Source: Mycoplasmatota bacterium (GTDB lineage Bacteria > Bacillota_I > Bacilli_A > Izemoplasmatales > Hujiaoplasmataceae). Taken from it: DNA of 59,256 nt. The notes beneath the pieces are model-generated. The model searched no databases. It worked only from the letters and a program-made list of their open reading frames with translations, and was not told where the DNA came from. This document shows, piece by piece, positions 1 through 59,256 of this stretch. The stretch's first letter is position 1; each line of letters begins with the position of its first letter. The translations under genes were made by a program, and so were the position numbers. Where the stretch lies: the NCBI GenBank assembly GCA_016342455.1, contig JAEIOE010000007.1, positions 1 through 59,256 on the forward strand, given 5' to 3'.

Positions 1-1
1 A

Positions 2-18
2 CCTACTCTCGTAGGCTT
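2..18. repeat. Small hairpin shared with the S10 leader
   Basis: Inverted repeat CCTAC-TCTC-GTAGG. The 17-base element including the flanking CTT differs only in the loop from the element at 52451-52467 in the rpsJ leader. Read on the minus strand it could open the leader of a further ribosomal operon beyond the window edge (rpsL would be expected after rpoC). Read on the plus strand it is followed by a broken T-rich tract and could be a terminator for an unseen gene to the left. The window edge prevents a choice. Confidence 0.4.
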
Positions 19-61
19 TTTCTAGTTTTTCTTTATTTCATTTTTTCAAATACAATTTCCT

Positions 62-95
62 ATTAAATAAAAAAAAGCCCAAAAATTGGGCTTTT
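62..95 (-). terminator. Intrinsic terminator after rpoC
   Basis: On the minus strand the arms AAAAGCCCAA and TTGGGCTTTT form a 10-bp stem with a three-base loop, followed directly by a long T run. It lies eight bases past the rpoC stop and closes the rpoBC transcript. Confidence 0.9.
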
Positions 96-103
96 AATTA
101 TTG

Positions 104-3100
104 TTATTCTTCGAAATTAGCAAAAATGTCTTCTTCTTCCTCAGGTTGTTCGTAATTAAACTCAACATCTCTAAGAATTCCAGTACCTGCTGGAATTAAT
201 CCACCAATGATTACATTCTCTTTTAAACCAAGTAATAAATCTTTTTTACTGTTAATTGCTGCATCAGTTAATACTCTTGTTGTTTCTTGGAATGATGCTG
301 CTGATAAGAATGAATCAGATCTTAAACTTGCTTTTGTAATACCAAGTAAAATTGGTCTTGCAATTGCAGGTTTTAATCCTTTAGCAAATACTACACTGTT
401 TGCATCTGTAAATTGTTTTAGTGACACTTGGCTACCCGGAAGTAAGTCTGTGTCCCCTTCAAGAATTACAGTTAAACGTTTAGACATCTGTCTTACGATA
501 ATTTCAATATGTTTATCAGAAATATCAACGGCTTGTGAACGATACACTCGTTGTACTTCATGAATGATGTATTCTTGCACAGTTGCCATATCCGTAACTC
601 TTAATAATTCTTTTGGATCTAATGTTCCATCGATTAATTGTTCCCCTGATTTTACTTTATCTCCTTGAGATACGCGAGGTTGAACATTTGAGTTCGTTTC
701 ATATTTCTTTTCTTCAATACTATTTTTAATTGTAATAATATATCTTTCTTCCACTGGTTCGATTTCAGATACGATACCATTGATTTCAGATACGATAGCT
801 TTTGCTTTAGATTTTCTTGCTTCAAATAATTCTTGAACACGAGGAAGACCTTGGGTGATATCATCACCGGCAACCCCACCAGTATGGAAAGTACGCATTG
901 TTAACTGTGTACCCGGTTCACCAATTGATTGTGCAGCAATAGTACCTACTGATTCACCAACTTCAGCTCTTTCGCCGGTCGCTAAGTTTTGTCCGTAACA
1001 TTTACGACAAATTCCTACTTCTGCAGTACATGTTAATGCAGTTCTAATTGGAACCGCTTCAACACCTTGCGCAACTATTTGTCTTGCTAATAATTCGTTG
1101 ATGTATTGATTTCTTTCAAATAATACTTCACCTGACTCAGGATGTATTAAATCAGCCGATAAATATCTACCAGTAATACGTTCTTCTAAAGATTCAATAA
1201 CTTTACCATCTCTGTCTGCGATTGCTTCTACTCTAATGCCTTTATCAGTTTGACAATCTTCTATTGAGATAACTACATCTTGTGAAACATCAACTAAACG
1301 TCTAGTTAAGTACCCTGATTCAGCAGTTTTCAATGCTGTATCGGTAGATCCTTTTCTCGCCCCATGGGTTGAACTAAAGAACTCTGACATTGTTAATCCT
1401 TCACGGAATGATGCTTTAATAGGTAATTCGATTGTTTGACCACTTGGGTTAGCCATAAGACCACGCATACCAGCTAACTGTGTAAAGTTAGAGGCATTCC
1501 CTCTGGCACCCGAATCACTCATCATAAATATATGGTTATCGCTATTCAATTCTTTGATTAATCCATCTTGAATTTCATCTTTTGCTGTTTTCCATTCATC
1601 AATAACAAGATTTCTTCTTTCATTGTCAGTTAACATACCAATGTTATATAAATCAGTAATTTCACTAACTTTGTTGTCATGAAAACTTAGCACTTCATTT
1701 TTCTTAGAATAAACTTCAACATCAGATGCAGCTACAGTAATTCCTGAAATTGTTGAATACTTGAATCCAATGTTTTTCATTTTATCAAGCATTTTAGAAG
1801 TTTCATTAATTTTATAGATTGCAAAAATTTCCGCAATAATTAAACTTAAGAATTTTTTCTTGAATGGTAATACAAGTTCCATACTTTTGATAACTTCTGG
1901 GATGTTTTGACCAGGAGCTATATAATAATTATCTGGAGTTTTTTCCTGTAAGTTTGTTTTAGTAGGCTCATTGATGTAAGGAAAACTTTCAGGTAAGATT
2001 TGATTAAATATTAATTTACCAGCTGTTGTTACTAAGTATCCATTTTTAAATTCATCTGGAACCTTATTATCAAGTGTAAATATAGTCCCTCTATTAATTT
2101 CAACAGTTTCATCATCTGATAATTTGATTGTGTTATAAATCTGGCTATTGATTTTCATAGCTATTCTTGAATGTAATGTAATAACTTTGTTTTCATACGC
2201 AAGCATAACTTCATCATAGTTACTATAAACAGTACCTTCTCCGATACCCCCAGCTTTTTCCATTGTTAGATAATAGTTACCTAAAACCATATCTTGAGAT
2301 GGAGTAACGATTGGTTTACCATCTTTTGGTGCTAAGATGTTGTTTGATGCTAGCATTAATACCCTAGCTTCAGCTTGTGCTTCTTCTGACAATGGTACAT
2401 GGACAGCCATTTGGTCACCATCAAAGTCGGCATTAAATGCAGTTGTTACAAGCGGATGTAGTCTGATCGCTTTACCTTCTACTAGTACAGGCTCAAATGC
2501 TTGAATACCAAGTCTATGTAGTGTAGGTGCACGGTTCAATAATACTGGATGTTCTACGATTACATCTTCAAGTACAGCCCAGATTCTGCCATCTAATTTT
2601 TCAATAAGTGTTTTAGCACTTCTTATGTTATTTGAAATACCTTTTTGAATTAGTTCTCTAATTACGAAAGGTTTAAATAACGTAATTGCCATTTCTTTAG
2701 GTAATCCACATTGGTACATTTCTAAATCTGGTCCAACAACAATAACTGAACGACCTGAATAGTCAACACGTTTACCAAGTAAGTTTTGACGGAAACGACC
2801 TTGTTTTCCTCTTAACATATCTGATAATGATTTTAAAGCTCTATTTCTCTCTACAACCATTTTTCTTCCACGTTTTGAGTTATCGATTAAAGCATCTACA
2901 GCTTCTTGAAGCATACGTTTTTCATTCTTAGTAATAAGATGAGGTGCTTTTTGTTCGAATTGACGTTTCAATCTATTATTTCTATTTAAGATTCTACGAT
3001 ATAAATCATTTAAGTCAGTAGTTGCGAATCTACCACCATCTAATTGAACCATCGGTCTTAAATCCGGTGGAATTACTGGCAATACATCAAGAACCATCCA

Positions 3101-3769
3101 TTCAGGTTTATTATCACTGTTTTTGAATGCTTCAACTACATTTAGACGTTTAACGATTTTTTCACGTCTTTGTTTAGAAGCGGTTTTTAATTCTACTCTT
3201 AAACGAAGTGTTTCTTCTTCTAAATTAAGTTTTTGTAATAAGTATTTTACAGCTTCAGCTCCAGTAAGAGCTTTAAATCTTGAACCGTATTCGAAATATT
3301 TATCTGTGTATTCACGTTCTGAAAGGATTTGTTTAAAGTCTAAATCAGTATCTCCCGCTTCTACTACAATGTATGACGCTAAATAAACTACTTCTTCTAA
3401 ATCTCTAGCTTTTAAATCTAATAAGATAGCTAATCTAGATGGTGAGTTTCTTAAGTACCAAGCATGTACAACAGGTGCTGCTAATTCAATGTGACCCATT
3501 CTTTCTCTACGAACTTTTGATTCTGTATATTCAACTCCACAAACAGGACATTTTTTTCCTGGGTGTGAACTTCTTTTTGATTTATTTGAACATGCACATT
3601 GAAAATCTTTGGTTGGACCAAAAATTACTTCACAGAATAATCCATCTTTTTCCGGTTTCAAAGTACGATAATTAATTGTTTCGTGTTTCTTTACTTCTCC
3701 ATAAGACCAAGCGCGTATTTCTTCTGGAGATGCTAATCTGATTTTTAAATGTGAAAATTTTTGACTCAT
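104..3769 (-). CDS. rpoC: DNA-directed RNA polymerase subunit beta'
   Basis: Catalytic large subunit of RNA polymerase, 1221 residues, close to the usual Firmicutes length. The N-terminal zinc-binding region (CACS ... CPVCG, about residues 60-78) and the later C-terminal cysteine cluster ending CRKC are both present. The active-site magnesium loop NADFDGDQ lies near residue 450, with the expected [10 protein letters not shown] and LNRAPTLHR context before it. The trigger-loop/bridge-helix region ([27 protein letters not shown]) is intact. It lies 17 bases after rpoB, transcribed from the same promoter, and is followed by a strong terminator. The stretch of roughly residues 520-760 is lysine/asparagine-rich and more diverged than the rest, but the frame is continuous. 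Confidence 0.99.
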
Positions 3770-3786
3770 CTTAAATCATCCCCTTC

Positions 3787-6700
3787 TTATTGAAATCCAA
3801 ATTTAGTGATATAGTCATCTCTGTCATTATCAACTAAACTTTTATTAACTTCATTAGCTCCTGTGTCTCTATTGATTAACTCAACGTAAATACCTAATGA
3901 ACGTAACTCTCTTGTTAATACTCTAAATGATTCTGGTAAGCTTGGTTGTGGAATTGGTTCTCCATCAACGATTGCTTTGAAGACTTTGTTTCTACCAATA
4001 ATATCATCAGATTTAACAGTTAACATTTCTTGTAATGTGTATGCAGCACCATATGCTTCAAGTGCCCAAACTTCCATTTCTCCGAAACGTTGGCCACCAT
4101 TTTGTGCTTTACCACCCATTGGCTGTTGTGTAACTAATGTATAAGGACCAACTGATCTTGCATGAAGTTTATCATCAACCATATGGTCAAGTTTAATCAT
4201 ATACATAACTCCAACTGATACTTTGTGATCAAATTTATCACCGGTTCTACCATCATAAAGATCGTATTTACCGTCGCTATCCATCCCAGCTTCTGCCATG
4301 ATTTCCGATAAATCTTCTTCTGTAACTCCATCAAATACTGGTGTAGCTACATGAATACCTAATTGTTTTGCTGCCATTCCCAAGTGAATTTCTAGAACTT
4401 GTCCAATATTCATACGAGATGGAACTCCAAGTGGATTTAACATGATGTCGATAGGTGTTCCGTCTGCCATGTATGGCATGTCTTCTTGAGGTAAGATTTT
4501 TGAAATAACACCTTTGTTACCGTGGCGTCCTGCCATCTTATCTCCTTCAGATATTTTACGTTTTTGTACGATATATACTCTAACTGACATATTTACGCCA
4601 GGATTTAATTCATCTTCTCCACGTTTAAAGACTTTAATAGAATGAATGATTCCGCCTCCACCATGCGGAACTCTTAGTGAAGTATCTCTAACTTCGCGTG
4701 ATTTTTCACCAAAGATAGCTAATAATAGTTTTTCTTCAGGTGACGGGTCTGTTTGTCCTTTTGGAGTAACTTTACCAACTAAGATATCTCCTTCATGAAC
4801 TTCAGTACCAGGAACGATAATACCAAATTCGTCTAAGTATTTTCTTCCTTCTTCACCAACATTTGGAATTTCTCTAGTGAATTCTTCTTTACCTAATTTT
4901 GTATCTCTAGCTTCGATTTCGTATTTTTCAATATGAATTGAAGTATATACGTCATACTTAACTAGTTTTTCATTCATGATAACAGCATCTTCATAGTTAT
5001 AACCATTCCAAGTCATGAAACCAACAGTTACATTACGTCCAATTGCAAGTTCGCCATCATCCATTGAAGGACCATCAGCGATGATATCTCCCACATTAAC
5101 AAATTCATCTTTTTTAACGATTGGTTTTTGGTTTACACATGTACCTTGATTACTTCTCATGAATTTTAACATTTCATATTTATCAAGTTCGCCATTTTCA
5201 GTGCGTATTTTAATTTGTTTTCCATCAACGAATTCAATTGTTCCAGCTCTTTCAGCAATCATAGCAGTTCCAGAGTCATGAGCAATTTTGTACTCAATAC
5301 CAGTACCTACAAATGGTGCTTCTGGCTTTAATAAAGGAATTGCTTGACGTTGCATGTTGGCACCCATTAAGGCACGGTTTGCATCATCATGTTCTAAGAA
5401 TGGAATTGAAGCAGTCGAAACAGATACAATTTGTTTTGGTGATACATCCATGTAATCACACGTTGTTTTACTAAAAATCTTAGTTTCACCATTATGTCTA
5501 GCAATAACTCTATCTTCTCTAATTGACATATCATCATTTAAAGCAACGTTTGCTTGCACAATAATAAATTTTCTCTCTTGATCAGCTGATAAGTATTCGA
5601 TTTCTTTGGTTACTTTCCCAGTTTCTTTATTTATCTTCAAATATGGTGTTTCCATAAACCCATATTTATTTACTTTTACATAACATGCTAATGAGTTAAT
5701 CAAACCAATGTTTTGACCTTCAGGCGTTTCAATCGGACAAATTCTTCCGTAGTGAGATTGATGAACGTCACGAACTTCAAATCCAGCTCTATCCCTAGTT
5801 AAACCACCAGGTCCTAGTGCAGAAATTCTACGTTTATGAGTAAGTTCATCTAAAGGATTGGTTTGTTGCATAAATTGCGATAACTGTGAACTACCAAAGA
5901 ATTCTTTGATAGAAGATGTTAAAGGTCTAACGTTTACAAGATTTTGAGGTGTAATCTCTCTTGGGTCTTTTGTAGACATTCTGTCTTTAACATTTTTTTC
6001 CATTTTAGCTAAACCGATTCTAAATTGATTTTTAAGTAATTCGCCAATCAATCTTAATCTTCTGTTTCCTAAATGGTCAATGTCATCAAGCGATCCAACA
6101 CCGTTAAATAAATGTAAGTAATAAGAAATACTTGCAAGTATATCTGATGTTGTAATATGTAATTGTTCTTCAAAAGAGTTATTTCCTAAAAGCTTCATAC
6201 TTTTAATTGAACCTTGCTCTTTTGTTTTGATATGTAAAACTTCAACAAATGTGTCGCGCACAACATTTTCGATGAAATCATCATTTAAACTTTCATCGGT
6301 TAATTCTTGACGCTCTTCTTTACTGATTAATTGTTTTAATTCTTTTTCTAAATCGTTATCAAATTTAACTCTTTGAGTGATTGCACTTCTATTTAAAGCA
6401 ATAACGTCAAGATTTTTATAAGTTAATTTAGTTCCCTTAGTTAAAATTACTTCACCCGTTTCAGGATTAACTATATCTTTTGCTAAGGTAACTTCAACAT
6501 CGTTTTCTATAAGTTGTCTTACTCTTGAAATAACATCTAGTTTTTGGTTGATTTTAAATCTACCAACACTTGCTAAATCATATCTCTTTTCATCAAATAA
6601 TCTTGATACAAAGAATGACCTAGCACCCTCGATAGTTGCTGTTTCTCCTTGACGGATTTTAGCATAGACTTCTTTCATTGCTTCTTCAGCATTTTGAGTT

Positions 6701-7410
6701 AAGTCTTTTTCGAAGGTATTTTCTAAATATTCATGATCGCCAAATAAATCTACAATTTGCTGTCTAGTCGAGAACCCTAGCGCTTTAATCAATGTAGATA
6801 AATATATTTTTTTCGAACGGTCTACTTTAGCATAAAGTATATCTTTCGATCCCATTTCGTATTCTAACCAAGCGCCTCTTGTAGGAATTACTTGACCTAA
6901 ATATTTTCTTTGAAGTGTTTTTTTGTCAACTTCTTCTGAAAAGAATACTCCAGAAGAACGTACAATTTGTGATACTATTACTCTCTCTGATCCATTAATT
7001 ATGAATGTTCCAACAGGTGTCATCATTGGGACATCGCCCATGAAAATTCTTTGTTCCTTAATGCTGTCAGCTAATTCAATCTCTCCAGTTTCAGGATTGA
7101 TTACTTCTTTGTTTTTAAGTTGGACATTAACTTTTAATGGTCTTGAATAAGTTACATCCTTAATTTTACATTCAGATACTGAGTATTTAGCAGGCTCAAG
7201 TTCGAAATCTTTAAAATACAATTCGACACTCCCGCTAAAGTTTGTAATTGGTGATATATCTTCAAAAAGTTCTGCTAAACCTTTTTCAACAAACCACTCA
7301 AATGAAGATGTTTGCACTTCGATTAAATCTGGTAATTCTACATTAGATTTAACACGTGCATAATTTCTTCTTTCTCTTTTCTTTCCGTATTTTACGGTAT
7401 TGTAATCCAC
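3787..7410 (-). CDS. rpoB: DNA-directed RNA polymerase subunit beta
   Basis: Beta subunit of RNA polymerase, 1207 residues. Start is GTG, preceded by GGGGTGAT at good spacing. Hallmarks include the rifampicin-pocket stretch GSSQLSQFM ... [13 protein letters not shown], the conserved EVRDVH and [14 protein letters not shown] blocks, and the C-terminal [10 protein letters not shown] and [21 protein letters not shown] motifs. At the position of E. coli Asp516 this protein has Gln (residue 515, codon CAA at 5866-5868); His526 and Ser531 equivalents are kept. It is preceded by its own promoter nested with a terminator, so rpoBC can be uncoupled from the upstream rplL operon. Confidence 0.99.
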
Positions 7411-7452
7411 AAAATCACCCCAATAATAGATTTATTTTAACAATAAACAAGC

Positions 7453-7478
7453 AAAAAATGCGCATTCTATCGCATTTT
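7453..7478 (-). terminator. Terminator/attenuator between the methyltransferase gene and rpoB
   Basis: On the minus strand AAAATGCG and CGCATTTT pair around a short loop and are followed by T-rich sequence. It lies downstream of the methyltransferase stop and upstream of rpoB. Transcripts reading in from rplL would make the full hairpin; transcripts from the overlapping rpoB promoter should begin inside the 5' arm. Confidence 0.75.
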
Positions 7479-7481
7479 AAT

Positions 7482-7510
7482 ATTTTAACACATCTGTGCA
7501 AGTTAGTCAA
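7482..7510 (-). promoter_or_regulatory. rpoB promoter
   Basis: -35 TTGACT (7505-7510) and -10 TAAAAT (7482-7487) with a 17-base spacer, ending right at the stop of the upstream gene. Predicted start of transcription is near 7475, about 65 bases before the rpoB GTG. Confidence 0.75.
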
Positions 7511-8101
7511 TTACTTTGTGCACTTGATAATGTGATACCCAGACTTTCTATATACAAGTTCTACATTTGAATAAATCTCATTGCATTTTTTTATAGCGCT
7601 TGATACACCATGTTTTTTATTCATAACGAAATATAGATTGCCGTTTGTAGTCAAATGTTCGAAAGATTCTTCGAAGAGTTGATAAATAGTATCTTTACCA
7701 GCTCTAATTGGTGGATTCGTAACGATTAAATCAAATGTTTGATCTAAATCATCAAACCCATCTCCATTTAAAACTTCAGTTTCAACATTGTTTAGTTGCG
7801 AATTTTTCTTTGCTAACTCAGTTGCTCGAATATTGATGTCAGTCATAGAAATCTTAGATTCTGGATTAAAGTGTTTGTAGGTAATCCCTATCACTCCGTA
7901 TCCAGATCCAAGGTCTAACATATTGTTGCTTTTAACATCAACAATGGATTCAATTAATAGTCTAGATCCAAAATCAAGTCCAGACTTAGAAAAAACTCCA
8001 TTGTCAGTAATAAAATGGAAGTTTTTTTCGTCTATCTTAAAAAAGATATCTTTTTCTGAACTTTTTAATTCGTCGTTATTTTTTGTATAATAATGGCTCA
8101 A
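7511..8101 (-). CDS. RsmC/YbxB-type class I SAM-dependent methyltransferase
   Basis: Probable 16S rRNA guanine-N2 methyltransferase of the RsmC superfamily, homologous by position and sequence to B. subtilis YbxB, which also sits between rplL and rpoB. SAM-binding motif DLGSGYGVIGI and catalytic NPPIRAG are present, as is the family N-terminal signature DNGVFSKSGLDFGSRLLIES. I place the start at TTG (protein beginning MSHYYTKNN) because AGGAGATC lies about ten bases upstream and the alignment with YbxB begins there; a GTG 24 bases earlier has no such site and lies before the Shine-Dalgarno sequence. The exact rRNA target is inferred from family membership. Confidence 0.85.
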   Translation of the reverse strand: MSHYYTKNNDELKSSEKDIFFKIDEKNFHFITDNGVFSKSGLDFGSRLLIESIVDVKSNNMLDLGSGYGVIGITYKHFNPESKISMTDINIRATELAKKNSQLNNVETEVLNGDGFDDLDQTFDLIVTNPPIRAGKDTIYQLFEESFEHLTTNGNLYFVMNKKHGVSSAIKKCNEIYSNVELVYRKSGYHIIKCTK

Positions 8102-8127
8102 ATTATTGGATCTCCTATAAAGCACTA

Positions 8128-8153
8128 AAAACCTGAGATAAATCCCAGGTTTT
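8128..8153 (-). terminator. Intrinsic terminator/attenuator after rplL
   Basis: An 11-bp stem (AAAACCTGGGA with TCTCAGGTTTT on the minus strand, one G-T pair) followed by TTTTT. It lies between rplL and the methyltransferase gene and probably lowers expression of that gene relative to L10 and L7/L12. Confidence 0.8.
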
Positions 8154-8171
8154 ATGCATTAAAAATTAAAA

Positions 8172-8543
8172 CTATTTTACTTCTACTGTAGCTCCAGCTG
8201 TCGTTAATTGTTCAACGATTTCTTTAGCTGCTTCTTCAGAAATTTTTTCTTTTACTGCAACTGGTGCAGAGTCTACTAATTTCTTAGCGTCAATTAATCC
8301 TAAACCAGAGATTGCTCTGATTACTTTAATAACTGCAACTTTTGATGCTCCAACAGCTGTTAAAATAACGTCTACTTCTTTTGGTCCTTCGTCAACTATT
8401 TCAGCTGCTGCTGCAGGTGCTGCTGCTACTGCTGATGGATCGATACCGAATTCTTCTTTCATAGCGTCGATTAATTCTTTAATTTCTAAAATTGTCATTT
8501 CTTTTAATGATTCAATAAAGTCTTTTGCATTTAGTTTTGCCAT
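8172..8543 (-). CDS. rplL: 50S ribosomal protein L7/L12
   Basis: Stalk protein that recruits translation GTPases; 123 residues, normal length. N-terminal dimerisation helices, an Ala-rich hinge (about residues 38-50) and the C-terminal domain with KVAVIKVIRAISGLGLIDAK are all recognisable. It follows rplJ by 19 bases with a good Shine-Dalgarno site and is followed by a hairpin terminator, the classic L10 operon arrangement. Confidence 0.98.
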   Translation of the reverse strand: MAKLNAKDFIESLKEMTILEIKELIDAMKEEFGIDPSAVAAAPAAAAEIVDEGPKEVDVILTAVGASKVAVIKVIRAISGLGLIDAKKLVDSAPVAVKEKISEEAAKEIVEQLTTAGATVEVK

Positions 8544-8562
8544 TTTGATTTTCCTCCTATAA

Positions 8563-9084
8563 TTAGTTACTTTCTTCTGATTTTTCTTCTGTTTTTTCTG
8601 CGTCAGTTAACAAATATAATCCCATAGATAGTTCTCTTAATGGACCATATAATTGTGTAGCTAACATTGTTAATAATACTTCCTTGTTTGGTAATGATGC
8701 AATTTCCTTGATTTGGTCTGGAGTGTAAACTTCTCCGTCTAATACACCAGATTTGATAACTATTGTCTTGTTCTTTTTCGCAAAGTTATGAAGAATCTTT
8801 GCTGCTGCTACTGAATCTTCAAACGCAAATACTACTCCGTTAGGACCTTTAAAGTCTCCAACTAAGCCTTCGTACCCAAGATTTACAGCTGCTCTTTTTG
8901 AAATGTTGTTTTTAATAACTAACATTTCACAACCTTCTTCACGTAGTTGACGACGCAATTGTTGTATTTTTTCAACTGTTAATCCACGATACTCAGCTAC
9001 TACAACTGATTTTGCATTTGACATTTTTTCAGTGATCTTTTTAACTTCTTGTTCTTTTAATTCAATTATTGATTGATTAGCCAA
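8563..9084 (-). CDS. rplJ: 50S ribosomal protein L10
   Basis: Stalk-base protein carrying L7/L12 dimers on 23S rRNA; 173 residues. Translation starts at TTG with AAGGAGGTC seven to ten bases upstream. The core AEYRGLTVEKIQQLRRQLRE is typical; the C-terminal helix is followed by an acidic/lysine-rich tail (EKTEEKSEESN). Expression is probably autoregulated by L10(L12)4 binding the leader just upstream, which carries a terminator. Confidence 0.98.
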   Translation of the reverse strand: MANQSIIELKEQEVKKITEKMSNAKSVVVAEYRGLTVEKIQQLRRQLREEGCEMLVIKNNISKRAAVNLGYEGLVGDFKGPNGVVFAFEDSVAAAKILHNFAKKNKTIVIKSGVLDGEVYTPDQIKEIASLPNKEVLLTMLATQLYGPLRELSMGLYLLTDAEKTEEKSEESN

Positions 9085-9115
9085 TTTAAAGACCTCCTTA
9101 TGTCTAATTTAAATA

Positions 9116-9143
9116 GAAAACCTCTTTTTCTGAGAAAAAGAGG
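9116..9143 (-). terminator. Attenuator terminator in the L10 leader
   Basis: Nine-base arms CCTCTTTTT / AAAAAGAGG followed by TTTTC on the minus strand, placed between the L10-binding part of the leader and the rplJ Shine-Dalgarno site. A premature terminator at this position is the known regulatory output of Firmicutes L10 leaders. Confidence 0.85.
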
Positions 9144-9230
9144 AATAAATAAACTTTATTTATTATGTCTTCTTTGTCTCGGTAGGATTATTAAGCAATG
9201 CCCCTACTGTCTTCGATAAAGTTATTCGTT
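9144..9230 (-). ncRNA. Ribosomal L10 leader
   Basis: The minus strand carries GAAGACAGTAGGGGC followed about 15 bases later by CCTACCGAGA and AGAAGAC, the conserved kink-turn/long-stem pattern of the L10 leader that binds the L10(L12)4 complex. GTAGG and CCTAC pair. An AT-rich stem (AATAAATAAA / TTTATTTATT) follows, then the attenuator. No good promoter is visible between rplA and this leader, so it is probably reached by read-through from rplK-rplA. Confidence 0.8.
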
Positions 9231-9233
9231 TTT

Positions 9234-9914
9234 TTATACTTCAATTTTAACGCCAGGTCCCATTGAAGATGAGATAGCGACGTTATTCATATAAATACCC
9301 TTAACTGTTGCTGGTTTAATTTTTTTGATTGTATCAAGTACAGCAGTAATATTGTCAACTAATTGAGCTGCTTCAAATGATACTTTTCCAACACCAATAA
9401 GGATGTTTCCAAATTTGTCTACGCGGTAAGTAATCTTACCACCTTTTGACTCACTTACTGTTTTTGCTATATCCATTGTAACTGTTCCAGTTTTTGGATT
9501 AGGCATAAGTCCTTTTGGACCAAGTAAACGACCAATTTTTCCTAATGTTGACATCATGTCCGGAGTCGCGATAACGATATCGAAATCGAACCATCCACCT
9601 TTGATTTTTTCAACCATGTCATCATCACCTACGTAATCAGCACCAGCATCTAAAGCTTCTTTAGCTTTTTCACCATTGGCAAATACTAAAACTCTTTTAG
9701 TTTTACCAGTCCCATGAGGCAACACAAGTGCACCTCTTAGGTTTTGTTCTGCTTTACGAGGATCAAGATGTAGATTAAGTGCTAATTCAACTGTTGCGTC
9801 GAATTTTTCGAAAGATACTGATTTTACTAACTCAACACCTTCTAGCAAAGGATATTTTTTAAGTCTGTCAACTTTAGATAAAGCTTCAATGTACTTTTTT
9901 CCTTTTTTTGCCAT
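9234..9914 (-). CDS. rplA: 50S ribosomal protein L1
   Basis: L1 stalk protein, 226 residues, normal length; it binds 23S rRNA and in many bacteria represses its own operon. Family motifs such as [35 protein letters not shown] and the C-terminal MGPGVKIEV are present. ATG start with AGGAGGAAAAC just upstream. It is preceded by an apparent L1-binding element in the rplK-rplA gap. Confidence 0.98.
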
Positions 9915-9929
9915 TTTGTTTTCCTCCTA

Positions 9930-9965
9930 TATTTGGTTTTAGCGGATTGTCCTCCCAATAATATA
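9930..9965 (-). promoter_or_regulatory. Candidate L1-binding element between rplK and rplA
   Basis: The minus strand reads ATTGGGAGGACAATCC followed by GCTAAAACC. The TGGGAGGA.AAT core and the downstream TAAaACC recur in the rplK leader, and GGGAGG is typical of L1 target RNAs that imitate the 23S site. Function is inferred from resemblance and position. Confidence 0.55.
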
Positions 9966-9991
9966 GTTGTCTATATATACAACCAATTAAC

Positions 9992-10417
9992 TTAGTCTTT
10001 TACGACAATTCCCATGTTTCTTGCTGTACCTTGTATGATACGAGCTCCTGCTTCAACATCGTTTGCGTTTAAGTCAGGCATTTTCATTGTCGCGATTTCT
10101 CTAAGTTGATCCCATGTTATTGTTGCGACAGTATCTGTTTTTGAGTTTCCTGCTCCTTTTTGGATTTTACATGCTTTTTTTAGTAAGTCACTTGCAGGTG
10201 GAGTTTTTAAGATGAACGTAAATGAACGGTCACTATAAACTGTTAATACTACAGGAATAGTATAGCCTACTTTGTCTCTTGTTAAATCATTAAATTGCAC
10301 GCAAAATTGTTGAATGTTAACTCCTGCTTGTCCTAATATAGGACCAATTGGTGGAGCTGGTGTTGCTTTACCACCGGGTACTTGAAGTTTTACAACGTTT
10401 TTAATTTCTTTAGCCAC
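9992..10417 (-). CDS. rplK: 50S ribosomal protein L11
   Basis: GTPase-centre ribosomal protein, 141 residues, normal length. The signature [12 protein letters not shown], the N-terminal [15 protein letters not shown] and the C-terminal GTARNMGI are intact. I choose the GTG that gives [18 protein letters not shown] lies eight bases before it, whereas the longer reading begins with the GTG inside that Shine-Dalgarno sequence. It heads the rplK-rplA unit with a strong promoter and a structured leader. Confidence 0.98.
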
Positions 10418-10490
10418 GAAAGACACCTCCTTATTTCCGTGATGTGGTTAATGGAATATTTTCCTCCCACTCAGTACGTGTTTCACACGC
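10418..10490 (-). promoter_or_regulatory. rplK leader with candidate L1-binding element
   Basis: About 70 bases of 5' leader on the minus strand contain GAGTGGGAGGAAAATATTCC, then ATTAACCACATCACGG and the Shine-Dalgarno site. GTGG and CCAC can pair around the GGGAGG core, as in L1-responsive leaders. GCGTGTGAAACACG near the 5' end can form a small stem. Confidence 0.6.
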
Positions 10491-10496
10491 TAAAAT

Positions 10497-10526
10497 ATTA
10501 TACAATATATATCATATTAATGTCAA
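10497..10526 (-). promoter_or_regulatory. Strong rplK promoter
   Basis: Consensus -35 TTGACA (10521-10526) and consensus -10 TATAAT (10497-10502) with an 18-base spacer. It would start a leader of roughly 75 bases before rplK. Confidence 0.9.
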
Positions 10527-10554
10527 GGTTTTTTTATTGAAACCTCCATAGTTT

Positions 10555-13005
10555 TTAGATATCAAATTTGGCATTGATTTCTGATGGAGTTTTTCTCAAC
10601 AAATTGAAAATCGGTAACAAACCAAATATTAGATTAATTAAGTAGATTCCAACAATCCCTCCAACAAAGTAATGTATTGGGAAATAGAAAAATTCTATCA
10701 AATCTCCAATCATGTTTTGAATCCTACTTATTAAGAATGCCATAGCAAGATATCCGGTCAAAGACCCAAGTGTTGTAAACCAGAATATTTCTCCAAAGAA
10801 TATTTTATAGATATCTCGTTTAGTAGCTCCGATTGAGCGATATATTCCTATTTCCTTGATTCTACTTAACATACTTGATCTCATCATGAAGAAGATATAA
10901 ATTATTATCCCCACTAAGGTAACAACAATAGACTGAATTCTTTGAGAAACTCTTTCTTTTTGATCAATCAAGACAGCATTATATTGTGCTTCATATGAAT
11001 TAAATGCACTAAAATCTGCATTAAAGCTTTCTATATCTTCAATTGCTTGTTCCATATCATTAGCATAGAAATATACATTTCCTTCATCATAGTAGTAAGC
11101 ATCTAATAACGTATTTTTAGAATTGGCAACGAAAATATCATTATGCATAATAATTAGTTGTTGCTCCTCAATATAAATTGCATATGAACTTTCTTCAATA
11201 TAGTTATATTTACCCACTACTTCGTAATTAGTTCCATCGAATGAATAATCATCACCAATATCAAACATAGTATTTGATACTGGAATTAATATTTCTCCGC
11301 TGTTCTCTATTGCTCTTCCGCCAGCCTCGATTTCTATTCTATTGACCATACTATCATATGGATAGGCATTATAGTATTCTATAAAACTATATAAAGCCTC
11401 TTCCTCGACTACAATTATTGGAGACTCTGTATTTATTATCCCTACTATTTCAAAACCAATATAGAACGAATTTTGAGTAAATACTTTACAACTTAATAAT
11501 GTATCTAGATCAGTTACGCCTAAGTCACTGAATTTTTTCGATTCAATCATATTATCAGCTATCCATTTATCAATAACTATCTCTAAATTATTTTCAGGCA
11601 TTCTACCCAAAATTAAATCTTCTTCATCTACCCACTCGGTTATAACAGGGTACCCACTAAAGCCCACGTTGATATTCCCTTGATAAAGATCATAATATGA
11701 CATTCTAAGACTGCTAGCCCTTTGATAAGGAGACCATTCTAAACCATCAACATTATTTAATAAGCCATCAATTTGTGTTGCTGAAATTACCTCGTCTGAT
11801 TGAAGAGCTATTAAATTTTTAGCTGTACTTAAAAAGTCTTCATCATCTACTTTGGTTAAACTAGCAAAAGTAGCTAGTTGATATACAACTAATGCTGATA
11901 TAACAAAATAAGCTAGCAAGAACAGTTTACCAATGAACTTCCTTTTCCCAACAACCTTGCTAAATCCTTGGAAGAATGAGTCTCTAAAACGAATAAATGA
12001 TTTCTTTTCTTTTGTTGTTTCAATATATCCATATTGTTCTAAATCAAATAAATAATCCAATGCTTCTTCTGATTGTTTTGCTTTATAGTGTTCATCAAGC
12101 AAACGAATCTCTGTATCATCAGTTATAAATTTTATTTTCTTTTTGCTTTTTGTTTCTGCTTTAATATATATTGAGTCTTTAACTTCTATTACCTTAAATT
12201 CTAATGAGTCATCTTTATCTTCTTTGTAGTATCTTATTATATTGCTGTCTTTCAAAGAATCATCTAAATTCAAGTCTTTTAAATATATGTTCCTCTCATC
12301 TGTATGTTCAAATGATTTATTTCCTTCATTTTCATAATCATTTATCACTTTACCGTCAGAAATTTCTATGACTCTATCTGCGTAGAAATCAACTAAATGT
12401 CTTTCATGCGATACCAAAATCACAAGACAGGTTTGAGATATCTTTTTAATAATACTCATAATTTCAAAGGTATTATTTGCATCTAGATTCCCTGTTGGTT
12501 CATCCGCTAAGACAACCTTAGGATTTTTAGCGATAGCTCTAGCAATAGCGACTCTTTGTTGTTGTCCCCCAGATAAAGCTTTGACATTTCTTCTACGGTA
12601 ATTATACATACCTACCGCTTCTAAAACATAATTAATTCTTTCTTCTATTTTTTCTTTATCATATAATCCCGCCATGTTTAAAACTGTTTCGATATTCTCG
12701 TAAACTGTTTTATTAGAAATAAGATTATAGTTTTGGAAAATATAACCTACGTAATGGTTTCTTAAAATATCCCATTCTAAAGGTTTGTATTTTGTTAAAA
12801 CTTGACCATCAAAATCTATCTCTCCTGATGTAAAACTATCGAGACCGCCAATTACATTAAGCAATGTTGTTTTCCCACAACCAGATGGACCAGTAATAGC
12901 TACTAAGCCTTTTTCTGGAAATTTAAGACTTGTATTTGCAATTACATGTATTTGATTTGATTTTCCTTTATTAAAATACTTATTTAAACCCGTTAATCTA
13001 ATCAT
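10555..13005 (-). CDS. ABC transporter, fused ATPase and FtsX/MacB-type permease (first)
   Basis: An 816-residue ATP-binding/permease fusion. The ATPase occupies about residues 1-225: Walker A GPSGCGKT (39-46), signature LSGGQQQR, Walker B VVLADEPTGNLD and the H-loop VSHER. A charged linker follows, then a membrane helix near 360, a large acidic extracytoplasmic region and three C-terminal helices with the FtsX-type segment IKEIGIYRSIGATKRDIYK. This topology is that of MacB/LolD-like mechanotransmission systems exporting peptides, lipids or drugs, or acting as sensors. It is the second gene of a pair, five bases after its partner, and the two probably form a heterodimer. Substrate unknown. 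The pair interrupts the usual nusG-rplK adjacency. Confidence 0.88.
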   Translation of the reverse strand: MIRLTGLNKYFNKGKSNQIHVIANTSLKFPEKGLVAITGPSGCGKTTLLNVIGGLDSFTSGEIDFDGQVLTKYKPLEWDILRNHYVGYIFQNYNLISNKTVYENIETVLNMAGLYDKEKIEERINYVLEAVGMYNYRRRNVKALSGGQQQRVAIARAIAKNPKVVLADEPTGNLDANNTFEIMSIIKKISQTCLVILVSHERHLVDFYADRVIEISDGKVINDYENEGNKSFEHTDERNIYLKDLNLDDSLKDSNIIRYYKEDKDDSLEFKVIEVKDSIYIKAETKSKKKIKFITDDTEIRLLDEHYKAKQSEEALDYLFDLEQYGYIETTKEKKSFIRFRDSFFQGFSKVVGKRKFIGKLFLLAYFVISALVVYQLATFASLTKVDDEDFLSTAKNLIALQSDEVISATQIDGLLNNVDGLEWSPYQRASSLRMSYYDLYQGNINVGFSGYPVITEWVDEEDLILGRMPENNLEIVIDKWIADNMIESKKFSDLGVTDLDTLLSCKVFTQNSFYIGFEIVGIINTESPIIVVEEEALYSFIEYYNAYPYDSMVNRIEIEAGGRAIENSGEILIPVSNTMFDIGDDYSFDGTNYEVVGKYNYIEESSYAIYIEEQQLIIMHNDIFVANSKNTLLDAYYYDEGNVYFYANDMEQAIEDIESFNADFSAFNSYEAQYNAVLIDQKERVSQRIQSIVVTLVGIIIYIFFMMRSSMLSRIKEIGIYRSIGATKRDIYKIFFGEIFWFTTLGSLTGYLAMAFLISRIQNMIGDLIEFFYFPIHYFVGGIVGIYLINLIFGLLPIFNLLRKTPSEINAKFDI

Positions 13006-13010
13006 TCAAA

Positions 13011-15251
13011 TCACCCCAAATCACTTTTCAATGTCGACTGAACTGTTTGTTTGAAAATACGATTACAGTATCTTCTAGAAATAATCACCGACATAACAAA
13101 CAACAGAATTAAGTAGACTACATAATTCCAAAAATTAAATACTTTTATAGCATATAAAAATGTATCCTGTACCAGATCCAACGGCACGCTAATACTTACA
13201 ATCAAGAAAATTAAGTAAGCTCCTAATACAATATAAAAGTTTTCGAAATATATAAACCTTTTAATTACGCTTTTATTCGCACCTATTGTTCTAAAAATAG
13301 CGTAATCAGGTAATTTAGTATTAATAATAGCCCTGAATATTACATAAGTAATTAGTGTAGAACCCAACAAAACAACTATGTTTAATACAATTAAACCAAT
13401 GTTTTGAATTAATATAATGATAGCGTCAAAATCTTGAGCCGCTACATTGTCAAAGGGATAAACCACATGATATTTATAATTTAGCGGACTAACTGTTATT
13501 TTTTGAATGTTCTTCACTAATTGCGGAACACCTATTTCACTTTCTGTTAAAATTGAAACTTGATATACTTCATTGTACATTATTCGATCATAGGTAGCTT
13601 GGTTTAACTTATAATCGGAATAATTAGTGATTGTATCATCCATAACTAGATTAATTCCTACTAATTCTGTAGTTTTATAATAATCTACTATCGTTAAATC
13701 TCCAGGATAATAACATAAATCTAATTCACATTGCCCATAATATTTGAAAGCAGCAGTTCTTATCTCGTTATCAGGAATCGTATTGTCTATGATAAAGAAT
13801 CCATTCACAAAATCGATAGTCAACGGCATATCGTCATCATAAGAACTAATTCCTGAAAAAGTCGCAGAAACGACATTACTTAAGTAATATGAATCTTTAA
13901 GCGCAGAAAAATTTTCATCTGTTCCAAAGAAATATGAATCAAAATAAGAATAAGCGGCATTAGGCATATTGTCTTTATTTACAATCCCAACAATCTTATA
14001 TGCTAAGTCTGGTGACCCATAATAATCTTGAATGGTAGAATAATTCACATCTAAATATTCATCAAAATCAGATAATTCTGAGGTTTGTAAAGCAATCACT
14101 ATTTCAGAATCATTTGCTGGTAATCTACCATATTCCAAATCATCTTCCTCTATCATTGCTAATGGTAAGAATACGCCATCAGTATAAGTATAGTGACTAC
14201 CCGATGTAGAAACCAATACAATTGTTCGGTCAAGTACGTAATCAAATGTTACAATTTCTTTTACTATGCTAAATTCATCTAATTCATCTAAATCATCTTG
14301 TGTGAAAACTGAATTGTCGTCTTTTCTAATAACAACTCTGTTTGGGCTCGCATTCGTAAACACCTGATTGAGTGAAAAAGAAGACTCTGTTGAAACCAAT
14401 TGATAAGCTCCATACGTTAATGCTACAAAGAAACTAAAGAACGTAAAAATAACTAACATTAGTAATGATTTTTTTGGCACGGCCATTAAATTTCTAAATG
14501 CTATTTTTAAGTAATCTCTAAATTGTATCTTATGTTCACTCGTGTCTATCGTAGGCAAATCTTTTTTGTCTGTCTTTTTAACTTCCATATCTTCAACAAT
14601 TTCACCATCAAAAACACGTATTTTTCTAGTAGCGTAATCTTTTACCTGAGAAAAATCATGAGTAACGATAATTACTAATTTTTCTTTTGATATATCATGA
14701 AGTAATTCTATAATTTGTTTTGCAGATTTTGAATCTAAATTTCCTGTTGGTTCATCAGCAGCAATAATTGGGCAATCCTTTGCTAAAGCTCTCGCAATTA
14801 CCACTCTTTGCTTTTGTCCTCCAGATAATTTTGTTGCTTTATGATGCATATGATCTTCAAGCCCAACTTTTTTTATAATTTCTTGCGCTCTTTGTCTTAC
14901 TTTCTCTTTTGGATAACTAGAAAGAATAAGTGGGGCTTCCACATTTTGTAATACAGTATAAGAGTCAATAAGGTTATAACTTTGAAAAACAAAGGCAACA
15001 TAACTTTTTCGATAATCCTCCATATCAGAGACAGAATAGTAAGAAGTTTCTTTCCCGTTTATATACATTTCTCCGTCTTCGTATGAATCTATTCCAGATA
15101 TTACATTTAATAATGTCGTTTTACCAGAACCTGATTCACCAACAATGGCAACAAATTCATTACTATGTAATTCTAGATTAACTTTTCTTAAACCTAAAGC
15201 AATAACATTGTTCGTGCTATAGTATTTAGAAACATTCACTAATTTAATCAT
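13011..15251 (-). CDS. ABC transporter, fused ATPase and FtsX/MacB-type permease (second)
   Basis: A 746-residue fusion of the same plan: Walker A GESGSGKT (38-45), LSGGQKQR, IIAADEPTGNLD, VTHDFS, then a membrane helix near 265, a large extracytoplasmic domain rich in Asp and Tyr, and three C-terminal helices with the FtsX-like segment YAIFRTIGANKSVIKRF. It is the first gene of the pair and starts at ATG behind AAAGGAATACATC. Its promoter is flanked by a direct repeat spaced 11 bp, typical of OmpR-family response-regulator sites, which suggests stress or antimicrobial-peptide responsiveness; no two-component genes are in this window. Confidence 0.88.
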   Translation of the reverse strand: MIKLVNVSKYYSTNNVIALGLRKVNLELHSNEFVAIVGESGSGKTTLLNVISGIDSYEDGEMYINGKETSYYSVSDMEDYRKSYVAFVFQSYNLIDSYTVLQNVEAPLILSSYPKEKVRQRAQEIIKKVGLEDHMHHKATKLSGGQKQRVVIARALAKDCPIIAADEPTGNLDSKSAKQIIELLHDISKEKLVIIVTHDFSQVKDYATRKIRVFDGEIVEDMEVKKTDKKDLPTIDTSEHKIQFRDYLKIAFRNLMAVPKKSLLMLVIFTFFSFFVALTYGAYQLVSTESSFSLNQVFTNASPNRVVIRKDDNSVFTQDDLDELDEFSIVKEIVTFDYVLDRTIVLVSTSGSHYTYTDGVFLPLAMIEEDDLEYGRLPANDSEIVIALQTSELSDFDEYLDVNYSTIQDYYGSPDLAYKIVGIVNKDNMPNAAYSYFDSYFFGTDENFSALKDSYYLSNVVSATFSGISSYDDDMPLTIDFVNGFFIIDNTIPDNEIRTAAFKYYGQCELDLCYYPGDLTIVDYYKTTELVGINLVMDDTITNYSDYKLNQATYDRIMYNEVYQVSILTESEIGVPQLVKNIQKITVSPLNYKYHVVYPFDNVAAQDFDAIIILIQNIGLIVLNIVVLLGSTLITYVIFRAIINTKLPDYAIFRTIGANKSVIKRFIYFENFYIVLGAYLIFLIVSISVPLDLVQDTFLYAIKVFNFWNYVVYLILLFVMSVIISRRYCNRIFKQTVQSTLKSDLG

Positions 15252-15286
15252 GATGTATTCCTTTCTTTAGTTTCTTTATTAAACTA

Positions 15287-15313
15287 ATTATATCATATAT
15301 CTTAAAACTTCAA
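15287..15313 (-). promoter_or_regulatory. Promoter of the ABC transporter pair
   Basis: -10 TATAAT (15287-15292) and -35 TTGAAG (15308-15313) with a short 15-base spacer, consistent with a promoter that depends on an activator. Confidence 0.55.
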
Positions 15314-15335
15314 TGTGACAACCATGCGACAATTT
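15314..15335 (-). promoter_or_regulatory. 11-bp-spaced direct repeat abutting the -35
   Basis: On the plus strand TGTGACAA and TGCGACAA recur exactly 11 bases apart (7 of 8 identical), immediately upstream of the -35 of the transporter operon. Tandem half-sites one helical turn apart are the usual target of OmpR/PhoB-type regulators. Confidence 0.5.
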
Positions 15336-15342
15336 TAAAAAT

Positions 15343-15374
15343 TAAAAAAAAAAGCTAGATTAGAAATCTAGCTT
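15343..15374 (-). terminator. Intrinsic terminator after nusG
   Basis: Minus-strand stem AAGCTAGAT / ATCTAGCTT followed by ten T. The 5' arm begins within the nusG stop codon, so stop and terminator overlap. It separates the nusG operon from the ABC transporter genes. Confidence 0.92.
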
Positions 15375-15915
15375 AAATAACTTCTACTTCTGTAAAGTCT
15401 AATTCCATAGCTGTTTGTCTACCAAACATCTCAATTAGAACATGAACTTTACCTCTTTCTTCATCAATGCTTTCAACCGTTACAACTTGACCTTCTAATG
15501 TACCAGCAGCAACTTTAACTTTTTGCCCAGGTTGAACATTAAGTCTTTGAACAGCCAACATTCCGCATTTCTTAAGAATAGGATTGATTTCGTCAGGTTT
15601 TAATGGAATAGGTTTTGTACCTCCACCACTTGATCCTAAGAAACCAGTAACTCCAGGCGTGTTTCTAACCACAAACCAAGAATCGTCTGTTACAACCATT
15701 TCGATAAATACATATCCGGGGAAAATTTTAACCATTTTCTCTTTCAAAGTGCCATCGGCTTTTTTTTCAATTTTAAGTTCTTCTGGTATCATAACTTGGA
15801 AAATTAAATTTTCCATGTTCATAGTTTCAATTCTTCTTTCAAGATTAACTTTTACTGAATTTTCAAATCCTGAATAAGTTTGAACTATATACCATAATCT
15901 TTTAGATGTCTCCAT
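15373..15915 (-). CDS. nusG: Transcription termination/antitermination factor NusG
   Basis: Transcription elongation factor that binds RNA polymerase and couples it to translation or pausing; 180 residues, normal length. N-terminal NGN domain (WYIVQTYSGFENSVKVNL, FPGYVFIEM, VRNTPGVTGFLG) and C-terminal KOW domain (PGQKVKVAAGTLEGQVVTVES) are intact. Start ATG with GAAGAGAG upstream. It follows secE by 17 bases and is the last gene of the cysS operon. Confidence 0.98.
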   Translation of the reverse strand: METSKRLWYIVQTYSGFENSVKVNLERRIETMNMENLIFQVMIPEELKIEKKADGTLKEKMVKIFPGYVFIEMVVTDDSWFVVRNTPGVTGFLGSSGGGTKPIPLKPDEINPILKKCGMLAVQRLNVQPGQKVKVAAGTLEGQVVTVESIDEERGKVHVLIEMFGRQTAMELDFTEVEVI

Positions 15916-15932
15916 TTTACTCTCTTCTTTTT

Positions 15933-16421
15933 TTATAGACTATAAAGCCATTTAAATATTGGGTCTAGTGCGAAACTATACAAAACAAATATTAATGATA
16001 AGAAAATCAAGAAAGCAAATACTCTTAATGAATTCGTCGCTAAGATTCTTGAAGTTGGCCATGATACTTTTTTAAGTTCGGAAATACTAGGTCGAACATA
16101 CGGTATTAGTAAATATACTAAAACTAAAGCACCAATTAATATTAGAAATACTCCTGTAAATATTCTTCTTAAAGTTGTTAAGAAGAAGAAATCGATAAAT
16201 CCTCTGCCTGAGTTACCTAAAACTGCAGCTAAATCAACTGTCCCAAATTTTCCCATAACAATATATACACCATATAAAATTAATACTGGTGATAAAATTG
16301 CAAGTACCCAATTTTCAAATGCGTATTCTTTCTTAAGAATAGACATCACTCTTGAGTTATCTTGTTCTGTATTTTTAACTTTTGAAGGTTTGTTGTTTTT
16401 AACTTTTGTATCTTTTGCCAT
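15933..16421 (-). CDS. secE: Preprotein translocase subunit SecE, three-helix form
   Basis: Small subunit of the SecYEG channel. The conserved cytoplasmic motif ELKKVSWPTSRILATNSLRV (about residues 115-134) and the essential final membrane helix (about 133-152) identify it. At 162 residues it is much longer than the roughly 60-residue single-helix SecE of most Firmicutes: two additional predicted helices (about 38-57 and 87-107) precede the core, as in E. coli SecE, after a charged 25-residue N-terminus. ATG start with AGGAGGCAACC. Adjacent to rpmG and nusG as expected. Confidence 0.93.
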   Translation of the reverse strand: MAKDTKVKNNKPSKVKNTEQDNSRVMSILKKEYAFENWVLAILSPVLILYGVYIVMGKFGTVDLAAVLGNSGRGFIDFFFLTTLRRIFTGVFLILIGALVLVYLLIPYVRPSISELKKVSWPTSRILATNSLRVFAFLIFLSLIFVLYSFALDPIFKWLYSL

Positions 16422-16430
16422 GGTTGCCTC

Positions 16431-16574
16431 CTATTTACCCTCTTTATGAATGGTATGCTTTTTGCATTTTTTACAATATTTTTTCACTTCGAAACGAGTG
16501 GAATTATCAGTCTTTTTTACATTATAATTTCTTGATAAGCACTCTTGACATATCAATATTACTTTATTTTTCAT
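16431..16574 (-). CDS. rpmG: 50S ribosomal protein L33, zinc-binding form
   Basis: A 47-residue L33 beginning MKNKVILICQEC. Two CxxC pairs (ICQEC and YCKKC) show the zinc-binding form. The frame is open 63 bases further upstream, but the family start is the ATG chosen, just after GTGAGTTGATATAT; the upstream part is not L33-like and overlaps the sigma-factor stop. Position between the sigma gene and secE is conserved in Firmicutes. Confidence 0.93.
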   Translation of the reverse strand: MKNKVILICQECLSRNYNVKKTDNSTRFEVKKYCKKCKKHTIHKEGK

Positions 16575-16636
16575 ATATATCAACTCACTTGCTTTATTAA
16601 ATGTATCAAAAAAACGATTAAAAGTCAAGAAAATCA

Positions 16637-17176
16637 TTACATTAAATGCATTTTTAACTTATTTTTAATTCTATCAAGTGCATTGTATATTTTCTTTTCT
16701 GAACAATTTAGTTTTTTCGCCGTTTCTCTAACAGTCTTTTTGTTAATTATTTTTGTATTGAATACTGTTTTTTCAAAGTCTGATAATTTGGTTAAAGCTT
16801 CCAAAATTTCATTTTCAGTAAAATATATTCTTCTGTCTTCTAAAATTGTAAAATCGCACAATACAGGTAATTTTTCCGATAAAAATTGACCATAACGATT
16901 TACTTTCTTCTTTAGCGTAATTAGCTTATGAGTTAAATTGAGTTCAAAATATCTCATGAAGCTTTTGTCATAGGATTCATCAAAACTATAGATTGATTTA
17001 TAGAGAATCATCAAAGATTCCTGAAATACGTCATCAAAATCCTTTATAAGATTGAATTTTTTTATATTTTTCGCAATAAAGAATTTATACTTGTCCACCA
17101 TGAATTCAAAGGCATCTTCATTTCCCCTCTTAATCATGCTGACAATTTCAAAATCATTGTAATTGCGAAAAACCAT
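16637..17176 (-). CDS. Sigma-70 family RNA polymerase sigma factor, SigH-like
   Basis: An alternative sigma factor of 179 residues. Region 2 (about 10-75) contains FDDVFQESLMILYKSIYSFDES, the -10 recognition and core-binding helix pattern; region 4 (about 120-178) ends in a helix-turn-helix, TVRETAKKLNCSEKKIYNA. The position between rlmB and rpmG-secE-nusG is that of sigH in B. subtilis, which supports orthology, although the protein is shorter and diverged. The promoters it reads cannot be told from this window. It starts one base after the rlmB stop region, so the genes are translationally close. Confidence 0.85.
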   Translation of the reverse strand: MVFRNYNDFEIVSMIKRGNEDAFEFMVDKYKFFIAKNIKKFNLIKDFDDVFQESLMILYKSIYSFDESYDKSFMRYFELNLTHKLITLKKKVNRYGQFLSEKLPVLCDFTILEDRRIYFTENEILEALTKLSDFEKTVFNTKIINKKTVRETAKKLNCSEKKIYNALDRIKNKLKMHLM

Positions 17177-17177
17177 G

Positions 17178-17891
17178 TTAGCTTTTCTTTCTTAAAATGT
17201 CAAAGATTAGGATCCCTGCACTCACCGAAGCATTTAAGCTATTTATCTTGCCGGCCATATCTATTTTAACATTATAATCCACATTATCTTTTATTATTTT
17301 TGATACCCCTTTTCCTTCGCTCCCCATTACCAATAACAGTGGAACTGTAATATCAATGTCTTGATAACTCTTATCTGCGTTTAAATCAGTCCCAATTGCC
17401 CAGAAACCAATTTTTTTAAGTTTGTCTATACTATTCCTTAGATTTGTTACTTCGACGATTTTAACGTATTCTATGGCCCCTGACGAAACCTTAGCTACCG
17501 TACCTGTTATCTTAACTGAACGTTTATTCGGAATAATAACTCCAGCTACTCCTCCCGCTTCTGCAGATCGAATAATCGCCCCAAAATTATGGGGGTCTGT
17601 AATTCCATCAAGCATTAATACAAGTGGATTCGTCTTAATATCAATAGAAGCAATAAACTCATCTAAATCTAGAGTTTTATAATCTTCAACTTCTAAGACA
17701 ATTCCTTGATGATTACCAAGAAAGTCTTTTTTAAAATTATGTTTGTTTAAATAATTAATATTGATATTTTTTTCTTTTAGAATTTTAATAATATCCTGAT
17801 TTGTATCTTCCATAACAAAAGCATTAAATACTTTTTTATCAGTACTTAAAATTTCAATTGCTGGGTTTTTTCCATATATTCTAACACTCAT
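17178..17891 (-). CDS. rlmB: 23S rRNA 2'-O-ribose methyltransferase RlmB (SpoU/TrmH family)
   Basis: A 237-residue SPOUT methyltransferase. Motif 1 GITDPHNFGAIIRSAEAGG, motif 2 VMGSEGKGVS and motif 3 INSLNASVSAGILIFDI form the knotted SAM site; the N-terminal domain is the substrate-binding part (MSVRIYGKNPAIEIL). I start at the ATG giving MSVRIYG; the upstream GTG of the open frame is part of the Shine-Dalgarno sequence AGGTGGTGAT. E. coli RlmB methylates G2251 of 23S rRNA; the target here is inferred from the family and from the conserved cysS-mrnC-rlmB context. Confidence 0.9.
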   Translation of the reverse strand: MSVRIYGKNPAIEILSTDKKVFNAFVMEDTNQDIIKILKEKNININYLNKHNFKKDFLGNHQGIVLEVEDYKTLDLDEFIASIDIKTNPLVLMLDGITDPHNFGAIIRSAEAGGVAGVIIPNKRSVKITGTVAKVSSGAIEYVKIVEVTNLRNSIDKLKKIGFWAIGTDLNADKSYQDIDITVPLLLVMGSEGKGVSKIIKDNVDYNVKIDMAGKINSLNASVSAGILIFDILRKKS

Positions 17892-17960
17892 ATTTATCAC
17901 CACCTATATTCTACCATATTTCTCTTTTTTTCTCTTTGAAAAATATGTATTCAAAGAAAT

Positions 17961-17992
17961 GAATAATCCCAATATATCAGTTGGGATTATTC
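17961..17992 (-). terminator. Long hairpin at the end of mrnC
   Basis: A perfect 12-bp stem, GAATAATCCCAA / TTGGGATTATTC, that includes the mrnC stop codon. On the minus strand it is followed by ATTTCTTTG and not a clean T run, so it is either a weak terminator reducing flow into rlmB or a stabilising 3' structure. Confidence 0.55.
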
Positions 17993-18358
17993 AAGGATTT
18001 TTTTCACTTCGTCCATTATTTTGTTTATTCTTTCGAGGTCATTATTTAAGAAATGATACCCGATGACCGCCTCAAATCCTGTAGATGTATTATACGTTGC
18101 TATATCTGTGTTTTTAGGTTTGTGGCTAGCATTTTGATTCCTACCTCTTTTAAAAATTAATAATTCATCCTCTGTATAAACTTCTTCAATAAGAACTCTT
18201 GCTGCTTTTGCTTGATTTACTGAACTAGTGTATTTAATAGCAGCCTCATGTAAGTTTTTAACTTTTGTGATTTTCTTATCAATTAAATGTTTTCTTACTA
18301 AAAGTTCATAATATGCATCACCTATATATGCTAAGGTTAGACCGTTTTGTTGGATCAT
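17987..18358 (-). CDS. mrnC: Mini-ribonuclease III
   Basis: A 123-residue RNase III-like nuclease without a double-stranded RNA-binding domain, known in B. subtilis to mature 23S rRNA ends. The catalytic signature GDAYYELLVRKHL lies near residues 13-25, with NASHKPKNTDIATYNTSTGFEAVIGY later. Its ATG overlaps the cysS TGA stop as ATGA, indicating translational coupling, and cysS-mrnC-rlmB is the standard Firmicutes order. Confidence 0.93.
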   Translation of the reverse strand: MIQQNGLTLAYIGDAYYELLVRKHLIDKKITKVKNLHEAAIKYTSSVNQAKAARVLIEEVYTEDELLIFKRGRNQNASHKPKNTDIATYNTSTGFEAVIGYHFLNNDLERINKIMDEVKKILE

Positions 18359-19689
18359 AAAACACCTTTTTCAACTAGCGTTTTACGTAATCCATCCGCT
18401 GTACTAAAATCTTTAGATTTTCTTGCGCTTTGCCACTCTTTATAAATTGCTCTGTCTTCTTTTTTGATTCTACTTATTGAAACCACTAAACCTAATATGT
18501 CCATCATATATTTTAAAGCTAAGTATGCTTCATTTAATATTTCTAAATTATTCGGTTTTCTAATGTTTTGATTTACAAATTTTAATAAGGCTTGTAACGC
18601 TGTTATTGCGTTAGCTGTATTAAAATCATTATCCATATTTTCATTAAAATCATTAATTGTAAGTAGAATTTCTTCATTTTGTATTTCTTTATTATCATCA
18701 AATGCATCTTCAATATCTAATTTAAAAAATACTGATTTATAAGTATTTTCAAGTTTTTCGAACTCCTTCACATACATTAAAAAACTCTCTTCACTATAAT
18801 TTAATGGAGATCTATAATGCGTGCTTAATAGGAAATATCTAAGTGGCATTTTGTATTCAAAATCTTTTACTAGAATAACATTTCCTATACTTTTGCTCAT
18901 TTTAACATCTTTCATACTTAAACGACCGTTATGCATCCAGTATTTTGCAACTCTATGATTATGAATCACTTTAGATTGAGCAATTTCATTTTCGTGATGT
19001 GGAAACTTTAAATCAGTTCCTCCACCATGAATGTCTATTTCTTCTCCGAAGATATCATCAATCATAGCTACACATTCTGTATGCCATCCTGGTCTACCTT
19101 CTGAAAATTGAGAATCAAAATTGATTCCTTCTGATGTTTTCTTCCAAAGCGTAAAATCTAATGGGTTTTCTTTTAATTCATTGACATTTACTCTACTACC
19201 TGAGATTAGCTCATCAATATCTCTATTACTTAATGCTCCATAGTCTTTTAATTTACTTACTCTGAAATAGACATCTCCTTCAATTATATATGCATACTCT
19301 TTATCTATTAAAGCTTGAATGTAATCAATAATATGCTGCATATACTCAGTAACTTTTGGTTGAATATAGTCTGTTTTACAATTTAAACTAGCAATATCTT
19401 TTAAGAAAGCATCAATATAGAATCTACTTAGTTCTAATTCTGGAATATTTTCCTCAAATGCTTTTTGGATTATTTTATCATCAACATCTGTAAAGTTAGA
19501 TGCATAGGTCACATCAAATCCTTTTGATTCAAAATATCTTCTTACTGTATCAAAAAAAACTACAGGTCGAGCGTTTCCTATATGAATGAAATTATAAACC
19601 GTCGGACCACAGACATACATCCCTACTTTCCCTGGATGTTTTGGTATGAAATCTTCTAGTTGATCTGTATACGAATTGTATATTTTCAT
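18355..19689 (-). CDS. cysS: Cysteinyl-tRNA synthetase
   Basis: Class I aminoacyl-tRNA synthetase charging tRNA-Cys; 444 residues from the chosen ATG (MKIYNSYTDQ), which has AGAAAGGAAATG upstream. Zinc/active-site motif CGPTVYNFIHIGNARP, the second zinc ligand region WHTECVAM and KMSKSIGN are present. The C-terminus stops at TADGLRKTLVEKGVL, so the customary last dozen residues (the EDTPxGTRW-type tail) are missing; the stop TGA is shared with the mrnC start. First gene of the operon ending in nusG, with a near-consensus promoter. Confidence 0.95.
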   Translation of the reverse strand: MKIYNSYTDQLEDFIPKHPGKVGMYVCGPTVYNFIHIGNARPVVFFDTVRRYFESKGFDVTYASNFTDVDDKIIQKAFEENIPELELSRFYIDAFLKDIASLNCKTDYIQPKVTEYMQHIIDYIQALIDKEYAYIIEGDVYFRVSKLKDYGALSNRDIDELISGSRVNVNELKENPLDFTLWKKTSEGINFDSQFSEGRPGWHTECVAMIDDIFGEEIDIHGGGTDLKFPHHENEIAQSKVIHNHRVAKYWMHNGRLSMKDVKMSKSIGNVILVKDFEYKMPLRYFLLSTHYRSPLNYSEESFLMYVKEFEKLENTYKSVFFKLDIEDAFDDNKEIQNEEILLTINDFNENMDNDFNTANAITALQALLKFVNQNIRKPNNLEILNEAYLALKYMMDILGLVVSISRIKKEDRAIYKEWQSARKSKDFSTADGLRKTLVEKGVL

Positions 19690-19717
19690 AATATCATTTC
19701 CTTTCTGAAACATAATA

Positions 19718-19746
19718 ATTATAGTTTAATACGACTATATTTTCAA
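19718..19746 (-). promoter_or_regulatory. cysS operon promoter
   Basis: -35 TTGAAA (19741-19746) and -10 TATAAT (19718-19723) with a 17-base spacer. The leader is only about 20 bases long, too short for a T-box, so cysS is not under T-box control here. Confidence 0.88.
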
Positions 19747-19768
19747 GTAAAATAACTAAGAGATTCAA

Positions 19769-21016
19769 TTATTCCGTATCGTCTCCAGAAGGCTCTCTTT
19801 CGCCCTCAATAAAATTAACCTTGTCAATATCTTTAAATCTTGTTGTTATCTTTTCAACTCGATTATTTACTTTGTCGCCATCTTTTCTTAGCATATCAAT
19901 AGAACGATTCAATTTAGCCCATTCACCTTCAAAGTTATTAAAATTAACTTTTAATTTTTTGAGTTGAACAATAATTTCATTGATGTGTTTGCTTCTTTCA
20001 TAATCAATTACCATGCTTTGGAATGAAGATAACAATGGAATTAAAGTTGTTGGTGAAACTATTGTTATATTTTTGTTTCTAGCATATTCAACAACTGCAG
20101 GTAACTTAGAATGTATCATAGCTAATATTCCATCGCTTGGAACGAACATGATTGCATAATCCGTTGTCATTCCAGGAATAATATATTTACTAGAAATATC
20201 TGTTATATGTTTTTTTACTTCTCTACCAAAATCTATGATGATTTTATTTTCCTCTTCTTTTGTTAACTCTTTATTGTCAAATAATTTTGAATAAGAAGAA
20301 TATGGGAACTTAGAATCAATTGCTATTAGACCTTTTGGTTCTGGCATAAAGATAACAGCATCCGCTCTCACCACATCTGTTTTATTCTTTTTCAAAGTAT
20401 ATTGTATATCATATAATTTTTTATTTTCTCCAAATAAACTAACTAATAATTGATTCAATTGATACTCTCCAAAAGAGCCGCGTGCTTGGTTATTAGAAAG
20501 TATGTTTTGTAAACTTACCATTTCTTCTGATAAATCCTTAATTCGTTTTTGAGCTTCATCAATAACTTCAACTCGCTTAACTATTTGATTGAATGTTTCA
20601 TTAGTGTCTTTAAATCCTTTTGATAAACGATCTTCAACTTTATCGTTTATTTCAAACATTTTCTTCTCAATATTTTCATTTAAAAAACTAAAATCTTTCT
20701 TTAAGTCATCATTAATTTTAGATTGGAAATTAGCTAATTCTTTATTTACATTCAGTCTAAAATCAGTGATGCTATCTGAAGAAGATTTCGATTGGTTTCT
20801 TAGTTGTTCATTTACTAAATTATTAAAATTAAGCATTGATTCATGAATGCTTTTTGTCATGGCTGTTTCCATATCTTTCACTTTATCAATAATCGTATTT
20901 TCGACTAGATTTAGGTCTTGATTCTTATTTTTGTTAAATAATAATAAGATTAAAATAATCAAAGCAATAAATGAAATTATGGCTCCAATTAAGGATAATA
21001 TTTCTGCGGTTGTCAT
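19769..21016 (-). CDS. rmuC: RmuC family DNA recombination protein
   Basis: A 415-residue RmuC homologue. An N-terminal membrane helix (about residues 8-27) is followed by a long coiled coil (about 40-190) and a C-terminal domain related to restriction-endonuclease folds, with the family sequence NQARGSFGEYQL and ...GLIAIDSKFPYSSY. RmuC limits DNA inversions and recombination in E. coli by an unclear mechanism. It lies 11 bases after the cardiolipin synthase gene and shares its promoter. No clear terminator follows it. Confidence 0.9.
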   Translation of the reverse strand: MTTAEILSLIGAIISFIALIILILLLFNKNKNQDLNLVENTIIDKVKDMETAMTKSIHESMLNFNNLVNEQLRNQSKSSSDSITDFRLNVNKELANFQSKINDDLKKDFSFLNENIEKKMFEINDKVEDRLSKGFKDTNETFNQIVKRVEVIDEAQKRIKDLSEEMVSLQNILSNNQARGSFGEYQLNQLLVSLFGENKKLYDIQYTLKKNKTDVVRADAVIFMPEPKGLIAIDSKFPYSSYSKLFDNKELTKEEENKIIIDFGREVKKHITDISSKYIIPGMTTDYAIMFVPSDGILAMIHSKLPAVVEYARNKNITIVSPTTLIPLLSSFQSMVIDYERSKHINEIIVQLKKLKVNFNNFEGEWAKLNRSIDMLRKDGDKVNNRVEKITTRFKDIDKVNFIEGEREPSGDDTE

Positions 21017-21027
21017 ATTCTTTCCTC

Positions 21028-22548
21028 CTATAATAATGGACTAAACATACTAAATAGTCCTTGGATAAATTTTGTTACAAAACTTCTTTTCTTCCACTCT
21101 TCAAAGTCAACTTCACGCGATTTTTTCAAATCTTCTTTAAAGCTATCTACTAGGTAATCAACTGAGCTGTTTGCAAAGATTACAGTTACTTCAAAATTGA
21201 GGTGAAAACTTCTCGGATCAAAATTAACTGATCCAACAGATGCAAGTTCATCATCAATAATTAATATTTTAGAATGAACAAAATGATCATTATATACATA
21301 TATTTTTACACCCATTTTTAATAGTTGTTCATAATAGGACTCGGTAGCATATCCAACAGCTTTATAATCATGTTTTCCTGGAACCAATAGTTCAACTTGA
21401 ACTCCGGAATTCGCTGCTGTTTTTATCGCTAACATCAATTCTGATTCAATAATTAAATAAGGTGTAACTAGCTTAATACTCTTCTTTGCTTTATTGATCA
21501 TTTTAAAATATACATCTCTAATTTTACTGTTTTCAAAATCTGGTCCAGATTCAATAATAGAAGTGAATCCTTTTAATGATTCTACTGATTTGTCCATTGG
21601 TTTTTCTATTACATTATTAGTAATATAATACCAGTCTTTAACAAATACGTTCTGGATGCTTGTAACTCCATTACCTTTTAAAATAACATGAGTATCTCGC
21701 CAAAAACCAAATTTCTTATCCTCATGATTGTATTCATCCCCTAGATTCATTCCACCAACAAAGCCAACTTTACCGTCTATCACCGTGGCTTTTCTATGAT
21801 TTCTGTAATTTAAATTAGAATTCCAAATTGAAATACTAGCAGGATCAAAAATGCCGATTTTAACACCTGACGCTATTAAGGATTTCATATATTTATGATC
21901 TAAATATTTGTTTGAACCATAATAATCGTATATTAGATAAACATCTAATCCATCTAAAGCTTTCTCCTTAAGTACATCTAAAACTTTAGTTCCAATTCTA
22001 TCATTTTTTACAATATAAAATTCCATGAATATATAATCTTTTGCTTTAGTTAATTCTTTGATTAATCTTGGGAAAAATACATCTCCATTATTTAGAACTT
22101 CTAAATGAGTGTCATCTTCATAAACAGTTCTCCCTGTAGTGGCTTTTATATATTTAAAAATATCTCCGTATTTGTTATTATCATAATTAGGAAAAGTTGT
22201 TTCTTCAAGACCTAAAAACACTTCGTTTGCAATTAGTGGTCTTTTTTTAATGAGCTTTCTAATTGCGTAGTCTCTTGCAAAAATGAAGTAAAGAATAACT
22301 CCGATAAGTGGACTTAAAATTAATATTAATATCCAATGGCTTTTATTATAAGCATATTCTGGTTTTCTAAGTATTCTAGTAATAATTGACAGCGAAGTGA
22401 TCATCAATACAAAACTAAAGATATATAATATTGTATTATTTCTTATCACTTGACCTACCGAGGTAATTTGAACCCCAATAGTAAGAAAAAATACATATAT
22501 AATTTCTGCTAGAATTACTAGTGCAAATATAACATATCCTTTTTTCAT
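21028..22548 (-). CDS. cls: Cardiolipin synthase (phospholipase D superfamily)
   Basis: Membrane enzyme that joins two phosphatidylglycerols to give cardiolipin; 506 residues, the usual length for Firmicutes Cls. Three N-terminal hydrophobic helices (about 4-27, 38-58, 72-91) include the PLDc_N region. Two HKD catalytic motifs are present: HRKATVIDG (251-259, followed by GFVGGMN) and HSKILIIDD (425-433, followed by ASVGSVNFD). The second motif has Asp in place of the usual final Gly, a common variation. Good AGGAGG site. First gene of a two-gene operon with rmuC. Confidence 0.95.
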   Translation of the reverse strand: MKKGYVIFALVILAEIIYVFFLTIGVQITSVGQVIRNNTILYIFSFVLMITSLSIITRILRKPEYAYNKSHWILILILSPLIGVILYFIFARDYAIRKLIKKRPLIANEVFLGLEETTFPNYDNNKYGDIFKYIKATTGRTVYEDDTHLEVLNNGDVFFPRLIKELTKAKDYIFMEFYIVKNDRIGTKVLDVLKEKALDGLDVYLIYDYYGSNKYLDHKYMKSLIASGVKIGIFDPASISIWNSNLNYRNHRKATVIDGKVGFVGGMNLGDEYNHEDKKFGFWRDTHVILKGNGVTSIQNVFVKDWYYITNNVIEKPMDKSVESLKGFTSIIESGPDFENSKIRDVYFKMINKAKKSIKLVTPYLIIESELMLAIKTAANSGVQVELLVPGKHDYKAVGYATESYYEQLLKMGVKIYVYNDHFVHSKILIIDDELASVGSVNFDPRSFHLNFEVTVIFANSSVDYLVDSFKEDLKKSREVDFEEWKKRSFVTKFIQGLFSMFSPLL

Positions 22549-22581
22549 ACTGACCTCCTGTAAAAATATGTGTTACCCCTA

Positions 22582-22610
22582 ATTTTACCATATATATTTG
22601 GTTTTGTTAA
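22582..22610 (-). promoter_or_regulatory. cls-rmuC promoter
   Basis: -35 TTAACA (22605-22610), 17-base spacer ending in TGG (extended -10 element), -10 TAAAAT (22582-22587). Confidence 0.78.
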
Positions 22611-22689
22611 ACTAGATTAAGTAAAAGAGTAGAAAGGCTTGAAATCGAATGTTTTTAAAGGTCTTTTGTTAAGTTTAAGAGGTTTTTTT

Positions 22690-22718
22690 CATAAAAAAAA
22701 GCCGATAAAATCGGCTTT
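22690..22718 (-). terminator. Intrinsic terminator after the YegP-repeat gene
   Basis: Minus-strand stem AAAGCCGAT / ATCGGCTTT with a three-base loop, followed by eight T. It lies just after the stop codon. Confidence 0.93.
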
Positions 22719-22725
22719 GTCTTTA

Positions 22726-23709
22726 TTATAATTCGACTGTTTTTGCAAGACCAGAGAATCTAATAACTGATTCTACTGAAGATAAACAGTTGGCTCGTTG
22801 AGGATATGTTTCGCCTGACACGATTAATTGTTTGTTTGAAGTATACAACTTATATTGATAACGTTCTTGTTTATCTTTAGAAACAGTAAAGTTTTGATTT
22901 TCAATTGCATTCTTAATTGATTCCAAACCATTTAATGCAGATTGTTTTGAAGCATATTTTTGAGATACTAATAAGACTTGCCCATTTGAAGCAACTAATT
23001 TTATAAAGAAAGCTTTATCTCCTTCTTTAGATAGTTGATATTTACCATTTGGTTTCTCTTCAACTTTTAGATTTTCAACTAATACTTCTCTCATTTCATT
23101 TTGAGGTATTTTAGCTAATTCTACTATTTTATCACAAAGATAGAATTTTTTTACTGACTCAACAGCTGATTCAGCTAGTTTTACAGTTTTATAAAATTCA
23201 CCTGCCGCAATAACTCTAGCTCCTCTAGCTCCAAATAAATCAAAATGAGAAAATCCTACTTTATCTGTAGAAATCTCGAAATTTCCAGTTTCTACAGCTT
23301 TAATAAATGTTTCAATACCGTTTTTAGCACCTTTTTTTGATGCATAACCATATGAAACGACTAAAATTTCTCCATTTGATGCTTTTAAACGGTATTTATA
23401 TAATCCGGCTTCAGGATATATTTCATATTTACCACTAGGGCTAGATTTCACACTTGGCTTAGCTGTAGCTTTTGTTTTAGCCGCTACTTTTGCTTTAGCT
23501 GTAACAACTGGATTTTTAACCGGCTTAGCTTTCACTTCAACTTTCTTAACTTGTTGACTATTAGTTTCCGCTTTTTTCTTTTCTTCTAAAGCTTTTTTTC
23601 TTTTTTCTTCTTCTATTCTTTTATCTTCAGCTATTTTTGCTAGTCTTTGTTCTTCAAGTCTTTTTTGTTCTGCTTCTCTTTTCTTTTTTCTTCTTCCAAA
23701 TAACCCCAT
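22726..23709 (-). CDS. YegP (DUF1508) repeat protein with charged N-terminal segment
   Basis: A 327-residue protein beginning MGLFGRRKKKREAEQ; the upstream GTG of the open frame is inside the Shine-Dalgarno sequence GAGGTGATAAAT. Residues 1-90 are a highly charged coiled-coil segment followed by a Lys/Ala/Val-rich linker. The rest carries two pairs of YegP-type repeats (about 93-143, 153-198, 221-270, 283-322), with recognisable cores KYRLKASNGEILVVSYGYASK and KLVASNGQVLLVSQKYASK. The biochemical function of YegP domains is not established. It is monocistronic, with an extended -10 promoter and a strong terminator. Confidence 0.8.
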   Translation of the reverse strand: MGLFGRRKKKREAEQKRLEEQRLAKIAEDKRIEEEKRKKALEEKKKAETNSQQVKKVEVKAKPVKNPVVTAKAKVAAKTKATAKPSVKSSPSGKYEIYPEAGLYKYRLKASNGEILVVSYGYASKKGAKNGIETFIKAVETGNFEISTDKVGFSHFDLFGARGARVIAAGEFYKTVKLAESAVESVKKFYLCDKIVELAKIPQNEMREVLVENLKVEEKPNGKYQLSKEGDKAFFIKLVASNGQVLLVSQKYASKQSALNGLESIKNAIENQNFTVSKDKQERYQYKLYTSNKQLIVSGETYPQRANCLSSVESVIRFSGLAKTVEL

Positions 23710-23729
23710 ATTTATCACCTCTTAAACAG

Positions 23730-23738
23730 ATTATATCA
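23730..23738 (-). promoter_or_regulatory. Extended -10 promoter of the YegP-repeat gene
   Basis: TGATATAAT, a perfect extended -10 element, about 20 bases before the start. The -35 region is poor. Confidence 0.6.
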
Positions 23739-23802
23739 TTAAACAGGTATTTAATAGAAGAAGAATGTAAAAGTTCATATTATTTGTATCCATTTAAAAA
23801 GA

Positions 23803-23837
23803 AATAAAAAAAACATAAGATGTGGGGTCTTATGTTT
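23803..23837 (-). terminator. Intrinsic terminator after rpsI
   Basis: Ten-base arms AAACATAAGA / TCTTATGTTT around a seven-base loop, followed by eight T on the minus strand. Confidence 0.92.
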
Positions 23838-23855
23838 TTAATTTTTGGCTTAATA

Positions 23856-24251
23856 TTAACGTTTACTGAATTGTGGTGCTCTACGTGCTTTTTTAAGTCC
23901 GTATTTGTAACGTTCTTTTGCACGAGGATCCCTTGTGATTAATCCAGCTGGTTTTAAGATTTTTCTGTAATCAGGGTTAACTTCTAATAATGCTCTAGTG
24001 ATTCCTAAACGAATAGCTCCGGCTTGACCAATAATCCCGCCTCCATTAACGTTTACTGAGATATTAAATGTACTTTCGTTAGCCGTTAAAACTAATGGTT
24101 GAGAAACATCTAATCGAGCTAATGATGAAGGGATATACTCTTCAAATTTACGTCCATTAACAGTGATTTCACCGTTTCCTGGTCTTAATATTACTCTCGC
24201 AACTGAAGATTTTCTTCTACCAGTTCCGCGATACATAACTACTTTAGCCAT
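23856..24251 (-). CDS. rpsI: 30S ribosomal protein S9
   Basis: A 131-residue S9. [12 protein letters not shown] at the N-terminus and the arginine-rich tail [12 protein letters not shown], which reaches the P-site tRNA, are intact. It follows rplM by nine bases, the usual pair, and is closed by a strong terminator. Confidence 0.98.
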
Positions 24252-24260
24252 AATGTCCTC

Positions 24261-24695
24261 CTAACCTTTCAATTCCATAACAGTTGGCTTTTGAGCCATA
24301 TGTTTATGGTCTGGTCCGGCGTATACGAATAACTTCTTGTACATTGCGTTTCCTAGCTTACCTTTTGGTAGCATTCCTTTGATTGCAAGTTCAACCATTC
24401 TAGTTGGTTTTTCTTGCATCATCACTTTTGCTGTTTTAGTTTTTAAACCTCCAGGATATTGTGAATGAGTATAATACTTTTTATCATCCCATTTTTTTCC
24501 TGTAAGTTCAATTTTATCAGCGTTAACTACGACAACATAATCTCCACAATCCACGTGTGGTGTAAAAGTAGGTTTATGTTTTCCTCTGATTACCGTCGCT
24601 ACTTCAGTAGCTAAACGTCCTAATCTTTTTCCTGCTGCATCCACAACAAACCATTCGCGTTTAATTGTGTTTTCATTTGCCATAAATGTTTTCAT
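24261..24695 (-). CDS. rplM: 50S ribosomal protein L13
   Basis: A 144-residue L13 with the typical [21 protein letters not shown] and core HSQYPGGLK. The first ATG is chosen because AGGAGGTAATAAA precedes it and the homologues also carry a few residues before MAN. It is separated here from truA, next to which it lies in B. subtilis, and has its own promoter and structured leader. Confidence 0.97.
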
Positions 24696-24704
24696 TTTAT
24701 TACC

Positions 24705-24754
24705 TCCTAATGTTTCGTAAGGCTTGTGGGTATAAAATAAAATGTACCTGTAAT
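24705..24754 (-). ncRNA. Candidate L13 leader
   Basis: The roughly 50-base leader on the minus strand contains ACAGGTAC ... TATACCCACAAGCC followed by TTACGAAAC. GGTA and TACC pair, and the ACCCACAAGCC.TACGAAA stretch resembles Firmicutes L13 leaders. Assignment rests on resemblance and position before rplM. Confidence 0.5.
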
Positions 24755-24783
24755 ATCATATCATTTTAGTATTTATATGTCAA
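24755..24783 (-). promoter_or_regulatory. rplM-rpsI promoter
   Basis: Consensus -35 TTGACA (24778-24783), 17-base spacer, -10 TATGAT (24755-24760). It lies just past the metG stop, and no separate metG terminator is visible. Confidence 0.9.
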
Positions 24784-24812
24784 CAAATTTTGATTTACAC
24801 CCGTTAATTAAT

Positions 24813-26765
24813 TTAACTGATTTTATCTCCTGGTGATAATTCATCAGACGCCTCAACCACAAACAATTCTTTTTTGCTATTTTCTCCACAAAGAACCATG
24901 CCTTCTGACAGTTCCCCTCTAAGTTTCATTGGCTTAAGATTGACAACAACTTGAACTAATTTACCTATTAAATCCTCAGGTTCATAGAATTCAGCAATAC
25001 CTGAAACTATATTTCTTATTTTGTCTCCGGTGTCAATTTTTGAAACTAATAATTTTTTTGCATCATTGTGTTTCTTGCATTCTATGATTTTACCAACACG
25101 AATATCTAATTTAGTAAAATCTTCAAATTCTATTTCTGGTAGTATTGCTTCGAACTTAGGTTCTTCCACAATTGGTTTCCCAACATTCATTAATTTCTTA
25201 ATTTCAACTGATTCTTTTTCTAAATCTAGTCTTGGAAATAAGTGGCTTGGTTTTTTGACAACACTATAGCTTTTTTTAGAACCAAATTCTATATTTTTAA
25301 AACCTTGGAAGTTTTCTTCAACTCCCAAGAATTCAAACACTTTAGCTGGTGTTTCAATTAAGAAAGGGCGATACAATACAGTTATAATTCTAATGCTTTC
25401 AAGCAAATGATACATAACTGATTCTAAAACATCTTTTAACGCTTCATCCTTAGCTAAATTCCAAGGGAACGTATCATCAATCAATTTATTCGTTCGTCTT
25501 ACTAATGCACTAATGTTTTGTATCGCATTAGGAACTTTGAATTCATCCATATTCTTTTTGTATTCTAAGAAAGTTTCCTTAGCAACATTTCTTAGATCTT
25601 CTTCAAAAACTTTGTATTCGTGATTATGCTCTTTTAATGTAACAGTACCTCCAAAGTATTTATTAACCATTGAAATACTTCTTGAAACTAAATTACCATA
25701 ATCATTTACCAAATCTGTATTCACTCTTCCAATATAATCTTCTGGTGTAAATACACCATCATTACCATATTGAATTTCTCTAACTATATAGTATCTAAAC
25801 GCATCTAAACCATATCTTTCAACTAATTGTTCAGGGTATATTACATTGCCCTTTGATTTTGACATTTTGCCGTCTTTCATCAAGTACCAACCATGAGCAA
25901 ACAATCTGAAATTAATCGGAATATCCAAAGCCATTAACATAATTGGCCAATAAATTGCGTGAAATCTTAAGATATCTTTACCAACAACATGGATTACTTC
26001 ATCGCCACCAGTCCAAAATTTTTGATATAAGTCTTCGTTATCTGATCCATAACCCAAAGCAGTAATATAATTTGTTAATGCGTCAATCCAAACATAGATA
26101 ACATGTTTTGGATTGGATTTAACTTTAATACCCCAAGAAAAAGCAGTTCTTGAAACTGACAAATCTAATAATCCTGATTTAATAAACGATACCACTTCAT
26201 TCTTTTTTGACTCCGGTACGATAAACTCGGGATTCTTATCAATAAAATCTAATAGTCTATCTGAATACTTAGAAAGTCTTAAGAAGTACGTTTCTTCTTT
26301 TAATACTTTAGTAACCGAACCACAGTCGGGGCATTTATCTCCATCAACTAATTGAGTTGGCGTAAAATATGATTCACAACTAACACAGTAGTTACCGGTA
26401 TATTCTCCAAGATAGATATCATCGCTAGCTAATAATTTTTCGAAAACTTCTTGAACCACATCAACGTGTCTTTTTTCTGTAGTCCTAATAAAATCATCGT
26501 TCGTGATTTTTAGTTCTTTCCAAAGATCTTTCGCAAGTGATGCCATATAGTCTACATGTTCTTTCGGACTTTTATTGTTAGCCAAAGCTGATTCTTCTAT
26601 TTTTTGACCATGTTCATCGGTACCAGTTAAAAATCTAGTTTCGTATCCTTCTAGATCTTTATATCTTCTTATACTATCGCAAAGACATGTTGTATAAGCG
26701 GATCCAATATGAAATTTACCGCTAGGATAATATATTGGAGTTGTTATATAAAATGTTTTTTTCAA
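24813..26765 (-). CDS. metG: Methionyl-tRNA synthetase with C-terminal tRNA-binding domain
   Basis: Class I synthetase charging tRNA-Met, 650 residues. HIGS (in YPSGKFHIGSAYT), KMSKS (KDGKMSKSKGNV) and a zinc knuckle CVSC ... CPDC are present. The C-terminal EMAP/Trbp111-like domain (from about residue 545, FTKLDIRVGKIIECKKH) is the dimerising tRNA-binding module of the B. subtilis-type enzyme. It is the last gene of the tmk-holB-ricT-trmN6-rsmI operon, a conserved neighbourhood in Bacilli. Confidence 0.97.
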   Translation of the reverse strand: MKKTFYITTPIYYPSGKFHIGSAYTTCLCDSIRRYKDLEGYETRFLTGTDEHGQKIEESALANNKSPKEHVDYMASLAKDLWKELKITNDDFIRTTEKRHVDVVQEVFEKLLASDDIYLGEYTGNYCVSCESYFTPTQLVDGDKCPDCGSVTKVLKEETYFLRLSKYSDRLLDFIDKNPEFIVPESKKNEVVSFIKSGLLDLSVSRTAFSWGIKVKSNPKHVIYVWIDALTNYITALGYGSDNEDLYQKFWTGGDEVIHVVGKDILRFHAIYWPIMLMALDIPINFRLFAHGWYLMKDGKMSKSKGNVIYPEQLVERYGLDAFRYYIVREIQYGNDGVFTPEDYIGRVNTDLVNDYGNLVSRSISMVNKYFGGTVTLKEHNHEYKVFEEDLRNVAKETFLEYKKNMDEFKVPNAIQNISALVRRTNKLIDDTFPWNLAKDEALKDVLESVMYHLLESIRIITVLYRPFLIETPAKVFEFLGVEENFQGFKNIEFGSKKSYSVVKKPSHLFPRLDLEKESVEIKKLMNVGKPIVEEPKFEAILPEIEFEDFTKLDIRVGKIIECKKHNDAKKLLVSKIDTGDKIRNIVSGIAEFYEPEDLIGKLVQVVVNLKPMKLRGELSEGMVLCGENSKKELFVVEASDELSPGDKIS

Positions 26766-26778
26766 TTAAATCACCTCG

Positions 26779-27321
26779 TTAATATACTATTTTCTTTTTT
26801 AATTTATCTACAGCCTTTTGATTAAAGACAGTTTTCACTATTTCAAATGCAAAATCATAAACTACCCCTACAGATCTTCCAGTTATAAACAATCCGTCTC
26901 TAACAACTAATAAATCGTTCATGCGTTTTGCTTTACCCATTTCTTTTTCAGTTCCCGGAAAAGAAATGTATTGTAAATTATCCATGATACCCATTAATCC
27001 AAATACAGTTGGTGCAGCACATATAGCCATCAACCATTTCTTTTGTTGGTAGAAATCAGTAACTAGTTTTTTAACAGTCGCCTCATTTCTAATAACAAAC
27101 GAATGTGCTCCTCCTGGGATAAATAATCCATCATAATCTGATGCTTTGACTTTTTTCATCATTTTATCGGCTATTACTTTCGTTCCATAAGATCCGGTTA
27201 CAGTTTTCTTATTGTAAATAGATACTAAATCTATTTCAATATCTGCTCTTTTAAGTAAGTCTACAGTCGCCAAAGCTTCCATATCTTCGAAGCCTTCTGA
27301 TAATAAACAAACAAATTTCAT
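26779..27321 (-). CDS. DJ-1/PfpI family protein
   Basis: A 180-residue member of the DJ-1/ThiJ/PfpI superfamily. The nucleophile elbow AICAAP (cysteine near residue 100) and GGAHS, plus LSEGFEDMEALATVDLLKRA at the N-terminus with the conserved Glu, support a DJ-1-like fold; family members include chaperones, deglycase-like enzymes and YajL. It lies between rsmI and metG and appears cotranscribed, an addition to the usual Bacilli order. Specific activity is not predictable. Confidence 0.88.
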   Translation of the reverse strand: MKFVCLLSEGFEDMEALATVDLLKRADIEIDLVSIYNKKTVTGSYGTKVIADKMMKKVKASDYDGLFIPGGAHSFVIRNEATVKKLVTDFYQQKKWLMAICAAPTVFGLMGIMDNLQYISFPGTEKEMGKAKRMNDLLVVRDGLFITGRSVGVVYDFAFEIVKTVFNQKAVDKLKKKIVY

Positions 27322-27325
27322 CCTT

Positions 27326-28180
27326 TTACTCCTTATCTATTTTCGAATTTAAGTATTCAGTATAGATTTGATTTTTAGGAAGACCAGTCATCTGTGCAAC
27401 TCTTTTCATTGCTTCGGTTTTCTTTAAACCAGTACTTACAAAATAATCTACTTGTTCCACTATACTTAATTCTGATTTTTCTTGTTTTTCAAGATATCCT
27501 TCTAAGATAACTACTAATTCACCTTTCAAATCAGGTAAATCATCATATTCGCTTAAATTCCCACGTATTATTTCTTCGTAGCTTTTTGTAATTTCTCTCG
27601 CAATACAAAATTTTCTATCCCCAAAGATTTCAAACATCGATTGAAGCGTTTGTTTAATTCTATGAATCGCTTCATAAAATATTAAAGTTTCCTTACGATA
27701 TTTTATTTCCTCTAGTTCTAAGTTTCTTTTTGTTGTTTTTGAATCTAAAAATCCATAAAACGTAAAAGGGTGTGTTTTGATTCCTGACATCGTAAGCGCC
27801 GGAAGTAATGCATTTGCTCCAGGCAAGGAAACAACATTGAATCCTGCATCTAATACTTTTTGAACTAAATCGAAGCCTGGATCACTTACTAAAGGCATTC
27901 CGGCATCTGAAACTAAACCAATATTTAATCCGCTTTCTAAATCACTTAATACATTTTGAATCTTCATTGATGAATTGTGTTCATGAAAGCTAATTAAAGG
28001 TTTTTTTATTTCATAATGATTTAAGAGTTTTACAGAAACTCTTGTATCTTCAGCGTATATTTTACTAACTTCTTTTAAAATTTTTAAGGCTCTTAAAGTG
28101 ATATCTTCTAAATTGCCAATAGGAGTAGCTATTAAATATAATGTTGAATTATCTGATTGATAATTAAGATTTCTTTTCAT
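27326..28180 (-). CDS. rsmI: 16S rRNA 2'-O-methyltransferase RsmI
   Basis: Tetrapyrrole-methylase-fold enzyme that methylates C1402 of 16S rRNA; 284 residues. Signature LIATPIGNLEDITLRAL and SDAGMPLVSDPG are present, and the C-terminal segment resembles the usual RsmI tail. I use the second ATG (MKRNLNYQS), which has AGGGGATG about eight bases upstream; the first ATG lies in that site. It overlaps the 3' end of trmN6. Confidence 0.94.
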   Translation of the reverse strand: MKRNLNYQSDNSTLYLIATPIGNLEDITLRALKILKEVSKIYAEDTRVSVKLLNHYEIKKPLISFHEHNSSMKIQNVLSDLESGLNIGLVSDAGMPLVSDPGFDLVQKVLDAGFNVVSLPGANALLPALTMSGIKTHPFTFYGFLDSKTTKRNLELEEIKYRKETLIFYEAIHRIKQTLQSMFEIFGDRKFCIAREITKSYEEIIRGNLSEYDDLPDLKGELVVILEGYLEKQEKSELSIVEQVDYFVSTGLKKTEAMKRVAQMTGLPKNQIYTEYLNSKIDKE

Positions 28181-28922
28181 AAGCTTCATCCCCTAAATGG
28201 AATATTTTTAGTACCTCTTCTGTGTATTGATTATTTTCATCATAGATAACTAAAGGTTTTTCTATCTTTAGGTCTCCGGTGTTTCCATTTGCTCTTGCGT
28301 CAATTAACACCATCATTGCATCTTTAGATTCTTTTGTATAAACGAATTTAATTCTTTTCATAACAAAACCATGTTTATTTAATAATAAAATTATTTCTTC
28401 TAAGCGATTCGCACGGTGTATAAAACTCAGTGAACCACCACTTGTTATCATTTTTCTGGCAGATACAAAGATTCCTTCTAAATCTATATATACTTCGTGC
28501 CTCGCTATTGTAAATGCATCTAAATCATTTAAAAATTCATCATGATGATATTTAAAAAATGGTGGGTTAATCGTTATGATATCAAAACTATTAGTTTCAT
28601 AGTCTTTATATGCTTCTAAGATATCTCTTTTATAGATTTTTATTTGGTTTTCAAGATGATTCAGCTCCACACTTTTTTTAGCTAATGCAACAGCGTCAGC
28701 TTGAATATCTATACCAACAATATCTTTCTCTGTTTTTAAAGAGAGGTATAAAGGTATTGGTCCTAGTCCGGTCCCAAAATCAATAATTTTTTTAGCTCTT
28801 AGGTTAATATTAACAAAATCAGCTAATAATAAAGAATCCAAAGAAAAGCGAAACAAGTCTTTTCTTTGAATAATTTTCAAACCATCATATGCTAATAAAT
28901 CATGGATTTCTTCTTTAAACAT
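28164..28922 (-). CDS. tRNA1(Val) A37 N6-methyltransferase-like protein (YabB family)
   Basis: A 252-residue class I methyltransferase. DFGTGLGPIPLYL binds SAM and NPPFFK is the N6-adenine catalytic motif (NPPF/Y). The N-terminus RKDLFRFSLDSLLLADFV is that of the TrmN6/YabB family. It sits between ricT and rsmI as in B. subtilis, though the intervening yabA is absent. The target, A37 of tRNA, is inferred from the family. Confidence 0.88.
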   Translation of the reverse strand: MFKEEIHDLLAYDGLKIIQRKDLFRFSLDSLLLADFVNINLRAKKIIDFGTGLGPIPLYLSLKTEKDIVGIDIQADAVALAKKSVELNHLENQIKIYKRDILEAYKDYETNSFDIITINPPFFKYHHDEFLNDLDAFTIARHEVYIDLEGIFVSARKMITSGGSLSFIHRANRLEEIILLLNKHGFVMKRIKFVYTKESKDAMMVLIDARANGNTGDLKIEKPLVIYDENNQYTEEVLKIFHLGDEAYEKKS

Positions 28923-28923
28923 C

Positions 28924-29781
28924 TTATTCCTCTAAATTTAATAATTCTTTATCATCAACATCTAAGTTTTCTTGAGACGCTTTTTCTTTAAATTCTATTT
29001 CATCTAAATGGAAGGTATGTTGAGTATCTTTAATTCTTACAGAAACTTGTTTAAGAATAAAGTTAATGCTTGTAACTTTTCCTCCACCTTCAGGAGTTTT
29101 AACATAAGAATCCATTTTTGGCATTATGTTTCTTAATTCTTTATATTGGTCATCTTCATAGTTTATACAACACAAAAGTTTTCCACAAATACCAGAAATG
29201 TTATTTGGGTTTAATGATAAATTTTGATTCTTTGCCATTTTAATAGATACAGGACGGAACTCATTTAAAAATGTAGTACAGCATGTTTGACGTCCACAAG
29301 GACCAATGCCACCTAATACTTTTGCTCCATCTCTTGTTCCCACTTGTCTTAGTTCAATACGTACGTGGAATTCATTCGCTAAATCTTTAACCAATTCACG
29401 AAAATCTACTCTACCTTCCGCATTAAAATAAATTATTAATTTAGCTCTATCTAATGTATATTCGCAGTTTAATAGTTTCATTTCCAAACGGTTTTTAATG
29501 ATCAACTCAGCTGTTTTCTCTAAAACTCTAACTGCTTTTTCTAAATTTTCTTCATACTTATTTACATCATGTTCATTCGCAATTCTTACTATTGGTTTTA
29601 AAGGCGAAACTAACTCATCGTTTCCAATATGCATTATGTCGGAAACTACAAAACCTAATTCCACACCTCTAGCTGTTTCAACAACTACCTTGTCTCCATT
29701 TTTTACATCTATGTTCGCTGTTTCAAAATAATATTTTTTTCCTAAGCGATTAAATTGTATCGCTACTACAGAATGTTGCAT
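28924..29781 (-). CDS. ricT: PSP1-domain protein RicT (YaaT)
   Basis: A 285-residue PSP1 protein. In B. subtilis RicT forms a complex with RicA and RicF that carries iron-sulphur clusters and stimulates RNase Y. Conserved cysteines are intact: GPCGRQTCCTTF and GKLLCC. The C-terminal tail is acidic. Start ATG behind AAGAGGTTATAAGT, overlapping the end of holB by 32 bases. RicA and RicF are not in this window. Confidence 0.93.
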   Translation of the reverse strand: MQHSVVAIQFNRLGKKYYFETANIDVKNGDKVVVETARGVELGFVVSDIMHIGNDELVSPLKPIVRIANEHDVNKYEENLEKAVRVLEKTAELIIKNRLEMKLLNCEYTLDRAKLIIYFNAEGRVDFRELVKDLANEFHVRIELRQVGTRDGAKVLGGIGPCGRQTCCTTFLNEFRPVSIKMAKNQNLSLNPNNISGICGKLLCCINYEDDQYKELRNIMPKMDSYVKTPEGGGKVTSINFILKQVSVRIKDTQHTFHLDEIEFKEKASQENLDVDDKELLNLEE

Positions 29782-30781
29782 ACTTATAACCTCTTTCCAA
29801 GCACATTAGCATTTCATCAAAGGCTAATTTACTGTTGATATTATACTTCATTCTAGATTTTAATCCAAGCATTTTGGCAAGGTTATTTTCTAGGTATTTT
29901 TGAGACATCTTTTCAGATAGACTCTTTATTGTATCAAGTTCATCTTCAAAACAAATATTTTCTAAGCGTCTTAATTGAAAGTTTAGTACATCTTTTTGAT
30001 AAAAAATCATTAATGTCAAAAAGAAATCAGTGATTTCTTCAGAGTTTAAAATATCATCACTATTTTCCTTAAAAAGAATAATAGATGATACAGTCTTTTC
30101 GAGGAAAGCTTTATTGATATCTGTAACAAGTTTTATTACATTTATCATTTGAAAATCTTTAGCAATTTTAATAGCAGAACCCATGTCTACTGTATACTCA
30201 CTTACTGAATTCGCAATATTTAAATCAATTCCGTTTTCAACTAATTGTTCCTTTATTATGTTTCTATCAATCGGTGTAAAGTGTAGGTTTTCTGCTCGAG
30301 AAATAATCGTTTTTAATAAAGAATTATAATTCTCCGTTATAAGAACCTGATAAATTCCTTCTCCTGGTTCTTCCATTGTTTTTAACAAGGTGTTTGCAGA
30401 ATATAAATTAAATTTATCAGCTTCTTCAATAATATAAATCCTTGGCCCTTTTTCGAGCGAAGCTTTTGAGAATTCGGTAATTAAGGAAGTAACTTGTTCT
30501 TTCTTGATTACCTTCCCTTTTGGCTTCACATAAAACAAATTAGGGTGAGTTAAATTATCTACTCTTTTACAGTTATGGCATTCATTGCATGGATTATATC
30601 CATTAGGATTAGAGCATAACAAAGTCTTCGCAAATAATAAAGCTGTAGATGTCTTCTTTGTACCGTTAGGTCCTTCAAAGATATAAGCGTGTGAGATGCG
30701 ATTTTGGTTATAACTATTCGTAATAATTCTAGAAACATCTTTTTGATATTTCCCGACTTCTTCCCATGTCTTTAAAGCCAT
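29750..30781 (-). CDS. holB: DNA polymerase III subunit delta'
   Basis: Clamp-loader subunit, 343 residues from the ATG giving MALKTWEEV; the open frame extends to a TTG that overlaps the tmk stop but GAAAGGAATC favours the ATG. The zinc-binding knuckle C-x8-CHNC (CNPCNEC-type) is present. The P-loop is degenerate (GPNGTKKTS, Lys where a Gly is expected), consistent with delta' not hydrolysing ATP. Between tmk and ricT; the small yaaQ and yaaR genes found here in Bacillus are absent. Confidence 0.92.
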   Translation of the reverse strand: MALKTWEEVGKYQKDVSRIITNSYNQNRISHAYIFEGPNGTKKTSTALLFAKTLLCSNPNGYNPCNECHNCKRVDNLTHPNLFYVKPKGKVIKKEQVTSLITEFSKASLEKGPRIYIIEEADKFNLYSANTLLKTMEEPGEGIYQVLITENYNSLLKTIISRAENLHFTPIDRNIIKEQLVENGIDLNIANSVSEYTVDMGSAIKIAKDFQMINVIKLVTDINKAFLEKTVSSIILFKENSDDILNSEEITDFFLTLMIFYQKDVLNFQLRRLENICFEDELDTIKSLSEKMSQKYLENNLAKMLGLKSRMKYNINSKLAFDEMLMCLERGYKYATFCSSDTI

Positions 30782-30792
30782 ACCGATTCCTT

Positions 30793-31416
30793 TCAAAGAG
30801 ATTTTTTAATTAATGCTATTGCTTCATTAGCTACTAAATCCATAGCCTGTTCTCCATTGATTCTTTTGATGCGATTTGGATATTTTTTTAATAACTCAAG
30901 ATATCCTTCATAGATTTTTTTATGAAACTTGAGCGGTTCAAGGTCTAGACGGTTCTTTTCGCGTTCTTCGGTGGAAAATACGCGTTCTAAGCCGATTTCC
31001 GGTTTCACATCTACAAAGATAGTCAAGTCAGGAAAAACTCCGTCTATTGCAAACATGTTGATGGCAAGGACTTTGTCAAAACCTAAATTTCTACCATAAC
31101 CTTGGTAAGCCAATGAACTATCAACGTAACGATCACAAAGAACGATTTTTCCCGCATTAACAGCTGGAATTATTTTTTGATGGAGATGTTGACTTCTTGA
31201 AGCTGCATAAAGCAAAGCTTCAGTTCTTGGGTCCATTTCTTTATGTTCAACATCATGAATGATGTCTCTAATTTTCTCTGATATTTTAATGCCACCTGGT
31301 TCTCTAGTTATAATTACTTCATAACCCATATCGATAAAATACTTTTCCACAACTTTGATTACGGAAGTCTTCCCAGAACCATCTGGTCCTTCAAAACTAA
31401 TAAATTTACCTTTCAT
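30793..31416 (-). CDS. tmk: Thymidylate kinase
   Basis: Phosphorylates dTMP to dTDP; 207 residues, normal length. P-loop FEGPDGSGKTS, TREPGG and DRYVDSSLAYQGYGR (the DRY motif and LID region) are intact. It ends in TGA, one of the places showing the standard code. First gene of the operon through metG, divergent from the metal ABC transporter. Confidence 0.96.
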   Translation of the reverse strand: MKGKFISFEGPDGSGKTSVIKVVEKYFIDMGYEVIITREPGGIKISEKIRDIIHDVEHKEMDPRTEALLYAASRSQHLHQKIIPAVNAGKIVLCDRYVDSSLAYQGYGRNLGFDKVLAINMFAIDGVFPDLTIFVDVKPEIGLERVFSTEEREKNRLDLEPLKFHKKIYEGYLELLKKYPNRIKRINGEQAMDLVANEAIALIKKSL

Positions 31417-31462
31417 AACTTCACCTGCTTTACCTTACTATTATCTCACAGTTGAGCAATTT

Positions 31463-31493
31463 TTTAAATATATTATTTTATTTAAATATATTA
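31463..31493 (+). repeat. Tandem 13-base repeat in the divergent tmk/znuC-like promoter region
   Basis: TTTAAATATATTA occurs twice, 18 bases apart, within the 110-base divergent intergenic region, just before a possible -10 TACAAT at 31501-31506. It may be an operator for a metal-responsive regulator or simply AT-rich sequence; it does not resemble the Bacillus Zur consensus. Confidence 0.4.
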
Positions 31494-31526
31494 GTATGAT
31501 ACAATATATCAAAAGGAAGAGATATT

Positions 31527-32195
31527 ATGCAAATTGATATTAGAAATTTATCTTTTGCCTATGGTCGCAAAACTATAATCAATGGATTATCTCATTCGAT
31601 AAATCCCGGCGATTATTTAGTGATCCGAGGTAAGAATGGGACTGGTAAGTCTACTTTAATTAAATGTTTGTTAGGCATAAATTCTGTTAAAAACGGAATG
31701 CTTTTTTTGGATAATACCGATATTAATACTTTCAAATATTGGACAAAATTTGGATACGTTAGTCAGGATTTTGATAATTTTAATTATGAATTTCCTTTAA
31801 CTGTTGAAGAATTATTAAAGTTTTCTTCTATAAAAAAAACACAACCACAAGACTACTTGAAGCTCTTGGATCAAATGGGTGTTTTAGACATTTTGAATCA
31901 AAATATAAATTCTTTATCTGGAGGTCAACTTCAAAGAGTTTTCATTGTAAGAGCGATGCTTAACACCCCTGAAGTGCTTGTTTTAGATGAACCTACAGCT
32001 TCCGTTGATAAACAAAATACCGAGTTTTTCTATAAAACTATCGATGCTTATAACAAGCAAGGAATCACCATCATTTTGATTACTCACACAGATTCTCTCG
32101 AGGCATTAAATTACACACATACGCTAACTATGAATTTGGATTTAAGTGTGGATATAGAACAAAAGACTCCTGAAAAGGAGGCTAAGCTTTTATGA
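31527..32195 (+). CDS. Metal ABC transporter ATP-binding protein (ZnuC/MntB type)
   Basis: A 222-residue ABC ATPase of the zinc/manganese/iron uptake family. Walker A GKNGTGKS (35-42), signature LSGGQLQR, Walker B VLVLDEPT and switch His (ITHTD) are present. It is followed by its permease with an ATGA overlap, and has AAGGAAGAGA upstream. It and the permease are the only plus-strand genes here. No solute-binding protein is encoded next to them. Confidence 0.9.
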   Translation: MQIDIRNLSFAYGRKTIINGLSHSINPGDYLVIRGKNGTGKSTLIKCLLGINSVKNGMLFLDNTDINTFKYWTKFGYVSQDFDNFNYEFPLTVEELLKFSSIKKTQPQDYLKLLDQMGVLDILNQNINSLSGGQLQRVFIVRAMLNTPEVLVLDEPTASVDKQNTEFFYKTIDAYNKQGITIILITHTDSLEALNYTHTLTMNLDLSVDIEQKTPEKEAKLL

Positions 32196-33067
32196 TTTTA
32201 TCCTTTTTGAATGATTTATTTACTTTGGATTTCATGTATAGAGCACTAATTGCCGGATTGATACTCGGAATTTTAGCTCCTTTAATTGGTTCTATCGTTG
32301 TTGTTAGAAGATTATCATTTATTGCAGATACTTTAGGTCATTTCTCTTTGGTTGGGATAGCTGTTAGCTTATTCTTATCTACCTTAGGAATATCGATATT
32401 CTTTGAAAGACCACTTTATTTAGGAATTGCTTTTGCAGTTATTGGTGGTTTTCTAATTGAGTTATTTAGGAGATCCTATAAAAACTATAAAGAAATATCG
32501 ATGGTTATCGTTATTTCATTAGGTTCAGCCTTAAGTGCAATATTCTTCTCACTTTCTAAGAAAACTGGTTCGTTGTATAACTATTTATTCGGTTCTATCT
32601 TAACAATAACAGATTATTATCTTGTTTTAATTATTATTATCGCTGCCATTGTAATAGCTTTATTTATCATATTTTGGAAACAAATTCTTTCTATTAGTTT
32701 TGATGAAACTACGGCGAAATTTTTAGGAGTGAATGTAGGTTTATTCCAAATGATGTTTATGATACTTCTATCTGTAGTTGTTTCTGTTTTATTGGAAGCG
32801 GCTGGCGTTTTATTGATTTCATCAATGATGATTATTCCTGTAGCTTCCGCAATGAGAATTAGTTGGAGTTTTCGATCAACTTTAGTAATCTCGATAGTAT
32901 TTTCAGAGCTAAGTGTTTTCTTTGGCTTATGGGCAGCTTATTCCTTTAAGATCCCATCTGGGGCAGCTATTGTTTCAGTTAGTATTATCATCTTAATAAT
33001 TATCGCTATGGTAAAACGAATTGTGCAAAAACGCAATATTGCAAATCTAGAAGAACTTCAAAAATAA
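32192..33067 (+). CDS. Metal ABC transporter permease (ZnuB/MntC type)
   Basis: A 291-residue integral membrane protein of the ABC-3 family with eight to nine hydrophobic segments. Family features include APLIGSIVVVRRLSFIADTLGHFSLVGIA near the N-terminus and GVLLISSMMIIPVASAMR in the second half. Its start overlaps the stop of the ATPase gene (ATGA). With the ATPase it forms an importer for zinc or manganese; which metal is not decidable from sequence. Confidence 0.9.
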   Translation: MILSFLNDLFTLDFMYRALIAGLILGILAPLIGSIVVVRRLSFIADTLGHFSLVGIAVSLFLSTLGISIFFERPLYLGIAFAVIGGFLIELFRRSYKNYKEISMVIVISLGSALSAIFFSLSKKTGSLYNYLFGSILTITDYYLVLIIIIAAIVIALFIIFWKQILSISFDETTAKFLGVNVGLFQMMFMILLSVVVSVLLEAAGVLLISSMMIIPVASAMRISWSFRSTLVISIVFSELSVFFGLWAAYSFKIPSGAAIVSVSIIILIIIAMVKRIVQKRNIANLEELQK

Positions 33068-33072
33068 ATATA

Positions 33073-33097
33073 AAACGCTGATTGAAACTCAGCGTTT
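33073..33097. terminator. Bidirectional terminator between the metal permease gene and truA
   Basis: AAACGCTGA / TCAGCGTTT stem with a seven-base loop; T-rich on both sides (TTTTTTTAA on plus, TTTTATATTTATTTT on minus). It serves the two convergent operons. Confidence 0.92.
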
Positions 33098-33099
33098 TT

Positions 33100-34065
33100 T
33101 TAATATGTAATCTCTTCTAAATATAAGCCCGCAGCGGGTGCTAGGTTTTTGGTATGTTCTCTACTTTTTTCTTTGATAATATCCGAGATACTTAGTTCTA
33201 GATTGCCATTTGAAATCTGGACTAAAGCAAAAACTATTATCCTTATCATATATCTAAGAAATCCATTACCCTCAAATACCAATGTCAATTCGTTTTGTTT
33301 TTGAATTAACTCCGCATTGAATATTGTTCTTATCGTCGAATCTGGATCTCCCTTACAGAAACTTTTAAAATCATGAGTTCCAACTAGTTGTTTCAAATTT
33401 TCTTCTAGTATTTCTATATTAAGTTCTTTAATAAACCATTCATAATTGATTCTGAACGGATTTATTTCGTTCACAACCATCTTATAAATATATCGTTTTT
33501 TATAGACATCGTATCTTGTATGAAATAATGGATGTACTTCTTTAACTGATTTTACTATTATATCCTTTGGTAACTGAGTATTTAAGTAATTTAACCATTT
33601 TTCTTCTGTTAGAGGTTTATCACTGTTAAAGTGAAATACATAGTTTAAAGCATGTACTCCCGCATCGGTTCTTGAAGCTCCTTGAATTAGAGTATCTGCA
33701 CCATTAATAAAAGCGATAACCTTTGTTAATTCGCCTTGTATCGTTATTTGATCCTTTTGGATTTGAAATCCACTATATCTGTGACCATCATAACTAATAA
33801 TCGCTTTAAACCTTTTTGAATCCTCTAATGTTGTCATTAATATTATTCTATTTACTAACTCGTCTTCAAAGCCTAGTTTTACTGGGTTACCTAATTTATT
33901 ATAGCCATAAATCATATGTGAATTGTCATCAAGAGATAGAAGTAAATCTTCAAACAATTCTTGATTTTCTTCTATTACTTTTTTTACTGAATCTATTCCA
34001 TAAACTACTAAATCGTCTAGTTTAAGTCCTACCTCATTATGTAGTGTTTTAATATCAAAAACCAT
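33100..34065 (-). CDS. truA: tRNA pseudouridine synthase A with N-terminal extension
   Basis: Makes pseudouridine at positions 38-40 of tRNA anticodon stems. The TruA core runs from about residue 85 (KAIISYDGHRYSGFQIQKD) to the end, with catalytic Asp134 in GASRTDAGVHA. The core is normal length, but the protein is 321 residues because of an 84-residue N-terminal extension that I do not recognise. The first ATG has AAGGTGATATAAC upstream; no internal start near residue 77 has a ribosome-binding site, so the extension is probably translated. Follows ecfT by one base, as in B. subtilis. Confidence 0.92.
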   Translation of the reverse strand: MVFDIKTLHNEVGLKLDDLVVYGIDSVKKVIEENQELFEDLLLSLDDNSHMIYGYNKLGNPVKLGFEDELVNRIILMTTLEDSKRFKAIISYDGHRYSGFQIQKDQITIQGELTKVIAFINGADTLIQGASRTDAGVHALNYVFHFNSDKPLTEEKWLNYLNTQLPKDIIVKSVKEVHPLFHTRYDVYKKRYIYKMVVNEINPFRINYEWFIKELNIEILEENLKQLVGTHDFKSFCKGDPDSTIRTIFNAELIQKQNELTLVFEGNGFLRYMIRIIVFALVQISNGNLELSISDIIKEKSREHTKNLAPAAGLYLEEITY

Positions 34066-34066
34066 G

Positions 34067-35029
34067 TTATATCACCTTGATAACTATGGCGCCTGCGAAG
34101 CACAATAGTGTAAATACTCCACTGTATACATCGATCATAGAAAACTTAAGAACATTTATTCTTGTTCTTGATTGTCCTGGAACAAAGTTTCTGGATTCCA
34201 TAGCGTCGGCTAATTCTTCGCTTCTCATAAATGCGATAATAAACATTGGAACTAATAAGGATATAATTTGTTTTAATTTATCTTTCAATTTTCCTTCACT
34301 GAAGTCGGCACCACGGCTCGCTTGAGCAGCCATAATTTTTTGTGCTTCATCAAAAATAGTAGGAATATATCTTAGACTTAAAGAAATAATTAATGCAAAG
34401 TCTTCTGAATTAAAACCGATTTTTTTTAATGGTCTCAATAAACATTCAATTCCGTGAGTCAAATCTGTTGGTTTTGTACTTAAGGTTAAAACAGTGGTAA
34501 AAGTGATTATAATCAAGATTCTAACGATAACAAACACTGACATTTCAATTCCTTTTTCATATATTGTTAGTGAAAAAGAATAAAAATCAGTTCCATAGCC
34601 AACGTATCTTAAAATAAAGTATACTCCAAAGACAAATGCTAAGAATAATAAAAATTTAAATTTCCCTAATCTTAACAGTATTCTCCAAAATACAAAAGCG
34701 AGTACAATAGCTAAAACAGAATATAAATTAAAATGTAATGTGGCTTGCGAAAGAATTTTACCTTCTGTATTTAACGCAATTTGAAAAACAAAAGTAAAAA
34801 TTAGTAATACAAAAATTGCACGAAGCCCCTTCGCTACTTTAATGATTGATATTTGACCAATCAATAAAATGAAAATAGCGGCTGCTAAAGCGATAGATAA
34901 TTGAGTAATATTTTCTAGCATGAAAACCGCTATCATGAGAAATAATACTGATATAATTTTAGTTCTAGGGTCTAATCGATAGAAAAATCCTTTTCCTGGA
35001 ATATATTGACCAATAATGATACTATTCAT
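34067..35029 (-). CDS. ecfT: ECF transporter transmembrane subunit EcfT
   Basis: Energy-coupling factor membrane component shared by vitamin and metal S-components; 320 residues, longer than the usual 265. Six to eight hydrophobic segments are predicted. The coupling motif MAAQASRGADF and the second MRSEELADAMESRNF match the ARG-type motifs that contact the ATPases. The extra length lies in the hydrophobic middle (about residues 95-165). It overlaps the ecfA2 end by eight bases. Confidence 0.94.
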   Translation of the reverse strand: MNSIIIGQYIPGKGFFYRLDPRTKIISVLFLMIAVFMLENITQLSIALAAAIFILLIGQISIIKVAKGLRAIFVLLIFTFVFQIALNTEGKILSQATLHFNLYSVLAIVLAFVFWRILLRLGKFKFLLFLAFVFGVYFILRYVGYGTDFYSFSLTIYEKGIEMSVFVIVRILIIITFTTVLTLSTKPTDLTHGIECLLRPLKKIGFNSEDFALIISLSLRYIPTIFDEAQKIMAAQASRGADFSEGKLKDKLKQIISLLVPMFIIAFMRSEELADAMESRNFVPGQSRTRINVLKFSMIDVYSGVFTLLCFAGAIVIKVI

Positions 35030-35885
35030 TCTTCGTCACCCTATTCAATTCGTTGATTACATCTTCAGCGGTTTTTTGATAGATATCTACATCTAAGTTT
35101 AAAGTTTCTTTTATATGTTTTAATGTTTTTACAGTATTTGGTAAGTCTAAATGATTGTTTTTTAGGATATTGCTTTTAAATAATTTCTCTGGCGTTCCTT
35201 CAAATGATAATTCTCCATCTTTTAATACAATCACCCTATTAAAATATTGATATACTAAATCCATATCATGCGTAATTATTATTATTGTTTTATTCGTTTT
35301 TTTATGAATGTCAGTAAATAACTTCATTAATGTAGTTTTACCCTCCGGATCTAATCCACTTGTAGGTTCATCTAACACTAATATTTCAGGATCTAAGGCT
35401 AAAATACCGGCGATACTTACTCTTTTCTTCTCTCCCCCACTAAGGTTGAAAGGATTTCTATTTAAGTAAGTTTCATCTAAACCAACTAATTTTAATGAAT
35501 CCAATGCTAATTCTTTAGCTTTTTCTTTTGGAACTTTAAAATTCATTGGGCCAAACATAACATCTTTCTCAACAGTATCTTCAAATAATTGGTATTCCGG
35601 AAATTGAAATACTAGTCCAACGTTTTTCCTAATGCTATTGTATTTAATTTTTTTATTTCTTTTTTTGGTTATGATATTACCAAAAATTTCCACTGTGCCT
35701 GATGTTGGAAATATTAATGCGTTCATATGTTTAGCTAACGTTGACTTACCTGAACCAGTATGACCAACTAGAGCAATAAACTCTTCATGTTCTGATATAT
35801 TCAAAGAAATATTTTGAATTGCCTTATAAGTTATCTTTGAATAAGATGCGTATTCATGGGTTACTTCGTTAAAACGTATTCCCAT
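35022..35885 (-). CDS. ecfA2: ECF transporter ATPase EcfA2
   Basis: A 287-residue ABC ATPase of the ECF module. Walker A GHTGSGKST, signature LSGGEKKR, Walker B VLDEPTSGLDP and ITHDMD are present. The C-terminal extension that binds EcfT ends the protein. Starts 25 bases inside ecfA1 with AAAGGAAAAATT upstream, so the genes are coupled. Confidence 0.95.
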   Translation of the reverse strand: MGIRFNEVTHEYASYSKITYKAIQNISLNISEHEEFIALVGHTGSGKSTLAKHMNALIFPTSGTVEIFGNIITKKRNKKIKYNSIRKNVGLVFQFPEYQLFEDTVEKDVMFGPMNFKVPKEKAKELALDSLKLVGLDETYLNRNPFNLSGGEKKRVSIAGILALDPEILVLDEPTSGLDPEGKTTLMKLFTDIHKKTNKTIIIITHDMDLVYQYFNRVIVLKDGELSFEGTPEKLFKSNILKNNHLDLPNTVKTLKHIKETLNLDVDIYQKTAEDVINELNRVTKNE

Positions 35886-36652
35886 AATTTTTCCTTTATT
35901 TTTTGGCTTTCTACTTTAGAAGCAACCTCTAAAGCCACTGGCAATTCTAAGTGACATTCTCGGAATACTTCTGGTTTTTTTAATAAATCATTTGTTGCTT
36001 CAAAGGCATATACTTCCCCTTGATTCAAAATTAACATTCTATCTGCTAAAAGTGCTTCATTTACATCATGAGTAATCATGATGATAGTCAAACCTTCTTT
36101 GTTTAACGTTTTGATATATTCTATTAAATCACTTCTAGTGTATGGATCTAACATTGAAGTTGCTTCATCAAATATCAAAATATCCGAATGCATCGCTAAT
36201 ATTCCCGCTATAGCTACTCTTTGTTTTTGACCGCCAGAAAGATTTGAAGGTTGTTTATCTAAGTATTCTTTCATCCCTACTTTTTGAGCGTAAAAATCGA
36301 TTTTTTCAAGCATTTCTTCTCTCGGAATACACAAGTTTTCCATACCAAAAGCGATGTCATCTCTTACAGTGACACCGACAAATTGATTATCCGGGTTTTG
36401 AAATACTATACCAATTTTCTTTCTTAATTCATAAGCTGATTCATCATTCAATAAAACTTGATCTATTAAAATTTCACCACTTTGTGGTTCTAATAATCCA
36501 ACTAATGTTTTAGCTAAAGTTGATTTCCCAGAGCCGTTATGCCCAAGAATAGCAATCCATTCTCCCTTTTTAATCTCGATATTTACATTTTTTAATCCCA
36601 GTTTTTTCTCATTATAAGAAAAACTGACATCTTTAACTGAAATAATACTCAT
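35861..36652 (-). CDS. ecfA1: ECF transporter ATPase EcfA1
   Basis: A 263-residue ABC ATPase partner of EcfA2. Walker A GHNGSGKST, LSGGQKQR, LIFDEATSMLDP and ITHDV are intact. I start at the ATG giving MSIISVKDVSFSY; the open frame extends 15 bases to a TTG that has no family support. No S-component gene is near, as expected for a shared group II ECF module. Confidence 0.95.
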   Translation of the reverse strand: MSIISVKDVSFSYNEKKLGLKNVNIEIKKGEWIAILGHNGSGKSTLAKTLVGLLEPQSGEILIDQVLLNDESAYELRKKIGIVFQNPDNQFVGVTVRDDIAFGMENLCIPREEMLEKIDFYAQKVGMKEYLDKQPSNLSGGQKQRVAIAGILAMHSDILIFDEATSMLDPYTRSDLIEYIKTLNKEGLTIIMITHDVNEALLADRMLILNQGEVYAFEATNDLLKKPEVFRECHLELPVALEVASKVESQKIKEKLWEYVLTK

Positions 36653-36699
36653 ATAAGCACCGTCCAACTTAACATTATAACAAAATATGTTTAAATTAC

Positions 36700-37419
36700 C
36701 TAATTAAATAATGCTTTTTCTATATCTCTTAAAGCCACTATTCCTAGTAGTTTTTGTTCCTTTTCTCCCTCTTCAGTTACTAGTAACAACAAAAGTTCTC
36801 TTCTGCTTTTTAAGTCTTTAGTAAAACATTCATAAGCTTCATCTAATGAAGCATCTCTACTTATGAATTCAAAGTATTTTCTTGGATCTGAATTCAAATC
36901 TATTGCTTCTAGTAAATCATTTATTTTCATTTTTTTTGAGATTGTTTGATTTTTATTCATAGATAAGTAGTCAAATACAGATTTTTCAGTGAATACCCCC
37001 ATTAGTTGATTGTCATTAATAATCGGGATAGTATTAAATCCATATTGTTTTAACATATTGATTACATCTCCAACCAAGGTATTTAACCCCGCAGTTTTAA
37101 GTTTAGATAACGGAATCATTACATTCTCTACTTTAAGGGGTTTAATTATTCTTTCTACCACTTCTTTAAAACTGTCTAAAAACTTCTCGCTAGGAATTAT
37201 CACATCATTATTATGAGATATAATATTTCTAACTTGAGAAGCTTGTTGAAGAATATCAAAATTAAACTTATTTGATATCAATGGATTCGTATTACTTTTT
37301 TTGATTCTATAAATAGTAGACATAAAACCAGAGTAAGAATAATTCCCTTGGTTGTATTCTATCCTTAAATATTTTTCTAGTTTCTTAAAAAAGTCTAAAA
37401 ATTGTTCTTCGTTTGTCAT
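36700..37419 (-). CDS. HEPN-like domain fused to a CBS pair
   Basis: A 239-residue protein with no close match that I recognise as a whole. Residues 1-90 are helical and contain RNIISH (64-69), the R-x4-H pattern of HEPN domains, preceded by a helix with repeated Phe/Leu (FLDFFKKLEKYL). Residues about 94-155 and 165-237 form two CBS motifs (VMIPL ... NTIPIINDNQLMGVFTEKSVFDYL; SLDEAYECF ... LLGIVALRDIEKAL), which usually bind adenine nucleotides. Inference: a nucleotide-sensing domain controlling an RNA-binding or RNA-cleaving helical domain. It lies between rplQ and ecfA1, 25 bases after a PH-like gene. GGGAGGAAATTCAC precedes the ATG. Confidence 0.6.
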   Translation of the reverse strand: MTNEEQFLDFFKKLEKYLRIEYNQGNYSYSGFMSTIYRIKKSNTNPLISNKFNFDILQQASQVRNIISHNNDVIIPSEKFLDSFKEVVERIIKPLKVENVMIPLSKLKTAGLNTLVGDVINMLKQYGFNTIPIINDNQLMGVFTEKSVFDYLSMNKNQTISKKMKINDLLEAIDLNSDPRKYFEFISRDASLDEAYECFTKDLKSRRELLLLLVTEEGEKEQKLLGIVALRDIEKALFN

Positions 37420-37444
37420 GTGAATTTCCTCCCGAGTATTTCTA

Positions 37445-37873
37445 CTATCCTTCTTGATATTGTGCTAATAACTCATTGTATAAATCTAAAGTAGATTGCT
37501 CATCTTTAAGATTTATATAGAAATAGTCCTCACCATCATATATTTCTATCCAAGGGTGCGTACTATCTCCTAAATTTAAATACACCGCTAACTCGCCTTC
37601 TAAGGTGAAGTATCCCGATTTAACATTACCAACAGATGAACCATTGGTTCTTCTTGCAATTACTAAAGGATCTGTCATAGAAATTGCTACGGTACTGTCT
37701 ATAACAATTTTCTTAGAATATAACCCACCACTAATTTCTAAAGTATTCGTAGTCTCATCAATTGTAAATATTGCCTCTTTAGAACCATTAAAAATAATAA
37801 AAGCGGAAAAGCCTAATGCTAAAATAGTTATTAAAATTCCTGCTATTGTGGCTATTTTACTGTTATTTTTCAT
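37445..37873 (-). CDS. Membrane-anchored bacterial PH-like domain protein
   Basis: A 142-residue protein with a single N-terminal membrane helix (about residues 7-30) and an extracytoplasmic domain. The pattern NTLEISGGLYSKKI ... ARRTNGSSVGNVKSGYF ... YFYINLKDEQSTLDLY resembles the bacterial pleckstrin-homology-like (bPH_5) family, whose role is unknown. It lies downstream of the rplQ terminator and upstream of the HEPN/CBS gene, with a TATAAT at 37907-37912 and GGAG site before the ATG. Confidence 0.65.
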   Translation of the reverse strand: MKNNSKIATIAGILITILALGFSAFIIFNGSKEAIFTIDETTNTLEISGGLYSKKIVIDSTVAISMTDPLVIARRTNGSSVGNVKSGYFTLEGELAVYLNLGDSTHPWIEIYDGEDYFYINLKDEQSTLDLYNELLAQYQEG

Positions 37874-37940
37874 AATATTTACTCCTTTACATTAGTTATC
37901 ACTTCTATTATACCTTCTAGCATTTACTTTGAGTAGTGGA

Positions 37941-37973
37941 AAATAAAAAAACCGAGATATTAACATCTCGGTT
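37941..37973 (-). terminator. Intrinsic terminator closing the S10-spc-alpha cluster
   Basis: Minus-strand stem AACCGAGAT / ATCTCGGTT, followed by seven T, about 20 bases after the rplQ stop. Confidence 0.93.
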
Positions 37974-37993
37974 TTATATCTTTTATTGATTAA

Positions 37994-38356
37994 TTAAACT
38001 AATTCAATAACAGCCATTGGACAAGAGTCACCTCTTCTTGGTCCAATTTTATAAATACGTGTGTATCCACCATTACGTTCTTTAAATCTAGGTCCTAATT
38101 CAGTGAATAATTTTACCATAGCATATTGATCATCTAGTTTTAAATCTCTTACTGTTTTTTCTGCTATTCTAGCTGAATTTAAGTCGCCTTTTTTAGCAAG
38201 AGTAATTAATTTTTCTACAGTTCTTCTAATTTCTTTCGCTTTAGTAACTGAAGTTTCAATTTTCTCATGCATAATAAGTTGCGTTGCTAAATCACGAATT
38301 AGTGCTTTACGATTAGAGCTATTACGACTAAGTTTTGTATATCCTCTACTACTCAT
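37994..38356 (-). CDS. rplQ: 50S ribosomal protein L17
   Basis: A 120-residue L17 with [27 protein letters not shown] and the C-terminal [15 protein letters not shown]. Normal length; last gene of the ribosomal cluster, followed by a strong terminator. Confidence 0.98.
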
Positions 38357-38372
38357 TATTTCCTCCTATCGA

Positions 38373-39323
38373 TTAGTGTTTAGCTAAGCTTAAAGTCATT
38401 TCTTCAAGCTTTTGCTTAACTTCCTTCAATGATTTTTTACCTAAATTTCTTACTTTCATCATGTCTTCTTCAGATTTTTCAATCAATTCTCCAAGCGTAT
38501 GAATACCAGCTCTTTTTAGGCAATTATAAGATCTTACAGAAAGATCTAAATCTTCAATTGGTTTCTCTAAATTGCGATTTTTTTCTTCGCTCTTTCTTTC
38601 AACCATAAAACTTTGTTCTATTTCTTGTTCAGAAAGCTCAACTACTGTTTCATAATGATTAATTAACATTTGAGAAGCAGTACCTAAAGCAGATTTTGGA
38701 TCAATAGAACCATTAGTCCAAACTTCCATAGATAATTTATCGTAATCTGCAGAATCCATCACTCTAGTTTTTGCAACATTATAATTTGCTTTTACAACTG
38801 GAGTATAAATACTATCTATTGCGATATCATTTACGTCTTCACGGTAACCAGCGTTATCTTTTGCGCTAACATATCCGTTACCTTTTCTAGCTTTCATAAC
38901 CATTCTTAATTCTTTACCTGCATTTACATGACAGATATAATGGTCAGGGTTAACAATTTTAACTTGTTCATCTGCTAAAATATCCCCTGCGTAAACATCT
39001 TTAGGACCAACAACTGTTATGTCTAGTCTTTTTTCTATTTGTGATTCTTCATTATCAATAGAGATGATTACTCCTTTTAAATTAAGAACAATCGCAGTAA
39101 CATCTTCAACGACATCTTCAATAGGTGTGAATTCATGTACTACGTCATTGATATTAACGTTAACTATTGCAGCTCCAGGTAATGAAGACAATAAAACTCT
39201 TCTTAATGAATTACCTAGTGTAATTCCAAAACCTCTTTCAAGAGGTGTTATTACAAATCTACCATAGGTGTCATTAATTTCTTCCGTTATAGTCTTTGGT
39301 TTTTCGAATTTCAAGTCCTTCAT
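38373..39323 (-). CDS. rpoA: DNA-directed RNA polymerase subunit alpha
   Basis: A 316-residue alpha subunit. The N-terminal assembly domain (FVITPLERGFGITLGNSLRRVLLSSLPG) and the C-terminal domain (IEDLDLSVRSYNCLKRAGIHTLGEL ... NLGKKSLKEVKQKL), which contacts UP elements and activators, are both complete. Lies between rpsK and rplQ as in Bacilli. Confidence 0.99.
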   Translation of the reverse strand: MKDLKFEKPKTITEEINDTYGRFVITPLERGFGITLGNSLRRVLLSSLPGAAIVNVNINDVVHEFTPIEDVVEDVTAIVLNLKGVIISIDNEESQIEKRLDITVVGPKDVYAGDILADEQVKIVNPDHYICHVNAGKELRMVMKARKGNGYVSAKDNAGYREDVNDIAIDSIYTPVVKANYNVAKTRVMDSADYDKLSMEVWTNGSIDPKSALGTASQMLINHYETVVELSEQEIEQSFMVERKSEEKNRNLEKPIEDLDLSVRSYNCLKRAGIHTLGELIEKSEEDMMKVRNLGKKSLKEVKQKLEEMTLSLAKH

Positions 39324-39335
39324 GGATTCTCCTTC

Positions 39336-39722
39336 CTAACCGCGTGGTCGTTTTCTTGGACGACAACCGTTATGTGGAACTGGTGTAACATCTTTAATAG
39401 CTGTAATTTCTAATCCAGCTACTTGTAAACTTCTAATTGCAGCTTCACGTCCAGGACCTGGTCCTTTAACTTCAACTTCAACTTTTTGAACTCCATTGTC
39501 TATAGCTGATTTAGCTGCAGCTTCTGATGCTAATCCTGCTGCGAATGGAGTAGACTTACGGCTACCTTTGTACCCGATTGCTCCTGCTGAACTCCATGCA
39601 ATTGCATTACCTTTCGTATCAGTAATTGTAATTATTGTATTATTGAAAGTCGAATGAATATGTGCGATCCCCAAAGGAATGTTCTTTTTCACACGACGTT
39701 TTGTTCTTACATTACGTGCCAT
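39336..39722 (-). CDS. rpsK: 30S ribosomal protein S11
   Basis: A 128-residue S11 with [18 protein letters not shown] and the C-terminal [15 protein letters not shown] motif. Normal length, 12 bases before rpoA. Confidence 0.98.
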
Positions 39723-39741
39723 AATTATTCATTTCTCCCTT

Positions 39742-40107
39742 CTATTTCTTCTTATTAGCTACTGTTTTTCTTGGACCTTTACGTGTTCTTGCATTATTTC
39801 TTGTGTTTTGTCCGCGAACTGGTAACCCTCTTCTGTGACGAATTCCTCTGTAAGAACCTATTTCCATTAATCTCTTAATGTTTAAAGCTCTTTCTCTTCT
39901 TAAATCGCCTTCTACTATATATTTTTGTACTTCTTGACGAATTCTAACTACCTCTTCATCAGTCAAGTCTTTTGTTCTTTTAGATTCTGAAATCCCTGCA
40001 GCTGCCAAGATTTTCTCTGATCTTGTTCTGCCGATTCCGAATACATATGTAAGAGATATAACTATTCTTTTTTCTCTAGGTATATCTATTCCTGCGATAC
40101 GTGCCAT
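39742..40107 (-). CDS. rpsM: 30S ribosomal protein S13
   Basis: A 121-residue S13 with [25 protein letters not shown] and the RNA-binding [19 protein letters not shown] tail. The tail contacts the P-site tRNA. Confidence 0.98.
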
Positions 40108-40116
40108 AATTACCCC

Positions 40117-40233
40117 CTATTTTCCTTGTCTTTGTTTGTGTTTTGGATTTTCACAAATAACAAGTACTTTTCCCTTTCTCTTAATAATTTTACATTTATC
40201 ACAGATTTTTTTCACAGATGGTCTTACTTTCAT
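40117..40233 (-). CDS. rpmJ: 50S ribosomal protein L36, zinc-binding form
   Basis: A short gene of 38 codons: [19 protein letters not shown] ... [13 protein letters not shown]. The Cys11, Cys14, Cys27, His32 zinc set is complete. The chosen ATG lies eight bases after AGGAGG; an ATG six bases upstream is too close to that site. It ends in TAG, ten bases before rpsM. Confidence 0.96.
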
Positions 40234-40275
40234 TACCATTACCTCCTAAAATCTTTCTTTAAATATTTTTGTTTT

Positions 40276-40497
40276 TTATTTCATTCTATAAGTAATTCTT
40301 CCACGTGTTAAATCATAAGTTGAAAGTTCAACTTTAACTTTATCACCTGGTAAAATGCGTATGTAATGCATACGGATTTTACCAGAAACGTGTGCTTTTA
40401 TACGGTGTCCGATTTCTAGCTCAACAATAAATTGCGCATTCGGCAACACTTCAACAACTTTTCCATTCATTTCTATTACATCATCTTTTTTTGCCAA
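40276..40497 (-). CDS. infA: Translation initiation factor IF-1
   Basis: A 73-residue OB-fold protein ([20 protein letters not shown] ... [20 protein letters not shown]) that occupies the A site during initiation. Position between map and rpmJ is the standard spc-operon order. Confidence 0.98.
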
Positions 40498-40511
40498 GTT
40501 AAAATCACCCC

Positions 40512-41270
40512 TTATAATGTGGTTAGAATCTCGTAACCATCTTTAGTAATCAATATCGAATGCTCAAAATGAGCTGACAATGATTTATCTCGGGTTATCG
40601 TAGTCCAACCGTCTTTTAAAACCTTAACTTCTTTATTACCTAGATTAATCATAGGTTCGATTGCTAAGGTCATTCCCGGTTTTAAAAGAATTCCTCTATG
40701 TGGCAATCCATAATTTGGAATTTGAGGATCTTCGTGAAGTTCTTTTCCCACTCCGTGTCCTACAAACTCTCTTACAACTGAATAGCCTAAACTTTCAGCT
40801 TTCTTTTGAATATGGTGTGATATATCCGATAAGTGATTTCCACCTTTTGCAAATTCTAAACCTGCAAATAGGCTAGCTTCGGTTCCTTCAAGTAATTTTT
40901 TCGCTTCTTCAGATATCTCACCGCATGCATATGTCCAAGCTGAATCACCATGATATCCCTTATAGATAGCTCCAATATCAACAGATACAATATCTCCTGA
41001 TTTTAAAACTCTTCTAGGACTAGGAATCCCGTGAACAACTTCTTCATTAATTGATATACATGCAGAAGCTGGATATCCACTATAGTTTAGAAATGAAGGT
41101 ATTGCATCTTCGCTTCTGATTACTTTTTCTACCAATTCATCTAATTGTTTTGTAGTTACTCCTGGCTTTATAGCTTCTGATACAGCTTTATGAGCTAACG
41201 CAACTATTCTCCCAGCAATTCTCATCAATTCAATTTCACGACTTGATTTTCTTGTAACCAAACTATTCAC
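40512..41270 (-). CDS. map: Methionine aminopeptidase, type I
   Basis: Removes initiator Met from new proteins; 252 residues. The five metal ligands are visible: the two Asp in [17 protein letters not shown], His in [13 protein letters not shown], Glu in LAIEPMI and Glu in HFEHSI. No N-terminal zinc-finger extension, so type Ia. It overlaps adk by eight bases. Confidence 0.97.
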
Positions 41271-41910
41271 CTATACTTTCAATAATGTCTTTAAAAACTT
41301 TATTTGAATCTTGTTCTCCATCAATAACAACTAACAGTCCTTTTCGATGGTAGTACTCTAATAATGGTTTTGTCTTCTCATTATATATACTTAGTCGATT
41401 CATTACTGATTCTTCTAAGTCATCATCACGTTGCATCAATTTGCTTCCACAAAAATCACAAATTCCAGTAACAACTGGCGGATGATAATCAACATGATAT
41501 GTCTGTCCACAATTTGAACATACTCTTCTTCCCGCCATTCTATGAAGTAAAACTTCATCATCAACGGAAACGTTGATAACAGCAGTAAGTTTAATGTTTA
41601 ACTCTTCTAGCATGATATCTAGCGCCTCTGCTTGTGCTTCGGTTCTAGGATATCCATCGAGCATAAAGCCATTCGGGTAATTTTCTTTACTCAATAACTC
41701 CTTAACAATTTCGTTGGTCATTTTATCGGGAACTAGATTACCTTGTGCGAGGTACTTCATCGCTTCTTTCCCTATTACAGAATTTTTCTTAATCTCTTCA
41801 CGGTAAATATTTCCAGTTGAAACATGATCAAGGTTATAATACTCTAATAGTTTTGTTGCTTGAGTACCTTTACCTGCACCCGGTTTTCCCATTATCAATA
41901 AATTTATCAT
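41263..41910 (-). CDS. adk: Adenylate kinase, zinc-containing LID form
   Basis: Interconverts AMP, ADP and ATP; 215 residues. P-loop [16 protein letters not shown] and the long LID with four cysteines (CSNCG ... CDFCGS) typical of Gram-positive enzymes are intact. Ten bases after secY. Confidence 0.98.
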
Positions 41911-41919
41911 CGATAATCC

Positions 41920-43272
41920 TTAACGCATGAATCCTGTATATGTTTTTTCTTGAGTATCTGTTTCTATTTGTTTAGCAGTCTCTAATGCAACACCAACGAT
42001 AATTAGTAGTGATGTTCCTCCGATTTGTGCGTATGAATGGCCTAACACCATTGACGTGATAATCGGTAAACTTGCAATTACTATTAGATAAAACGCTCCA
42101 ATTACAGTAATTCTGAATAAAGTTTTTGTTATGTATGTTTCTGTTTCATATCCAGGTCTTACACCAGGGATATAAGCATTTTGTTTTTGTAAATTTTCCG
42201 CCATTTGTTCAGGTTTAATAATGATGAACGTATAGAAGAATGTAAAGATAAAGACTAATAAGATATATATAGCAAAACCGATTGGTTGCGTATATGTAAA
42301 TATTTGAGTTAACCAGTTGCTTGCACCAGCACCTATACTAATGTAACTGAAAACAGTACTTGGTAGTGATAGGATGATTGAAGCAAAGATTACTGGGATT
42401 ACTCCTGAAGTATTTACTCTTAATGGAATATTAGATTCCGATTTACCTTTAAATTTAGCACTTGCTGGTCTATTAGCATATTGAATAGGAATTTTTCTTG
42501 TTGCAACTTGCATATAAGTAACACCTATTAATACAGAAATAAACATAAGCATACAAACACCAAATAAAATGTAGCCAGATAGAGCTCCTTGGTTCGCATA
42601 AGTCGTAGCAAGTGCTCCAGTTGGATCTGAGATATAATATTGAGCTAATGATGTGATTGTACCTGGGAATGACATAATGATACCACCAACGATTAACATT
42701 GAAGAACCATTACCAATTCCTTTTAAAGTAATTTGGTCGGCTAACCAGATCATGAATGCTGTACCAGCAGTCAATACTACAGCTATATAGAAGTATACTA
42801 GGAACCATAAGTTTCTACCACCTAAAGTAGCCCAGTCACTAACAAATGTTTGGAATAATTGTGCTTGTGAATCATGAAATGCAAATGTCATAGCTAATGC
42901 TTGTACAAACGCTAATCCAATTGCAATATATCTAGTAACTCTAGATATTTTTTGTCTCCCAGTTTCGCCTTCTAAGCTCCACTCTTTTAATACTGGAATA
43001 ATGTCCATTTGTAACATTTGCACGATAATCGATGCAGTAATGTAAGGGCTAATTCCTAAAGCAATAATTGAGTAATTTCTTAACGCGTTACCAGAGATTG
43101 AGTTAACAATACCTAAGAATCCAGTGTTTTCGAATAAATTCGATAACATAGTTGCATTAATAAGTGGCATTGTAACTAATGTTAATAATTTGAAAATTAA
43201 GAATGCTAATAATGTGAAACCAATCTTTTTCAATAAATCCTTATTTTTGAAGATTTTTTTTAGTTTTTCCAC
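41920..43272 (-). CDS. secY: Preprotein translocase subunit SecY
   Basis: Ten-helix channel subunit of SecYEG, 450 residues. Plug and helix 2 region (NALRNYSIIALGISPYITASIIVQML), the cytoplasmic loop with IQYANRPASAKFKG and the AENLQKQNAYIPGVRPG segment are characteristic. Two bases after rplO. The partner SecE is also in this window and carries two additional helices. Confidence 0.98.
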   Translation of the reverse strand: MEKLKKIFKNKDLLKKIGFTLLAFLIFKLLTLVTMPLINATMLSNLFENTGFLGIVNSISGNALRNYSIIALGISPYITASIIVQMLQMDIIPVLKEWSLEGETGRQKISRVTRYIAIGLAFVQALAMTFAFHDSQAQLFQTFVSDWATLGGRNLWFLVYFYIAVVLTAGTAFMIWLADQITLKGIGNGSSMLIVGGIIMSFPGTITSLAQYYISDPTGALATTYANQGALSGYILFGVCMLMFISVLIGVTYMQVATRKIPIQYANRPASAKFKGKSESNIPLRVNTSGVIPVIFASIILSLPSTVFSYISIGAGASNWLTQIFTYTQPIGFAIYILLVFIFTFFYTFIIIKPEQMAENLQKQNAYIPGVRPGYETETYITKTLFRITVIGAFYLIVIASLPIITSMVLGHSYAQIGGTSLLIIVGVALETAKQIETDTQEKTYTGFMR

Positions 43273-43274
43273 TA

Positions 43275-43715
43275 TTAAATCACCTCAGCTTGTCCACCAG
43301 CTTCAATAATAGCTTTTTCAGCTGAAGCTGTAAATTTGTGAGCCTTTACTGTAAGTTTAACTTCTAATTTCCCTTTTCCTAAAATTTTAACTCCATTAAG
43401 TACTTTTCTAACTAAACGATCTTTGATAAGAAGCTCAGGCGTTACTACAGTACCTTCTGGATATTTGTTTAAGTCTTCAATGTTTACAATTCCGTATTCT
43501 TTTCTGAAAGGATTTGTAAACCCTTTTTTAGGAAGACGTTTGTATAGAGGTGTTTGTCCACCTTCGAAACCTAGTCTTACTCCTCCACCAGATCTTGAGT
43601 TTTGACCTTTAGTACCACGTCCAGCTGTTTTACCATTACCAGATGAAGTTCCGCGACCTTTTCTCTTACCTTGATGTGTTGCACCTTGATTAGGTTTTAA
43701 TTCATGTAAATTCAT
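43275..43715 (-). CDS. rplO: 50S ribosomal protein L15
   Basis: A 146-residue L15 with the glycine/arginine-rich N-terminus [21 protein letters not shown] and typical C-terminal domain. Between rpmD and secY. Confidence 0.98.
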
Positions 43716-43726
43716 AAACTACCTCC

Positions 43727-43912
43727 CTATTTCTTTACTTCTTCGACTTTAACTAAGTGATTAACTGTTCTTATCATACCGTTAATCATGTCATTTTCTT
43801 CATGTACTACAGAAGAAGTTCTTTTGTTAAGTCCCAAAGCTTTGATTGTTTTTACTTGATTAGGTTTGTGTCCTGATAACCCTTTTACTAATGTAATTTT
43901 TACTTTTGCCAT
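43727..43912 (-). CDS. rpmD: 50S ribosomal protein L30
   Basis: A 61-residue L30 (KITLVKGLSGHKPNQVKTIKALGL). Its ATG shares a base with the rpsE stop (TAATG), so it is probably translationally coupled. Confidence 0.97.
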   Translation of the reverse strand: MAKVKITLVKGLSGHKPNQVKTIKALGLNKRTSSVVHEENDMINGMIRTVNHLVKVEEVKK

Positions 43913-44529
43913 TATTTGATTACCTCCTCAGGAGTGAGGCCTCTCATTGCCGCTACAGTTTCAAGATTACGTAATTCTTTTAATCCAACTATAGTTGCAT
44001 GAACAATGTTAATAGGCGTATTTGAACCTAATGATTTACTTAATACATCTTCAATACCAGCTAACTCAAGTACAGCACGAACTGGACCCCCAGCGATAAC
44101 TCCTGTACCTTCTGCTGCTGGACGTAAGAATACTTTACCAGCACCGAATTTTCCTGTTACAGAATGAGGAATTGTTGTTCCTTTAATTGGTACTACTACG
44201 ATATTTTTCTTAGCATCTTCGATAGCTTTTTTGATAGCGTCTGGGACTTCACCGGCTTTACCAGTTCCGAATCCAACTTTACCTTTTTTATCTCCAACAA
44301 CAACTAATGCTGAAAAGCTAAATCTTCTACCACCTTTAACAACTTTAGTTACACGGCCGATACTAACAACTCTTTCTTCGTAGAGTTTAACTTCTTTTTG
44401 ACGTTGATTTCTATTTTTTCTTGGGTTTCTTTTGTTATTTCTTCTGTTGTCATTGTTGCTATTTTTATTGAAAGTATTTGTTGCACTATTTTCTTGTTTA
44501 GCTTCAACAGGTTTTTTATTTTCTTCCAT
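43912..44529 (-). CDS. rpsE: 30S ribosomal protein S5 with Asn/Arg-rich N-terminal extension
   Basis: A 205-residue S5, about 40 residues longer than the usual 165. The core starts near residue 48 ([25 protein letters not shown]) and contains the normal RNA-binding loop and C-terminal domain. Residues 1-47 are a low-complexity Asn, Arg and Lys-rich segment, probably disordered and RNA-contacting. The ATG has AGGAGG upstream and no downstream start has one, so the extension is likely real. Confidence 0.96.
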
Positions 44530-44545
44530 TTTAGTTAACCTCCTT

Positions 44546-44902
44546 CTAGAATTCTAGCCCTTCGGCTCTTGCAGCATCTGCCAATGCTTTAACTCTACCA
44601 TGATATAAATATCCACCACGGTCAAACACTACTTTTTTGTATCCTTTTTCAACTGAAAGTTTACCGATAGCAGAACCAACCGCTTTAGCTCCTTCAATAT
44701 TTGCTCCATTAAGTCCTTCAATTTCTTTTGAGTTCGCTTGTGCTAAAGTAACTCCATTTAAATCGTCGATCAACTGTGCGTAAATTTGTTTATTAGAACG
44801 GAATACATTAAGACGAGGTCTTAAATCTGTTCCCTTCATGTGAAATCTAATACGACGATGTCTTTTTTGTCTTTGTTTAGTTCTATTTACTGGTTTAAAC
44901 AT
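44546..44902 (-). CDS. rplR: 50S ribosomal protein L18
   Basis: A 118-residue L18 that binds 5S rRNA, with [12 protein letters not shown] and [25 protein letters not shown]-like C-terminus. Standard place between rplF and rpsE. Confidence 0.98.
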
Positions 44903-44919
44903 AATTTATCACCTGCTAA

Positions 44920-45468
44920 TTACTTAGCTGTTTTCCCTTCTTTACGACGAACTTTTTCATCTCTGTATCTGATACCTTTACCTAGGTAAGGTTCAGGTGG
45001 ACGAACTTTACGAACGTTTGCCGCAAATTCTCCAACGATTTGTTTGTTAGCACCCATAATTTGAACTTCAGTGTTTTTATTTACAGGAATTTCAACAGTA
45101 AGCCCTTCAGGAATTACCATTTCAACTGGATTTGAATACCCAACATTTAATACTAATGTTTTTTCATCTTTTAATAGAGCACGATACCCTACACCTTTTA
45201 TATCAAGGATTTTACTATATCCGCTTGTTACACCAATAACCATATTATTCAATAACGCTCTAGTCGTTCCATGTAAAGAACGTAAACGTAATGAATCATT
45301 AGGTCGGGTTACAGAAATTTCATTATTTTCCAACTTTATTCCGATATTGTTATCGAATGTAAAGTTAAGTTCACCTTTAGGGCCTTTAACTACCACGAAA
45401 TTATTTTCGTTAATGTTAACTTGTACGCCTTCGGGAACTTGGATCGTTTGTCTACCGACACGACTCAT
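44920..45468 (-). CDS. rplF: 50S ribosomal protein L6
   Basis: A 182-residue L6, with SRVGRQTIQVPEGV at the start and the C-terminal signature RKVRPPEPYLGKGIRY near the sarcin-ricin loop binding region. Normal length. Confidence 0.98.
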   Translation of the reverse strand: MSRVGRQTIQVPEGVQVNINENNFVVVKGPKGELNFTFDNNIGIKLENNEISVTRPNDSLRLRSLHGTTRALLNNMVIGVTSGYSKILDIKGVGYRALLKDEKTLVLNVGYSNPVEMVIPEGLTVEIPVNKNTEVQIMGANKQIVGEFAANVRKVRPPEPYLGKGIRYRDEKVRRKEGKTAK

Positions 45469-45492
45469 CTTTCTTGCACCTCCGTTATATAA

Positions 45493-45891
45493 TTACCATA
45501 CGTATGCGATTACTTCGCCGCCAACTTTACTATTTCTAGCCGCTCTATCAGTCATAATACCTCTAGACGTAGATATAATAGCGATTCCTAAACCATTTAA
45601 TACTCTAGGAATGTCGTCAGTTTTAGCATACACACGTAAGCCAGGTTTGCTTATTTTCTTCAAACCTCTAATTACTCTTTCTTCATTTTCTAAATACTTT
45701 AATGTTACTTTTATAGTACCTTGTACACCATCATTTAAACGTTCAAAATCAACGATATATCCTTCTTGTTTTAGAACAGTAAGAATTTCTGATTTTAGTT
45801 TTGATGCTGGCATTTCAACTATTTTATGTTTCATTTGATTTGCATTACGGATTCTTGTTAGCATATCCGCAATTGGATCTGTCATTACCAT
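45493..45891 (-). CDS. rpsH: 30S ribosomal protein S8
   Basis: A 132-residue S8 ([18 protein letters not shown] ... [27 protein letters not shown]). In many bacteria S8 regulates the spc operon by binding mRNA near rplE; no clear S8 target was identified by eye here. Confidence 0.98.
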
Positions 45892-45909
45892 ATTATAATG
45901 CCTCCTTCC

Positions 45910-46095
45910 TTACCAACTTGCTTTTTTTACGCCAGGGATTTGTCCCTTATAAGCTAATTCACGGAAACAAACTCGACACAATTTAAATTTACGATATACA
46001 GCATGAGGACGTCCACAACGTTCACATCTAGTATAATTTCTTACAGGGAATTTAGACCCTCTTTTTTGACTAACTTTTTTCGATGTTTTTGCCAT
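45910..46095 (-). CDS. rpsN: 30S ribosomal protein S14, type Z (zinc-binding)
   Basis: A 61-residue S14 with four zinc cysteines (RCERCG ... [10 protein letters not shown]). The open frame extends 51 bases upstream into rplE, but AGGAGGATCTT lies just before the ATG giving [10 protein letters not shown], which matches the family length. Confidence 0.97.
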
Positions 46096-46105
46096 AAGAT
46101 CCTCC

Positions 46106-46645
46106 TTATCTTCTGAAAGGCATACCGAATTGTTTAAGCAATTCATATGCTTCCTGATCTGTATTAGCTGTGGTTACGATTACTATATCCATACCACGGA
46201 TTTTCGAAACTTTATCATAGTTTATTTCTGGGAAAATCAATTGTTCCTTCACACCTAATGTGTAATTTCCTCTTCCATCAAATCCTTTAGGGTTAACACC
46301 TCTAAAGTCTCTAACTCTTGGTAAAGCTAATGATACTAATTTATCAAAGAAATCGTACATTCTTTCACCACGAAGTATAACTTTACATCCAATAGGCATT
46401 CCTTCACGAAGTTTAAAGTTCGCGATAGATTTTTTGGCTTTAGTAATTAGAGGCTTTTGCCCAGTTATTAGTGCTAATTCACTAACGGCATCATCTAATA
46501 CTTTAGGATTTGCAACAGCATCTCCAGCACCGATATTAACAACAATTTTGCTAATCATTGGAGCTTGCATGATTGAAGTATAGTTGAATTTTTCTGTTAA
46601 AGCCGGAATGATCTCAGCTTTGTATTTTTCTTGTAATCTATTCAT
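46106..46645 (-). CDS. rplE: 50S ribosomal protein L5
   Basis: A 179-residue L5, 5S rRNA-binding protein, with [12 protein letters not shown] and [29 protein letters not shown] preceded by GGGAGTAAATA. Confidence 0.98.
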
Positions 46646-46659
46646 TATTTACTCCCTCA

Positions 46660-46998
46660 CTAGTCCAAAACTTCGCCAGATTTTTTTGCAAATCTAACTT
46701 TGACTTCTTTTTCTTCTTTTTTATCTTTTTTTGTTATTGTTTTGTATCCTACTTTTGTAGGAACTTTTGCTTTTGGATCCATCAACATAACATTTGAAAT
46801 ATGCATTGGTTTTTCAACTTCCATAATTCCTCCATCTGGGTTAGCTTGAGAAGGTTTCAAGTGTTTTTTAACTTTAGATAATCCATCGCCATCCAGCACA
46901 ACTCTGTTAGTTTTGTTTAAAACTTTCATTATTGTACCCTCTTTACCTTTATCTGCACCAGAGATTATTTTGACTTTATCGCCTGTTTTTAATTTCAT
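46660..46998 (-). CDS. rplX: 50S ribosomal protein L24
   Basis: A 112-residue L24 with a KOW motif (TGDKVKIISGADKGKEGTIMKV) and EVEKPMHISNVML. The insert KKDKKEEKEVK is Lys/Glu-rich. Confidence 0.98.
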   Translation of the reverse strand: MKLKTGDKVKIISGADKGKEGTIMKVLNKTNRVVLDGDGLSKVKKHLKPSQANPDGGIMEVEKPMHISNVMLMDPKAKVPTKVGYKTITKKDKKEEKEVKVRFAKKSGEVLD

Positions 46999-47010
46999 GA
47001 TATGCGCCTC

Positions 47011-47379
47011 CTATAATACTTCTGGAGCAAGAGAAACGATTTTTGTAAATTCCTTATCTCTTAACTCTCTTGCAACAGGACCGAAAATACGAGTACCCTG
47101 AGGACTGTTATCTTCTTTTATAATTACTGCTGCGTTGTCATCAAATCTTAAAAATGAACCGTCTGCACGACGTATAGCTGCTTTAGTTCTTACTATTACT
47201 GCCTTTACAATCTCACCTTTTTTAACTACACCACCTGGTGTTGCAGTTTTTACAGTTGCTACAATGATGTCACCGATACTTGCATATCTGCGACGAGTAC
47301 CACCCAATACTTTAATTGTTAAAATTTCACGAGCGCCTGAGTTGTCAGCGATTTTTAATCTGGTTTCTTGTTGTATCAT
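47011..47379 (-). CDS. rplN: 50S ribosomal protein L14
   Basis: A 122-residue L14 ([20 protein letters not shown] ... [14 protein letters not shown]). Normal length and place. Confidence 0.98.
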
Positions 47380-47394
47380 AATCAGACCTCCTAT

Positions 47395-47664
47395 TTACAA
47401 TGACTGTCTTGATTTTTCCACTACTTCTAATAAACGAAAACGTTTAGTTTTAGATAGTGGTCGACATTCAGTTATTTTAACTACATCACCTTGGTTGGCT
47501 TCATTTTTTTCATCGTGTGCTCTGAATTTTTTAGATGAGATAACTCTTTTGCTATATAAAGGATGTTTCTTATAAGTTGTTACTAAAACTGTGATAGTTT
47601 TATCGTTTTTACTAGAAACTACAGTACCAGTAAATACTTTGTGATTGATAATAGTTTTTTCCAT
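47395..47664 (-). CDS. rpsQ: 30S ribosomal protein S17
   Basis: An 89-residue S17 with [23 protein letters not shown] and the OB-fold signature [18 protein letters not shown]. Confidence 0.98.
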
Positions 47665-47675
47665 AATAATCCTCC

Positions 47676-47870
47676 CTATTTACTTTCTCTCTCAGTAAGA
47701 ACGGTTTTCATACGAGCTATTGTTTTTTTAACGATACTAATGCGTGCAGTGTTTTCTAATTGACCAGTCGCTTGTTTGAAGCGAATGTCAAATAATTCTT
47801 TTTTAAGGCTTTCAATTTCATTCAAAATTTTTTCGGTGTCCATTTCACGAATGTTTTTTGCATACATCAT
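47676..47870 (-). CDS. rpmC: 50S ribosomal protein L29
   Basis: A 64-residue two-helix L29 ([21 protein letters not shown] ... ARIKTVL-type end). Starts at ATGATG overlapping the rplP TGA stop. Confidence 0.96.
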
Positions 47871-48289
47871 TTTGAATCACCACTTTCTTTTTTAATTATC
47901 TTAGTTTTAATAGGTAATTTATGTTTAGCAAGTCTTAACGCTTCTCTAGCGATTTCTTCACTAACACCGGCCACTTCAAAGATAACTTGACCTTTTTTCA
48001 CTACAGCTACCCATTCTTCTGGATTCCCTTTTCCGGATCCCATACGAACCTCTAAAGGTTTTTTTGTTTTTGCTAAGTGTGGGAAGATTTTAATCCAAAC
48101 TTGCCCAACTCTTTTCATATAACGTGTCATCGCGATACGGCTAGCTTCTATTTGACGAGCTGTAATCCAAGCACCATCTAAAGCTTGCAAACCGAATTCA
48201 CCGAATGCTATTTCAGTATTACCTTTGGCTTTACCTTCATAACTTACTCTGTGAGGACGACGATATTTTGTTCTTTTAGGCATTAACAT
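47867..48289 (-). CDS. rplP: 50S ribosomal protein L16
   Basis: A 140-residue L16 beginning [14 protein letters not shown], a start shared by many Firmicutes homologues. [22 protein letters not shown] is the conserved region near the peptidyl-transferase arm. Starts two bases after the rpsC stop, so AAGGGGG in rpsC probably serves as its ribosome-binding site. Confidence 0.97.
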
Positions 48290-48291
48290 AA

Positions 48292-48942
48292 TTATTTAAC
48301 CCCCTTCTTCTTAGAAGGAAGAATTTCCCCTTTGTAAATCCATACTTTAACTCCTAATTTACCATATGTTGTATTAGCTTCTGCTAATGCATAATCGATA
48401 TTAGCTCTTAATGTATGAAGTGGAACATTCCCTTCGCTGTATCCTTCGCTACGCGCCATTTCAGCACCGCCTAGACGACCAGAGATAAGTGTTTTACAAC
48501 CTTTTGCTCCTGCTTTTAAAGCTCTTTGAATAGCAACTTTTTGTACTCTTCTAAATGAAGCTCTATTTTCTAATTGGTGTGCAATGTTTTCTGCAACTAA
48601 TAATGCATCAATTTCAGCACGTTTGATTTCAACTACGTTTAAATATACTGTTTTATTTGTAAGTTTTTGTAATTTTTCTACTACAGCTTTTTTAGTTTCA
48701 GCATTTCTACCGATTACCATACCAGGTTTAGCAGTATTAACTGTAATAATTACTCTTTTCTTACTTCTTTCAATCTCAATCTTAGAAACACTTGCGTTTT
48801 TATAAAGATCGTAGATTAAGTCGCGAATTTTAATATCTTCGTGTAATAGGTCCGCAACGTCGTTCTTGTCTGCATACCATCTTGATTCCCAATCAAGTAT
48901 GATTCCAATACGCTGTCCTATCGGATTTACTTTTTGTCCCAT
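48292..48942 (-). CDS. rpsC: 30S ribosomal protein S3
   Basis: A 216-residue S3 with a KH domain ([21 protein letters not shown]) and C-terminal [32 protein letters not shown]. Normal length. Confidence 0.98.
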
Positions 48943-48954
48943 AAAATTCCCTCC

Positions 48955-49290
48955 TTACTCTTTCTCTGCCACTGTGATATATACGTGGCTAGTTCTTTTT
49001 AAGATTTGAAATGCTCTACCTTGTGCATGTGGTTGCATTCTTTTCATTGTTTTACCTTCTCCAACAAAAATTTCTTTCACATACAAGTTTTCTTGTTCTA
49101 ATTGATAATTGTGTTCCGCGTTCGCTACTGCAGATTTTAATAGTTTTTCAAGAGCTAGAGAAGATCTTTTAGGTGTGTTTCTTAGTATTGCATAAGCTTC
49201 ACCAACTTGTTTCCCTCTAATTAATCTACAAACTAATCTTACCTTTTGTGGTGAGATTCTGACTGTTCTAAGTACGGCTTTAGCTTCCAT
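48955..49290 (-). CDS. rplV: 50S ribosomal protein L22
   Basis: A 111-residue L22 with the extended loop that lines the exit tunnel ([19 protein letters not shown]). Its ATG overlaps the rpsS stop. Confidence 0.98.
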
Positions 49291-49574
49291 TATCTGCTAC
49301 CTCCCTTAGTAACTTTCTTATCCGCATGACCGCGGTATGCTCTAGTCGGAGCGAACTCTCCTAATTTATGACCAACCATATCTTCTGTTACATATACCGG
49401 AAGATGTTCCTTCCCGTTATGAACGCCGATTGTTAATCCTACGAAGTTAGGAAAAATTGTGGAACGTCTCGACCAAGTTTGAATAACTTTTTTTGAGTTT
49501 TTTTCATGTGCTGCTACAACTTTTTTCATTAAGTGATCATCACAAAATGGACCTTTTTTTACTGAACGTGACAT
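49290..49574 (-). CDS. rpsS: 30S ribosomal protein S19
   Basis: A 94-residue S19 ([19 protein letters not shown] ... [16 protein letters not shown]). Normal length. Confidence 0.98.
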
Positions 49575-49591
49575 ATTGAGTTCCTCCTTCC

Positions 49592-50422
49592 TTATTTATT
49601 TCTTCTTCTAACGATTAACTTATCGCTAGTTTTTTTGTTTTTACGTGTAATCTTACCAAGTGCGATTTTACCCCAAGGAGTAAGTGGAGATTTATGCCCT
49701 ACAGGCTGTTTACCTTCACCACCACCATGTGGATGATCAACTGGGTTCATAACTGAACCACGGACAGTTGGTTTGACTCCCATGTGTCTTTTTCTACCGG
49801 CTTTACCGATATTAACTAGTGAGTAGAATTCGTTTCCAACTTCACCGATTGTTGCACGGCAGTTTCCTAAAACTCTTCTTACTTCACTTGATTTTAATCT
49901 TACTAATACGTATTTTTCTTCGCGACCTAAGATTTGTGCGCTTGTTCCAGCAGCTCTAATCAGTTGTCCACCTTTACCAGGGTATAATTCAATATTATGA
50001 ATTACTGTACCAACAGGAATCTTTTTGATTTCTTTAGCATTACCGATTACGATATCTGCTTTATCTCCCGATTCAACTGTCATACCAACTTCCAAGCCTT
50101 TTGGAGCTAAAATATATCTTTTTTCACCGTCAGCGTAATTGATTAATGCAATATTCGCTGTTCTATTTGGATCGTATTCGATTGTTGCTACTGTTCCTGG
50201 AATACCATCTTTATTTCTTTTGAAGTCGATGATTCTATATCTTCTTTTTGCCCCACCAGCTTGGTGGCGTACAGTGATTTTACCTTGGTTGTTTCTACCA
50301 CCGTTTTTCTTTAAGGTAGTAGTTAAGGATTTTTCTGGCTTAGCAGCTGTGATTTCATTGTAATCAAGCTTCGTCATATGACGTTGTCCATTAGTCAGCG
50401 GTTTATACTTAATAATAGCCAT
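49592..50422 (-). CDS. rplB: 50S ribosomal protein L2
   Basis: A 276-residue L2, needed for subunit association and peptidyl-transferase assembly. GGGRNNQ-type and the C-terminal [14 protein letters not shown] signature, with the key His, are present. Confidence 0.98.
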
Positions 50423-50436
50423 TACTTTTCCTCCTA

Positions 50437-50718
50437 CTATACTTCGTAAATGTCAATTTTGTTCCCTGGCATTAAAGTAACAATTGCTTTAGTTACTTTA
50501 GCAGTGAATCCTGAGTGTTGACCAACTCTTTTGAATTTGGCAACCCCATTTATGACATTAACTTTTTGCACTTTCACATTAAACAACTCTTCTATAGCTT
50601 GTTTAATCTGAATTTTATTTGCGTTTCTATCTACTTCGAAAGTATATTTTCTTTCTTCTGATAATTTTGTTGTTTTTTCTGAAACGATTGGGCGTTTTAC
50701 AATTAAGAATTTATCCAT
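50437..50718 (-). CDS. rplW: 50S ribosomal protein L23
   Basis: A 93-residue L23, the exit-tunnel docking site for trigger factor and SRP ([22 protein letters not shown] ... GNKIDIYEV). Overlaps none; one base after rplD. Confidence 0.97.
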
Positions 50719-50719
50719 A

Positions 50720-51343
50720 TTAACTCAAAACCTCCTCAATCTTCTTTAATGCAGCTTCAGTTGCTACTATTTGATTAGTGTTCATAAGATCATATACACT
50801 AATGTGGTTGTATGCTACTGTTACTACATTTGGAATATTTCTTGCAGCAGTTTCTACTTGAGAATCTACTTCATCCATAATAATGGTAACTTTACCTTCT
50901 GTTTTTAAGTTATTTAATACTGTAACCATTTCTTTAGTCTTTAATGAAGGTAATACTAAAGCGTCTACAGCAATAAGGTTGTTTTGTCTAACTTTATCAG
51001 ATAATACTATCTTAAGAGCCAAACGTCTTACCTTTCTATTAACTTTATAATCATAATCTCTTGGGGTTGGTCCAAATACCACTCCACCACCTACATAATG
51101 AGGTGCGCGAATTGTACCTTGACGAGCATGTCCAGTACCTTTTTGACGATATGGTTTTTTACCTCCACCTGCAACAGCGGATCTATTCTTAACCTTCGAA
51201 GTACCTTGGCGCATTGCTGCTCTTTGTTGTTTAACAACATCATAAATAACTTGATTGTTATCTTCTACAGCGAATACTGAGTCACTAAGAGTTAATTTCC
51301 CAATTGATTCTCCTTGTTGATTTAACATTGCTAATTTAGGCAT
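50720..51343 (-). CDS. rplD: 50S ribosomal protein L4
   Basis: A 207-residue L4. The exit-tunnel loop (KPYRQKGTGHARQGTIRAPHYVGGG) is typical. In gammaproteobacteria L4 represses the S10 operon; the structured leader upstream of rpsJ makes a similar control conceivable. Confidence 0.98.
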   Translation of the reverse strand: MPKLAMLNQQGESIGKLTLSDSVFAVEDNNQVIYDVVKQQRAAMRQGTSKVKNRSAVAGGGKKPYRQKGTGHARQGTIRAPHYVGGGVVFGPTPRDYDYKVNRKVRRLALKIVLSDKVRQNNLIAVDALVLPSLKTKEMVTVLNNLKTEGKVTIIMDEVDSQVETAARNIPNVVTVAYNHISVYDLMNTNQIVATEAALKKIEEVLS

Positions 51344-51367
51344 AGCTTATTCCTCCTTCCGATAATA

Positions 51368-51994
51368 TTATTTTTTAATTGCGTTTCTAACGATTACTAA
51401 TGATCTGTTCGGTCCTGGTACATTTCCTCTGATTAAGAGAACATTTTTTTCTCTATCAGTACGAACTACTACTAAGTTTTGAATAGTCACTGTTTCGTGA
51501 CCCATTCTACCAGGCATGTTTTTACCTTTTCTAATATGGTTGGGCGCGATAATACCCATTGATCCTACACCGCGGTGATATTTAGATCCATGTGTTTTGA
51601 AACCAGTTTTTTGGTTATGTCGTTTAATATTACCTTGATAACCTTTACCTTTTGATGTTCCTGTAACGTCTACATAATCCCCAGCGGTAAATATATTGCA
51701 ATCTACCTCTTGGCCAACTTCATACTCTTCCATTCCTGAAAGACGTATTTCCTTGATGTAGCGCTTAGGTGTTGTGCCTGATTTTGCGAAATGACCAGTC
51801 ATTGGTTTTTTTACCAAATTAGCTCTTTTGTCCATAAATCCTAATTGGACAGCTGAGTAACCGTCAGTTTCGATTGTTTTCTTTTGTAGCACAACATTCG
51901 GTTCCACCGAAATTACTGTAACAGGAATCATTTTACCAAATTCATCAAATACTTGAGTCATTCCTACTTTTCTTCCTAAGATACCTTTTGCCAT
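51368..51994 (-). CDS. rplC: 50S ribosomal protein L3
   Basis: A 208-residue L3 ([17 protein letters not shown] ... [10 protein letters not shown] ... GRMGHETVT) with the central extension reaching the peptidyl-transferase centre. Confidence 0.98.
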
Positions 51995-52017
51995 GAGTAC
52001 ACCTCCTATTTAAGTTT

Positions 52018-52326
52018 TTACTTCAGTACGATATCTACACCAGATGGTAAATCTAAGTGCATTAAAGAGTCAATTGTTTTAGCTGTTGGGTTCACGATGT
52101 CTATTAATCTTTTGTGAGTTCTTCTTTCGAACTGTTCACGTGAAGTTTTGTTAACATGCGGGCTTCTTAAAATTGTGAAAATTTCTCTTTCAGTTGGTAA
52201 TGGGATTGGCCCACTAACTTTAGCCCCAGTTTTTTTAGCTGTTTCAACTATTCTCTTTGCTGATTGATCCAACAATCTATGATCGTAAGATTTCAATCTA
52301 ATTCTAATTACTTGATTTGTAGCCAT
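52018..52326 (-). CDS. rpsJ: 30S ribosomal protein S10 (NusE)
   Basis: A 102-residue S10, which also serves in NusA/B/G-linked antitermination. [26 protein letters not shown] and [16 protein letters not shown] are typical. First gene of the ribosomal cluster, with a roughly 140-base leader and AGGAGG site. Confidence 0.98.
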
Positions 52327-52467
52327 TTAAGCTCCTCCTTTGCATATAATTTTGCTTATATACGGGCTCATCAAGAATTCCCTAACCTCACTCATTCAAC
52401 GTCGTAACAACGCCTATGTGTGTGTCAGCAACCTCTCAAATCTCTGCCTTCCTACTAGCGTAGGCTT
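52327..52467 (-). ncRNA. Structured leader of the S10 operon
   Basis: About 140 untranslated bases precede rpsJ on the minus strand. They begin with a small hairpin CCTAC-GCTA-GTAGG, then GAGGTTGCTGACACACACATAGGCG, a CGT..ACG element and GGGAATTCTTGATGAGCCC, whose ends pair. The GC content is clearly above that of the surroundings and no reading frame is present, so the RNA itself is probably functional, perhaps as an autoregulatory target. Confidence 0.55.
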
Positions 52468-52471
52468 ATCT

Positions 52472-52500
52472 ATGATATCAAATTTGATTTAATAATGCAA
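52472..52500 (-). promoter_or_regulatory. S10 operon promoter
   Basis: -35 TTGCAT (52495-52500), 17-base spacer, -10 TATCAT (52472-52477). Predicted transcription start falls right at the first leader hairpin. Confidence 0.7.
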
Positions 52501-52540
52501 GTATTTTTTTTCGAAACTTCATCTATTTCCTTATATGTAT

Positions 52541-52575
52541 ATAAAAATCATGAATTTTAATTAAAATCCATGATT
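52541..52575 (-). terminator. Terminator overlapping the end of the PI-PLC-like gene
   Basis: Stem AATCATG / CATGATT, extended inward by ATTTTA / TAAAAT, followed by TTTTTAT on the minus strand. The hairpin contains the last codons and stop of the gene. Confidence 0.8.
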
Positions 52576-53606
52576 ATTTGCATTATATTATCATTAAATT
52601 CTTTACTATTCATGTCTGAGTAATCAACCATAATAATTGGTAATTCGTCCAATAAAGCTTCAAACTGGTCATATGCAATTAAATACGTATTGAAGTTCTT
52701 CGCTCTATTTATTAGAGACCAACTCAGAATTGCATTCAAAATCCCTGAGCCATTCATTTGCATTGTTGTTACTGCTTGCATCACCCTAAACTGATTGTGA
52801 ATGCCAGTAGATTCTATATCATTTGCTTCCTCTTGTATGAAATCAATGACGTAATCAAAACTATCTGAATCTGCCCAATTAGATCTAATAGACTCTTCGT
52901 AATTTAAAATTTCTATAGATGAATCTTCAAACTTACTTATAATAATAACTCTTGATTCTGAAGCGTTGTTTGTCAACTCTCCGTATGTAAGTGTTGATAA
53001 ATCATTGACTATATATGAATAATCAAGGAGCCCATAATCTTCTAGCATATTTTTAAATATATAGTAATCATCTAAACTTGAGTAATCTATTCCATCCACA
53101 TGCTGAAAATCTAAGATTAAAAATTCTCCGCTATTTTCTTCAAGAAAACTTGTTATTTGAGTTGCGACAGGCTCAAAATCACCAGATAGATAATTATGTT
53201 TTGTCAGCCATTTGTCCTCATAGTAAGATAATCTAATATCCAAATATCTCACCCCAGATTTTAGCAGTGTATTTGCATCACTAATTTGTGTTACAGACTG
53301 TTTTGTAATGAATCCTTTTACCAAAACCCCTGTCATCCCTTGCATAATACCATTTGACTCATAGGGGTCTAATTTACTTAAAATATTTATCTCACTCGTA
53401 AACGCATCATGTGCTCCAAGCATCGCTATATCCACGACTAATTTTTCATTTTCTAAATTCTCCGCCATCCAGTTGCTGTAATCTATATCACTCACCTTAT
53501 GATTTAAAATAATTATTGGTATATTGATTATAATAACCAATTCAACAATTGCGAGAAATACAAGTAATAATCTTCTAAATAGCTTCTTGCTAGTTGGCTT
53601 CTTCAT
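52557..53606 (-). CDS. Membrane-anchored PI-PLC X-domain-like protein
   Basis: A 349-residue protein with an N-terminal membrane anchor (about residues 11-34) and an extracytoplasmic domain resembling phosphatidylinositol-specific phospholipase C. Candidate catalytic residues: His66 in MLGAHDAFT and His137 in WLTKHNY, with GVRYLDIRL (118-126) and FLILDFQHVDG (162-172) as the supporting strands. This arrangement matches the PLC X fold, although the real substrate (phosphatidylinositol, a glycolipid, or other) is unknown. It overlaps the helicase gene by 17 bases and has GGAGGGCGATACTG before its ATG, so the two are cotranscribed despite unrelated functions. Confidence 0.75.
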   Translation of the reverse strand: MKKPTSKKLFRRLLLVFLAIVELVIIINIPIIILNHKVSDIDYSNWMAENLENEKLVVDIAMLGAHDAFTSEINILSKLDPYESNGIMQGMTGVLVKGFITKQSVTQISDANTLLKSGVRYLDIRLSYYEDKWLTKHNYLSGDFEPVATQITSFLEENSGEFLILDFQHVDGIDYSSLDDYYIFKNMLEDYGLLDYSYIVNDLSTLTYGELTNNASESRVIIISKFEDSSIEILNYEESIRSNWADSDSFDYVIDFIQEEANDIESTGIHNQFRVMQAVTTMQMNGSGILNAILSWSLINRAKNFNTYLIAYDQFEALLDELPIIMVDYSDMNSKEFNDNIMQIIMDFN

Positions 53607-55944
53607 CAGTATCGCCCTCCCAAAAGTCTTTTATTGTTTGACTTATATCATCTATTTTATTGCAAACCTGTAAATGATTCCAAGCATCCGGGTATAAACT
53701 TAAATATTTTCTTGTAGTGAATCTATCATCGATTAGAATCGCGACTCCTCTATCAGTTTCAGTTCTTATAACCCTACCAACCGCTTGGATAACTTTATTT
53801 AATCCAGGATAAGTATAAGCGTAGTCAAAGCCATTTCTAAAGGAATAATCAAAATGAGATCTTAAAACGTTATTAAAAGGACTTAAAGCCGGTAATCCTG
53901 TTCCTATAATAATAACTCCACTTAACATATCGCCAATCAAATCAATTGACTCACCAAATATACCTCCCATTACAAACATAAAGACTTGCGTTGTTTCCGA
54001 TTCTTCTTTAAAAAAATTCATCATTTCTGTTCTTTCCTCAGAAAACATTTCTCGTCTTTGAGTAATAAAACTAACATTTTCAATTTCTTCTTCTAATCTG
54101 CTCTTAACCATATTCATATAGGCATAACTAGGGAAGAACAAGATATAATTCCCTTTTTTTGATGTTACTAAAGATCTAGTGACATCAATAATTTTGCTAA
54201 TTGAATTCTCTCGGTCTCTATATCTTGTCGATATATCATCAACTGCTAATAACAATAAGTTGCTTTGTTTAAAAGAAGACATTAAAGATATATCATCTCC
54301 ATCATTATTAGTTAATAAGGATTTATAGTAAAAAATAGGGTCTAAGGTAGCGCTAAAAAACGTACAACCTTCGGTATGTGAATTTATAGTTTCGTTAATA
54401 AATTTAGCTGCGTTTAAACACTTAATTGATATAACTACCTCATCATCTCTATTTTCAATCAGAAAAACGAAGTCATCATCATAATATTCATTAATTTTTA
54501 TAAATCTATTCACATTAAAATAAAATTCTCTTAAAACCCTTTTTTCAAATTTTATCTTATCATTAGAAAAAATTTGATCCAGTTTACCTAGTAAATTTTT
54601 AAGTGTCTTAAGTAAATATGGATTCACTTCTTCTTTTTTAATAAAATCAACCTCTAATAGTTCAATGCTTGCTTCCGCAAAGATTTCTAATATCGAATCT
54701 AGTTCATAAGAAGGATTAGGTTTCAAATATTTAGCTGTTTCTTTTATCCTTGAAAAATCACTACTGTTTAAAGACGCTGAATACATGCCCCTACTTCTAG
54801 ATACTAGATTATGTGCTTCATCACAAAGAATAATTGGATTATAACTATCCATGTCAAAATATCTAATTAGTTTAACCAAAGGGTCAAAAACATAGTTGTA
54901 ATCACATAAAATAATATCTGAATAATTTGATGTATCTAAAGATAATTCAAAAGGGCAGACTTTATGTTTCTTTCCATACTTAGTAAAGATATCTTTTGTA
55001 ATAAGAGATTCTTTTTGAAATATATCATTAATAGCTTTATAGACTCTTTTATAGTAACCATTTGCATATTGGCACACTTCTGGATCGCAATCTCTTTCTT
55101 TCAAGAGGCACATTGTATCTTTAGCGGTTAATTCACAAGTTTTAGCTACTAATCCTTTTTCCTCTAATAATTTTACTGTGTCAATAACCACTTTCTTACC
55201 ATCGTTTTTAGCTATTGTATAAAAAACTTTTTGTCTTGGTTGGTTGACCGCTTTTAAGGTCGCAAATATAGAAGCTACCGTTTTACCAATACCAGTTGGA
55301 GCTTCACAATAAAGTTTCCCTTTTCTTAACACGTTTTTATATATATAGGCCATCATTTCTCTTTGATTCAAACGGAAATTATCAAAGGGAAATGTAAGTC
55401 CATCAATAGATTTTAGTCTTTGTTCTTCGTGATGATTTAATAATCGAATCCAATCTAAATATTTTTCAATGCTTGTATCAAAGTATTTCTCTAAATTTTT
55501 CTTCGTATAATGCTTTTCAAATTTAAGCACTTTTCTGTCTTCTACTTGAATATATGTTAAGACAACATCAATACTTCTTTTTTCGGTTTGAGATAGATAC
55601 ATATAAGCATATAATTTTGCTTGACATAAATGTGCTGGATATGTTTTTTCATCTAAAATGTCAAAATCTGTATGAGTCGATTTTATTTCCTCTATAAAAA
55701 GTTTTTCTTCTCTAATGATTAATCCATCTATTCTACCACTAACTGTAAGTTCAATATCACCTGTTAAAACAGTTGTTTTTACAACAACTTCTTTTTTGTC
55801 AGTATCCAGATATAAGTTTTGCCAATATTGGTGGATTTCAGTACCTTCCTGTGCTCTGGTGTTTAAAATCCTTTCATTGACTATACTGCCACTTCCATAA
55901 AGGAATTCAGCTATTTCTCTTACGCTAATACTAAGTTCTTTCAT
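53590..55944 (-). CDS. DinG/XPD-type iron-sulphur helicase with N-terminal PD-(D/E)XK nuclease
   Basis: A 784-residue superfamily 2 helicase. Residues 1-160 look like a RecB/Cas4-type PD-(D/E)XK nuclease: GRIDG (70-74), EEIKS (85-89) and QAKLYAYMY (108-116). The helicase follows: Walker A EAPTGIGKT (214-222), DEAH (375-378), and C-terminal motifs GGIFGESIDL and QAVGRVIRTETDRG. Cys279, Cys286, Cys291 and Cys330 (in CPFE) are positioned as the 4Fe-4S cluster of XPD/DinG proteins. It probably unwinds damaged or flapped DNA 5' to 3', with attached nuclease activity. First gene of a two-gene unit. Confidence 0.88.
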   Translation of the reverse strand: MKELSISVREIAEFLYGSGSIVNERILNTRAQEGTEIHQYWQNLYLDTDKKEVVVKTTVLTGDIELTVSGRIDGLIIREEKLFIEEIKSTHTDFDILDEKTYPAHLCQAKLYAYMYLSQTEKRSIDVVLTYIQVEDRKVLKFEKHYTKKNLEKYFDTSIEKYLDWIRLLNHHEEQRLKSIDGLTFPFDNFRLNQREMMAYIYKNVLRKGKLYCEAPTGIGKTVASIFATLKAVNQPRQKVFYTIAKNDGKKVVIDTVKLLEEKGLVAKTCELTAKDTMCLLKERDCDPEVCQYANGYYKRVYKAINDIFQKESLITKDIFTKYGKKHKVCPFELSLDTSNYSDIILCDYNYVFDPLVKLIRYFDMDSYNPIILCDEAHNLVSRSRGMYSASLNSSDFSRIKETAKYLKPNPSYELDSILEIFAEASIELLEVDFIKKEEVNPYLLKTLKNLLGKLDQIFSNDKIKFEKRVLREFYFNVNRFIKINEYYDDDFVFLIENRDDEVVISIKCLNAAKFINETINSHTEGCTFFSATLDPIFYYKSLLTNNDGDDISLMSSFKQSNLLLLAVDDISTRYRDRENSISKIIDVTRSLVTSKKGNYILFFPSYAYMNMVKSRLEEEIENVSFITQRREMFSEERTEMMNFFKEESETTQVFMFVMGGIFGESIDLIGDMLSGVIIIGTGLPALSPFNNVLRSHFDYSFRNGFDYAYTYPGLNKVIQAVGRVIRTETDRGVAILIDDRFTTRKYLSLYPDAWNHLQVCNKIDDISQTIKDFWEGDTDEEAN

Positions 55945-55960
55945 AAATTCACCTGTTAAT

Positions 55961-55966
55961 ATTATA
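55961..55966 (-). promoter_or_regulatory. Possible -10 of the helicase gene
   Basis: Consensus TATAAT 17 bases before the ATG; the -35 position falls within the preceding terminator and is a poor match. Confidence 0.4.
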
Positions 55967-55976
55967 GCTTATAAAA

Positions 55977-56009
55977 GAGAAAAAATACGAATTTTCGTAT
56001 TTTCTTCTC
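55977..56009 (-). terminator. Intrinsic hairpin upstream of the helicase gene
   Basis: A nearly perfect 15-bp stem (GAGAAGAAAATACGAA / TTCGTATTTTTTCTC on the minus strand) followed by TTTT, just ahead of the helicase promoter. With the hairpin at 56064-56087 it gives two successive stops behind the epimerase gene. T-rich arms mean it could also act on the plus strand. Confidence 0.65.
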
Positions 56010-56063
56010 TATAAAATCTTTTTTTTAAATGTTTAAAAAGTATCAATATTATGTTTTAAGAAA

Positions 56064-56087
56064 GAGGATCAAATAAATTTGAGCCTC
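56064..56087 (-). terminator. Terminator after the epimerase gene
   Basis: GAGGcTCAAAT / ATTTGAtCCTC stem, followed by TTTCTT on the minus strand, ten bases after the stop. Confidence 0.7.
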
Positions 56088-56095
56088 AGTTTATA

Positions 56096-57115
56096 TTAGT
56101 AATTCAATTTTTTCTTCCACTTTTTACCGCGTTTAACCAAATAGTGTTCTTTAGCAAAATCTAAAGTATCCTTTATTGTGTCTCTTATGTCTCTCGTTTT
56201 ATAACCAAATTCTTTCTGTGCTTTCTCGCTAGAGAACAAATGATTTGAAGCAAGAACTTTAATGCTATAGTAAGTAAATAATGGCTTTTGATTTCTCATT
56301 CTATAATATAATTCTGCAAAATAGCTCATTGATAATATAAACCATCTCGCTAATCTTGTTTTAATTTTTTTCATACCAGTTAATTCTGATATCATATCCA
56401 ATAACTCTTTTACTGTGATATTACTACCTGTTAATAAATATACTTCTTTATTTCTGCCCTTAATTGAAGCGGATATAATTCCTTCCACTAAATCTCTTAC
56501 ATCAACAAAATTATAACTTCCTTTGATATATGCAGTCAGTCTTTTAAGTAGAAAATCAACAAACAATTGTCCTGTATTGGATAATTGATAATCAAAGGGT
56601 CCAATTACTCCTGACGGACAAACCAAAACAACCTCTAAATCTTTATCTGTTTGATTTAAGATTAAATCGGATGCAATCGCTTTTGTTATTGCATAATTCC
56701 CCTTCACTTTCTTATAATCAAATTCTTTTGGTTCATGCATCACTTCGCCCTTTGGAGATTCTTCGAAGGCATGAACAGAAGATGTATATACCAGTCTTTT
56801 AATTTTGTTTTCTTGGCATACCTTAAGTATGTTCTTCGTTCCTTCAACGTTTATTTTATATAGTTTCTTCTTTTTTCCTGATCCAATCTCTACCATACCG
56901 GCAAGGTGATATACAACATCATAGTCTTTAACTGCTTCTTTTAACAGATCATAGTCTAAGATATTACCCTCTACAAATCTTGTATAAGGTTCTATAACAC
57001 TTTTAAGTGAGTCACCTTTTAATATCAAAGAAGTTACTTGATGACCTTTATTGTAGAGTTCTTTAACCAAAACATTTCCTAAGTGACCTGTAGCCCCTGT
57101 AACAAAACATTTCAT
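56096..57115 (-). CDS. NAD(P)-dependent epimerase/dehydratase, extended SDR
   Basis: A 339-residue extended short-chain dehydrogenase/reductase. Nucleotide-binding GATGHLG (7-13), NILDYD, AGMVE and active-site Ser112/Tyr141-x3-Lys145 (TSSVHA, YAITK) are present. The overall pattern, including HVDVRD-like NFVDVRDLVEGI, resembles dihydroflavonol-4-reductase-like and sterol-type reductases, but bacterial members have varied substrates. Monocistronic, with a good promoter and a palindromic operator candidate. GAAGGGATATT precedes the ATG. Confidence 0.85.
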   Translation of the reverse strand: MKCFVTGATGHLGNVLVKELYNKGHQVTSLILKGDSLKSVIEPYTRFVEGNILDYDLLKEAVKDYDVVYHLAGMVEIGSGKKKKLYKINVEGTKNILKVCQENKIKRLVYTSSVHAFEESPKGEVMHEPKEFDYKKVKGNYAITKAIASDLILNQTDKDLEVVLVCPSGVIGPFDYQLSNTGQLFVDFLLKRLTAYIKGSYNFVDVRDLVEGIISASIKGRNKEVYLLTGSNITVKELLDMISELTGMKKIKTRLARWFILSMSYFAELYYRMRNQKPLFTYYSIKVLASNHLFSSEKAQKEFGYKTRDIRDTIKDTLDFAKEHYLVKRGKKWKKKLNY

Positions 57116-57136
57116 AATATCCCTTCTTTCAAGCTC

Positions 57137-57165
57137 ATTATATACATATCTTTGATAATAGTAAA
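57137..57165 (-). promoter_or_regulatory. Epimerase gene promoter
   Basis: -10 TATAAT (57137-57142), 17-base spacer, -35 TTTACT (57160-57165). Confidence 0.7.
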
Positions 57166-57177
57166 CAGTTGTTCACT
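57160..57177. promoter_or_regulatory. Imperfect palindrome overlapping the -35: candidate operator
   Basis: AGTAAACAGTTGTTCACT matches its reverse complement at 14 of 18 positions and covers the -35 of the epimerase promoter. Size and form suit a TetR-like repressor; no such regulator is in the window. Confidence 0.5.
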
Positions 57178-57215
57178 TTTTAGAGCTGTTTTAAGTAAAT
57201 ACTCATGCTAACATC

Positions 57216-57247
57216 ACAAAAAAAGAACTATTCCATCAATAGTTCTT
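57216..57247 (-). terminator. Terminator after the metallophosphoesterase gene
   Basis: Ten-base arms AAGAACTATT / AATAGTTCTT followed by seven T on the minus strand. The 5' arm overlaps the stop codon. Confidence 0.9.
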
Positions 57248-57860
57248 ATATTTCTCTCTCTGTTAAGTATAATATATTTACCTGGTGACGGCTTGCTGCC
57301 CCGCCATCAATCATGATCTTTAAACCCTCGTATATAATGTTATCTTGTTTATTAATATGATAATTTGGTGTATGACCAAAGACTAACTTTTTATGAAAAG
57401 AACAAGGAATCTCCTTAGCATATCCTCTATCCCATATAGCAAAACGTTGAGATGTGTACTTCCAGTCTCTTAAACTAAAATCAAGAAACCCGTGAACAAT
57501 AACGTGATGGTTAAATTCCAAATACAAAGGTAGTTCTAAAATCCATTTTACAAAAATCGGATATTTCATACTAAAATTTTTCTTAAATTCTTCAATTAGT
57601 TCTTTCGTAACCTCAAAATTACGAATGTCTCTTTTAAAGCCTAATTGTAAGGTTTCTATAAAACCGTTTTTAGATATATTAAATAGCACCTTTTCCAATC
57701 TATAATTATCATTCATGATATCTATAAGAAATAAGTCATGATTTCCAAGAACCCCTAGCAAACGTTTTTTCTCTATTAGTTTTTCTAAATATCTAATTAG
57801 ATCGTTACCCATCGTTCCCCTATCTAAAATATCTCCGGCAATAATTAAGATATGATCCAT
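57246..57860 (-). CDS. Calcineurin-like metallophosphoesterase lacking its first metal motif
   Basis: A 204-residue protein with motifs GDILDRG (9-15) and LGNHD (38-42), a His in VIVHGF, and GHTPNYH, all of the calcineurin-like phosphatase family (Ap4A hydrolase/protein phosphatase type). The first motif, D-x-H, which provides two metal ligands, is absent, because the frame begins only eight residues before GDILDRG. The sequence upstream is a terminator and promoter and encodes no such motif. No Shine-Dalgarno site precedes the ATG; instead an extended -10 would start transcription at the ATG itself. It is either a truncated remnant or a short variant. Confidence 0.65.
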   Translation of the reverse strand: MDHILIIAGDILDRGTMGNDLIRYLEKLIEKKRLLGVLGNHDLFLIDIMNDNYRLEKVLFNISKNGFIETLQLGFKRDIRNFEVTKELIEEFKKNFSMKYPIFVKWILELPLYLEFNHHVIVHGFLDFSLRDWKYTSQRFAIWDRGYAKEIPCSFHKKLVFGHTPNYHINKQDNIIYEGLKIMIDGGAASRHQVNILYLTEREI

Positions 57861-57866
57861 AACTAT

Positions 57867-57875
57867 ATTTTACCA
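57867..57875 (-). promoter_or_regulatory. Extended -10 promoter giving a leaderless transcript
   Basis: TGGTAAAAT with six bases between the -10 and the ATG; the usual start distance of seven bases falls on the A of the ATG. The -35 region is only T-rich. Confidence 0.5.
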
Positions 57876-57883
57876 CAATAGAA

Positions 57884-57915
57884 AAAAGAAAAAAACCAAG
57901 GAAAAATCCCTGGTT
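57884..57915 (-). terminator. Terminator after the alcohol dehydrogenase gene
   Basis: AACCAGGG / CCTTGGTT stem (one G-T pair) followed by TTTTTTTCTTTTTTC on the minus strand; the 5' arm overlaps the stop codon. Confidence 0.88.
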
Positions 57916-59089
57916 ATTTACAAGCTAATTCATATACATTTTTACAGTCTTCCATTGTCAAGCTTTTAAAATTACCAACAATTTCACCAACATTGATTTT
58001 TAGTTTTTCTAACAGCTTATCAATATCTTCTCTTTTCGCACCGATTTCTTCAAAAGTTACCGGCATTCCTAATTCCTTAAAGAACGATTCCATAGCGCCT
58101 ATCCCAGCTAAAGCAACCTTCTTTGCTTTGTTTTTTTTATCTTTAATGCCGAACACTTTTACGGCTAATCTTCTGTATCTTTGTACATCCTCTTCTAAGG
58201 TATAACGCATGTAAGCTGGGAATATAACAGCTAATCCTGCACCATGTGTTACATCATACATTGCACTCAACTCGTGTTCTAAACGGTGAGATGCCCAATC
58301 TTCAACTCTACCAACCCCTAGTGAGCCGTTATGAGCGATTGTGCCGGACCAACAAATAGTCGCTCTCGCTTCATAATTTGTAGGTTCTTTTTGAATTATT
58401 CTCATCGCTTCAATTATTGAAACAAGCGTCGCTTCACATAGTCTATCCGTTAAAATTACATCATTTGTTTTTGTAAGATATCTTTCTAAGATATGACTTA
58501 TCATATCTACTACACCAGCTGCAGTTTGATAGCTAGGTAATGTATAAGTTAATTCTGGATTTATAATAGCGAATGCAGGTATAATAGAATTACTATGAGT
58601 CACTCTTTTTAACATGCCTTCTGTTTTAGTAATAACAGAGGCGTTACTACCTTCTGATCCGGCAGCCGGAATTGTTAAAACCGCTGCAACAGACAACGCT
58701 CCTTTGATTTTATTTGGGTCATCAAATAAATCCCAAAAATCACCTTTATATTTAACACCCATAGCTATGGCTTTAGCTGAATCAATAACAGACCCTCCAC
58801 CAACAGCTAAAATAAAATTTACTCCCTCAGTTTTACAAAGTTCAATACCTTCATAAACTAAAGTGTCTCTTGGGTTAGGAACAACCCCACCAAGTTCAAC
58901 ATGCTCTATTTTTTCAGCTTCAATTGATTTTATTACTCTATCTAATAATCCAGATCTCTTAACAGATCCTGAACCATAGTGCAACAAAACTTTTTTAGCC
59001 TTACATTTCTTTAATAATTTCCCAACTTCTTGTTCGGTGTCTTTCCCGAACACGAATTCTGTTGGACTGTAATACTTAAAATTTAACAT
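57914..59089 (-). CDS. Iron-containing alcohol dehydrogenase, butanol dehydrogenase (BdhA/YqhD) type
   Basis: A 391-residue group III alcohol dehydrogenase beginning MLNFKYYSPTEFVFG; the upstream GTG of the frame lies within the ribosome-binding site AGGGAGTG. NAD(P)-binding GGGSVIDSAKAIA (about residues 95-107), then metal ligands Asp in GVVDMISH, and the His residues in SHRLEHELSAMYDVTHGAGLA. The family reduces aldehydes to alcohols, commonly butanal/ethanal in fermentation, and this strain may do the same; cofactor preference is not decidable. Single-gene unit with an extended -10 promoter. Confidence 0.92.
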   Translation of the reverse strand: MLNFKYYSPTEFVFGKDTEQEVGKLLKKCKAKKVLLHYGSGSVKRSGLLDRVIKSIEAEKIEHVELGGVVPNPRDTLVYEGIELCKTEGVNFILAVGGGSVIDSAKAIAMGVKYKGDFWDLFDDPNKIKGALSVAAVLTIPAAGSEGSNASVITKTEGMLKRVTHSNSIIPAFAIINPELTYTLPSYQTAAGVVDMISHILERYLTKTNDVILTDRLCEATLVSIIEAMRIIQKEPTNYEARATICWSGTIAHNGSLGVGRVEDWASHRLEHELSAMYDVTHGAGLAVIFPAYMRYTLEEDVQRYRRLAVKVFGIKDKKNKAKKVALAGIGAMESFFKELGMPVTFEEIGAKREDIDKLLEKLKINVGEIVGNFKSLTMEDCKNVYELACK

Positions 59090-59110
59090 CGCAATCACTC
59101 CCTATAAAGA

Positions 59111-59119
59111 ATTATATCA
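59111..59119 (-). promoter_or_regulatory. Extended -10 promoter of the alcohol dehydrogenase gene
   Basis: TGATATAAT, about 20 bases before the ATG; the -35 region (TTTTAT at 17-base spacing) is weak. Confidence 0.6.
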
Positions 59120-59204
59120 CAAATTTTCCAATTATAAAATACTATATCGGTCTAACTTATATCAATAAAAAGTGGTATAACCCAAGTTTGACACTTTGAA
59201 TATA

Positions 59205-59250
59205 ATAAAATCAACTAAACGACCAATAATGGAAGTTTAGTTGATTTTAT
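59205..59250. terminator. Large inverted repeat, probable bidirectional terminator
   Basis: A perfect 16-bp inverted repeat, ATAAAATCAACTAAAC / GTTTAGTTGATTTTAT, with a 14-base loop, upstream of the alcohol dehydrogenase promoter. T-rich on both ends; probably ends an operon beyond the right edge. A regulatory or mobile-element origin cannot be excluded. Confidence 0.55.
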
Positions 59251-59256
59251 AAATGT

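Follow-up and report, generated by a model that had tools for sequence, protein, structure and literature searches.

The window analyzed here, a stretch of 59,256 nucleotides of Mycoplasmatota DNA, encodes on its minus strand (36700..37419) a protein of 239 amino acids, belonging to a family of full-length homologues, in which a predicted HEPN domain is joined to a pair of CBS motifs. We propose that this protein may be a homodimeric, metal-independent endoribonuclease set by an adenine nucleotide and serving as a chromosomal switch that responds to stress or energy state. To this reading as a whole, with the activity, ligand and target that we infer below, we give an even chance.

The open frame begins with an ATG, preceded at 7 nt by the sequence GGGAGG, and the plus strand of the same segment is full of stops. 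The preliminary description had placed an R-x4-H motif in the helical N-terminus of this frame, and the motif lies exactly at the residues claimed (R64-N65-I66-I67-S68-H69; 37213..37230, minus strand), at the end of predicted helix 3, where it would form the active site of an RNase. Taken alone, the bare R-x(4-6)-H pattern would be weak evidence: it is found in 21 of the 52 mechanically called window ORFs of at least 140 amino acids, the HEPN-CBS frame being counted among them. The stricter pattern R-[NDH]-x3-H occurs a single time in the 17,108 amino acids of these 52 frames, in the HEPN-CBS gene.

In order to follow these residues through the family, 54 proteins were collected, of which 51 remained once near-duplicates had been dropped (among them L076, a truncated frame of 193 amino acids). 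Pairwise identity within this set has a median of 25% and a minimum of 12.5%, and five positions are invariant: F7, R64, N65, H69 and P132. As R64, N65 and H69 are kept in 51/51 non-redundant members, it was concluded that the motif reflects more than chance, with the caveat that the seeds of the profiles by which the members were found all carried R-N-x3-H. Conservation of the arginine and the histidine had been set beforehand as a test of the HEPN assignment, and both residues held throughout. According to the accessible text of PMC3710099, a HEPN domain is a four-helix bundle with R-x(4-6)-H at the end of helix 3 or the start of the loop between helices 3 and 4, the arginine being followed by a polar N, D or H. 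The same arrangement was found here, with R64-N65-x3-H69 in all 51 members and its position at the end of helix 3. That source also describes a second acidic feature, E-x3-[KR], which lies close to the motif in helix 2. The candidate counterpart in the present family, E15-x3-R19 (E/D in 47/51 and R/K in 42/51 members), sits in predicted helix 1 and not in helix 2.

The N-terminal domain (residues 1-92; 37144..37419, minus strand) was delimited from AlphaFold2, VIA-align 2 and hhalign, its main predicted helices being residues 3-18, 29-42, 51-69 and 78-92. The AlphaFold2 model of the window protein, computed with 18 relatives, had a pLDDT of 85.8 and a pTM of 0.71. In each fold search with the whole model, the best 50 structures listed were CBS pairs; the HEPN part was then modelled and searched alone. 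For residues 1-96, AlphaFold2 gave a pLDDT of 88.7, with four main helices and a short one at 46-49, and H69 was the last residue of predicted helix 3. When this model was compared with 303 candidate chains by VIA-align 2, the top nine entries had Z values of 7.3 to 5.5, with rmsd of 2.9-3.8 and 81-86 aligned residues; for helical bundles, the tool warns that a Z under about 13 may reflect a common arrangement only. Five of the nine are HEPN or MntA-HepT proteins by title, 2q00 is unlabelled and 7bxo is presumably a HEPN entry. Furthermore, 5yep and 1wwp are HEPN entries according to the accessible parts of PMC7701990 and PMC3710099, respectively. The tenth entry, at Z 4.7, is unrelated to HEPN. 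Foldseek returned no significant HEPN match for this part, the best-ranked row, that of the HEPN protein 2hsb, having an E of 1.0. The structure prediction suggested in the preliminary description thus yielded a confident four-helix model for which HEPN proteins head the VIA-align 2 list, at modest Z and without significance in Foldseek. No Abi_2 structure was named in the fold lists for the HEPN part, which leaves room for one to exist.

Profile-profile comparison, also suggested there, pointed the same way. With hhalign, the family scored 25.1 against Abi_2 (shuffled maximum 14.8 over 100 shuffles, reversed 10.8) and 25.3 against HepT-like proteins (shuffled maximum 17.2 over 100 shuffles, reversed 14.3), above all shuffles in both cases, yet the program's own probabilities were low (11.9% and 30.4%, respectively), with 29-30 columns aligned round the motif. 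The Abi_2 set comprised 19 of the 20 fetched proteins, L110 being left out because the ORF chosen for it did not carry the motif; the HepT-like set, 15 of 20 loci, is biased, as the selection script demanded the motif. In the window protein itself, every match to a HEPN Pfam family was under its cut-off. The only N-terminal matches were sub-threshold ones to DUF6548 and to Abi_2 (PF07751), the latter with 17.1 bits for a cut-off of 25.6. When 32 diverse HEPN fragments of the family were scanned, weak matches (E of 0.0014 or worse) were obtained to HepT-like (7 fragments), HEPN_RiboL-PSP (5), HEPN_Cthe2314 (4), DUF3644 (4), Abi_2 (3), HEPN_Swt1 (2), pEK499_p136 (2) and DUF4145 (1). In all, 34 families were weakly matched by these fragments, many of them not HEPN and mostly by one member each. 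For HEPN_Swt1 (PF18731), 195 genomes gave 2 matches, too few to build a profile. The commonest weak match was DUF6548, a family of unknown nature, with 12/32 fragments and a best E of 7.8e-05 (37132-37419 and the members' N-termini); DUF6548 may itself be a HEPN family.

Conservation, predicted fold, profile-profile comparison and the Pfam scan, four lines drawn from sequence and models and none of them overwhelming alone, agree on a HEPN domain, and we consider this fold very probable. The composition given in the preliminary description, a HEPN-like N-terminus followed by a CBS pair, is upheld by these results and by those on the CBS part.

For the C-terminal part, Pfam PF00571 was matched over two stretches with E=4.2e-12 and 46.7 bits for a cut-off of 24, which bears out the claim of a CBS pair. 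The best stretch, residues 99-152, corresponds to CBS motif 1 (36964..37125, minus strand), which is also delimited by conservation: P132 is invariant (51/51) and G141 is found in 50/51 members. Its GVFTEKS segment lacks the aspartate of the canonical nucleotide-binding motif, and an aspartate at 147 occurs in 0/51 members. CBS motif 2 covers about residues 180-238 (36706..36882, minus strand), with approximate bounds set by the second Pfam stretch and by alignment to solved CBS pairs. It contains G226-I-V-A-L-R-D232 (36724..36744, minus strand), of the form G-h-h-[T/S/A]-x-x-D, which we take to be a nucleotide-binding motif and which would be the likeliest nucleotide site. Conservation in this half is high (T215 in 48/50, G218 in 49/50, T/S/A at 229 in 50/50 and D232 in 48/50), residue 229 being Ala in the window protein and not Thr or Ser. 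With CBS2 canonical and CBS1 degenerate, each chain would probably have a single principal site for a nucleotide, judging by what is usual for CBS motifs. In the short linker between the HEPN and CBS parts, P94 is kept in 46/51 members.

When residues 91-239 were compared with solved CBS pairs, the best 50 structures had Z values of 13.8-11.6 and included DarB, CbpB and AcuB, with 13-17% identity to these over the aligned residues. As the bound ligands among these best 50 span c-di-AMP, AMP, ADP, ATP and Ap4A, the CBS fold points to no particular one of them. One match each to diadenylate cyclase and to RelA/SpoT was obtained in the host genome, which makes either c-di-AMP or (p)ppGpp a possible, if unproven, ligand. 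The homologue of the f14 genomes was considered as a candidate for the c-di-AMP protein CbpA, on the idea that these genomes were Listeria, and this identification was dropped because the flanking genes are unlike those of the CbpA locus.

On the minus strand, the HEPN-CBS gene lies downstream of an ORF (37994..38356) that we take to be rplQ, with which the ribosomal cluster ends on this side. Between the two stands an ORF of 142 amino acids (37445..37873, minus strand), 25 nt upstream of the HEPN-CBS gene, with an N-terminus that appears hydrophobic by eye and no confident Pfam match. Downstream follow, on the same strand and in conserved order, the ABC ATPase genes ecfA1 (35861..36652, its start placed at an internal ATG) and ecfA2 (35022..35885), both identified by Pfam ABC_tran, then ecfT of the CbiQ family (34067..35029; Pfam CbiQ, 5.1e-39) and an ORF (33100..34065) that from its sequence we take to be truA. 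What separates rplQ from the HEPN-CBS gene varies among close relatives: in place of the 142-amino-acid ORF, loci L031-L035 carry ORFs of 213-236 amino acids with hydrophobic starts, and it looks as if this were a variable insertion spot. Elsewhere in the window, a minus-strand ORF of 330 amino acids (22726-23718) contains four DUF1508 stretches.

In the gap between rplQ and the HEPN-CBS unit, the hairpin scan found an intrinsic-terminator-like structure (37948..37975, minus strand) with a stem of 12 pairs and a T-rich tail; over 3.6 kb, 3 terminator-like sites were found for 1.2 expected. Comparable hairpins were present in 12 of 14 relatives, scanned without a shuffle control, even where the gap is of 54-61 nt; L035 and L037 gave none. 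As such a hairpin follows rplQ, the HEPN-CBS gene probably stands, by its sequence context, outside the ribosomal operon proper. In the genomes with short gaps, its transcription would depend either on read-through of the hairpin or on a promoter located within rplQ.

Eighteen named loci were compared, from Izemoplasmatales, 'Tenericutes', Bacilli and related MAGs, along with one complete genome (CP076020.1). rplQ lies upstream in 14/18 (for L040, only 1.5 kb of DNA is available there), and in L036, L038 and L039 the ribosomal genes of the window were not found in the 6 kb upstream. On the other side, ecfA1 is downstream in 17/17 loci whose DNA runs past the HEPN-CBS gene. Likewise, it is downstream in 22/22 close orthologues of the host's family with DNA there, probably largely from the same genomes; in two of these, L015 and L017, it stands 0.7-1.1 kb away. 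Close orthologues mostly share the rplQ-ecfA1-ecfA2-ecfT-truA surroundings.

Within the host's family, 30 of 34 genomes have a full-length member, the four that lack one being G007, G008, G011 and G018, some of them incomplete. Twenty-four of these 30 are close orthologues, 41-100% identical along most of the sequence, and six (in G005, G013, G015, G020, G024 and G026) are divergent members. Next to these six, rplQ, rpoA, ecf genes and truA were not seen within roughly 1.5 to 2 kb on either side; at the divergent loci L025-L030, flanks of about 1.5 kb contained no neighbour gene of the window except ABC-ATPase matches of 37% in L027 and 27% in L028. In the sister families of the order, 3/49 genomes of the second and 0/7 of the third have a member (3/56 together). 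As four of the 34 genomes lack a full-length member, six of the 30 have divergent ones only and the genomes of the sister families nearly all go without, the protein is not universally needed. The class sample gave matches in 66/395 genomes (E<=1e-14). In the phylum sample, 54/392 genomes matched (E<=1e-12), all labelled as the same class or nearer, in a sample whose number of other classes is not given; at least one of these matches (G231) spans the CBS part only.

The preliminary description had set weight on the position beside the ribosomal cluster. This position counts for little, and a growth regulator of the ribosomal operon by proximity is weakened as a candidate, in view of the terminator-like hairpin in the window and in 12/14 relatives, of the three loci L036, L038 and L039 without rplQ in the 6 kb upstream and of the divergent members located elsewhere.

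A mobile or phage origin was also considered and set aside: plasmid and phage records gave no match in tblastn with the window protein, no IMG/VR viral contig was confirmed with alignment A2 as the query, and PHROGs and PADLOC gave no match.

Among the other divergent members across the class, neighbours are varied and no repeated partner was seen by eye except in genus g40, where a gene for a LigT-type 2H-phosphoesterase lies 2-3 nt upstream of the HEPN-CBS gene in 5/5 genomes examined (L072, L073, L144, L145 and L146). Of 49 loci tested for such a neighbour, the other 44 have no adjoining LigT gene, although the flanking DNA is short in some. Some LigT-type 2H-phosphoesterases open the 2',3'-cyclic phosphates of RNA, and the adjacency in g40 would be a small, independent hint of an enzyme that leaves such ends. 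At L086:5001-7089, a NUDIX hydrolase gene lies between two HEPN-CBS genes, and in L080 a NUDIX gene is two genes away. In L089 and L091, from two other clades, the HEPN-CBS gene adjoins a RimP gene and a gene for a Cons_hypoth95 methyltransferase, presumably RsmD-like, possibly by coincidence.

The mechanism that we propose would proceed as follows. The HEPN domains of two subunits would pair, bringing R64, N65 and H69 of both into one cleft, where H69 would activate the 2'-OH and R64 would steady the phosphate, so that the cleaved RNA would end in a 2',3'-cyclic phosphate. The CBS pairs would dimerise as well and hold both HEPN domains, and the binding of AMP/ADP/ATP, Ap4A or c-di-AMP would shift the HEPN spacing, turning cleavage on or off. 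For the RNase step, the motif and the mutational work on other HEPN enzymes described in the accessible text of PMC3710099 argue for catalysis, which by sequence we regard as quite likely. For the gating step, the CBS pair is considered together with the mutants of DS-11, a one-protein CBS and HEPN anti-phage system from E. coli found with DefensePredictor in 2026 (PMC13092281, accessible text). By this analogy, gating by an adenine nucleotide is somewhat favoured. In the preliminary description, a ligand-gated RNase had been put forward, and this would be plausible, given the precedents in what is available of PMC3710099 and PMC13092281. Finally, because of its conservation and position, the protein would be a chromosomal regulator that adjusts RNA turnover or translation to energy or stress, and not a mobile toxin. 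The split of the 30 family members into 24 and 6 slightly lowered our estimate of such a core role and slightly raised that of defence; we now place a core regulatory role rather than a defensive one just short of an even chance.

The main rival is an effector of abortive infection, acting against phage in the manner of DS-11: a phage would alter an adenine-type nucleotide, the CBS pair would sense the change and the HEPN RNase would stop the host. DS-11 has the same two domains, and both were mutated in its validation in E. coli, according to the accessible text of PMC13092281; moreover, the HEPN-CBS genes have no constant partner, are patchy across the class (66/395 genomes) and, for the divergent members, lie at other loci. 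However, the close orthologues, 24 in the 34 genomes of the host's family, sit among housekeeping genes, PADLOC gave no match, and the plasmid and phage records (tblastn) and IMG/VR provided none or none confirmed. A defence gene fixed in the chromosome would be compatible with all of these points; overall, we judge this explanation unlikely. A HEPN toxin of a HepT/MntA-like toxin-antitoxin pair that has gained CBS domains would fit the structural re-alignment, in which HEPN toxins are nearest, and the HepT-like profile match. In the window, however, the genes adjoining are the 142-amino-acid ORF followed by rplQ on one side and ecfA1 on the other, with no nucleotidyltransferase gene among them, and no constant partner was seen by eye in the neighbouring ORFs across clades. 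In HepT, a Tyr two residues after the His is the site of AMPylation, and a Tyr at this position occurs in 0/51 members; such a toxin is most improbable.

Two further readings would spare the catalytic step. In one, the HEPN domain would bind RNA without cutting it and, coupled to the CBS sensor, would do so in response to a nucleotide, a role proposed for MtlR. The accessible text of PMC3710099 considers some HEPN domains non-catalytic, but there inactive HEPN domains are those that have lost the motif, whereas R, N and H are constant in 51/51 members down to 12.5% identity, and we regard this reading as improbable. In the other, the protein would be a c-di-AMP receptor of the DarB/CbpB type whose HEPN part serves only as a platform for binding a protein, for example Rel. 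The alignment of the CBS pair with DarB and CbpB among the structures listed and the single diadenylate cyclase and RelA/SpoT matches in the genome are in its favour; nevertheless, the NCBIfam CbpB model NF041630 gave 14.6 bits for a cut-off of 125, the DarB structures lie within 1 Z of CBS pairs binding AMP or ATP, and the invariant HEPN motif would be left unexplained. We consider it very improbable. The adenine-gated endoribonuclease set out above is the reading that we retain. Its fullest form, in which a vertically inherited core RNase of part of the Bacilli reads an adenine alarmone or the energy charge and cuts host RNA, is advanced tentatively, as possible though on the unlikely side.

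If this proved true, RNA turnover or translation would be coupled to the energy of the cell, and the protein would be a housekeeping counterpart of DS-11 and perhaps its evolutionary source. HEPN RNases have been studied mostly as toxins and defence effectors; a HEPN-CBS gene fixed at one chromosomal place in close orthologues and carried by most genomes of its family would point to a part for ligand-gated HEPN RNases in ordinary regulation too. With DS-11 and its named mutants as a precedent, the idea is directly assayable. In open-access full text, we found no earlier report of a core-gene-like HEPN-CBS group, present in most genomes of a family and, in close orthologues, at a fixed non-defence locus.

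Among known systems, DarB/CbpB and AcuB share the CBS-pair fold and bind c-di-AMP or AMP/ADP/ATP/Ap4A according to structure titles; we know of no HEPN domain in these proteins. HepT-MntA (PF01934) resembles the window protein in its predicted fold and R-x4-H motif; the window protein differs by the absence of an MNT partner and of the Tyr after the motif, and by the added CBS pair. Abi_2 and HEPN_Swt1 (PF07751, PF18731) have RN-x3-H with the same spacing; most of the Abi_2 proteins collected show it as RNxCAH or RNxxAH. Among named HEPN families, Abi_2 gives the best match to the window protein, below the Pfam cut-off and similar by profile-profile comparison only, and the Abi_2 frames used were mostly longer, at 205-342 amino acids. 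The kind of protein itself is already known, in a different context: HEPN-CBS fusions were described in 2013 by Anantharaman et al., who proposed a nucleotide-controlled RNA stability, and the accessible text names alr3009, listed with the Abi2/Swt1 group, and a Pelobacter protein (PMC3710099). The "novel growth regulator" of the preliminary description was thus too strong as to novelty, with HEPN-CBS proteins in print in what is available of PMC3710099 and PMC13092281. Compared by description only, the 2013 fusions likewise join HEPN to CBS; some of them also bear HD domains, whereas the window family shows HEPN and CBS only. With DS-11, also compared by description, the likeness is that HEPN and CBS domains are combined in one protein, for which an adenine-type ligand is proposed; both domains are needed in DS-11, whose defence was abolished by mutation of CBS Y157 or of the HEPN catalytic residues (PMC13092281, accessible text). 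The two differ in that DS-11 is a defence gene of E. coli, whereas the gene of the window is a chromosomal gene kept in synteny among close relatives.
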